A stretch of DNA of 42,109 nucleotides from contig PUKV01000169.1 in NCBI GenBank assembly GCA_003550645.1, positions 1-42,109 of the forward strand, in the 5' to 3' direction. The DNA is from Syntrophomonadaceae bacterium. GTDB taxonomy: Bacteria; Bacillota; Dethiobacteria; DTU022. The notes under the pieces were generated by a model that worked only from the letters and a program-made list of their open reading frames with translations, was not told where the DNA came from and searched no databases. Every line of letters starts with the position of its first letter. The first letter of the stretch is position 1. Below are positions 1-42,109 of the stretch, one piece after another. Both the position numbers and the translations under genes were made by a program.

Positions 1-2
1 CC

Positions 3-476
3 CGGGTTATGATCACAGATGAAGCAACAACGTCTTTAGATGTTACCCTGCAGGCCCAGGTTTTGCACTACTTAAAGAAGCACCTTGCAGATTGCTGTAT
101 GTCTATCTTGTTTATTACCCATGACCTGGCTGCGGCAGCGGCGGTTGCCGACCGGGTTGCGGTGATCTATGCGGGAAAAATAGTAGAAAGCGGGCCGTTG
201 AAAGCGGTTTTCAAGCAGCCCCTCCATCCCTACACCCGGGCTCTGCTGCGTTCCCACCCTTCCTTTTGCCCCGGGACATTGCAGCCGATTCAAGGCGGCC
301 CGCCCGACCTGGCTGCCCTGCCCGGCGGGTGCTCTTTTTTCCCGCGCTGCAATGAGGCAGTAGATATTTGCCTTAAAAAAGATCCGGAAGCAATGAAAAT
401 AGCTGCAGGGCGCCAGGCTGCCTGCCATCTTGTGAATAGCAGGACCTGCCCGGAAGGAGAGAGGGCCGTTTTATGA
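3..476 (+). CDS. Oligopeptide/dipeptide (or nickel) ABC transporter ATP-binding protein, OppD/DppD-like, C-terminal part (5' end outside window)
   Basis: Frame is open to the left edge (RVMITDEATTSLDVTLQAQVL = Walker B/D-loop); C-terminal oligo_HPY-type motif HPYTRALL...GCSFFPRC; stop overlaps the next ATG (ATGA). Confidence 0.9.
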   Translation, partial: RVMITDEATTSLDVTLQAQVLHYLKKHLADCCMSILFITHDLAAAAAVADRVAVIYAGKIVESGPLKAVFKQPLHPYTRALLRSHPSFCPGTLQPIQGGPPDLAALPGGCSFFPRCNEAVDICLKKDPEAMKIAAGRQAACHLVNSRTCPEGERAVL

Positions 477-1447
477 GCTTTTTAAGCGGACGCAGCCTGG
501 CCAAAAGTTATTTTATTACAAAAAGCCTATGGTATAAGGAGGAAATCCGGGCCGTTCATGAGGTCAGCATCGATCTGGATTTGGAAAACGAGCCGGGCCC
601 TGACCGTAAGGGGGGCAATGTCGGCCTGGTCGGGGAAAGCGGTTCCGGGAAAAGCACCCTGGCCCGCCTGCTTTCCCGTCTTGAAAGGCCTTCAGAAGGC
701 AGCCTCTATTTCCAGGAGAAAGAGATTGGCTACCTGCCGGAAAGCCTGCTTTTGCCCTTCAGAAGGGAGGTACAGGTAATTTTCCAGGATGCCGCCGCTT
801 CTTTAAACCCCCGGCATAGCGTGGAAAAGATCCTTTCTGAACCGCTGCGCAATTTTTTCCCTGGACTTAAGCGGAAAGAGCGCCTGGAAAGAATAGCTGA
901 AATCCTGCACCAGGTAGGGCTGTCGCCGGATCACTACTCTCGCTTTCCCCATGAGTTCAGCGGGGGGCAGAAACGGCGCCTGGCTATTGCCCGCGCCGTG
1001 ATTATCCATCCTTCCTTACTGGTTTGCGATGAGGTTACCTCCGGGCTGGATGTATCCCTGCAGGGGCAGCTGTTAAATCTCTTCCTGGAGTTGGGTGATA
1101 AGTTTGGTGTCCATTACCTGCTGGTGTCGCATGATCTCCCGGCGGTGCGCTACCTGTGCCGGCGGATCCTGGTCATGTATGCCGGCAGGATCGTGGAAGA
1201 TTTTCCGGTTGCAGATACAGGCTCCTCTGTTCACCCGTATACCAGGGCTTTGCTTGAGAGCGAACCGGTCCTGGACGGCTCTTTTTCGCCGCGTTTTTTA
1301 CCGGGTGAACCGCCGGACCCGTCGGCTTATCCACCGGGCTGCCCCTTCCATCCCAGATGCAGAGAAAGGAAAGCTTTATGCAGTGAAGTGCAGCCGGGGT
1401 TAAAGAAGGTGGGTGAAAATCACCGGGCCGCCTGCCACCTGGTCTGA
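473..1447 (+). CDS. Oligopeptide/dipeptide ABC transporter ATP-binding protein, OppF/DppF-like
   Basis: Walker A GESGSGKST, signature FSGGQKRR, Walker B LLVCDEVTSGLD, C-terminal HPYTRALL...GCPFHPRC. Confidence 0.92.
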   Translation: MSFLSGRSLAKSYFITKSLWYKEEIRAVHEVSIDLDLENEPGPDRKGGNVGLVGESGSGKSTLARLLSRLERPSEGSLYFQEKEIGYLPESLLLPFRREVQVIFQDAAASLNPRHSVEKILSEPLRNFFPGLKRKERLERIAEILHQVGLSPDHYSRFPHEFSGGQKRRLAIARAVIIHPSLLVCDEVTSGLDVSLQGQLLNLFLELGDKFGVHYLLVSHDLPAVRYLCRRILVMYAGRIVEDFPVADTGSSVHPYTRALLESEPVLDGSFSPRFLPGEPPDPSAYPPGCPFHPRCRERKALCSEVQPGLKKVGENHRAACHLV

Positions 1448-1704
1448 ACCGGTAAAAGCTCAGAGTGGTTTTGTCAAAAAGAACCCCTGGTAAGGGGCTT
1501 AAGCTGATTCACCGCCATTTTTGCTTATATATTTTTGCGGAAAAATTGTGATTTCGGGTCTCTAGATTAACAGCCTGATGTTAGCTAAACAGATAAGACA
1601 ATAATGCCCTAAAAAAGAGTGCTACCCGGTGGATAAAAAGAGTTATATGTAATGTCGGGATTATTAAAATATGAGTGCGCTTACTCTTAAAAGGAGGAGA
1701 AAAG

Positions 1705-3282
1705 ATGTTTAAGCAAAAAACCGTTATGTTAGCATTGATGGCCATTGCACTGCTTATCCTTTTGGGGGCGGCCGGCTGCGAGGAGGCAGAAGATCCCCTG
1801 GAAGACCTGGAAGGCGAAGCAGAGGAAATGGTTGAGGAAAACGGTGAAGAAGAGGATGATGTATTAACTATCGGGGCAGGCCGCGATTTCCATTACGGCC
1901 CGGAAGACCGGACCTACCTGCACGGCAGCACCAATGTCTGGGAAGGGTTAGTTTACCTGGATGATGAACTGGAGCCGGAGCCCTGGCTGGCGGAACAGTT
2001 CAGCGCTTCAGAAGACGGTAAAACCTGGACTTTCCAGCTCAGGGAAGGAGTGAGATTCCATGACGGCGCCTATTTTGATGCAGAAGCAGCCCGGGCCAAT
2101 ATTATCCGTTTAAGCGAGCACCCGCAGACTGCAGACAGCTATAAGTACATGGAAGAGGTGCGGGCAGCAGATACTTATACGCTTGAAATTGAACTGGACC
2201 GCCCCCTGCCTGCTTTCCCCGTCCTGATCAGCTATTTTCCGGGGGCCATGTTCAGCCCGGAAGTGATTGCAGATGAGGGGACAGACCTGGAAGCACCGGT
2301 AGGAACAGGGCCCTTTAAGTTTGAAAGTTACGGCGAAGATAAGATCTACCTTGAAGCATACGCGGAATACTGGAAAGGTGAACCGGGTGTTGACAGGGTG
2401 ATCTTTCATCATATTCCGGATGAGTCAACCCGGGTTTCTGCCCTGCAGGCCGGGGAAGTAGATGCCCTGGCCGATGTAGGAGTGATCCTTCCAGAACAGG
2501 TGCCTGAACTGGAAAATATTACGGGTATTGAACTGAAAACCGTACCGGTGCTCACTTCAATCTACATGTTTTTCCAGACTGCAAGCGCTCCGGTTGATGA
2601 TCCTGACGTCAGAAAAGGGATTTCCAAGCTCCTGGACCGGGAAGAGTTGGTTGATGCCCTGCTGGACGGTTACGGGGAGCCGGGCCGGGCGGTAATTACC
2701 CCCCTGGCTGAATACTGGTTGGATGAAGAAGTTTCCCGCTATGAACATGACCCGGAAGGAGCACAAAGCCTGCTGGAAGAGAGCCTCGATGGAGATGAGA
2801 AGCTGCAGATCCTGGTCAACTCCAGCTGGGCTGCCCGCTGGCCCATGTCTTCTATAGCGCAGTACCTGCTGACTGAACTGGACAAGCTTGGCATTGAGGC
2901 TGAGATTGAAACCATTGAAATGGGCGCCTATAATGAAAAGGTGCAGCAGGGCGATTTCCATATTTCTTTTTGCCCCTGGACCGGACAGGACCCCGATGAT
3001 TTCTTCAGTTCCTGGATCCTGACCGGGGCCGGTTTCAACCAGAGCAGGGGCGTGGACTTTTCCAGTGCCGAAGAAGATGAATTGATCGAAGCGGCAGTCC
3101 AGGAGATGGACCGGGAGAAAAGGCGCGAGCTTTACCTTGAGCTGCAGGACCTGGTGGAAGAAAAAGCACCCCTGGTCCCTGTTTACCATGATCTGACCAT
3201 TTATGCGACCAGGGATTACGTCAAAGACTTAGAAATGGACTTCAACTTCCGGCCGGACCTGTTCAAGGTTTCCCTGGATTAA
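1705..3282 (+). CDS. ABC transporter family 5 substrate-binding lipoprotein (peptide/nickel type)
   Basis: RBS aaggagga before ATG at 1705; lipobox LLGAAGC; SBP_bac_5-like body (PVGTGPFKFESY...YWKGEPGVDRVIF). Confidence 0.9.
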   Translation: MFKQKTVMLALMAIALLILLGAAGCEEAEDPLEDLEGEAEEMVEENGEEEDDVLTIGAGRDFHYGPEDRTYLHGSTNVWEGLVYLDDELEPEPWLAEQFSASEDGKTWTFQLREGVRFHDGAYFDAEAARANIIRLSEHPQTADSYKYMEEVRAADTYTLEIELDRPLPAFPVLISYFPGAMFSPEVIADEGTDLEAPVGTGPFKFESYGEDKIYLEAYAEYWKGEPGVDRVIFHHIPDESTRVSALQAGEVDALADVGVILPEQVPELENITGIELKTVPVLTSIYMFFQTASAPVDDPDVRKGISKLLDREELVDALLDGYGEPGRAVITPLAEYWLDEEVSRYEHDPEGAQSLLEESLDGDEKLQILVNSSWAARWPMSSIAQYLLTELDKLGIEAEIETIEMGAYNEKVQQGDFHISFCPWTGQDPDDFFSSWILTGAGFNQSRGVDFSSAEEDELIEAAVQEMDREKRRELYLELQDLVEEKAPLVPVYHDLTIYATRDYVKDLEMDFNFRPDLFKVSLD

Positions 3283-3597
3283 CGGATGCTGTAAAGGAAG
3301 CGGGCAGGAAGTATGATTACTGTATAAGTAAATGATTGGCAGGTTATCTGTGCAGGCCGGATCAAACTATGGAGCCGGCGGGCGTTACTTTAAAAACCGC
3401 TGCTGCCGGCTCTTTCAGGCCGGTTAAGAGGCGCAGCCATTCCGGTCCCGGGGTGGAAGCTGTTTGCGTCTGGAAAATAAATAAGCATCCGGTTCGTTTG
3501 TACTCGGCAGCGGTAGATTTGCGGGCTTGACAGCTCTGTTTTAGAAAAAGCGCAGTGGCTTGATGGATGGGACTGGAGTATGAAAAGGGTATAAAAA

Positions 3598-3672
3598 TGG
3601 CTGGGGCGGCAGGATTCGAACCTGCGCATGCGGGAACCAAAATCCCGTGCCTTACCGCTTGGCCACGCCCCA
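3598..3672 (-). tRNA. tRNA-Gln (anticodon TTG), CCA encoded
   Basis: Reverse complement TGGGGCGTGGCCAAGCGGTAAGGCACGGGATTTTGGTTCCCGCATGCGCAGGTTCGAATCCTGCCGCCCCAGCCA folds as a cloverleaf; TTG anticodon, GGTTCGAATCC T-loop. Confidence 0.95.
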
Positions 3673-3676
3673 GCAC

Positions 3677-3754
3677 TGGGGTGAGTGATGGGATTTGAAC
3701 CCACGACCTCCAGGGCCACAACCTGGCGCTCTAACCTACTGAGCTACACCCACC
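3677..3754 (-). tRNA. tRNA-His (anticodon GTG), CCA encoded, G-1:C73
   Basis: Reverse complement GGTGGGTGTAGCTCAGTAGGTTAGAGCGCCAGGTTGTGGCCCTGGAGGTCGTGGGTTCAAATCCCATCACTCACCCCA; loop TTGTGGC gives GTG. Confidence 0.94.
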
Positions 3755-3867
3755 ATATGCTTTTCTTTCAGTTGCGTTGTTAATTTTAGCATGCGCCTGC
3801 TGAAAAGTCAACGTTTGCAGCACCAATTAAACTTTCCTTGCTTTAAGGTTTAATCAGGCTGTGATAT

Positions 3868-3895
3868 TTGTTTTAGTTAACCTGTGAAATATAAT
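3868..3895 (+). promoter_or_regulatory. Putative sigma-A promoter of the LiaF-like gene (TTGTTT-N16-TATAAT)
   Basis: -35 TTGTTT at 3868-3873, -10 TATAAT at 3890-3895, upstream of ATG 3962. Confidence 0.5.
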
Positions 3896-3961
3896 AATAT
3901 GCTATACTGGTACATGATTTTGCACTGTATAAACAATAGACGGTCTGGAGGCTGATTCTTT

Positions 3962-4717
3962 ATGCGTATTCTTAGCGGCAGGTTTTTGCTTGGCATACTA
4001 ATCCTGGTTGTCGGGGTGATCCTGCTTTTAAACAACCTGGTTGAGGGGATTGATATTGACGTCAGGCAGGTTTTACACCTGTGGCCGGTGATACCGCTGG
4101 TGCTCGGGGGGAGCTGGCTGTTTGATGCTTTCAAGTCCACTTCTACTGGAGAGCAGCAGAAAGCTTTTTTCCCCTGGGGACAGTTTGTAACCTCCCTCAT
4201 TGCCATAGCGATCGGGGTAATTTTTCTCGGTCGAAACCTGGACCTGTTTTACGTGGATACCCGCATCTTTTGGAATTTGCTCTGGCCGGTGGTCCTGATT
4301 TTGATCGGGATCAGTCTCTTACGCGGTCGGGCTCTCAGTTCAGCAAAAGGCGGCCGGTTTGCTTTTATGGGCGGTTCTGAGGTCGGCGGTTCAGAGCCCT
4401 GGAAACTAGAAAGCGGCAGCTATTTTGCTTTCATGGGCGGGATTGAAATGGATTTAAGATCAGCTGAGCTTCCCGAGGGGGAAACCGTCCTTGATTTAAC
4501 TGCAATTATGGGTGGAATTGATGTAAAAGTGCCCCGGGACCTGGCTGTTATCTTTGACGGCAATGCCGTTTTGGGCGGAGTGACCTTTAAGGATCATGAA
4601 GACGGCGGCCTGATTGGCGGCCGGAAAATTGAAAGCAATGTCGAGGAAAATGCCTCTAAAGTCGTGCGCATCCAGGCCCGGGCCATCATGGGCGGCGTGG
4701 AAGTTAAAGAAGCTTGA
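3962..4717 (+). CDS. LiaF-like membrane protein (LiaI-LiaF-like TM region plus cell-wall-active antibiotic response C-terminal domain)
   Basis: Four predicted TM helices, then repeated (A/F)xMGG(I/S)(E/D)V motifs typical of LiaF/YvqF C-terminal domains. Confidence 0.78.
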   Translation: MRILSGRFLLGILILVVGVILLLNNLVEGIDIDVRQVLHLWPVIPLVLGGSWLFDAFKSTSTGEQQKAFFPWGQFVTSLIAIAIGVIFLGRNLDLFYVDTRIFWNLLWPVVLILIGISLLRGRALSSAKGGRFAFMGGSEVGGSEPWKLESGSYFAFMGGIEMDLRSAELPEGETVLDLTAIMGGIDVKVPRDLAVIFDGNAVLGGVTFKDHEDGGLIGGRKIESNVEENASKVVRIQARAIMGGVEVKEA

Positions 4718-4796
4718 AGTAAAAAAGTCTGCAGCAGTAAAGCAAGCTCTTCAGCACTTAAGACTGCATGCAATATCAAAGGCCGGCAATTATATA

Positions 4797-6335
4797 TTAA
4801 ATGCCGGCCACCCTGTTTTTTAGGGCAGCGAAAACTTTATCTTTGTCCAGGTGTGGTTTCAGGTGGTGGAGTTGGTCCAGGCAAATCGAGGCGCCGTAAT
4901 CCATACCCTGGCATCCGGCCAGCAGGACTACATCCTCCGGGGAAGCATTTTCAAGCCCCCGGGCGATGGCACCGGGCAGTTCTTCATATATTTCCACATC
5001 TATCCCTGCGTTTTCCATTACTTCTTCAAAAACCAGCCTTTCTTCTTCGCTGACCACATCTTTTTCATCGACGTGGGAAACACTGGTGGTGGCTATTACC
5101 TTATCCAATTCAAGCCTGGGAGCCCATTTGGCAATGGCTTCGGCGTTTTCCCGGTTGACGGTTACGCCCCGCCCGCCCCTGATCGCATAAACCAGGTGCA
5201 GGTTTTTGTAGTCCATCATCTGCAGGGTTTCTAAGGTGACGTTGATGTTGCCGTAATTGGCAAAATGATCGTCGATTACCTTGATGTCATCTTCAAAAAT
5301 AAGCTCAAATCTTCTTTCCACACCGCGAAATTCTTTTAACGCCTCCTGGATCACCCGGACCGGAATGCCCCGGAGCAGAGCGGCAAGGATTGCCGCCATG
5401 GCATTGTAGACGCTGTGCAGGCCAAGCACAGACAGCTCTACCTGGAAGGAGCCTGGATATCCGGCAAATATATCGGCCGGTTCTTTTTTCAGTATTTCAA
5501 TCTTAAACCGGGCTCTTCCGGTACTCAAGTCGAGGTTGGTTACCAGGCAGTCTGCTTCCCTGTTTTTAAGTCCGTAGGTAAAGACCCGGGCAGCGGTTTC
5601 ATTCTTTAGCGTGGAGCTGTAGGGGCAGTCCAGGTTTAAAACAGCCCAGCTGCCTTTTTTGGCATGGCGGATTAGACCGGCCTTGGCATTGAAATAGGCC
5701 TCAAAGGAGCCGTGCAGGTCGATGTGTTCGCGGCTAATGTTGTTCAAGACCACGGTATCGTAATCAATATTTCCTACTCTTTTCAGCTCCAGCCCGGAAG
5801 ATGAAACTTCCATGACGGCATGGGAAACCTTATTTTCCACCATCTGGCTGAAGATACGGTGCAGGTCCAGGGATTCGGGCGTAGTCAGGTCGGCAGGCCG
5901 CACTATATGGCCGGTTTTTACAATGACCGTCCCGATCAGGCCGGTATTCAGACCCTGCTTTTCCAGGATGGAGTTGAGCATGTAGGTGGTGGTGGTTTTG
6001 CCGTTGGTTGCCGTGACCCCGGTCACATGTATTTTTGAAGAAGGGTGATCGTAAAAAGTGTCGGCCAGGGCAGCCAGGGCGGCGCGGCTGTCGGCCACAC
6101 GGTACTGGGGTATGTCCAGGTCTTTTCGGATATATTCTACGACGGCTGCTGCGGCTCCTTTTTCGAGGGCCTGCTCAAGGTAGAGGTGGCCGTCTGTTTT
6201 GTAACCCTTAAGGCAGACAAAGAGGGAGCCTTCTTCTACCTGGCCCGAGTGGTAAGCCAGGTCCCGGATGTCCAGATCGAGCTCCGGGTTACCTTCTAAA
6301 AACGTTATGCTGTTTAACAATTCTTTAAGCTTCAA
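4797..6335 (-). CDS. Divergent MurE-like Mur ligase (UDP-N-acetylmuramyl-tripeptide synthetase family)
   Basis: Mur ligase P-loop GVTATNGKTTTTYML, TTPESLDLHRIFSQM, MEVSSSGLELKRV; C-terminal domain lacks the canonical DYAHTPD and DNPR motifs. Confidence 0.8.
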   Translation of the reverse strand: MKLKELLNSITFLEGNPELDLDIRDLAYHSGQVEEGSLFVCLKGYKTDGHLYLEQALEKGAAAAVVEYIRKDLDIPQYRVADSRAALAALADTFYDHPSSKIHVTGVTATNGKTTTTYMLNSILEKQGLNTGLIGTVIVKTGHIVRPADLTTPESLDLHRIFSQMVENKVSHAVMEVSSSGLELKRVGNIDYDTVVLNNISREHIDLHGSFEAYFNAKAGLIRHAKKGSWAVLNLDCPYSSTLKNETAARVFTYGLKNREADCLVTNLDLSTGRARFKIEILKKEPADIFAGYPGSFQVELSVLGLHSVYNAMAAILAALLRGIPVRVIQEALKEFRGVERRFELIFEDDIKVIDDHFANYGNINVTLETLQMMDYKNLHLVYAIRGGRGVTVNRENAEAIAKWAPRLELDKVIATTSVSHVDEKDVVSEEERLVFEEVMENAGIDVEIYEELPGAIARGLENASPEDVVLLAGCQGMDYGASICLDQLHHLKPHLDKDKVFAALKNRVAGI

Positions 6336-6551
6336 CTTTGTTCCCCCGCTGTAGTTGTCAGTATTATTGTAACTCTCAGGTACAGCCGCTAAGCCACGGG
6401 GTCAGATCCATCGTCTTTACTTTGGCCTAAACCGTGCTTTGAAAGGTTCAAACCGTCCCCATGGCGCTGCTGTTCATTCAACAGGTCGATAGTCTGAGTA
6501 ATTACTTTGTTTTGATCTAATTCGGCAGTGAAAAAAAAACTCCTCTATAAA

Positions 6552-6579
6552 ACAAAACCCGCCTATGAGCGGGTTTTGT
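6552..6579 (-). terminator. Rho-independent terminator downstream of the ferredoxin gene
   Basis: Perfect 11-bp stem ACAAAACCCGC/GCGGGTTTTGT with 6-nt loop; T-rich on the minus strand. Confidence 0.8.
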
Positions 6580-6602
6580 CTAAATGCAGTTATGTTGTTT
6601 TA

Positions 6603-6785
6603 TCAGGAGATCTCGATTGATTCAGTAGGGCATTCCTCGGCTGCTTCGCGGACGCTTTCCTCGTGTTCTGCAGGCACTGGATTTACCTTTACTTCTGCTA
6701 TTTCATCACCTAATTCAAAAACATCGGGACAGATATCCTCACAAATTCCGCATGCGCTGCAATCGTCGTTTACTTTGACTTCCAT
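6603..6785 (-). CDS. Monocluster 4Fe-4S ferredoxin
   Basis: DDCSACGICEDICPDVFEL...CPTESIEI; 60 aa; aaggaggc-type RBS on the minus strand upstream of ATG. Confidence 0.92.
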   Translation of the reverse strand: MEVKVNDDCSACGICEDICPDVFELGDEIAEVKVNPVPAEHEESVREAAEECPTESIEIS

Positions 6786-7074
6786 GCTGATGCCTCCTTA
6801 TCATTAATAGGGTTTTTCCATAAGTCTTATTCGCTAATTAATCCATTTTCCCTTTTTTTATAGCATATTTTTTATTAAATTGCATTCCCGGTAAGCGGTC
6901 TATAATTATAACTGTCAAACCTGCTTAGCCCGAAATGATTATGCTTGATATCAGGTTATAGCTTATAGTTACGGTTTAGTCAACCCTGAAACTAAAAGAG
7001 AGTTCTACCTCAATTTACGTGCCATCTTTGTTCCCATAAAAAGGGTTTATATTATGGTTACTCACCGCGAAAAA

Positions 7075-7137
7075 TGTGGATAATGCGATCTTGAAACGGT
7101 TATATCGGCATAAATCTGTGGATAACTTTGTGGATAC
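7075..7137. promoter_or_regulatory. Cluster of DnaA-box-like 9-mers (two exact, one 8/9)
   Basis: TGTGGATAA (complement TTATCCACA) at 7075-7083 and 7117-7125; TGTGGATAC at 7129-7137; all in the same orientation. Confidence 0.5.
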
Positions 7138-7301
7138 TGTTAACAGAACGGGCATTTGCCTTTTAAAAAGGTTGATTTGATGGCCTTTTAAGATCGAAAA
7201 TCTTTTATTAGTTAACATAATGTTATTTGCATAACTAGTTAACCTTACTATTAAACTGTGAAAAAAAGAACCCTGGCTTTTATTATTTGCACATTTTTAA
7301 C

Positions 7302-7343
7302 TTGTCAATAACAAGCAGTTGTGTTATTAATATTATTAATAAC
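7302..7343 (+). promoter_or_regulatory. Putative sigma-A promoter (TTGTCA-N17-TATTAA) overlapped by a 21-bp palindrome
   Basis: -35 at 7302-7307, -10 at 7325-7330; GTTATTAATATTATTAATAAC at 7323-7343 is a perfect palindrome around one central base. Confidence 0.5.
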
Positions 7344-7360
7344 TAAACGGGGGTGTTCCG

Positions 7361-7444
7361 GTGAGCCTTTATAGAGTGGTGTTAATTGCCGTAACTGCTT
7401 TAAGTTTGCTGTTGTTAATTGGGTGTAATACCGGTGGAGGCTGA
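7361..7444 (+). CDS. 27-aa lipoprotein-like small ORF (MSLYRVVLIAVTALSLLLLIGCNTGGG)
   Basis: GTG start after G-rich RBS-like acgggggtg; hydrophobic signal sequence with lipobox LLIGC; own promoter and terminator signals; not in the supplied ORF track. Confidence 0.5.
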   Translation: MSLYRVVLIAVTALSLLLLIGCNTGGG

Positions 7445-7497
7445 TAGGGTTTTATGATAAGAGCCGGTCGGCTCTAAAATAACTGGCAATAAAGAAT

Positions 7498-7551
7498 AAG
7501 CATCCGCTGTATGCCTTTGATCTTAACAGGGCATAACAGGGATGCTTTTTT
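7498..7551 (+). terminator. Rho-independent terminator downstream of the 27-aa ORF
   Basis: Nested stems AAGCATCC/GGATGCTT and TATGCC/GGCATA, followed by TTTTTT. Confidence 0.6.
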
Positions 7552-7574
7552 CAGTTTCAGGAACTGTTTCCAGG

Positions 7575-8750
7575 TTATAGGGTTTGCAGGGTTTCACCGA
7601 AATCTGTCAGCTGTACCAGGCTGTCACTGCCGACTGTAAATGTATCTTCAATGCCTACGGTGCCTTCACCGGGAAAAATGAACTTTGGTTCCAGGGCAAA
7701 AACCATGCCCTTTTCAAGGGGAACATCATAGCCGGGAGCGATGATCGGCAGTTCGTCCAGTTCCAGGCCCACCCCGTGACCCACGAAATTGACCTTTTCC
7801 ACGTAGCCCATGAAATGGTTGGCCAAACCGGCTTCATTAGCCATCTCTGCAGCTTTTTCATAAAGTTCGCTGCACTTAACTCCCGGTTTACCATGTCTTG
7901 CCAGGGCTTTTTTTATCCGGACCGCCTGTCGGTGGGCTTCCTGGAGGTGCAGGGGCGGTTCCCCCAGGCAAAAGATCCTGGTTTGATCAACCATGTAACC
8001 CCTGAGGACGCTGACAAAATCGATCAAGATTGGCTCATTTTCCCTGATCACGTGCGCTCCGGCGCCCTGGGGAAAAGAAGGATTGAGACCGGAGCCCCCG
8101 GTAGGGCCGTCAAAAAAGGAGATGGTGGCGGCATTTTCACCGGTAAGAACGTGGCCATAATACAGCTCCTGGTTAAAACCTCGCATCCGCACTGCGCCCT
8201 GGTGCCCCAGGGTGCGGGCATGGAATTCAAGGTGCCCGGCCAGTTCTACTTCAGCCATTCCTGCTTTGATTATATCCCTGGCATGTAGAAAAACAGATTT
8301 ACTGATTCTGGCTGCTTCCTTCATCTGTCCAATTTCATATTCTGATTTGACTGCCCTGATCTTACGTATGCTGCTGGATATATCAACCAGGTGATTATTC
8401 TTGAATTTTTCCTGGTAGCGAAGATAAAGGTTTGCCGGCAGGACGTCAAGTTCAAGCCCGATAGGATAGCCGGGAGGGGTGTTTTTTTCGACCAGGTCGA
8501 TCAGGGGTTCCCAGCCGGGGAAAGGGATGATATTATCAATAGCGCTTTCCTGCTGGGCTCTGGCTACTGACTTTTTTATTAAGAGGGTCGGTTCACCTTC
8601 AACTGGAACAAAGAGGAGCCCATTCTGCCCGGTGCCGCTGAAATAAAAAAGATCTGCACGCTGGATTAATAAAGTTGCCTTGACTTTTTTTTCACGCATG
8701 GCTGCCTGCAGATTTTTGATCCGGTTATTTATTTCTTTAAGCGGTATCAT
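7575..8750 (-). CDS. M24 family metallopeptidase (Xaa-Pro peptidase-like)
   Basis: Creatinase N-terminal region, then GHGVGLELDELP, LEKGMVFALEPKFIFPGEGTVGIEDTF, LIDFVSVLRGYMVDQTRIF. Confidence 0.88.
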   Translation of the reverse strand: MIPLKEINNRIKNLQAAMREKKVKATLLIQRADLFYFSGTGQNGLLFVPVEGEPTLLIKKSVARAQQESAIDNIIPFPGWEPLIDLVEKNTPPGYPIGLELDVLPANLYLRYQEKFKNNHLVDISSSIRKIRAVKSEYEIGQMKEAARISKSVFLHARDIIKAGMAEVELAGHLEFHARTLGHQGAVRMRGFNQELYYGHVLTGENAATISFFDGPTGGSGLNPSFPQGAGAHVIRENEPILIDFVSVLRGYMVDQTRIFCLGEPPLHLQEAHRQAVRIKKALARHGKPGVKCSELYEKAAEMANEAGLANHFMGYVEKVNFVGHGVGLELDELPIIAPGYDVPLEKGMVFALEPKFIFPGEGTVGIEDTFTVGSDSLVQLTDFGETLQTL

Positions 8751-9091
8751 GGTCTAACTGGTCCTCCTTAAATATGATTGATCATTGATAAGTGATCCAC
8801 TTGACGCTAAGCGGTTAGTAAAAGCTTAATAATAAATGAGTTTGCTTCATTTCCAGGCTGGTCGATTGGGCTGCCTTACAGGTAGGCTACAAGTAGGTTG
8901 GAATTAAAATGTGCCGGATCCGGTTGTTCGGGCAGGTTAACCCGTTGCAACTACTTAGATATAGCCTGCTGAGTCATAGGGTACAGTTACTCCAGCTTCC
9001 CTTCGACTGTAAAGCTATGCTTTAATGGACGTTTGATCCGTCCCCATACGGTCCCTTGTTAACATGAACAGCGGGATAGGTTAATAAAATA

Positions 9092-9148
9092 GGGACACTG
9101 TGCTTTAATCATAACATAAAAAACTGTTATGATTAAGCGCAGTGTCCC
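9092..9148. repeat. Long imperfect inverted repeat, REP/MITE-like palindrome
   Basis: GGGACACTGTGCTTTAATCATAACA (9092-9116) against TGTTATGATTAAGCGCAGTGTCCC (9125-9148), 8-nt loop. Confidence 0.6.
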
Positions 9149-9204
9149 AGCTTGAAGTGGTTATAAGTGATGAATTTCTGTTCTTTCTTCTATTTCACTG
9201 CCAG

Positions 9205-10383
9205 TTAAACCCGTTCGAACAGCCCGGCTGCGCCCATGCCACCACCGATACACATGGATACGACGCCGTAACGGGAATCGCGTCTTCCCATTTCATGGAG
9301 CAGGGTGGCGGTCAGTTTGGCCCCGGTGCAGCCCAGGGGGTGGCCGAGGGCGATAGCCCCGCCGTTGACATTGACAATATCTTCGTTGAGGCCCAGTTCA
9401 CGGATACAGTATAGGGCCTGGGAGGCGAAGGCTTCGTTTAATTCGAACAGGTCAATGTCTTCGATTTTCATCCCGGTTTGTTCCATCAATTTCGGGATAG
9501 CCACGGCCGGTCCGATCCCCATTATTTCAGGCGGACAACCGGCAACGCTGAAACCCCTAAAAATGGCAATGGGCTTTAATCCCAGGGCTTTGGCTTTGTC
9601 TGCTGACATAACCACGGCTGCGGCTGCTCCGTCGCTGGTTTGCGATGAGTTCCCGGCGGTGACGGTGCCGCTGGTATGGAAAGCCGGCCGCAGCTTGGAT
9701 AGGGTTTCCGGGGTAGTGTCCGGGCGGACTCCTTCGTCTACTTCAAAGGTCTTTTCTTTTTCTACGATCTTGTTGTCGGGTCCGACTTCCCGTTCTACGA
9801 TATTGAGCGGGACAATTTCGTCTTTAAAGCGTCCTTCATTGATGGCTGCTGCCGCTCTCTGGTGGCTTTTTGCCCCGAACTGGTCCTGGTCTTCCCGGGA
9901 AATGTTATACCGCTGGGCGACAAACTCGGCGGTAATGCCCATGGGGGTATAGGTTTCTATGTGTTCTTCGGCTAAGCGGGGGCTTGGTGCCAGTTTATTG
10001 CCGCCCATGGGGACCATACTCATGCTCTCTACGCCGCCTGCCACGATAACGTCGGCAAAGCCGCACATGATCCTTTCGGCAGCCATAGCGATTGACTGCA
10101 GGCCGGAGGAGCAGAAGCGGTTTACAGTTTGTCCCGGTACGGAGTCGGGTAACCCGGCCTGGAGGGCTACAATGCGGCCAATATTCATCCCCTGCTCCGC
10201 CTCCGGGAAGGAACAGCCCAGAATTACGTCTTCTATATCAGATTTTTCCAGGCCTTTGGCCCGGTTTATGGCTTCAGTTACAGCCGTGGTGCCCATATGT
10301 TCAGGCCTGGTATTGCGCAGAGTGCCGCGCGGCGCCCTGCCGATAGCCGTCCTGACAGTGGAAACGATGACAGCTTCTTTCAT
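9205..10383 (-). CDS. fadA: Acetyl-CoA C-acyltransferase (thiolase)
   Basis: [51 protein letters not shown]. Confidence 0.93.
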
Positions 10384-10400
10384 CTTTACTTACCTCCTTT

Positions 10401-12809
10401 TTAATTCCGTAAAGGCTTGCCTGTGCTCAGGAAGTGGTTAATCCGTTCCTGGGTTTTTTCCTCGCCGAGGAGGCGCAGGAAGGCTTCTCTTTCGAGATCG
10501 AGCAGGTACTGCTCACTGACAAGCGAATTCGGTTTTATATTTCCTCCGCAGAGAACAAAGGCAATCTCATTGGCGATCTTTTGTTCATGCTCGGTAATGT
10601 AGCCGCCCCAGAGCATGTTCTGAACTCCAACCTTGAAAGTGGCCACTCCGTACTCCCCGAGCACCGTTATTTGTTTGCGTTCGGGAGGCTCGTAGCCTTC
10701 AATATGCATGGCCAGGGCGGTGTTCTTGGCATCATGGAGGAGGTGGTCCTGGTTAACTGTTATTTTGTCCGCCTGCCGCATGAAACCGAGTTCCCTGGCA
10801 TGGGCGGCGCTGGTGGCCACTGTAGCCATGGCGATCGCTTCAAAGGCTTTCTGGACATAAGGGAGGCGGTCAACCTTGATCCCTTCCTTTAACCCTTCAG
10901 TGAAGCGGATCAAGTATTCTTTGTTTCCGCCGCCGCCGGGGAGCAGTCCCATACCGACCTCTACCAGTCCCATATAGGTTTCTGCTGCTGCGTGCATGCG
11001 GTCGCCGTGCAGGGCTACTTCCAGGCCGCCGCCGAGGGTCATCTGGTGCGGCGCGGTGACTACGGGGATCGAGGCGTACTTCAAGGCCATCAGGCCATCC
11101 TGGAGCCTTTTGGCGGTCTGGTCAATCATGTCCCAGTCGCCGGACTGGGCCGCCATCAGCATCAGGGCAACATTGGCGCCGACACAGAAGTTGGTTTCCT
11201 GGTTACCGACCACCAAACCGACATAATTTTTCTCGGCTTCTTCCACGGCTTCGTGGATGAATTCCCAGAACTGCGGGGAAAGGGCCTGGCGCGGGCTGTG
11301 CTGTTCCAGGCAGCAGATCCCGTCGCCCAGGTCGACCAGGCTGCCGTCGTCATTGCCCTTGATCAGCTTGTTTTGCTTTTTCAGGGCGGGCAGGCTGATT
11401 ACCTCGGGGCTAATCGGTACCGGCTTGTAGTCCTTTGCTGCAAAGTCATAGAAGTAAAAGAACCCGTCTTCATCCTGCTTGTAGAAGCTTTCAAAGCCTT
11501 TAGCGAGCATTTCTTCCACGTTATCCGGGATGGTTTCGCCTTCATTTTTCATTCTTTCCACGCTATCTTTGACCCCGATGGTATCCCAGGTCTCAAAGGG
11601 GCCGAGCTTCCAGTTAAAGCCCCAGCGCATGGCCCGGTCGACATTAACGATGTCGTCGGCTATTTCGGGTATCAGCCTGGCGGTATAGATAAGGAGCTTT
11701 TTGGTCAGCTCCCAGGCAAATTTACCGGCCTGGTCATCTGATTCGACCAGCATTTTATAACCTTCTGTCAGTCCGGCCTGCTTGGTCTTGGAGAGGATGT
11801 CAAAGCGCGGTTTTTCCTTGGGCCTGTATTCAAACTTGTCATAGTCAAGGGCGTAAATTTCCGAGCCGCCCTCTCCCTTAACCTTCTTGTAGAAGCCCTG
11901 CTTACTCTTTTCGCCGAGCATCTTGTTGTCGACCATCTTTTGCAGCAGGTCGGGCACTTGAAAGATTTCTTTTTCTTCCGGATCATCCGATTTGTTGTAG
12001 ACCGTATTGGCAACATGGTAGAAGGTGTCGATGCCGACCATGTCGAGGGTCCGGAAAGAGGCGCTCTTGGGATGGCCCATCGGCGGGCCGGTGATGGTGT
12101 CGACTGCCTCGATGCTCATGTTTTCATCCTGCATCAGCTTGATCGTGTACATCATGGCGTAGGTGCCGATGCGGTTGGCAATGAAGTTTGGGGTATCTTT
12201 AGCGTAGACAACCCCTTTACCGAGAACTCGCTCGCAGAACCGGTGCATGTAATCAAGGACTTCTTTTGAAGTGCCTTCGCAGGGTATAATTTCCAGGAGT
12301 TTCATGTACCGGGGAGGGTTGAAAAAGTGGGTACCCAGGAAATGCTTGCGGAATTCCGGTGAGTTTTCTGTAACCATCTCGTTAATGGAGAGGCCGGAAG
12401 TATTTGAGGAGATGATTGTCCCTTCGGTCCAGTTATCCTCGACCTGCTTGAACATCCTTTTTTTGATGTCCATGTTTTCGACGATAACTTCGATCACCCA
12501 GTCTACGTCTTTAAGCTTGTCAATGTCGTCTTCAAAGTTGCCGGTCGAGATCCGGTCAATGTAGGATTTACGGTACAGGGGATTCAGTTTTTGTTTGAGC
12601 AGTTCGTTTTTTCCATTGTTAGCCAAACGGTTCCGGACCTCAGGGCTTTCAAGGGTCAGCCCCTTTTTTTCTTCTTCCGGGGTTAACTCACGGGGGACAA
12701 TGTCGAGCAGTAAAACCGGTATGCCCACATTGGCCAGGTGAGCGGCGATTGTGGCGCCCATCACTCCGGCGCCGAGAACAGCAGCCTTTTTAATCTCTTT
12801 CAAGGCCAT
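10401..12809 (-). CDS. fadN: 3-hydroxyacyl-CoA dehydrogenase / enoyl-CoA hydratase fusion (FadN-like)
   Basis: N-terminal GAGVMGATIAAHLA Rossmann motif and SNTSGLSI...GTHFFNPPRYMKLLEI; C-terminal crotonase-like MTLGGGLEVALHGDRMHAAAETYMGLVEVGMGLLPGGGG. Confidence 0.9.
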   Translation of the reverse strand: MALKEIKKAAVLGAGVMGATIAAHLANVGIPVLLLDIVPRELTPEEEKKGLTLESPEVRNRLANNGKNELLKQKLNPLYRKSYIDRISTGNFEDDIDKLKDVDWVIEVIVENMDIKKRMFKQVEDNWTEGTIISSNTSGLSINEMVTENSPEFRKHFLGTHFFNPPRYMKLLEIIPCEGTSKEVLDYMHRFCERVLGKGVVYAKDTPNFIANRIGTYAMMYTIKLMQDENMSIEAVDTITGPPMGHPKSASFRTLDMVGIDTFYHVANTVYNKSDDPEEKEIFQVPDLLQKMVDNKMLGEKSKQGFYKKVKGEGGSEIYALDYDKFEYRPKEKPRFDILSKTKQAGLTEGYKMLVESDDQAGKFAWELTKKLLIYTARLIPEIADDIVNVDRAMRWGFNWKLGPFETWDTIGVKDSVERMKNEGETIPDNVEEMLAKGFESFYKQDEDGFFYFYDFAAKDYKPVPISPEVISLPALKKQNKLIKGNDDGSLVDLGDGICCLEQHSPRQALSPQFWEFIHEAVEEAEKNYVGLVVGNQETNFCVGANVALMLMAAQSGDWDMIDQTAKRLQDGLMALKYASIPVVTAPHQMTLGGGLEVALHGDRMHAAAETYMGLVEVGMGLLPGGGGNKEYLIRFTEGLKEGIKVDRLPYVQKAFEAIAMATVATSAAHARELGFMRQADKITVNQDHLLHDAKNTALAMHIEGYEPPERKQITVLGEYGVATFKVGVQNMLWGGYITEHEQKIANEIAFVLCGGNIKPNSLVSEQYLLDLEREAFLRLLGEEKTQERINHFLSTGKPLRN

Positions 12810-12875
12810 CTAAATACCTCCTTCATCATGTTTAATTAAAACCATGCGTTTCGAACCAAAAAGTTGATTGAAAAA

Positions 12876-13457
12876 TCATTGCAGCCCTCTTATAAGCAGG
12901 TCAAATACAGGTTCTTTGAGATCGGCAAGTTGATATGGTTTGCTCGACATGACCCAGCAGGTAACGACTTCGTCGATGGCGCCGAAGACCACCTTGCGGG
13001 CGGTCCTGGTGTTGAGTTCCTGCCTGTACAAAGCCTGCTTTTTGCCTTCTTCAATCACCTCCTCGATTAATTGGAAGTAGCTTAAAAGTGGTTTGGATAT
13101 ACCTTCATTGATTTTTTGATCAATCTGTCTCAGTTCAATCTGGGTTACCCTGGCCTGCTCCGGCCTGCTGCCGAGGGTCCTTAAATGGTAGTCGATGATT
13201 GTTTCCAGCTTTTCGTTGGCATTCCGGCAGCGGGAAAGCTCGGTTCTCAGTTCTTCAACAAAGCGGTTCATCAGGTTTTGAAATAGGGAAATCAAGATAT
13301 CTTCCTTGTTGCTAAAATAAATGTAGACAGTTCCGTCTGCTACGCCGGCTTCACCGGCGATATCAGAAACCCGGGTACGGTGGTAACCGGAGCGGGAAAA
13401 TGTTTTTATTGCCGCATCAAGAATGACCTGGTGTTTTTCGCCGCTTCGCCTGGCCAT
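12876..13457 (-). CDS. TetR family transcriptional regulator, FadR-like
   Basis: N-terminal TetR HTH (VILDAAIKTFSRSGYHRTRVSDIAGEAGVADGTVYIYFSNKEDIL); first gene of a beta-oxidation operon. Confidence 0.9.
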   Translation of the reverse strand: MARRSGEKHQVILDAAIKTFSRSGYHRTRVSDIAGEAGVADGTVYIYFSNKEDILISLFQNLMNRFVEELRTELSRCRNANEKLETIIDYHLRTLGSRPEQARVTQIELRQIDQKINEGISKPLLSYFQLIEEVIEEGKKQALYRQELNTRTARKVVFGAIDEVVTCWVMSSKPYQLADLKEPVFDLLIRGLQ

Positions 13458-13492
13458 AAAACCTCCGCGTAGAGCCCCGGGCTAAGGATTAA

Positions 13493-13510
13493 TGAATGAA
13501 GACTCATTCG
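13493..13510. promoter_or_regulatory. FadR-type operator TGAATGA-AGAC-TCATTCG
   Basis: Perfect GAATGA/TCATTC arms; lies at the predicted +1 of the minus-strand tetR promoter; resembles the B. subtilis FadR site as I recall it. Confidence 0.7.
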
Positions 13511-13516
13511 GTTTTT

Positions 13517-13545
13517 ATTGTACAATATTTTAAGATAATAATCAA
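13517..13545 (-). promoter_or_regulatory. Putative sigma-A promoter of the tetR-fadN-fadA operon (TTGATT-N17-TACAAT)
   Basis: Minus strand: -35 at 13545-13540, -10 at 13522-13517. Confidence 0.65.
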
Positions 13546-13720
13546 GTTTTATCGCGATTATTTCATAATTATAAGGATCGATATATGCTTCACCAGATAA
13601 TCTGTTTATTCCGGGAACAGCACTTATAACATTTCCACCAGGGAGATGGTAATTGAGGGGAATATTTGGTTGTATTGGTTGTCACTAGTTTTTTTCTATG
13701 ATAATATAATAGTTGCTTTC

Positions 13721-13745
13721 AACGCCTGAATAGAAGGCGTTTTTA
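13721..13745 (+). terminator. Small terminator-like hairpin AACGCC/GGCGTT plus T-run
   Basis: aacgcctgaatagaaggcgtttttaatt; no + strand gene lies immediately upstream. Confidence 0.45.
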
Positions 13746-13843
13746 ATTGTTACAAGTCATGTCACATTGTTAAAATGTGTTAAGATAAATATCAATGCAT
13801 AATTATGTTTGGAGGAACTGGAAAGTAAGGAGAGGAGCAGAAT

Positions 13844-15295
13844 ATGTTAAAAAACCAGGAAAAAATAGAAGATAATAAGATTCAATTAGAAGTAGAGGTA
13901 GCCGCGCCGGATGTCGATACGGCCCTGGCCAATGCTTACCGCAAAGTAGTGAAAAAGGTAAACCTGCCCGGTTTCCGCAAGGGTAAGGTTCCGCGCAAGG
14001 TCCTGGAGTCGCATTTTGGGCCGGAAATCCTGCATGAAGATGCCCTGGAAGAACTGGTACCACCGGCCTACGAACAGGCCCTTGAAGAAGCCGGAATCGA
14101 TCCCATTAACCAGCCTGAATTTGAACTGGTCCAGGTAGAAGAGGGCAAACCGCTTTTGTTTAATGCCGTGGTCGAGGTCCTGCCCGAGGTTGAACTGGGT
14201 GAAGATGAGGGCCTTGAAGTTGAGCAGGAGGAGGTAGAGGTTGATGATTTGCAGGTAGATCACCATCTCTACATGCTGCGGGAGCAGAATGCCCGCCTGG
14301 TGCCCCGGGAAGAAGAGCCGGCCAAAGATGGTGACCTTGTAACTATAGATTTTAAAGGTTTTGTCGACGGGGAACCCTTTGAAGGCGGTGAAGCGGAGGA
14401 CTATTCGTTAGAGCTGGGCTCACATTCCTTTGTGCCCGGTTTCGAAGAACAGCTGGTTGGAGTAAAGCCCGGTGAAGAAAAAGAAGTCGTCGTTAAATTC
14501 CCCGAAGATTACCGTAATGAAGATCTGGCCGGGAAAGAAGCCACCTTCCAGGTTAAGATGAAGCAGATTAAAGAAAAACAGCTTCCTGATCTTGATGACG
14601 ATTTTGTAAAAGAGGTCAGTGAATTCGAAACCCTTGATGAAATGAAAACCGATTTAAAGGAAAAAATGCTTAAGAATGCTGAAGAACAGTCGAAAACAAA
14701 ACTTGAGGAGTCCCTGATCGAAAAGATTACCGATGCTTCGGAGGTTAAGTTGCCGGAAGTCCTGGTTGAGCGCCAGATTGACCGGATGATGAGCGACATG
14801 GAAAACTACCTCCGCCAGCAGGGTTTGGGGCTGGATCAGTTCCTTGAACTTTCCGGCAAGACCAGGGAAGAACTCCGCGAACAGAATCGCCCGGAGGCGG
14901 AAAAACGGACCAAGGCCAACCTGGTGCTGGATGCTATCGCCAAAAAAGAAGGATTTACGGTTGATGATAGCGAACTGGATAATAAGATAGCTGAAATAGC
15001 TGAAGCCTACAACGATCAACCGGAACGGATCAAGGATATTATTGATAAGCAGGGCCGACTGCCTTCTATCCGTGAAGAAATACGCATCCGTAAAGCGATT
15101 GATTTGCTTGTGGAAAAGGCCAGCATAACCATGGTTAAGCCTGAGCATAAAAAGGCCGGAACGGTTGAAGAAGAACAGAAAGAAGGGCAAAAGGAAGAGC
15201 AAAAAGAAGAAACCGGCCCCAATAAAGCAGACAACGAAGCCGTTAAAGATGAAACAACCGAAGGGGAAAAGAATATAGAGAACGAAGATCGCTAA
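13844..15295 (+). CDS. tig: Trigger factor (peptidyl-prolyl isomerase)
   Basis: GFRKGKVPRKVLESHFG signature; FKBP-like GDLVTIDFKGFVDGEPFEGG; followed by clpP-clpX-lon. Confidence 0.96.
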   Translation: MLKNQEKIEDNKIQLEVEVAAPDVDTALANAYRKVVKKVNLPGFRKGKVPRKVLESHFGPEILHEDALEELVPPAYEQALEEAGIDPINQPEFELVQVEEGKPLLFNAVVEVLPEVELGEDEGLEVEQEEVEVDDLQVDHHLYMLREQNARLVPREEEPAKDGDLVTIDFKGFVDGEPFEGGEAEDYSLELGSHSFVPGFEEQLVGVKPGEEKEVVVKFPEDYRNEDLAGKEATFQVKMKQIKEKQLPDLDDDFVKEVSEFETLDEMKTDLKEKMLKNAEEQSKTKLEESLIEKITDASEVKLPEVLVERQIDRMMSDMENYLRQQGLGLDQFLELSGKTREELREQNRPEAEKRTKANLVLDAIAKKEGFTVDDSELDNKIAEIAEAYNDQPERIKDIIDKQGRLPSIREEIRIRKAIDLLVEKASITMVKPEHKKAGTVEEEQKEGQKEEQKEETGPNKADNEAVKDETTEGEKNIENEDR

Positions 15296-15353
15296 AAATA
15301 TGTTACTATATATAAGTAGAACTAAATAAAGAAAGAACAGGAGGACTTTGCTA

Positions 15354-15941
15354 ATGAGTGTACTGGTGCCGATGGTTGTTGAGCAGACCAGCCGCGGGGA
15401 ACGAGCTTATGACATTTACTCGCGCCTGCTCAAGGACCGGATAATTTTTTTAGGCAGCGCTATAGATGATAATGTGGCCAACCTGGTTGTAGCCCAGATG
15501 TTGTTCCTTGAATCCGAAGATCCCAAAAAAGATATCAGCCTCTACATCAACTCTCCCGGCGGTTCGGTTTATGCCGGAATGGCTATATATGATACAATGC
15601 TGTACGTAAAGCCGAATATCTCAACTATTTGCGTGGGCCTGGCGGCCAGCTTTGGAGCGGTGCTGCTGGCGGCGGGAGAAAAAGGGAAGCGGTTTGCTCT
15701 TCCCCATTCCAGGATCATGCTGCACCAGCCCGCCGGCGGGGCCCAGGGTCAGGCTGTCGATATAGATATCCATGCCCGGGAAATTCTCAAGGTAAGAGAG
15801 ACCTTAAACGAGATCCTCTCTCATCATACCGGGCAGCCGGTGGATACGATCGCCAAAGATACCGATCGTGACTTTTTCATGTCGGCCGAGGATTCCCAGA
15901 CTTACGGGATCATCGACGATATACTAACAAACAGGACGTAA
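15354..15941 (+). CDS. clpP: ATP-dependent Clp protease proteolytic subunit
   Basis: [33 protein letters not shown] (usual GLAASMGA), [15 protein letters not shown]; aggagg RBS upstream of ATG 15354. Confidence 0.96.
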
Positions 15942-15982
15942 AGCAAGTTGACTCTAAAATGGAGATGAGGTGATTTCTCCAA

Positions 15983-17242
15983 ATGTTTAAGTTTAATGAA
16001 GAAAAAGGACAGCTTAAATGCTCATTTTGCGGGAAGACGCAGGAACAGGTGCGCAAACTTGTGGCCGGTCCGGGTGTTTACATTTGCGATGAGTGTATCG
16101 AGTTGTGCAATGAGATTATAGAAGAGGAAATCGGCGAGGAAAGCGACCTGGGGTTCGTAGAACTGCCCAAGCCGCAGGATATCAACGAGGTGCTCGATCA
16201 ATATGTGATCGGCCAAGAAGGGGCCAAGAAAAGCCTCTCCGTGGCCGTCTATAATCACTACAAGCGGGGAAACGCCGGCCAGAAAGTGGAGGATGTAGAA
16301 CTCCAGAAGAGTAACATTGTTTTAATCGGCCCGACCGGGGTCGGTAAAACCCTTTTAGCCCAGACGCTGGCCCGGATCTTGAATGTGCCTTTTGCCATCG
16401 CCGATGCTACTTCGCTTACAGAAGCAGGCTATGTCGGTGAGGATGTAGAGAATATTCTCCTCAAGCTCATCCAGGCCGCAGATTACGACCTGGAAAAAGC
16501 GGAAAAGGGCATCATCTATATCGATGAGATCGATAAGGTGGCCCGCAAGACTGACAACCCCTCCATTACCCGCGATGTTTCCGGGGAAGGTGTCCAGCAG
16601 GCCCTGCTGAAGATCCTGGAAGGAACTGTTGCCAGCGTGCCGCCCCAGGGCGGACGCAAGCATCCCCACCAGGAATTCATGCAGATCGACACCACCGATA
16701 TCCTCTTTATTTGCGGCGGGGCTTTTGACGGCCTGGAAAAAATTATCCAGAACCGGGTCGGTAACAAGGGCATCGGTTTTGGAGCCGAGGTAATGACGCC
16801 GGATGATAAAAACCTGGGGGCAATTCTAAAGCAGATCCTGCCGCAGGACCTGCTCAAGTACGGTCTTATTCCCGAGTTTGTGGGCAGGATCCCGGTTATT
16901 GCCACCCTGGATCCGCTTGATGTGGATGCTTTCGTGCGCATCCTCACAGAACCGCGCAATGCCCTGGTTAAGCAGTACGAGAAGATCTTCGAGCTCGACG
17001 GTATTACCCTCGAGTTCAAGGAAAACAGCCTCAGGGCCATCGCCGAAGAAGCGATGAACAGGAATACCGGCGCCAGGGGGCTGCGGGCCATCCTGGAAGA
17101 AACCCTGCTTAACGTAATGTATGAACTTCCATCAAGGGATGATATTGAGCGCTGTATCATAACCAGGGAGGTCGTCCTTAACGGGGATACACCGATCCTG
17201 GTGACCAGGGATAAACGCAAGAAGAAGGAAGAGTCGGCCTGA
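15983..17242 (+). CDS. clpX: ATP-dependent Clp protease ATP-binding subunit ClpX
   Basis: N-terminal zinc-binding domain [14 protein letters not shown]...CDECIELC, Walker [23 protein letters not shown]. Confidence 0.97.
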
Positions 17243-17381
17243 TCCTGGGCCGGCTGCCAGGGTTATGCCCGGAACAGGCTAAAATCCGGGCTAATAAAAG
17301 GAAAATATAAAGCGGGAAGCGAATAGTTAACAGGACGAAGGCTTCTCGCTTTAACTTTTATTATAGAAGGTGGTTTTAACT

Positions 17382-19787
17382 ATGCCAAAAGAAGAAAAAC
17401 TGCCGGTCTTGCCTTTACGGGGTGTGCTGGTTTTTCCCAGTATGGTATTGCACCTGGATGTTGGAAGGGAAAGATCTGTATCGGCCCTGGAAAGATCGAT
17501 GATCAATGATAACCGGATTATTTTGATCACCCAGAAAGAGGCGAAGGTTTCGGAACCCTCTGAAGAGGACCTGCATGAGGTAGGGACCCTGGCTACGGTA
17601 AAGCAGATGATTAAACTGCCCGGCGGCACCATCCGGGTCCTGGTCGAAGGTTTGAACAGGGCCAGGATCACAAAAATTTTCACCGAGGAATTGTTTTTTG
17701 AAGCGGAAGCTGAGATTGTTGAAGATGATTGGGAGAAAAGCCAGGAAATAGAGGCCCTGATGAGAAGTGTGCTCAACCAGTTTGAGCAGTACATCAAAAT
17801 CAACCGCAAGGTTCCGCCGGAAACCCTTTCTACAGTTTCCGACATAGAAGAGCCGGGCCGGTTTGCCGATGTTATTGCTTCCCACCTGAGCATGAAAATT
17901 GAGCAAAAACAGGAGCTGCTGGAAGCGATAGGTATTCAAGAACGCCTGGAAAAATTAAATGAAATATTGAGAAGTGAAATCGAGATCCAGGAGATAGAAC
18001 AGAAAATTAATTTAAGGGTCCGCAAGCAGATGGAAGAGACCCAGAAAGAATACTACCTGCGGGAGCAAATGAAAGCGATCCAGAAGGAGCTGGGAGAAAA
18101 AGACGAGAGGGCGGCTGAAGCAGAAGAGTACAGGAACAAGATTGCCGAAGCCACCCTGCCTGAGGAAGTTGAAGAGAAAGCGCTAAAAGAAGTTGACCGT
18201 CTGGAAAAAATGCCTCCTGCTGCAGCCGAGGCTATTGTAATCAGGACCTACCTGGATTGGCTTTTAGAGTTGCCCTGGCAGGAAGAAACTGATGACCGGT
18301 TGGATCTCGATGCAGCCGAGCAGATCCTGGATGAAGATCATTACGGCTTAAAGAATGTCAAGGAAAGAATTATCGAATACCTGGCTGTGCGCCAGCTGGC
18401 TGAAAAGCTAAAAGGGCCAATTCTCTGCCTGGTCGGCCCTCCCGGGGTGGGCAAAACATCCCTGGCTAAATCTGTAGCCAGGGCCCTTGAGCGTAACTTT
18501 GTCCGGATTTCCCTGGGCGGCGTGCGCGATGAGGCTGAAATAAGGGGCCACCGCCGCACCTACATCGGGGCTTTACCGGGCCGGATTATCCAGGGCATGA
18601 GGGAGGCTAAGTCAAAGAACCCCGTTTTCTTGATGGATGAAATTGATAAGATGTCCACGGATTTTAGAGGAGATCCTTCTTCGGCCCTGCTGGAGGTGCT
18701 CGATCCCGAACAGAACAGTGTGTTCAGCGACCATTATATCGAGATGCCTTTCGACCTGTCCCAGGTAATGTTTATAACTACCGGCAACACTTCTTTTAAT
18801 ATTCCCCGTCCTCTTCTTGACCGGATGGAGCTGATCCACATCCCCGGTTACACCGAAGAGGACAAGGTGGAAATAGCCCGCCAGTACCTGATTCCAAAAC
18901 AGCTGAAGGAAAACGGGCTAACAGGTGAGAACCTCCGGATCTCTGAAGGTGCTATCCGGCGGATTATCCGGGAATACACCCGGGAAGCCGGAGTGCGGAA
19001 CCTGGAACGGAACATATCTGCCATCTGCCGCAAGGTGGCCCGGGAAGTAGTCAAGGACCACAAGAAAAAGGTCCGGTTGACCAATAATAACCTGCAGAAA
19101 TACCTGGGCATACCCCGTTATCGCTATGGCGTGGCAGAGAAAAAGGATGAAGTTGGAGTGGCTACGGGATTGGCCTGGACAGAGAGTGGAGGCGATCTGC
19201 TTTCAATTGAAGTTTCCCTGATGAAGGGTAAGGGTAAAATGACCCTGACCGGGCAGCTGGGTGAAATTATGCAGGAATCGGCCAAGGCGGCGATGAGCTA
19301 TATCCGCTCCCGGGCTGATGCGCTTGGATTGGAAGAAAACTTTTATGAAGAAATGGATATCCACATCCATGTGCCCGAAGGGGCTATTCCCAAGGACGGG
19401 CCTTCTGCGGGGATTGCTATGGCTACCGCCCTGGCATCGGCTTTTACCCGGATTCCGGTCAGGAATGATGTTACCATGACCGGGGAAATCACCCTGCGGG
19501 GAAGGGCCCTGCCGGTTGGTGGTGTGAAGGAGAAAATGCTGGCTGCACACCGGGCTGGAATTAAGTATATGCTTATGCCTGCAGAGAACCGCCGGGATTT
19601 AACCGATGTGCCTGCAAATGTTAAACGTAAAGTTGAAGTCAAGATGGTTGAGCATATGGACGAGGTGCTGGAAATGGCCCTGGCCGAAACGCTTGAAGGC
19701 ATCAAAAGTAAACTTCCGGATAAAAGGCTCAGCAAAGAAGAGCTGGAACTGCCCGAAGAAAACCGGGATTCTTCGATCCGCCACTAA
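17382..19787 (+). CDS. lon: ATP-dependent protease Lon
   Basis: [27 protein letters not shown], catalytic [11 protein letters not shown]. Confidence 0.97.
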
Positions 19788-19804
19788 AAATAAAAGGTGA
19801 AACA

Positions 19805-20392
19805 GTGAAAATAAAGCAGGCAGAATTGAAAGCCGCAGCCTACGGCTTAGAGCAATTTCCGGGCTGGGAAGTTCCTGAAATTTCCTTTTTGGGCCGTTCT
19901 AATGTCGGTAAATCATCTTTGATCAATAAGCTGATTGGACGTAAGAACCTGGCCCGGACCAGTTCGACTCCGGGTAAAACCCGGGGCCTTTATTTTTACC
20001 TGCTCAACGGAAAAATATGCTTTGTGGATCTGCCCGGTTACGGTTATGCCAAAGTATCCAAAAAAGAACGCCAGCGCTGGGCGCCAATCATCGAAGAATA
20101 CCTGGAAACCAGGAGCAACCTTTATGGATGCATACACCTGATCGACAGCCGCCATGAACCGACACAAGACGATATGTTGATGGCAGAGTGGCTGCGGGTA
20201 CACAGTATTGCCCGGGTTACCGTGGGCACAAAAGCTGACAAGCTTTCCCGGGGTGCTCTTGCCCGGCAAATCCAGGTGATCAGGGCCCGGCTGGGTTTGT
20301 TCGAAGAAGAACTGCTGGTCCCCTTTTCCGCTCGCACCGGAAGCGGCCGGGATCAGCTTTGGAAAGCGATTGGCGGCCTTCTGCCGCACTGA
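19805..20392 (+). CDS. engB: Ribosome biogenesis GTP-binding protein EngB/YsxC
   Basis: GRSNVGKSSLINKL, TSSTPGKTRGLYFY, VDLPGYGYAKVSK; canonical position after lon. Confidence 0.95.
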   Translation: MKIKQAELKAAAYGLEQFPGWEVPEISFLGRSNVGKSSLINKLIGRKNLARTSSTPGKTRGLYFYLLNGKICFVDLPGYGYAKVSKKERQRWAPIIEEYLETRSNLYGCIHLIDSRHEPTQDDMLMAEWLRVHSIARVTVGTKADKLSRGALARQIQVIRARLGLFEEELLVPFSARTGSGRDQLWKAIGGLLPH

Positions 20393-20417
20393 TTTTTGCG
20401 AAATGGAGGAATTAACA

Positions 20418-21200
20418 ATGCCAGTAGCAGGAATAGATATAGGATCACTTACAGCTGAAGTGGTGGTCTTTGATAAGGGAAAGGTAGTTAATTCAGTAAT
20501 TCTGCCCACGGGTGCCAACAGCAGGGGTGCCGCCGAAAAAGCGATGGAAAAAGCCCTTCATGAATCCGGACTGGAAAGGTCAGACCTGGAATTTGTCGTG
20601 GCTACGGGCTACGGGCGGGTCAGCATTGACTTTGCCAGCAAACGGATTACGGAGATAACCTGCCACGGCCGGGGAGCATATTTTCTCGATCCCTCTGTTA
20701 GAACAGTTATCGATATCGGGGGGCAGGACAGCAAAGTGATCCTAATGAGCGATAATGGCCGGGTTTTAGATTTTGCCATGAACGACAAATGCGCCGCCGG
20801 GACCGGGAGGTTTCTTGAGGTCATGGCCCAGGCCCTGGAGGTGGAGCTGGAAAACCTGGCCGGGTTGAGCAACCAGGCCAAAGAAACAGTATCGATCAGC
20901 AGTATGTGTACGGTATTTGCCGAATCGGAAGTAGTTTCCTTGATTGCCCGGGGCCTGCCGCGTGAAGATATTGCCCGGGGCCTGCATCAAGCTATAGCCG
21001 ATCGCACCGCCGGGCTGGTGCGCCGGGTCGGGCTGGAGGAGAAAGTGATGATTACCGGCGGAGTGGCTAAAAACGCTGCCGTGGTTAAAGCCCTCAACGA
21101 GAAGCTGAACCTAAATTTGCTTGTTCCCGAAGAACCGCAGATAGTAGGGGCCCTTGGTGCGGCCCTGCTGGCCCAGGATGAACTGGCCCAGAAAAAATGA
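20418..21200 (+). CDS. Acyl-CoA dehydratase activase (BadF/BadG/HgdC family)
   Basis: GIDIGSLTAEVVVFD, DIGGQDSKVI, NDKCAAGTGRFLEVMA, TGGVAKNAAV; aaatggagga RBS before ATG 20418. Confidence 0.92.
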   Translation: MPVAGIDIGSLTAEVVVFDKGKVVNSVILPTGANSRGAAEKAMEKALHESGLERSDLEFVVATGYGRVSIDFASKRITEITCHGRGAYFLDPSVRTVIDIGGQDSKVILMSDNGRVLDFAMNDKCAAGTGRFLEVMAQALEVELENLAGLSNQAKETVSISSMCTVFAESEVVSLIARGLPREDIARGLHQAIADRTAGLVRRVGLEEKVMITGGVAKNAAVVKALNEKLNLNLLVPEEPQIVGALGAALLAQDELAQKK

Positions 21201-21282
21201 TTCTGTTGATATCTTGAAATTACAATCTACAAAAGAAGCTCGAGCAATAGACAGTGCTGATCGGGTCTTTTACCTGAAATCT

Positions 21283-21876
21283 TTATACAGCTAAGGTATG
21301 CCCAAGCCCGTTACGTTCGAGTGTTTTTTTGAGCTGCAGTCCCAACCATGCCGCCAGTAAAACCTTAAGCAGGTCAAGAGGAATGAAAGGCAGAACTCCC
21401 ACAATTATGGCCTGGTAAGCACTGTAACCCATGATCAGGCTTAGCTGCAGGGCTCCGCAGAAATAGATTACAGCCAGTGCTGCCACCATGGCTGCTGTAC
21501 TATTTATAATTGTGGAAGGCCCTTTTTTTTCGGTAACCAGGCCGATAATGTAAACCGCCGGCAAGAAGCCCCACAGGTAACCGCCGCCGGGTCCGGTCAG
21601 GATATGCATCCCTCCTCGAGCCAGGGAAAAAACCGGCGCCCCGGCAGCTCCCAGCAGGAGATAGGCGGTAATTGACAGAAAGGCGGCTCTTTTTCCAAGC
21701 ATGCTGCCGGCCAAAAAAATTCCCAGCACCTGGCCGGTGAAGGGGACCGGGCTGAAAGGTACCGGGATGGCAAACTGGGCCAGGACAGCAATCAGGGCGG
21801 TAAAGAGGGCGCTCATAGTCAGCTTTCTCAGGCTAACAGGCTTACTAGTGGTTTTTTGGTTAGCTAAGTTCGCCAT
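21283..21876 (-). CDS. bioY: Biotin transporter BioY
   Basis: BioY-like PVPFSPVPFTGQVLGIFLAG, LLLGAAGAPVFS, GGMHILTGPGGGYLWGFLPAVYIIG; ATG overlaps the birA stop. Confidence 0.92.
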   Translation of the reverse strand: MANLANQKTTSKPVSLRKLTMSALFTALIAVLAQFAIPVPFSPVPFTGQVLGIFLAGSMLGKRAAFLSITAYLLLGAAGAPVFSLARGGMHILTGPGGGYLWGFLPAVYIIGLVTEKKGPSTIINSTAAMVAALAVIYFCGALQLSLIMGYSAYQAIIVGVLPFIPLDLLKVLLAAWLGLQLKKTLERNGLGHTLAV

Positions 21877-22801
21877 AATAGATCCTGTGCATTGCCCCCT
21901 TTTTATCCATAAGAAGAAGTGAACCATCATTATCCAGGTCGGAAGCCAGCCCCTCCAGGGAGCCCCCCGCCCATGTTACCTTTACTTCCTGCCCGAGGAA
22001 AGAATGGTAGGCCAGGAGTCTGTCCCGGAAAGGGGCAAACCCTTCCTTCATGAATAAGGCGTAAGCCCTGCAGAGATCTTCCCACAGCAACAAGAAAAGC
22101 GCAGTGCGGTCATACACCTGGTTGCTTGCAGCCAAAAGAGATGTGGACCGCTGTTTAAGTTCAGCGGGAAATTCAGCTGCATGCTTGTTGACATTTAAAC
22201 CAACTCCGATGACAAGGTACTCAATCCGGTCCGGTTCCCCCTTGATTTCGCTCAAGATACCCCCGAATTTATTTCCCTTGATCAGCAGGTCATTCGGCCA
22301 TTTGATTTTTACTGGCAGCCCGTGTCCGCTGTGCAAGCTGTTAGCCAGGGTCGCTGCTGTTACCAGGGTAACCGGTGCGGCGGCAGCCGGGGAGATCTTT
22401 TCCGGGCGCAGGACTATTGAAAACCACAACCCGCTGTGCGCCGGGGAAAACCAGCTGCGGCCCAGGCGGCCGCGACCTTTTAACTGTTCTTCGGCTATGA
22501 CCGTGGTGTATGAAGGGCAGCCTTCTTCGGCCAGGCGGCGGGCAATTAAGTTTGTGGAGTCAACTTCCTGAAAAAATTTTATTCCACGCTCTTCAAGGTG
22601 GCTTTTGTTTAACCGGTCCGGTTCTTCTTCCAGGCGGTAGCCGCAGTTCTGGCGGGCATTAATCCGGTATCCTGCCCGGCGCAGGCTACAAACCTGTTTC
22701 CACACCGCCGCCCGGCTGATGCCGAGTTCCTTGCTGATGCTACTGCCGGAGATGTAACGGTTCCGGTTGTTTTGCAGGTATTCCAAAATATTTGTTTTCA
22801 T
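21860..22801 (-). CDS. birA: Bifunctional biotin-[acetyl-CoA-carboxylase] ligase / biotin operon repressor
   Basis: N-terminal HTH (SGSSISKELGISRAAVWKQVCSLRRAGYRI), catalytic GRGRLGRSWFSP, IKWPNDLLI; start taken as ATG 22801 (the ORF opens at 22816). Confidence 0.93.
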   Translation of the reverse strand: MKTNILEYLQNNRNRYISGSSISKELGISRAAVWKQVCSLRRAGYRINARQNCGYRLEEEPDRLNKSHLEERGIKFFQEVDSTNLIARRLAEEGCPSYTTVIAEEQLKGRGRLGRSWFSPAHSGLWFSIVLRPEKISPAAAAPVTLVTAATLANSLHSGHGLPVKIKWPNDLLIKGNKFGGILSEIKGEPDRIEYLVIGVGLNVNKHAAEFPAELKQRSTSLLAASNQVYDRTALFLLLWEDLCRAYALFMKEGFAPFRDRLLAYHSFLGQEVKVTWAGGSLEGLASDLDNDGSLLLMDKKGAMHRIYYGELS

Positions 22802-22830
22802 ACTACCCCCGGGCACAATAGTTTGTTAGA

Positions 22831-22859
22831 ATAGTATCGGAATGAAATGAGATTGTCAA
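22831..22859 (-). promoter_or_regulatory. Putative sigma-A promoter of birA-bioY (TTGACA-N17-TACTAT)
   Basis: Minus strand: -35 at 22859-22854, -10 at 22836-22831. Confidence 0.65.
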
Positions 22860-22889
22860 CCTGTGTTCAGGTTTTGGCGGTTTACAATC
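22851..22889. promoter_or_regulatory. BirA-type operator GATTGTCAACC-N17-GGTTTACAATC
   Basis: 11-nt inverted arms matching at 10/11; matches the TTGTnAACC...GGTTnACAA BirA pattern; covers the predicted -35. Confidence 0.72.
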
Positions 22890-22965
22890 TTCCCGCCTGT
22901 TCGTCAGGGTTTGTAAAGACTAATTTTTTTTGTGCCTGTCCAACTTACGGCGACTGGTATTGTCC

Positions 22966-23019
22966 AGACTGCTTAAGAAAACTAAGGCGAACATAAAGTG
23001 CAGTTTTCTTGAGCAGGCT
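22966..23019. repeat. Imperfect inverted repeat in the birA/gdhA intergenic region
   Basis: AGACTGCTTAAGAAAACT (22966-22983) against AGTTTTCTTGAGCAGGCT (23002-23019), 16/18 match. Confidence 0.6.
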
Positions 23020-23203
23020 AAGCGGTTAAAATTTTTTTTGTCCAGATTTAGCTGCTGCAGCTCAGAAGAGAAAATCAATGGGACCAGGGCTTTAGAATAG
23101 CGGGTGGGTTTGTTTTGGGCCAGGTCAAAAAAAAAGCGCAGTTTGTTTAAACTTCGCTCAAGGATATATATAAAAAGAGGGGGTCAACTCACTTATTATT
23201 ATA

Positions 23204-23280
23204 AGGTCAGAACATTACAGGATTATTACAAGGGCATTGTTTTTTAATTACATTTTTATCAAAACAATGTAAACTGACCT
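23204..23280. repeat. Nested inverted repeats upstream of gdhA
   Basis: Outer AGGTCAG/CTGACCT (23204-23210 / 23274-23280); inner CATTGTTTT/AAAACAATG (23235-23243 / 23261-23269). Confidence 0.5.
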
Positions 23281-23485
23281 GATAAAATCAAACTGGTGCC
23301 GGTGGTCTCCGACAACTAAAAACTTTAGGCAATAATTAAAAATATAGAGACAAGAAATATTTTGCAGGACAAAATATACTTAAGGCGAATAGCTAAAAGC
23401 GGGATGATAGCAATGATTATTACTTTTTGGGGAAGTGGAAGGGGTTCCCGGAAAAGTTTAATAAATAATTAGTTCAGGAGGTTGT

Positions 23486-24781
23486 TTGATGTCTAAGAAT
23501 GTCGAAGAAACAGTTACCACCGATGATACCCTAAAGGCGACGCTCAGCTTGATCAGGCAGGCGGTGGAACAGCTGGAGATGTCCAATGACGTCTACGAAT
23601 GTCTTCGGGTACCGACCCGGTTCGTAGAAGCTGCCGTACCGGTAGAAATGGACGACGGCTCCATGAAAGTATTTACCGGCTACAGGTCACAGCATAACAA
23701 TGTATTAGGGCCTTACAAGGGTGGAATCAGGTTTCATCCCGATTCAACCGCCGACGAGGTTAAAGCTCTTTCCATGTGGATGACGCTAAAGTGTGCCCTG
23801 GTCGGGACGCCTTTTGGCGGAGGCAAAGGGGCGGTTGTTTGTGATCCGCGGAAAATGTCAACCAAAGAGATTGAAAAAATTGCCAGGGGGTATGTCCGGG
23901 CCATGGGAACCGTACTCGGTCCGGAGACAGACATACCCGCCCCCGATGTTTATACCAACGCCCAGGTAATGGCCTGGATGGCCGATGAATATTCGACCAT
24001 TATGCGAGAGCCAAACTTCGGGGTTGTTACCGGTAAGCCGATTGCCGTGGGCGGATGTGTGGGCCGTGAAGAAGCCACCTCCAGGGGTTGTGTCTATATC
24101 GCCAAGGAAGCGGCCCGTACTCTCGATATACCCGTCAAAGGGGCCAGGGTAGCGATTCAGGGCGCCGGCAACGTGGGCGGTTTTGCCGCCCTGCTGATGG
24201 CTGAAGAGGGTGCCAAGATCGTCGGAATCAGCGACTCCAGGAGCGGAGTTTACGATCCGGCCGGCCTGGATATTCAGCCTGTTATTGAGCATAAAAAGAG
24301 TACCGGCAGCCTGGACGGGATTACCGGGGTAAAGGAAATAACCAACGAAGAGCTCCTTGCCCTTGACTGCGATATCCTGATCCCGGCAGCGATGGAAAAC
24401 CAGATTACCGGCAAAAATGCCGCCGATGTCAAGGCCAAAATAGTGGTGGAAGGCGCAAACGGTCCTACCACTCCCGAAGGAGACCAGATCCTGAAGGAAA
24501 ACGATGTCCTGTTAGTGCCTGACGTAATGGCTAACAGCGGCGGGGTTACCGTATCCTATTTTGAGTGGGTCCAGAACAACTACGGCTTTAGCTGGGATTT
24601 TGCCACTGTTGACAAGCATCTTCGGGAAAAAATGGTGGAAGCATTTAGCAATGTCTACGGTTTTTACTGTGAAAGATGTGTTGGATCGGATATGCGAACC
24701 GGTGCTTACATGTATGCTATCAAGAAGTTAGCGGAAGCAATGCAGTACCGGGGCTGGATCCGGAATGGTATTTATACCTGA
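23486..24781 (+). CDS. gdhA: Glu/Leu/Phe/Val dehydrogenase (glutamate dehydrogenase)
   Basis: YRSQHNNVLGPYKGGIRFHP, TLKCALVGTPFGGGKGAVVCDP, QGAGNVGGFAA, VEGANGPTTPE. Confidence 0.94.
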   Translation: MMSKNVEETVTTDDTLKATLSLIRQAVEQLEMSNDVYECLRVPTRFVEAAVPVEMDDGSMKVFTGYRSQHNNVLGPYKGGIRFHPDSTADEVKALSMWMTLKCALVGTPFGGGKGAVVCDPRKMSTKEIEKIARGYVRAMGTVLGPETDIPAPDVYTNAQVMAWMADEYSTIMREPNFGVVTGKPIAVGGCVGREEATSRGCVYIAKEAARTLDIPVKGARVAIQGAGNVGGFAALLMAEEGAKIVGISDSRSGVYDPAGLDIQPVIEHKKSTGSLDGITGVKEITNEELLALDCDILIPAAMENQITGKNAADVKAKIVVEGANGPTTPEGDQILKENDVLLVPDVMANSGGVTVSYFEWVQNNYGFSWDFATVDKHLREKMVEAFSNVYGFYCERCVGSDMRTGAYMYAIKKLAEAMQYRGWIRNGIYT

Positions 24782-24838
24782 AAGCGGTAGCTTTAGCGCC
24801 TATAACTAAGATTTAATGATTAGAAAAGGGCTTTTTGG

Positions 24839-24869
24839 AGCAGGGGAGGGTTTAGTGCCTGCCCCTGCT
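24839..24869 (+). terminator. Hairpin downstream of gdhA, probable terminator
   Basis: AGCAGGGG/CCCCTGCT stem; no strong T-run. Confidence 0.4.
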
Positions 24870-25040
24870 TCGCCCGGCGGTTTGCTTATTATTTCAGAAA
24901 AATATAAGTTAGATGTAAATAAATTAAATATATAGAGAGATTTGTAGGATCTTATTGTTATTTCTAGCAAAATGGGAGATAGCACTGTAATTAGGTTTAT
25001 TTGTATAAAATGCCAGGTTTGATTCAAAGGAGGATTTTTT

Positions 25041-25301
25041 TTGGCGCAAGCTAACAAAGGTGATCATACTGCGGATCTTTTTATCAAGGAAGAATGGTGT
25101 AAAGGATGCGGTATTTGTGTAGCTTTCTGTCCCAGGGAGGCTCTTTTTTTGGATGAAAAGAGTAAAGCCCAAAAAGATAAGGAAAAATGCACAATGTGCG
25201 GCATCTGTGAAACATTTTGCCCAGACTTTGCAATTTCATTGATCAAGAGGAGGCTTTCTGCAAATGCCGGAGACGAAACCGGTTTTGATGCAAGGGAATG
25301 A
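25041..25301 (+). CDS. korD: 2-oxoacid:ferredoxin oxidoreductase, delta (ferredoxin-like 4Fe-4S) subunit
   Basis: CKGCGICVAFCPREAL and CTMCGICETFCPDFAI; TTG start after aaaggagga. Confidence 0.88.
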   Translation: MAQANKGDHTADLFIKEEWCKGCGICVAFCPREALFLDEKSKAQKDKEKCTMCGICETFCPDFAISLIKRRLSANAGDETGFDARE

Positions 25302-26394
25302 AGCCTGTGCTGAGGGAGCGATCAGTGCGGGAGTTCGTTTTTATGCCGGGTACCCTATAACTCCTTCTACAGAGGTAGCTGAACGGATGGCTGCGAGGCT
25401 GCCTGACCTGGGGGGAGTTTTTATTCAGATGGAGGATGAAATAGCCAGCATGGCTGCTGTAATCGGTGCCTCCATTGGCGGTATGAGAACTATTACCGCC
25501 ACCAGCGGACCCGGTTTTTCACTGAAGCAGGAAAACATCGGTTATGCCATTATGGCCGAAATACCCTGCGTTATTGTTGATGTTCAGCGGATGGGGCCCA
25601 GTACAGGTGTTCCAACCGCCCCTTCACAGGGCGATGTAATGCAGGCCCGCTGGGGCACACACGGTGACCACCCTGTTATTGTGTTTTCACCCTCTTCGGT
25701 ATACGAAACCTATTACCTCACTATAGCTGCTGTTAATTTAAGTCAAAAACTGAGACAGCCGGTTATATTGCTCTTGGATGAAGTAATCGGCCATATGAGG
25801 GAAAAGGTTACAATTCCCCGGGATAGTAAATTAATGGTGGAAAAGGTCAGCGATAAAGTACCTGCTGATTGGAAACCCTATGATGAGAAAGGGCTTACTC
25901 CCCTGGTTCCGTTTGGTTTTGGTCACTATTACCATGTGACCGGCCTGTTCCACGACCAGTATGGATTCCCCACCGGGGATCCGCCCCAGGTAGAACGGTC
26001 CCTGGACCGGATCCATGAGAAGCTGGAAAAATCGAGGGATGAAGTGGTGCTGACAAACTATATCGGCCACAAAGAGCCCCGGGTAGTGATTGTGACTTAC
26101 GGTTGTTCAGTGCGTTCAGCCAGGGCGGTGGTTAAAAAAGCTTATTGGAATAACCGTCAACCTGTTGGACTTCTAAGCCTGCAGACCCTGTGGCCCTTCC
26201 CGGACCGCGAGGTAAAAGAACTTGCTAAGAAAGCCGATGTGATTATAGTGCCGGAAATGAATATGGGCCAGATCATTAGCGAAGTGGAACGTCATGTGAA
26301 AGGTGAAGCGGAGGTTATTCCGCTCAATCGTTATGATGGCGAGATGATCAGCCCGGATCAGATTTCTGACTTAATGGGGAGGTGGCTGTCATAG
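25264..26394 (+). CDS. korA: 2-oxoacid:ferredoxin oxidoreductase, alpha subunit
   Basis: QGNEACAEGAISAGVRFYAGYPITPSTEVAE, ATSGPGFSLKQENIGYA, GPSTGVPTAPSQGD. Confidence 0.93.
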   Translation: MPETKPVLMQGNEACAEGAISAGVRFYAGYPITPSTEVAERMAARLPDLGGVFIQMEDEIASMAAVIGASIGGMRTITATSGPGFSLKQENIGYAIMAEIPCVIVDVQRMGPSTGVPTAPSQGDVMQARWGTHGDHPVIVFSPSSVYETYYLTIAAVNLSQKLRQPVILLLDEVIGHMREKVTIPRDSKLMVEKVSDKVPADWKPYDEKGLTPLVPFGFGHYYHVTGLFHDQYGFPTGDPPQVERSLDRIHEKLEKSRDEVVLTNYIGHKEPRVVIVTYGCSVRSARAVVKKAYWNNRQPVGLLSLQTLWPFPDREVKELAKKADVIIVPEMNMGQIISEVERHVKGEAEVIPLNRYDGEMISPDQISDLMGRWLS

Positions 26395-27218
26395 AACAGT
26401 TAACACAGGATTTTTTAAGGACCAAGAAGCTACCCCATATCTGGTGTCCCGGGTGTGGTAATGGAATTGTCACTGCGGCCCTGGTCAGGGCGATCGAAAG
26501 GGCTGATTACGACCAGCGTGATGTGGTGATCGTATCCGGTATCGGATGTTCTTCACGGGCGGCAGGGTATTTGAACTTCAACACCCTGCACACTACCCAC
26601 GGCCGGGCCCTGGCCTTTGCCACCGGTTTGAAGATGGCCAGGCCTGAATTGAAGCTGTTTGTAATTATGGGTGACGGTGACTGCAGCGCTATCGGCGGCA
26701 ATCACTTTATTCATTCGGCCAGGAGAAATATTGATTTGAATGCCATAGTAGTCAATAACCACATTTACGGTATGACCGGCGGCCAGCATTCCCCGCTGAC
26801 CCCAACCGGTAAAAGGGCGACTACCGCTCCCCGTGGAACCCTGGAACGGGAATTTAACCTTTTAGATCTGGCCAGGGGAGCAGGCTCTACTTTTGGGGCC
26901 AGGGGCAATGCCGCTCAGCCCCGGCAGCTGGAACAGCTGATCGCAAGGGCTGCCAAACATAAAGGCTTTTCAGTAGTCGAAGCTCTTTCACCATGCCCGA
27001 TTGCTTACGGCAGGAGAAACAAGCTGGGCGGGCCTGTTGACATGCTGAAAAATATGAAGGAAAGCAGCATTTCCATAGAACGGGCTGCCGGTAAGGAAGA
27101 TTCTGAGCTGGAAGGTAAAACCATCACCGGGGTTATTTATCAAGATGAAGTTCCTGAATACGCCGCCGAGTACTATTATTCTATCGGTAAAGAAATACCG
27201 GTTAATACAGGCGGTTAA
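26382..27218 (+). CDS. korB: 2-oxoacid:ferredoxin oxidoreductase, beta (TPP-binding) subunit
   Basis: WCPGCGNGIV, GIGCSSRAAGYLNFNTLHTTHGRALAFATG, GDGDCSAIGGNHFIH, NNHIYGMTGGQ. Confidence 0.93.
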   Translation: MAVIEQLTQDFLRTKKLPHIWCPGCGNGIVTAALVRAIERADYDQRDVVIVSGIGCSSRAAGYLNFNTLHTTHGRALAFATGLKMARPELKLFVIMGDGDCSAIGGNHFIHSARRNIDLNAIVVNNHIYGMTGGQHSPLTPTGKRATTAPRGTLEREFNLLDLARGAGSTFGARGNAAQPRQLEQLIARAAKHKGFSVVEALSPCPIAYGRRNKLGGPVDMLKNMKESSISIERAAGKEDSELEGKTITGVIYQDEVPEYAAEYYYSIGKEIPVNTGG

Positions 27219-27236
27219 CAAGCGGAGGGAATAGCT

Positions 27237-27821
27237 TTGGGTAACAGGCAGGAGATTTTATTGACCGGAGCCGGAGGACAGGGCCTGATCCTGGCCTCAA
27301 TCATACTGGCCCAGGCTGCGGTCAACGATAACAAGAACGTGGTCCAGACCCAGTCTTATGGTCCGGAAGCACGTGGCGGAGCCAGCATGGCCGGTGTTAT
27401 TATCGATATTGACTCAATTGAATATCCCAAGGTGGTTAATCCGACGGTACTGCTTTGCTTAAACCAGGCTTCTTTTAACAAGTACCTGCCCAAGATTAAG
27501 CAGGTCGGGGAATGCGTAGTGATCGTAGATTCAACTTTCGTCAGTGGGCCTTTCCGGGAAGAATATAAAGTGCAGAGCTACCCGATTACCCAAATGGCCA
27601 GGGAAAAACTGGGCAAAGAAGTTGTTGCCAATATGCTGGCCCTGGGTGTGCTCAATGCCGCTACCGGGCTTGTGGACCGGGAGATCTTTCGGGAAAGCAT
27701 TTTTGAACTGGCCCCCAAGGGCAGCGGCGAGCTGAACCAGGAAGCCTTTGATCTGGGCTACCACCTTTATGAGCAGGGTTCCGGACGTGATGTTGGGCAG
27801 TCGGCGCAAACAAACCAATAA
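27237..27821 (+). CDS. korC: 2-oxoacid:ferredoxin oxidoreductase, gamma subunit
   Basis: LTGAGGQGLILASIILAQAA, QTQSYGPEARGGASMAGVIID. Confidence 0.92.
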   Translation: MGNRQEILLTGAGGQGLILASIILAQAAVNDNKNVVQTQSYGPEARGGASMAGVIIDIDSIEYPKVVNPTVLLCLNQASFNKYLPKIKQVGECVVIVDSTFVSGPFREEYKVQSYPITQMAREKLGKEVVANMLALGVLNAATGLVDREIFRESIFELAPKGSGELNQEAFDLGYHLYEQGSGRDVGQSAQTNQ

Positions 27822-27915
27822 CTGGCCGGCCCTGGTGTAGATGGAGCAGTAACCGGCATTATGCCGGTTTATACTGCGTGCATAAGGACTTTTTGTCTTT
27901 ATAAAGTGATAATAT

Positions 27916-27950
27916 GCTCATCGTAGTTTTAGTTTTACGATGAGCTTTTT
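27916..27950 (+). terminator. Rho-independent terminator downstream of the kor operon
   Basis: Perfect stem GCTCATCGTA/TACGATGAGC followed by TTTTT; a second hairpin AACCGGCAT/ATGCCGGTT lies at 27851-27869. Confidence 0.85.
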
Positions 27951-28049
27951 AACGGGTGCTTTTGTTCGGACTTCTAAGCGAAAAGCTCTCCCGGCATTGG
28001 GGGCTGTTCTAAAGCCTGTACACTTGAACAGGGAGGATGATTTCTAAGC

Positions 28050-28385
28050 GTGGCTTATGTAATATTGCTTCTTTTTGTTGCTGCCCTGGTTGGACTGGGA
28101 TTTTTGTTGCTACGGTTTATGATGGACCGCGCCATTAAGCAGGTCATCAAAACCTTCCGGGAGAAAGGGGCCCTGGATCCGGAGAATGCCAAAACCGGTC
28201 CTGAGCTAGGTTTGAAGAGCGCCTCTGAAACCAAAATAACCGACGGTATTTTCAAACCGCGGGATTATAAGCCCTATGTTTTTGACTCTTTGTTCCAGTT
28301 GAACATAATTCGGATCACAGATGACGGAAGGTATTATATGTCCGAGCAAACCCTGCAATCTTCAAATTTATCAAAATATGCCTGA
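28050..28385 (+). CDS. Hypothetical protein, N-terminal TM anchor with a small soluble domain
   Basis: 111 aa; GTG start after a gggagg RBS; one N-terminal hydrophobic segment. Confidence 0.65.
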   Translation: MAYVILLLFVAALVGLGFLLLRFMMDRAIKQVIKTFREKGALDPENAKTGPELGLKSASETKITDGIFKPRDYKPYVFDSLFQLNIIRITDDGRYYMSEQTLQSSNLSKYA

Positions 28386-28536
28386 AGTTATTGATAAATC
28401 CTCGGTCAGGATTGACTTTCAAGGCGTAAAATAATACTATTTATAAGACCGGAACAAAATGTTCAACCATACTTGTAGCAAATAACCCGGGTTAATAGCT
28501 GCTGCTTCTAACCGCCAGATAATATGGGGTGATACT

Positions 28537-31218
28537 GTGACTGATAATATGCTGCCGCCTGTGTACGATCCTGATGCAGTTGAATTGGAAAGATATCATT
28601 TTTGGCTAGCAGGAAATTATTTCCGTGCTTCCGGCAATCCCGATAAGACTCCTTTTACCATAGTTATACCACCACCCAATGTTACCGGATCCCTGCATAT
28701 GGGCCATGCCTTGAATAATACCGTCCAGGATGTCTTGGTGCGCCGCCGCAGGATGCAGGGATTTGACACCCTGTGGCTGCCCGGTTGCGATCATGCCGGC
28801 ATTGCCACTCAGAATGTGGTCGAAAAGCACCTGGCTGAAGAAGGCATAGACAGCCGGGAACTGGGCCGTGAAAAATTTCTGGAGAGGGTCTGGGCCTGGA
28901 AGGATACCTACCAGGAGCGGATTACCAGGCAGCTGCACCGTCTCGGCTGCTCCTGTGATTGGTCGCGGGAGCGCTTTACGATGGACGAAGGCTGCTCGCG
29001 GGCGGTACGCAAAGTATTTGTCGATTTATACCACCAGGGCTTGATTTATCGCGGTGATTATATGATCAACTGGTGTGCGCGCTGCTCGACCGCCCTGTCT
29101 GATATAGAGGTGGAGCATGAGAACGAAGCTTCGACCATTACCCATATCAAGTATCCCCTGGCTGAAAATGGCAAGATGATAACCGTGGCTACTACCCGTC
29201 CCGAATCTATGCTCGGGGATACTGCTGTTGCAGTTCATCCTGACGATGATCGCTACCGGGACCTGATCGGCAAGAAGGTTATCCTGCCCCTGCTTGAGCG
29301 GGAAATACCTATTGTGGCTGATGATTATGTCGCCCCAGAATTTGGCAGCGGTGCTGTTAAAGTAACTCCCGGCCATGATCCCAATGACTTTGCTATTGGA
29401 CAGCGCCACAACCTGGAAGTAATTAAGGTGATCGGTGAGGATGCCAAAATGACAGCTGCAGCCGGGCCTTATGAGGGCATGGACCGCTTCGAGTGCCGCC
29501 GCCAGGTAGTTGAAGATCTAAAGGCTGAAGGATTAATTGAGAGAATTGAAGACTACGAGCACTCTGTCGGTCACTGCCAGCGCTGTGATACGGTGGTTGA
29601 ACCGCTTATTTCCCGCCAGTGGTTCGTAAAGATGAAACCGCTGGCCCGACCGGCCCTGGAAGCGGTTAAAGAGGGGCGCACCGAATTTGTTCCGCCCCGT
29701 TTTACCCGCGTATACAATGAGTGGCTGGAGAATATCCGCGACTGGTGCATATCGCGCCAGATCTGGTGGGGCCACCGCATCCCGGCCTGGTATTGCGATT
29801 GCGGAGAGGTTATTGTGACTTATGAAGATCCGGAAAAATGCCCCTCCTGCAGCAGCAGCAACCTGGTGCAGGATCCGGATGTTCTCGATACCTGGTTTAG
29901 TTCGGCTTTGTGGCCCTTTTCTACCCTGGGTTGGCCTGATAATACACCCGACTTGAAGCATTTTTATCCCACCAGCGTCCTGGTGACCGGTTACGACATT
30001 ATTTTCTTCTGGGTTGCCCGGATGATGTTCATGGGTTTGGCCTTTATGAAAGATGTTCCTTTCCGAACAGTTTATATAACCGGGCTTGTTCGGGACGCCC
30101 TGGGTCGTAAGATGAGCAAATCCCTGGGTAACGGGGTTGACCCTCTTGAAGTTATTGAAAATTACGGGGCGGACACACTGCGTTTTACCCTGATTACCGG
30201 TCAGGCTCCGGGTAATGATCAGCGTTTCAGGCAGGAAAGTGTGGAAGCGGGACGCAATTTTGCCAACAAGATCTGGAACGCATCTCGTTTTGTCCTCATG
30301 AATCTTGGAGATCAGCAAAATAGTGGAGAACAGCCGGCACAGTTTGACCCGGATCAGCTGCCGGATGACCTGAACCGGGCCGACCGCTGGATCCTGCACC
30401 GCTTTAATGAAACTGTCAAAAGGGCCAATGCATTATTTGAAGAATATGAGCTGGGCGAAGCCGCCCGCTTGATTTATGAATACCTGTGGAACGATTTTTG
30501 TGACTGGTATGTTGAGATCAGCAAGTACCATCTCTACCGGGATGGAGCAGGTGCAGATGTAGAGAAGGATCGCATTCGGACCAGGAGCATCCTGGTTTAC
30601 CTGCTCGACGGGGTAATGCGGATCCTCCATCCCTTTATGCCCTTTATTTCTGAGGAAATATGGCAGCAGCTGCCGAACCGCAGGGAAGAAGCCCTGGTGG
30701 TTGCAGCCTGGCCAGAACCTGCTGAAAAGCTGGTTTTCCCCCGGGAAGCTGAAGAGATGGATCTTTTGCAGGAAGTGGTGAGGGCGATCAGGAACCTGCG
30801 CAGCCAGGTCAAACTTGCTCCCGACCAGAAGGCCCCGGTTATAGTCAGAGCGGGAGGGCACTCTGCCACCTGCCTGAAAGAAGAAGCTCATCAGGTCAAA
30901 CGGCTGGCTTCCGTGGATAAACTGGACATTGATCCCGATGCTGAAAAACCGAAACAGGCCCTGACGGCTATTATCGGTGAAACTATAGAAGTTTACCTGC
31001 CCCTGGAAGGTGTGATCGATCTCGGTGCGGAAAAAGCTCGCTTGCAAAAAGAACTTGACCAGGTGGAAGCGGAAATCAAGCGGACCGAGGGTAAGCTGAG
31101 CAGCGAAGGTTTTCTCAACAAGGCTCCGGCTGAAGTTGTAGCCAGGGAAAGATCCCGCCGTGAAGAGCAGGAAGCGAAATTACAAAAATTAAAGCAGAGA
31201 CTGCAGGAGTTAAGCTAG
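28537..31218 (+). CDS. valS: Valine--tRNA ligase
   Basis: [18 protein letters not shown] (HIGH), [14 protein letters not shown] (KMSKS), [12 protein letters not shown]-terminal coiled-coil. Confidence 0.97.
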
Positions 31219-31221
31219 TTG

Positions 31222-32577
31222 ATGAACAGTGAACAGCGTTACCGGGAAGCCCTGGAGTGGATTCATGGCCTCAGCCGGTTTGGATGCAAGCCGGGTTTGC
31301 AAAGGATGGAAGCCATGCTCGACCTGATCGATAATCCGCATCGACAGGGTGATTATGTCCATATAGCGGGTACCAATGGTAAAGGTTCCACTGCCGCCGT
31401 TCTTGCTTCGCTTTTAAGTACGGCCGGTTACAGGATTGGCCTTTATACCTCACCTTACCTGCTTTCTTTTACCAACCGGATGGCCATTAACGGGCAAGAT
31501 ATAGAGCCTGGCGAGTTGGTAGATCTGGTCGAGTATATCAGGCCGATCGTTGAAGAGGTTACTGCGGATGATCGCTACGGCCAGCCGACCGAATTTGAGG
31601 TGGTTACGGTTCTGGCCCTGACTTACTTTGCCCGGAAGAAGGTCGACCTGGTGGTTCTGGAAGTCGGGCTCGGAGGTCGGCTTGATGCCACCAATGTAGT
31701 CACTCCCCTGTTAAGCATCATCACCAATGTTGATTTGGAACATACCGAGGTGCTTGGCGATACAGTGGAGGCAGTCGCTTCTGAAAAAGCGGGGATCATA
31801 AAACCGGGTGTGCCGGTTCTCACGGCCAGTGATGATCCCATAGTTCTAAACGTTATAAAAAACAGGGCTACTGCGCTTGACGCTTCATTGTACTGCTTGT
31901 TTGCGCCCTGTGTAAATGGAGCGGGGAAGGTTGGCAGGCCTGTATTTAACCCCCGGGTTATTACCGACCGGGGGCAATCTTTTGACTACAGCGGTTTCTA
32001 CAGTTCATACAGCAATCTGTTCATTCCCCTGCGGGGCCGTTACCAGGTTTGCAATGCTGTAACCGCCCTGGCGGCGGTTGAGCTCCTGGCCAAGCAGGGA
32101 TTTGTGGTTGCAGAAAAGGCGATAAGGCAGGGCCTGGCTGAAACCCACTGGCCGGGGCGCCTGGAATTACTTAAAGATAGCCCGAAACTGGTACTGGACG
32201 GGGCTCATAATCCGGCTGCTATCAAGCAAATGGCCCTGGCGATCCCTGAGTATTTTAATTTCAGCCGCCTGATCCTGGTTTTCGGTATTATGGCTGATAA
32301 AGATGCGCCGGCGATGATGGCGGCTATTTTTCCGCTTGCCGAGCGGGTCATTTTCACCAGGGCTTCTATACCACGGGCTGCCGACCCGAACAGGTTGTTT
32401 GAAATTGCCCTGGATAGAACTGGTTTAGACCGGGATAGGGCCGAGGTTATTGAAGATATCGGGGGTGCCCTTGATAGGGCTTTAAGCGAAGCCGCACCCG
32501 AGGACATGGTGCTTGTAACCGGTTCTTTCTATACCGTCAGTGATGCCCGGGCTTACTGGGTCCAGCCGGTTAAATGA
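31222..32577 (+). CDS. folC: Folylpolyglutamate synthase / dihydrofolate synthase
   Basis: HIAGTNGKGSTAAVLASLL, YTSPYLLSFTNRMAING, VLDGAHNPAAI; directly after valS. Confidence 0.95.
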   Translation: MNSEQRYREALEWIHGLSRFGCKPGLQRMEAMLDLIDNPHRQGDYVHIAGTNGKGSTAAVLASLLSTAGYRIGLYTSPYLLSFTNRMAINGQDIEPGELVDLVEYIRPIVEEVTADDRYGQPTEFEVVTVLALTYFARKKVDLVVLEVGLGGRLDATNVVTPLLSIITNVDLEHTEVLGDTVEAVASEKAGIIKPGVPVLTASDDPIVLNVIKNRATALDASLYCLFAPCVNGAGKVGRPVFNPRVITDRGQSFDYSGFYSSYSNLFIPLRGRYQVCNAVTALAAVELLAKQGFVVAEKAIRQGLAETHWPGRLELLKDSPKLVLDGAHNPAAIKQMALAIPEYFNFSRLILVFGIMADKDAPAMMAAIFPLAERVIFTRASIPRAADPNRLFEIALDRTGLDRDRAEVIEDIGGALDRALSEAAPEDMVLVTGSFYTVSDARAYWVQPVK

Positions 32578-32810
32578 CCCCCGGTCTTGTTTCCGGCAAA
32601 TTGGCATACATGAGAATATTTCTAAAAAGGTGATTTATTATATTTTTAATCAGGGCTATAAAAAGCGGTTTTTTAGAAGGACTTTGCAATTATTTAACGA
32701 AAGTAAGTTAAGTTAATTTGTATAAATGTATTTTTTTATTTATACCCAAAAGGATCCTGCCGTCAATGATGTAAAAGGCAGCAAACTAGCTGGAAAGGGT
32801 GAAGATAAAA

Positions 32811-34145
32811 ATGGCCGAGTCGTCTTTTCAGGGAGGCGTTCATCCTGATTATAATAAAGAGTCCACCTCAACGCTGGCCATTGTGGAAATGCCTTTACCG
32901 CAAAAGGTGGTTGTGCCGATGCAGCAGCATATCGGCGCTCCTTGCGAGCTTTTAGCTGATGTAGAAGAGATAGGAAAAGGCTGCGAGGTCAAGGTGGGCC
33001 AGAAGCTTGGTGATAATAAAGGTTTTGTTTCAGCACCCGTTCATGCTCCTATTTCCGGGACAGTCACCGATATCGGCCCTTACAACCATCCCCTGGGCAT
33101 GAAAATTAAAGCGGTAACGATTGAATCGGACGGCCGGGACGAGTGGGCGGAGAATATCAAACCGGCCGGACAGCTGGAAGATCTCTCTCCAGATGATATC
33201 CGTAAAATTGTTCGTGAAGCCGGTATTGTCGGCCTTGGAGGGGCAACTTTCCCTGCCCACGTCAAGCTTTCACCCCCGGAAGACAAACCGATTGATGTGG
33301 TTATAATCAACGGCGCCGAGTGTGAGCCCTACTTAACAGCCGATCACCGGGTTATGCTCGAAAAGGCGGAAGAAATAATCTTTGGCCTGAAGGCAATGAT
33401 GAAAGCGCTAAATGCATCTGAGGGGATTATCGGAGTTGAGGATAACAAGCCCGATGCCTTAAAACAGATGGAACGCCTGGTGGGTGAAGAAGAAAATATC
33501 AGGGTTTGCTCCCTGCCAACAAAATACCCGCAGGGAGCTGAAAAAATGCTGATCTATGCTACCACCGGACGGGTAGTTCCGGCCGGTGATTTGCCGATGG
33601 AGGTTGGCATTGTAAACCACAATGTCGGCACCGCTGTGGCTATTACCCGGGCGATCAAAGAAGGAAAGCCCCTGGTTGAAAGGGTTTTGACTGTAACCGG
33701 TTCCGGGATCAATAAGCCGGCCAATCTTCAGGTTCGGCTGGGAACTCTTGTTTCTGAGATTCTGGAATACTGCGGGGGTATCAGCGACTATACTCTTAAG
33801 CTGGTAATAGGAGGCCCATTGATGGGACTGGCCCAACCGAATGCTGATGTTCCGGTGATCAAGGGAACTTCTGGTATCCTTGCTTTAACCGACGAAGACG
33901 TATACCTGGCCGAAAGCAGCCCCTGTATCAGGTGCGCCAAGTGCGTTGCCGTTTGCCCGATGAACCTGATGCCCACTTCTATTGCCCAGGCTGCGGAGCA
34001 CGGTGATTTTAAGCGGGCAGAGAAGCTTTATGCCCTTGATTGTTTTGAATGCGGTTGCTGTTCTTTTATCTGCCCTTCAAAAATTCCGCTGGTCCAATGG
34101 ATCAGGATTGGTAAAAATGAAATTATGAAAAGGAAGAATAAATAA
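32811..34145 (+). CDS. rnfC: Electron transport complex subunit RnfC
   Basis: GGATFPAHVKLSP, INGAECEPYLTADHRVM, two 4Fe-4S motifs CIRCAKCVAVCP and CFECGCCSFICP. Confidence 0.95.
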   Translation: MAESSFQGGVHPDYNKESTSTLAIVEMPLPQKVVVPMQQHIGAPCELLADVEEIGKGCEVKVGQKLGDNKGFVSAPVHAPISGTVTDIGPYNHPLGMKIKAVTIESDGRDEWAENIKPAGQLEDLSPDDIRKIVREAGIVGLGGATFPAHVKLSPPEDKPIDVVIINGAECEPYLTADHRVMLEKAEEIIFGLKAMMKALNASEGIIGVEDNKPDALKQMERLVGEEENIRVCSLPTKYPQGAEKMLIYATTGRVVPAGDLPMEVGIVNHNVGTAVAITRAIKEGKPLVERVLTVTGSGINKPANLQVRLGTLVSEILEYCGGISDYTLKLVIGGPLMGLAQPNADVPVIKGTSGILALTDEDVYLAESSPCIRCAKCVAVCPMNLMPTSIAQAAEHGDFKRAEKLYALDCFECGCCSFICPSKIPLVQWIRIGKNEIMKRKNK

Positions 34146-34166
34146 TTCTGCTCTCCGGGAAAGGAT

Positions 34167-35141
34167 GTGATGGTCATAAACGAAAAACTAATTGTATCAT
34201 CATCACCGCATATTAGATCGGTAGAATCGGTCCAGAGCGTGATGATCGATGTATTGATTGCTCTTTTCCCAGCAGCCTTGATGGCAGTACTCCTGTTTGG
34301 TTACCGGGCTCTCATGACGATTATAATCGCGGTAGTTTCCGCCATGCTGGTGGAAGCAGTCTGGCGCCGCAAGCGTGATATATTCAGTGACGGCAGTGCG
34401 GCGGTAACCGGTTTGCTGCTGGCCCTGACCCTCCCGGCCGCAGTGCCCTGGTGGTTGGTAGCTGCCGGTTCGGCATCTGCAATCATTATCGGTAAGCAGG
34501 TTTTTGGCGGGATCGGCTATAACATATTTAACCCCGCCCTGGTCGGTCGGGCCATCCTGGTAGTTTCATGGGGTGCCCATATGGCCGGTGACATCTGGCC
34601 TTCGCCGCAGCCGTTTGCTTTTGGTTTCGATGTTGCTACCGTAACGGGAGCAACTGTGCTGGCTGCACCGGAAATGGCTGTAACTTTTAGCCTGCCGGAG
34701 CTGTTCATCGGCAATATTGCCGGCAGCCTGGGCGAAACTTCTGCCCTGGCTCTCCTGATCGGAGGAGTCTGGTTGGTCTACAAGGGACATATTGATTACA
34801 GGATCCCGGGCGGTTTTATTGGGACCGTCTTTGTCATGGGGCTGCTTTTTGGTGGAGGTTTTTATGGCAATATCTTTACAACCGGCCTTTTTCATGTCTT
34901 TGCCGGTGGGGTTATGATTGGCGCCATATTCATGGCTACTGACTTTGTTACCACTCCGGTTACCCCGGCTGGAAGGCTAATTTTTGGTATCGGCTGCGGC
35001 CTGATCACAATGTTGATCAGGTTGTGGGGAACTCTTCCCGAAGGGGTGACCTTTGCAATCCTGTTAATGAATGCGGTGACGCCGATCATAGATAACTTTA
35101 CAATACCCCGGCAATTCGGGGGGGTGAGAAAAAGTGCGTGA
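34167..35141 (+). CDS. rnfD: Electron transport complex subunit RnfD
   Basis: NIFNPALVGRAILVVSWG, FMN-attachment-like VTGATVLAAP, multiple TM helices. Confidence 0.94.
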   Translation: MMVINEKLIVSSSPHIRSVESVQSVMIDVLIALFPAALMAVLLFGYRALMTIIIAVVSAMLVEAVWRRKRDIFSDGSAAVTGLLLALTLPAAVPWWLVAAGSASAIIIGKQVFGGIGYNIFNPALVGRAILVVSWGAHMAGDIWPSPQPFAFGFDVATVTGATVLAAPEMAVTFSLPELFIGNIAGSLGETSALALLIGGVWLVYKGHIDYRIPGGFIGTVFVMGLLFGGGFYGNIFTTGLFHVFAGGVMIGAIFMATDFVTTPVTPAGRLIFGIGCGLITMLIRLWGTLPEGVTFAILLMNAVTPIIDNFTIPRQFGGVRKSA

Positions 35142-35973
35142 AGTAATGCGTTTATCGATACCCCTGGCTGTTGTCGCCATCGTATCGGCGGCCCTGCTGA
35201 CCGGGGTGCATAATGTAACTGAACCGGTAATCAGGGAAAGGGAACAGCAGGAATACCTGGAAGCCCTGGAAAGGTTTTTCCCGGCTCTTGATGATTTTGA
35301 AACTGAAGAAATTAACGGTGATCAATTCGACCTGGTTTATGACCAGGACGGGGAAAAACTGGGAGTTATGGCTGCAGTGCAAACCCAGGGCTATGAAGGG
35401 ACGATTACCTATAACCTGGCAGTTGATGCTGAAGCCGAAATTATTGGCATCCTGGTGGTTTCCCATTCCGAAACACCGGGAATCGGTGATGTGATCACCA
35501 CCGATAATTTCCAGGAACAATTCATTGGTAAAAGTTTTGAAGATCCCCTTGAGGCTGGTGAAGATGTCGATACGGTTAGCGGGGCTACTATAAGCACTGA
35601 GGCGATGATTGGCTCAATCAGGCGTACTGTTACCACCATCGGCGAAAATTTTTTAGGTAAAGAAAGACAGGCTTTTGGCCTTGAAGATTTAACCGATGGA
35701 GTATACCGGGGCAGTGTAGAAGGGACCTACGGTGACCTGGTGGTTGAGGTTGAATTTAGAGATGGCAGGATCCAGGCTATAGAAGTCATAGAGCAGAATG
35801 AAACGGAAGCTTATTTTATGGAAGTTTATCCGGAAATACCCGAAAAGATTATCGAAGAACAAGAACTAGCAGTTGATGTGCAGAGCGGCGCGACTTTGAG
35901 TGCCGAAAGAATTGTAGCCGCAGTGAGGAATGCCCTGGAGGGCGCTCCTGAAGGCGAAGGCGGTGATAACTAA
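35134..35973 (+). CDS. rnfG: Electron transport complex subunit RnfG with an apparent second C-terminal FMN-binding domain
   Basis: First site DTVSGATISTEA; second DGVYRGSVEGTYGDLVVEVEFRDGRIQAIEV...VDVQSGATLSAERIVAAVRNAL. Confidence 0.92.
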   Translation: MREVMRLSIPLAVVAIVSAALLTGVHNVTEPVIREREQQEYLEALERFFPALDDFETEEINGDQFDLVYDQDGEKLGVMAAVQTQGYEGTITYNLAVDAEAEIIGILVVSHSETPGIGDVITTDNFQEQFIGKSFEDPLEAGEDVDTVSGATISTEAMIGSIRRTVTTIGENFLGKERQAFGLEDLTDGVYRGSVEGTYGDLVVEVEFRDGRIQAIEVIEQNETEAYFMEVYPEIPEKIIEEQELAVDVQSGATLSAERIVAAVRNALEGAPEGEGGDN

Positions 35974-36599
35974 TGAGTGCTCCTAATCCATATTTAGATG
36001 ATCTATCCAAGGGAATAATCAAGGAAAACCCCGTATTTCGTATGCTGCTGGGGATGTGCCCTGTCCTGGGTGTCACCGGATATTTCATCAACGGCCTGGG
36101 TATGGGCCTGGCGGCGACAGCTGTCCTGATTGCTTCTAACGTGGTCATTGCCGCTTTAAAAAATTTTATTCCACCCCAGGTCCGGATTCCCTGCTTTATT
36201 GTGGTTATAGCTACGTTCGTCACGATTATTGAAATGGTTTTACAGGCATTCCAGCCTGTCCTTTATGAAGCTCTGGGGGTGTTTGTTCCCCTGATCGTTG
36301 TGAACTGTGTTATCCTGGGCCGGGCCGAAGCATTTGCCAGCAAGAAACCGGTCCTGCGGGCCCTGGTAGACGGTGTCGGGGTAGGGCTGGGTTTTACCCT
36401 GGCCCTCGGTATCCTGGCCCTGGTTAGGGAAGTAGCGGGTCAGGGTACGATTATGGGCCCCGATCCGGAAAGTGCAATTCTGCTTTTTGGCCAGGGATTT
36501 CAACCGATGGGTTTATTCGGCCAGCCGCCTGGAGCATTTATCGCGCTTGGACTGCTGCTTGGCCTGACCAATGTGATTTTTAAGAAGTTCAATATCTAA
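35973..36599 (+). CDS. rnfE: Electron transport complex subunit RnfE
   Basis: LLGMCPVLGVTGYFINGLGMGLA, NCVILGRAEAFASK, membrane protein in rnf order. Confidence 0.94.
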   Translation: MSAPNPYLDDLSKGIIKENPVFRMLLGMCPVLGVTGYFINGLGMGLAATAVLIASNVVIAALKNFIPPQVRIPCFIVVIATFVTIIEMVLQAFQPVLYEALGVFVPLIVVNCVILGRAEAFASKKPVLRALVDGVGVGLGFTLALGILALVREVAGQGTIMGPDPESAILLFGQGFQPMGLFGQPPGAFIALGLLLGLTNVIFKKFNI

Positions 36600-36670
36600 A
36601 GAAATACCGGTTTTGCAGATATAAGGGTTAAGCATATTAAAAAGAGAGCTACCGGTGGCAGGAGGTTTTT

Positions 36671-37252
36671 ATGGAAACACTGTTATCAATAATATTTATC
36701 TATATCCTGGTAGATAACTTTGTATTGCAGCGATTTTTTGGGATCTGTCCTTTCCTCGGGGTATCCAGAAAAATGGAAACAGCTGTCGGCATGAGTATGG
36801 CAGTGATCTTTGTTATGACCATGGCAACTCTTGTTACCTGGCTGCTTTATACTTTTGTTCTTGTGCAGTTTAACCTGGAATATTTACAAATCGTTACCTT
36901 TATCCTGGTGATCGCCTCCCTGGTTCAGCTTGTGGAAACACCCCTGCGTAAAATCAGCCCGACCCTCTACCAGGGGCTTGGTATTTTTCTCCCCCTGATT
37001 ACCACCAACTGTGCCATTATGGCGGTGGCTCTTTTGGCGGTAAGGGAAGAATTTGCATTTATTGAAGCAGTGGTTTTCGGGGTTGCGGCATCGCTTGGTT
37101 TTTCCCTGGCTCTTGTGATTATGGCCGGGATCAGGGAGCGCCTGGAGCTGGCCAACATACCTGATGTTTTGCAAGGCTCAGCGGTTACCCTGATTACTGC
37201 GGGAATTCTTTCCCTTGCTTTCCAGGGATTCAGGGGTATGCTGACTTTATAA
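36671..37252 (+). CDS. rnfA: Electron transport complex subunit RnfA
   Basis: VDNFVLQRFFGICPFLGVSRKMETAVGM, LGIFLPLITTNCAIM. Confidence 0.95.
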   Translation: METLLSIIFIYILVDNFVLQRFFGICPFLGVSRKMETAVGMSMAVIFVMTMATLVTWLLYTFVLVQFNLEYLQIVTFILVIASLVQLVETPLRKISPTLYQGLGIFLPLITTNCAIMAVALLAVREEFAFIEAVVFGVAASLGFSLALVIMAGIRERLELANIPDVLQGSAVTLITAGILSLAFQGFRGMLTL

Positions 37253-37306
37253 CAGACATGAGCTTGCAGTTTTTTAAGTAATTATTTATTACGAGGTGAA
37301 TTTAGG

Positions 37307-38170
37307 GTGCAGATATTATATGCAATTATCGCCCTGGGCTTGATTGGCCTGGCTTTTGGAATCCTTCTCTCCATGGCAGCTAAAGTGTTTGCTGTTAAGG
37401 GAGATCCCAGGGTGGATAAAGTTAAAGATGTTCTTCCCGGGGCCAACTGCGGCGCCTGTGGTTATGCCGGTTGTGTCCAGTTCGCTGAAGCTGTGGTAAG
37501 AGGGGAAGCCGATCCCGCCGGCTGTATTCCCGGGGGACGCGATACCGCCAGTGCCCTGGCCGCAGAGCTGGGACTGGAAATGGCCGAAACAGAGCCGCTG
37601 GTGGCGACTGTATTTTGTATCGGGGATAATGAAAAAGCGGCTGATTTGTTCATATATGACGGTGTGGAGGATTGTGCTGTTGCCGGGATTTTTAACGGGG
37701 GCTTTAAAGCCTGTATGTATGGCTGCCTGGGCCTTGGGAATTGTGTCAGGGCCTGTCCTTTTGAAGCAATCGAAATGGGCAGCCACGGCCTGCCGGTTGT
37801 TGACCAGGAAGCCTGTACCGGCTGCGGTCTGTGTGTGAATGCCTGCCCGCGTGATTTGATAAAAACCCTGCCCCGCGGGTCAAACCAGGGGCACCTGGTA
37901 TTGTGCAGTTCTCATGGTCGGGGTAAAAGTGTTTCCAAAGTTTGTTCGGTGGGCTGCATAGCCTGCAAGGCTTGCGTAAAAGCCTGTCCGCAGGAAGCTA
38001 TAGACATGGAAGAAAAGCTGGCTGTAATCGATCTTGACAAATGCGATGATTGCGGCGAGTGCGTGCCTGTTTGTCCGCCGGGAACTATTTACCCGCGCAC
38101 GGCAATACCCAGGAACCTGGCAGACGTCGAAAGCAGGCCTGCTGCTGCCGTATCTGAAGAGGGCAGTTGA
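37307..38170 (+). CDS. rnfB: Electron transport complex subunit RnfB (polyferredoxin)
   Basis: N-terminal TM, LPGANCGACGYAGCVQFAEAV...GCIPGG, several C-terminal CxxCxxCxxxCP motifs. Confidence 0.95.
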   Translation: MQILYAIIALGLIGLAFGILLSMAAKVFAVKGDPRVDKVKDVLPGANCGACGYAGCVQFAEAVVRGEADPAGCIPGGRDTASALAAELGLEMAETEPLVATVFCIGDNEKAADLFIYDGVEDCAVAGIFNGGFKACMYGCLGLGNCVRACPFEAIEMGSHGLPVVDQEACTGCGLCVNACPRDLIKTLPRGSNQGHLVLCSSHGRGKSVSKVCSVGCIACKACVKACPQEAIDMEEKLAVIDLDKCDDCGECVPVCPPGTIYPRTAIPRNLADVESRPAAAVSEEGS

Positions 38171-38261
38171 TAGACACGGTTCTATAGTTGTTGGAGCATG
38201 TGAAATAATTATTATGCCTGCTGTTTTATCAGTAAATAACTAACCGGGTGGCTGATTTGAA

Positions 38262-38753
38262 ATGAGCAAACAATGGTTGAATTACATCGGTATAACCCTG
38301 ATCCTGTTCACTTTTTGGATTGCTGTCAGCGGTCAGCTGCATGTGCCCCAGCTGGCGGTAGGCCTGGCTGCTTCAGCTTTCATAGTTTTTTTTAACCGCA
38401 ACTTGATCATTACCGCTCGGGACAGGCCTCCGGTTACCATTAAGAATGTCTTCTGGATTATTGGTTACTTTTTTAAATTACTCAGGGACATCCTGATTGC
38501 CAACTTCCAGGTGGCTTATCTTGTTCTGCATCCAAAGATGCCCATTGTTCCCACCATGGTGCCGATGCGGGTGGACATAGATAGTGTGGCCAGCCGCGTG
38601 CTGCTGGGTAATTCAATTACGCTCTGCCCGGGAACATTAACGGTGCTGGCGGATGAAAAAGACTTTCTCATCCATGCATTGACGGTGGAAAGCGGCGAGG
38701 CTATTACACAGTGGCATCCTATTACCAGGCTTCAGCAGATGGAGCGTGAATAA
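38262..38753 (+). CDS. mnhE: Na+/H+ antiporter (Mrp/Mnh) subunit E / MbhA-like
   Basis: VPMRVDIDSVASRVLLGNSITLCPGTLTVLADEKDFLIHALT, typical of MrpE. Confidence 0.92.
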   Translation: MSKQWLNYIGITLILFTFWIAVSGQLHVPQLAVGLAASAFIVFFNRNLIITARDRPPVTIKNVFWIIGYFFKLLRDILIANFQVAYLVLHPKMPIVPTMVPMRVDIDSVASRVLLGNSITLCPGTLTVLADEKDFLIHALTVESGEAITQWHPITRLQQMERE

Positions 38754-38755
38754 AA

Positions 38756-39037
38756 ATGATCTATGAACAGATCCTTGATTATTTATACACTATCGGGGCA
38801 ATCCTGGTTATGCTCATGATCTTTTTTTCCATGATCAGGGCCCTGGCCGGGCCGACAGCGCCGGACCGGGTAGTGGCGATCAATATCATCACCACTTATA
38901 CCCTGATTATCATTACCTTGATTGCCCGCATTTATGAACAGGTCTATTTCCTTGATATCGCCATGGTATATGCCCTGATGGGCTTTATTACCACTATTGG
39001 CGTGGCCAAGTACCTGGAGAAAGGAGCCCTGGACTGA
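38756..39037 (+). CDS. mnhF: Mrp/Mnh subunit F / MbhB-like
   Basis: RALAGPTAPDRVVAINIITT, FLDIAMVYALMGFITTIGVAKYLEKG. Confidence 0.9.
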   Translation: MIYEQILDYLYTIGAILVMLMIFFSMIRALAGPTAPDRVVAINIITTYTLIIITLIARIYEQVYFLDIAMVYALMGFITTIGVAKYLEKGALD

Positions 39038-39045
39038 TCGACGCC

Positions 39046-39366
39046 GTGCTGAATATCATACTGTATATTGCTTCAATAATTTCGTTCATCATTGGGTTAT
39101 TTTTCCTGGCAGTTGCAACCATTGGTTTACTGCGTCTGCCTGATATTTACAACCGGCTTCATGCGACGACCAAGTGCGACACCCTGGGGGCGGGCCTGGT
39201 CCTTTTGTCCCTTGCCTTGCAGAGTGAACTGGCAGTTGCGATCAGGCTGGCTCTCTTAATTATTTTCATTGTAATTACCAACCCGACGGCTGCCCATGTT
39301 ATCGCCAGGGCTGCCTATAGAACCGGGATTACTCCCTTAATCGGCAGGAGTGAGTCGGATGGTTGA
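39046..39366 (+). CDS. mnhG: Mrp/Mnh subunit G / MbhC-like
   Basis: ATIGLLRLPDIYNRLHATTKCDTLGAGLVLL, ITNPTAAHVIARAAYRTG. Confidence 0.92.
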   Translation: MLNIILYIASIISFIIGLFFLAVATIGLLRLPDIYNRLHATTKCDTLGAGLVLLSLALQSELAVAIRLALLIIFIVITNPTAAHVIARAAYRTGITPLIGRSESDG

Positions 39367-39610
39367 TGTGTTGACTGAAGTCTTAAATGTTTTGTTACTA
39401 CTGTTTTTAGTGGTTTGCGCAATTGCTGTAGCCCAGATCCGTGATATGCTCAGCGCCGTGATTGTGTTTGCTTCTTTTGGCTTGATTATGGCTATTGTCT
39501 GGCAGCAGCTTAGCTCACCCGACGTGGCCATGGTTGAAGCAGCACTTGGCACCGGGGTTACCACCTTGCTTTTGATAGCAGCTATCAGCAAAACCAGGCG
39601 GGCCGAGTGA
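39359..39610 (+). CDS. MbhD/DUF4040-like subunit (corresponds to a C-terminal part of MrpA)
   Basis: IRDMLSAVIVFASFGLIMAIVWQQLSSPDVAMVEAALGTGVTTLLLIAAI. Confidence 0.85.
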   Translation: MVDVLTEVLNVLLLLFLVVCAIAVAQIRDMLSAVIVFASFGLIMAIVWQQLSSPDVAMVEAALGTGVTTLLLIAAISKTRRAE

Positions 39611-39643
39611 GTATCCTTGGTATCCTTGAGGGGGGATATTTAA

Positions 39644-39979
39644 ATGGAAGATATTCTGTTTATAATTATCGCGGCTATTTTTGCCATGCGTTACCTATTA
39701 CGGCTTCAAGCCCGCGGTGTATTCACGATTTTGCTGGTCGGCTTAATCGGTTTTTTCTTCAGCTTTACAGTTGCGGAAATGCCGCCCTTTGGTGACCCTA
39801 ATAACCCGGTTTTTAATGAAATTCCAGCCCGTTATATGGGCGAAGGGATAGCAGATACTGGAGCCGTCAATATTGTTAGCAGTGTTATTATCGATTACCG
39901 CGCTTTTGACACCCTGGGTGAGGCAACGGTCCTTTTCGTGGCTATAGCTGCGGTAATTGCTACCTTAAAATCTCACTAG
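39644..39979 (+). CDS. MbhE-like subunit (MrpA C-terminal region homolog)
   Basis: NIVSSVIIDYRAFDTLGEATVLFVAIAAVIATL, the MrpA/MbhE C-terminal motif. Confidence 0.82.
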   Translation: MEDILFIIIAAIFAMRYLLRLQARGVFTILLVGLIGFFFSFTVAEMPPFGDPNNPVFNEIPARYMGEGIADTGAVNIVSSVIIDYRAFDTLGEATVLFVAIAAVIATLKSH

Positions 39980-39996
39980 CGAGGAGGCAGGTTAAC

Positions 39997-40440
39997 GTGG
40001 AAGATCAAATTGTTCGGATCACCAGCAGGCTTGTAGCGCCTTTTATCCAGGTGTACGGTATCTATGTTATCCTGCACGGACACCTGTCGCCTGGTGGGGG
40101 ATTTTCAGGAGGAGCAATATTTGGGGCCAGCCTGGTCCTGGTTGCCCTGTCATTCAACCTTGAAGTTGGAGCCAAGCAGATTTCACATGCTACAGCATCC
40201 GTCCTGGAAAGCGGTGGAGCGCTTGGCTTTGTTATAACCGGGCTGGTGGGGGTGGCCGTAGGAGCCAACTTTTTGGCCAACCGGGCGGCCGGGTTCCCCC
40301 TTGGTGAAACCGGGGAGTTTTTTAGCGCGGGAGCGATATTTATTATTACAGCTTTCCTCGGGGTTAAGGTGGCCAGCACAATTGTAACCCTGTTCTATAA
40401 CATTATCGAGGGGGAAGATAAAAGTGGAGATGCTCATTAA
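39997..40440 (+). CDS. mnhB: Mrp/Mnh subunit B / MbhF-like
   Basis: YVILHGHLSPGGGFSGGAIFGASLVL, MrpB signature. Confidence 0.92.
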   Translation: MEDQIVRITSRLVAPFIQVYGIYVILHGHLSPGGGFSGGAIFGASLVLVALSFNLEVGAKQISHATASVLESGGALGFVITGLVGVAVGANFLANRAAGFPLGETGEFFSAGAIFIITAFLGVKVASTIVTLFYNIIEGEDKSGDAH

Positions 40441-40795
40441 GATTGTCCACAACTATTATTACATGGTGGCGATCCTGTTATTTGTTATTGGCATGCACAC
40501 CATGCTTACACACTCGAACCTGATCAAAAAGGTGATCGCCATGAATATCATGGACACCTCGGTGTTTTTAATGTTTGTTGCAGTCGGTTACACTTACGGG
40601 GGAGCGGCACCGATTATTACTGCTCCGGCCAACGAAGTCCTGTATGTAAACCCTCTTCCAGGATCCCTGATGCTGACCGGGATTGTTGTCGCTGTCAGTA
40701 TTACCGCTTATGCTTTAAGCCTGGTCGTGAAAATATATCGTTACTATGGAACTGTTGATTATGATGAAATTTGCCTGATAAGGAGCCAGGAGTAG
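40424..40795 (+). CDS. mnhC: Mrp/Mnh subunit C / MbhG-like (NuoK-like)
   Basis: NuoK-like fold: GMHTMLTHSNLIKKVIAMNIMDTSVFLMFVAVG, LMLTGIVVAVSITAYALSLVVKIY. Confidence 0.9.
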   Translation: MEMLIKIVHNYYYMVAILLFVIGMHTMLTHSNLIKKVIAMNIMDTSVFLMFVAVGYTYGGAAPIITAPANEVLYVNPLPGSLMLTGIVVAVSITAYALSLVVKIYRYYGTVDYDEICLIRSQE

Positions 40796-42109
40796 TGGGA
40801 TTAACAAATCATTTTCCAGCCTTAATCTTAGCAATTCTCTTAAGCATATCGTTCTTGTCCCCGATTTTGTACCGCTAGGCCAGAAAATTTAGTGCACCGG
40901 CCTTGATCACTTCGCTGTTCCTGGCCCTGGTAATGGCGATTTACCTTCTGGTCCAGGTTTACCAGGTTGGTGAATTTTCTTATTACATGGGTGGATGGCC
41001 TCCACCCTGGGGCATTGAGTTAAAAGTGAATCTGATCCGGGTTTACATGCTGCTGGTTGTCCTGGCCGTCAGCCTCTGGATCATGGTTTATGCTTTAAAA
41101 GACCTGGAACACGAACTTAAAACGGAGGTGCTGGGTTGGTACTATACCCTCTATGCCCTGGTTGTCGGTTCTATGGCCGGAATGACCCTGACCAACGATC
41201 TCTTTAACCTGTTTGTGTTAATGGAAATATGCGCTATCTCAGCCTGTGCCATTATTTCTATTAAGGAAGATCGCGCCTGCCTGGAGGCAAGCTTTAAATA
41301 CTTGATCCTGAGCGCCATGGGAACCGGTTGTTTTTTGCTGGGAGTGGCCATGCTTTACATGGTTACCGGACATATGAATTACGACCTGGTGAATGAGTAC
41401 CTGCCTGCTGCCGTGGAGCAGTATCCAAATAATATGTTTGCTGCTTCAGCCTTGTTTATTGTAGCCTTTGGGACCAAGGCGGCCCTGTTTCCGCTCCATG
41501 TCTGGCTGCCCGATGCGCATGCTTCGGCGCCTTCACCTTCGAGCGCCATGCTTTCAGGCCTGGTGATTAAGATATATGCTTTTGCCTTGTTTATTGTTTT
41601 TTACCAGATATTTCCTCGCCCGCTGCTCGAATCAATACCGCTCAATGAAATTGTGCTCTGGCTCGCTTCAATGGGGATTATGTTTGGTTCGATATTTGCC
41701 ATGGTCCAGGTGGATTTGAAGAAGATGCTTGCTTACTCCAGTATTGGCCAAATCGGGTATGTTTTTTTGGGAATCGGGCTTGATGATACTATTGCCATTT
41801 CCGGCGGTTTTTATCATTTGCTTGTCCATGCGATCATGAAGTCGATGCTTTTTATGTGTGCCGGGGTAATTATTTATTCTACCGGCATTCGCCAGATCAA
41901 GCAGCTGGGCGGGATCGGGCAGGTTTTGCCGATAACTATGTTTGCCTTCACCATTGGAAGCGCTTCCATGATTGGCATACCCGGGACCGGGGGCCTGATC
42001 AGCAAATGGTACCTCGCCCTGGGGGCCCTGGAAATCGGACGTCCTATTTTCGTGGTTATAATTCTGGCCAGCAGTTTGTTGAATGCTGTTTATTATATGC
42101 CCATTATCG
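40795..42109 (+). pseudogene. mnhD: Mrp/Mnh subunit D / MbhH-like (NuoN/L-type) interrupted by an in-frame TAG at 40876-40878; 3' end outside window
   Basis: GTG 40795 overlaps the mnhC stop; VGLTNHFPALILAILLSISFLSPILYR*ARKFSAPALITSLFLALVMAIYLL...; then open to the window end with NDLFNLFVLMEI, FGTKAALFPLHVWLPDAHASAPSPSSAMLSG, KKMLAYSSIGQIGY. Absent from the ORF track. Confidence 0.75.

Follow-up and report, generated by a model that had tools for sequence, protein, structure and literature searches.

The stretch of DNA analysed here, called the window, is the contig PUKV01000169.1 of a Syntrophomonadaceae bacterium, with a length of 42,109 nucleotides. In it, the minus strand encodes a ferredoxin and an M24 peptidase whose genes are separated by a gap of 790 nt, and this gap contains a small unit at positions 7302-7551. 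The first-pass annotation had described a transcription unit complete in itself, with a lipoprotein-like micropeptide as its product and a possible operator, and this description is borne out: all the elements it named, that is, promoter, palindrome, ORF with a lipobox, hairpin and terminator, are found at 7302-7551, and the unit is backed by conservation in relatives. Its features, read in part in a way argued for below, are as follows.

7302-7331, plus strand: sigma-A type promoter, with TTGTCA at 7302-7307, a 17-bp spacer and an extended -10 element TTGTG-T-TATTAAT (TATTAAT from 7325)
7323-7343, no strand: operator-like dyad GTTATTAATATTATTAATAAC, which spans the -10 element and the expected start site
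7349-7355, plus strand: Shine-Dalgarno-like GGGGGTG, seen in the sequence, with GG-GGTG kept in the alignment
7361-7447, plus strand: proposed selenopeptide ORF (V/M)SLYRVVLIAVTALSLLLLIG-C-NTGGG-U-stop, 28 residues with TGA read as U; homologues in 31 genomes
7412-7426, plus strand: end of the lipobox, LLIG-C, with the Cys codon TGT at 7424-7426; predicted lipidation and signal peptidase II (SPase II) site
7442-7444, plus strand: UGA codon, proposed to be read as selenocysteine (Sec, U); TGA in 31/31
7445-7447, plus strand: TAG directly after the UGA, the proposed true stop; TAA/TAG in 30/31 and TGA in 1/31
7460-7475, plus strand: SECIS-like hairpin AGAGCC-GGTC-GGCTCT, loop 21 nt after the UGA
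7498-7551, plus strand: intrinsic terminator AAGCATCC...GGATGCTTTTTT, seen by folding

Relatives were searched with DNA, protein, profile and pattern queries, at first in 60 genomes and then in all 98 genomes of the class. The gene is present in 31 genomes of the class, and 28 of these, belonging to one family, hold the same peptide in the same gap between the ferredoxin and M24 peptidase genes, where frame, lipobox Cys, promoter, dyad and hairpin all recur. Profile matches with E below 2e-7 (1.4e-4 in one genome, G018) are all short frames at this locus. Weaker matches, whether from the class or from the 399 phylum genomes searched, mostly fall on the signal peptides of frames that are far longer. 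The relatives are mostly metagenome-assembled genomes (MAGs) labelled Syntrophomonadaceae or Bacillota, which are incomplete, and many bear isolate names of the soda-lake sediment type, which suggests a soda-lake origin.

The promoter predicted before, TTGTCA-N17-TATTAA, is present and conserved: the alignment of 26 anchored genomes gives the consensus TTGCNA, 17 bp, TRTGN-TATTAAT, with TTGC of the -35 element kept in 22-26/26 per position and TRTGN and TATTAAT in 23-26/26. The 21-bp palindrome reported over the -10 element is also there, perfect except for the centre base and without a second copy in its own genome at up to three mismatches. The earlier view of it needs a correction in that its best conserved half is the left one, i.e., the -10 element itself; the right half, ATTAATAA, is kept too (20-26/26 per position), as expected for an operator. 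The dyad is thus a possible operator for a repressor, and in a search of its own genome for a regulon, the other sites were only weak matches at chance level. Furthermore, the intrinsic terminator at 7498-7551, which a simple terminator scan did not list, was confirmed by folding; most relatives keep its fold but not its sequence, and it lies 3' of the SECIS-like hairpin as a separate structure. The predicted transcript is about 210 nt, and in the window there is no gene downstream for the unit to control, the unit being closed by its own terminator.

Other conserved non-coding blocks lie upstream of the unit. A cluster of DnaA boxes is found at 7075-7137 (and also in L050, L094-L097, L099 and L101), with TGTGGATAA at 7075 and 7117 and TGTGNATA at 7129; the two copies of TGTGGATAA are exactly 42 bp apart in most relatives, and the block is highly conserved (to about 7165), unique in the genome and ancestral to the family. 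This cluster is not part of the unit, for sister genera have it but lack the peptide, and one genome (G027) has the peptide without the cluster. Nor is it oriC: dnaA lies on another contig beside an rpmH-type sequence, and the GC skew keeps its sign at the locus in the window and in the relative G001. It is possibly a DnaA titration or regulatory site. On its 3' side, the block GTTNACATAA...CATAAT (7210-7235) is kept in sister genera without the peptide, and two more conserved blocks, TCAATTTACGTGCCATCTTT and TTATGGTTAC, lie upstream of the DnaA boxes at 7010-7062. In addition, an asparagine-synthetase-like gene (about 620 aa by eye) adjoins the M24 peptidase gene in sister genera (L050, L094-L099, L101 and L102), whereas the window's own clade lacks it at that position.

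The ORF at 7361-7444, previously unlisted, starts with GTG and reads V/M-SLYRVVLIAVTALSLLLLIGCNTGGG. Conservation of the frame and lipobox in relatives, with dN/dS on the alignment, had been named as the check on this 27-aa frame, and both speak for it: the lipobox Cys is invariant in 31/31 genomes, and seven independent species pairs give pS of about 0.40 versus pN of about 0.14, with dN/dS below 1. The ORF is therefore a real gene, and the alignments indicate purifying selection on its peptide, including the lipobox Cys and the residues between Cys and UGA. The residue before the Cys is Gly in nearly all members and Ala otherwise, a hydrophobic core is found in all, and the signal peptide with the pattern [LVI][ASTVI][GAS]C is that of an SPase II substrate; lspA is present in the same genome (PF01252, E 1.2e-40). 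Between the Cys and the TGA there are two to six small residues such as NTGGG, VPGGG, TSGG, SSGG and NGG. The peptide matches no NCBIfam or Pfam model above cut-off, and a remnant of a longer lipoprotein is ruled out, the clade having short frames only and the tandem stops being invariant.

The conserved parts of the peptide bear on an earlier suggestion that a signalling peptide is processed from the LSLLLLIG segment, by analogy with the enterococcal pheromones cAD1 and cCF10. The hydrophobic residues before the lipobox do resemble the segment from which such pheromones come (PMC7117660), and an oligopeptide ABC transporter is encoded 4-7 kb away. However, this segment varies between close relatives, as it does in any lipoprotein signal peptide, and what is invariant, namely the Cys, the tail of small residues, TGA-TAR and the hairpin, follows after it. 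No linked receptor is found among the annotated neighbours, and a pheromone would leave the UGA-TAR end and the SECIS-like hairpin unexplained. The proposal thus found no positive support, and a pheromone origin is extremely improbable. The enterococcal precursors (CcfA and others) share with the peptide a lipoprotein signal peptide processed at the lipobox, but they are full-length lipoproteins without UGA or SECIS (PMC7117660).

The end of the frame is its most peculiar part. In 31/31 genomes, which are related and so do not amount to 31 independent events, the frame reaches a TGA with a second stop immediately behind it (TAA/TAG in 30, TGA in one). An in-frame UGA stands at one conserved position with another end of the frame after it, as in selenoproteins. 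For comparison, among 294 well-supported genes of the relative G017, TGA ends 67 (23%) and tandem stops occur in 16 (about 4-5%). Cys homologues at the Sec position are the classical proof and usual support of a selenoprotein, although they are not an obligatory feature; no Cys-for-Sec homologue was noticed among the profile matches in the 98 class and 399 phylum genomes.

The hairpin AGAGCC-GGTC-GGCTCT at 7460-7475, noted before without its role as a candidate SECIS, is present and conserved. Its loop is GGTC or GGTNN (AGT in two), and the distance from TGA to the loop is 16-23 nt across genomes. All six stem pairs have compensatory changes, with 30 double-changed cells versus 8 expected; the stem positions are 98.3% paired, none of 500 shuffles is as good on pairing and double changes, and sliding the hairpin partner destroys the covariation signal. 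Elsewhere in the same genome the hairpin occurs at chance level, equal to a pattern control. Known bacterial SECIS elements include those of the formate dehydrogenases of E. coli and Moorella. With bSECIS elements the window hairpin shares a small loop starting with G-G/U, a stem of 4-16 bp and a position 16-37 nt after the UGA; it differs in lying wholly 3' of the true stop codon, where it is free of coding constraint and so can covary freely. The bSECIS model requires a loop of 3-9 nt, a stem of 4-16 bp, G in the first two loop positions, a spacing of 16-37 nt from the UGA and a minimum free energy of -7.5 kcal/mol or lower (PMC13188914). The window hairpin (loop GGTC, 6 bp, 21 nt, -8.7) agrees with this model, and so do 27 of the 31 hairpins as scripted and a 28th, that of G031, which failed because the script picked another fold, the real hairpin having -10.3; the other three fall short on energy alone. 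As a background, 11/150 long frames ending in TGA in G017 pass the model, and 1/225 both pass it and have a tandem stop.

An ordinary micro-lipoprotein, in which TGA is the stop, the second stop insures against readthrough and the hairpin protects the 3' end of the mRNA or aids termination, would account for the conserved peptide, lipobox and terminator, and tandem stops and 3' hairpins do occur in general. It leaves unexplained, however, that TGA and the stop next to it are each found in 31/31, that the spacing is fixed at 16-23 nt, that a hairpin separate from the terminator has an invariant loop G-T and that the SECIS model is matched in Sec-decoding genomes; it is hence decidedly unlikely. 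The other alternative raised before, a regulatory RNA, either dual-function or purely regulatory, draws on the predicted transcript with its conserved hairpin and terminator and on the palindromic promoter. The hairpin is indeed an RNA element, but it is placed as a SECIS and would act on the peptide's own UGA; the coding signature in pS versus pN also argues against an RNA alone, and the unit matches no family in Rfam. Such an RNA is very improbable.

The Sec machinery is found in G017, a genome of the same family that carries the peptide and is 99% complete (about 1.30 Mb read). Its selA, selB and selD lie side by side, all with NCBIfam scores above cut-off, and it has a tRNA-Sec (ARAGORN; Rfam RF01852, 70 bits).

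L274:8750-13259, G017: selA-selB-selD cluster
L269:7486-7579, G017: tRNA-Sec gene

The selD gene of G017 is itself interrupted by a TGA in frame (TSAG-U-AAK), and a hairpin GCGCAGGTACTGCGC with a loop of the AGGTACT type comes after it. In the window's own genome, which is fragmentary and 78% complete, no sel gene was found in about 240 kb, and a search of the DNA covered for conserved genes with an in-frame UGA gave antisense-frame noise only.

Members outside the main locus were sought over the class with R1, a covariance model of the lipobox end, UGA-TAR and hairpin. Besides the loci already known, it found two untrained members in another family, in G093 (a complete genome) and G094, with E of about 1e-10 to 5e-12. 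Their peptides are MKNKVSYLMISLILTGLMLLLSGCGGSG-U and MKNKLLYLSLLLLASLFILLNGCSGGG-U, respectively, both ending in TGA-TAA and followed by a long hairpin GGGAGC-TGGTTCA-GCTCCC. The neighbours differ from those of the main locus, the peptide gene lying directly downstream of an ArsC/Spx-like gene.

L220:1030-1383, plus strand: ArsC/Spx-like UxxC gene with an in-frame TGA; a matching gene is in L223

This gene is regarded as a selenoprotein gene because its N-terminus, ...FYCFPA-U-(K/R)TCQKAKAW, makes sense only with TGA as Sec. Its match to NF041106, "ArsC family (seleno)protein", is below cut-off, and the hairpins behind the UxxC genes of G093 and G094 miss the bSECIS energy limit only. It is likely truncated in automatic annotation. 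The encoded UxxC protein is a cytosolic thioredoxin-fold protein without sequence relation to the peptide, and the neighbourhood suggests, weakly, a link of the peptide with thioredoxin-fold selenoproteins. In addition, a divergent member, MRKILLPVLFALAAALFVLLSGCSP-U, occurs in the sister genus g17 beside an asparagine-synthetase-like gene, with a hairpin GGAAGTT-GGTC-AACTTCC (31.4 bits); it counts less since R1 had been trained on it and the wide search did not return it.

These two copies downstream of a selenoprotein gene, together with the covarying SECIS-like hairpin and the short transcript, might also fit a selenium sensor or SelB decoy, in which UGA and SECIS are read and the behaviour of the ribosome or SelB on the RNA matters, not the peptide. 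Yet the unit in the window ends in its own terminator with nothing downstream to control, and the selection on the lipobox Cys and on the residues from it to the UGA points to the peptide; a sensor or decoy is unlikely.

Therefore the locus is read as a selenoprotein gene, in which UGA 7442-7444 encodes Sec and TAG 7445-7447 is the real stop; judged from the sequences compared, a probability of about 0.88 is given to this reading. It is drawn from the TGA followed by a stop in 31/31 related genomes against 23% TGA stops and about 4-5% tandem stops in G017, from the covarying hairpin, the bSECIS match and the Sec machinery in G017, and from the members found by R1 in G093 and G094, the purifying selection on the peptide and lspA in the same genome. 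The peptide would thus be a selenoprotein by mechanism, on the UGA context and SECIS, with Sec insertion and lipidation both predicted. As to the earlier claims, the ORF proposed to end at TGA 7442-7444 very probably ends at TAG instead, and the lipobox LLIGC stands, with a mature part that very probably has seven residues, not six, Sec being the last.

Under the selenoprotein reading, transcription would start shortly after 7331, a repressor may act at the dyad, and expression of the lipopeptide would be regulated. Translation would yield a 28-residue prolipoprotein: the hairpin would recruit SelB with Sec-tRNA-Sec, Sec would be inserted at the UGA and translation would end at the next codon. 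SPase II would then cut before the lipidated Cys 22, and the heptapeptide Cys-Asn-Thr-Gly-Gly-Gly-Sec would stay anchored by its diacylglyceryl group to the outside of the membrane. The strong nucleophilicity of selenols (PMC13188914) suggests a membrane-tethered redox or scavenging role; most likely the peptide would serve as a tethered selenol, either for redox reactions or to trap electrophiles or metals.

Sec at the C-terminus is not new in itself. In KCU-star (NF033934) and SaoC "Cys-Cys-COOH" (NF040734), as in the peptide, the UGA is near the end of a short ORF, the SECIS is just downstream and Sec is at or next to the C-terminus (PMC13188914, Table 1), but in the peptide the whole mature product would have 4-8 residues including the lipidated Cys. 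LptM, entericidin and colicin lysis proteins also have a signal peptide and lipobox and gave weak matches below cut-off; they have longer mature parts with their own motifs and lack Sec. The 2026 selenoprotein catalogue describes no lipoprotein among its 119 families (PMC13188914, Table 1), and the term "selenolipoprotein" was not found in the literature searched. The peptide is probably a ribosomally made "selenolipid", i.e., a peptide with 4-8 residues and a lipid anchor in which the C-terminal Sec is the sole reactive group. It would then act as an extracytoplasmic membrane selenol in two anaerobic Bacillota families, would rank with the smallest selenoproteins that are genetically encoded and would be the first micro-lipoprotein among them.

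A gene of 28 codons whose last sense codon is UGA would have been missed, since searches for bacterial selenoproteins seek UGA inside recognisable ORFs or Cys/Sec pairs. If the reading is true, the peptide ranks among the smallest selenoproteins yet proposed, and its lipid link and selenium tip make it unusual; with it, membrane lipopeptides that end in a selenol would enter, as a new class, a catalogue made up nearly wholly of thioredoxin-like proteins and metalloenzymes, and more selenopeptides may hide as small ORFs that end in TGA-TAR plus a hairpin. It would also raise a chemical question, namely, what use haloalkaline anaerobes make of a selenol outside the membrane.
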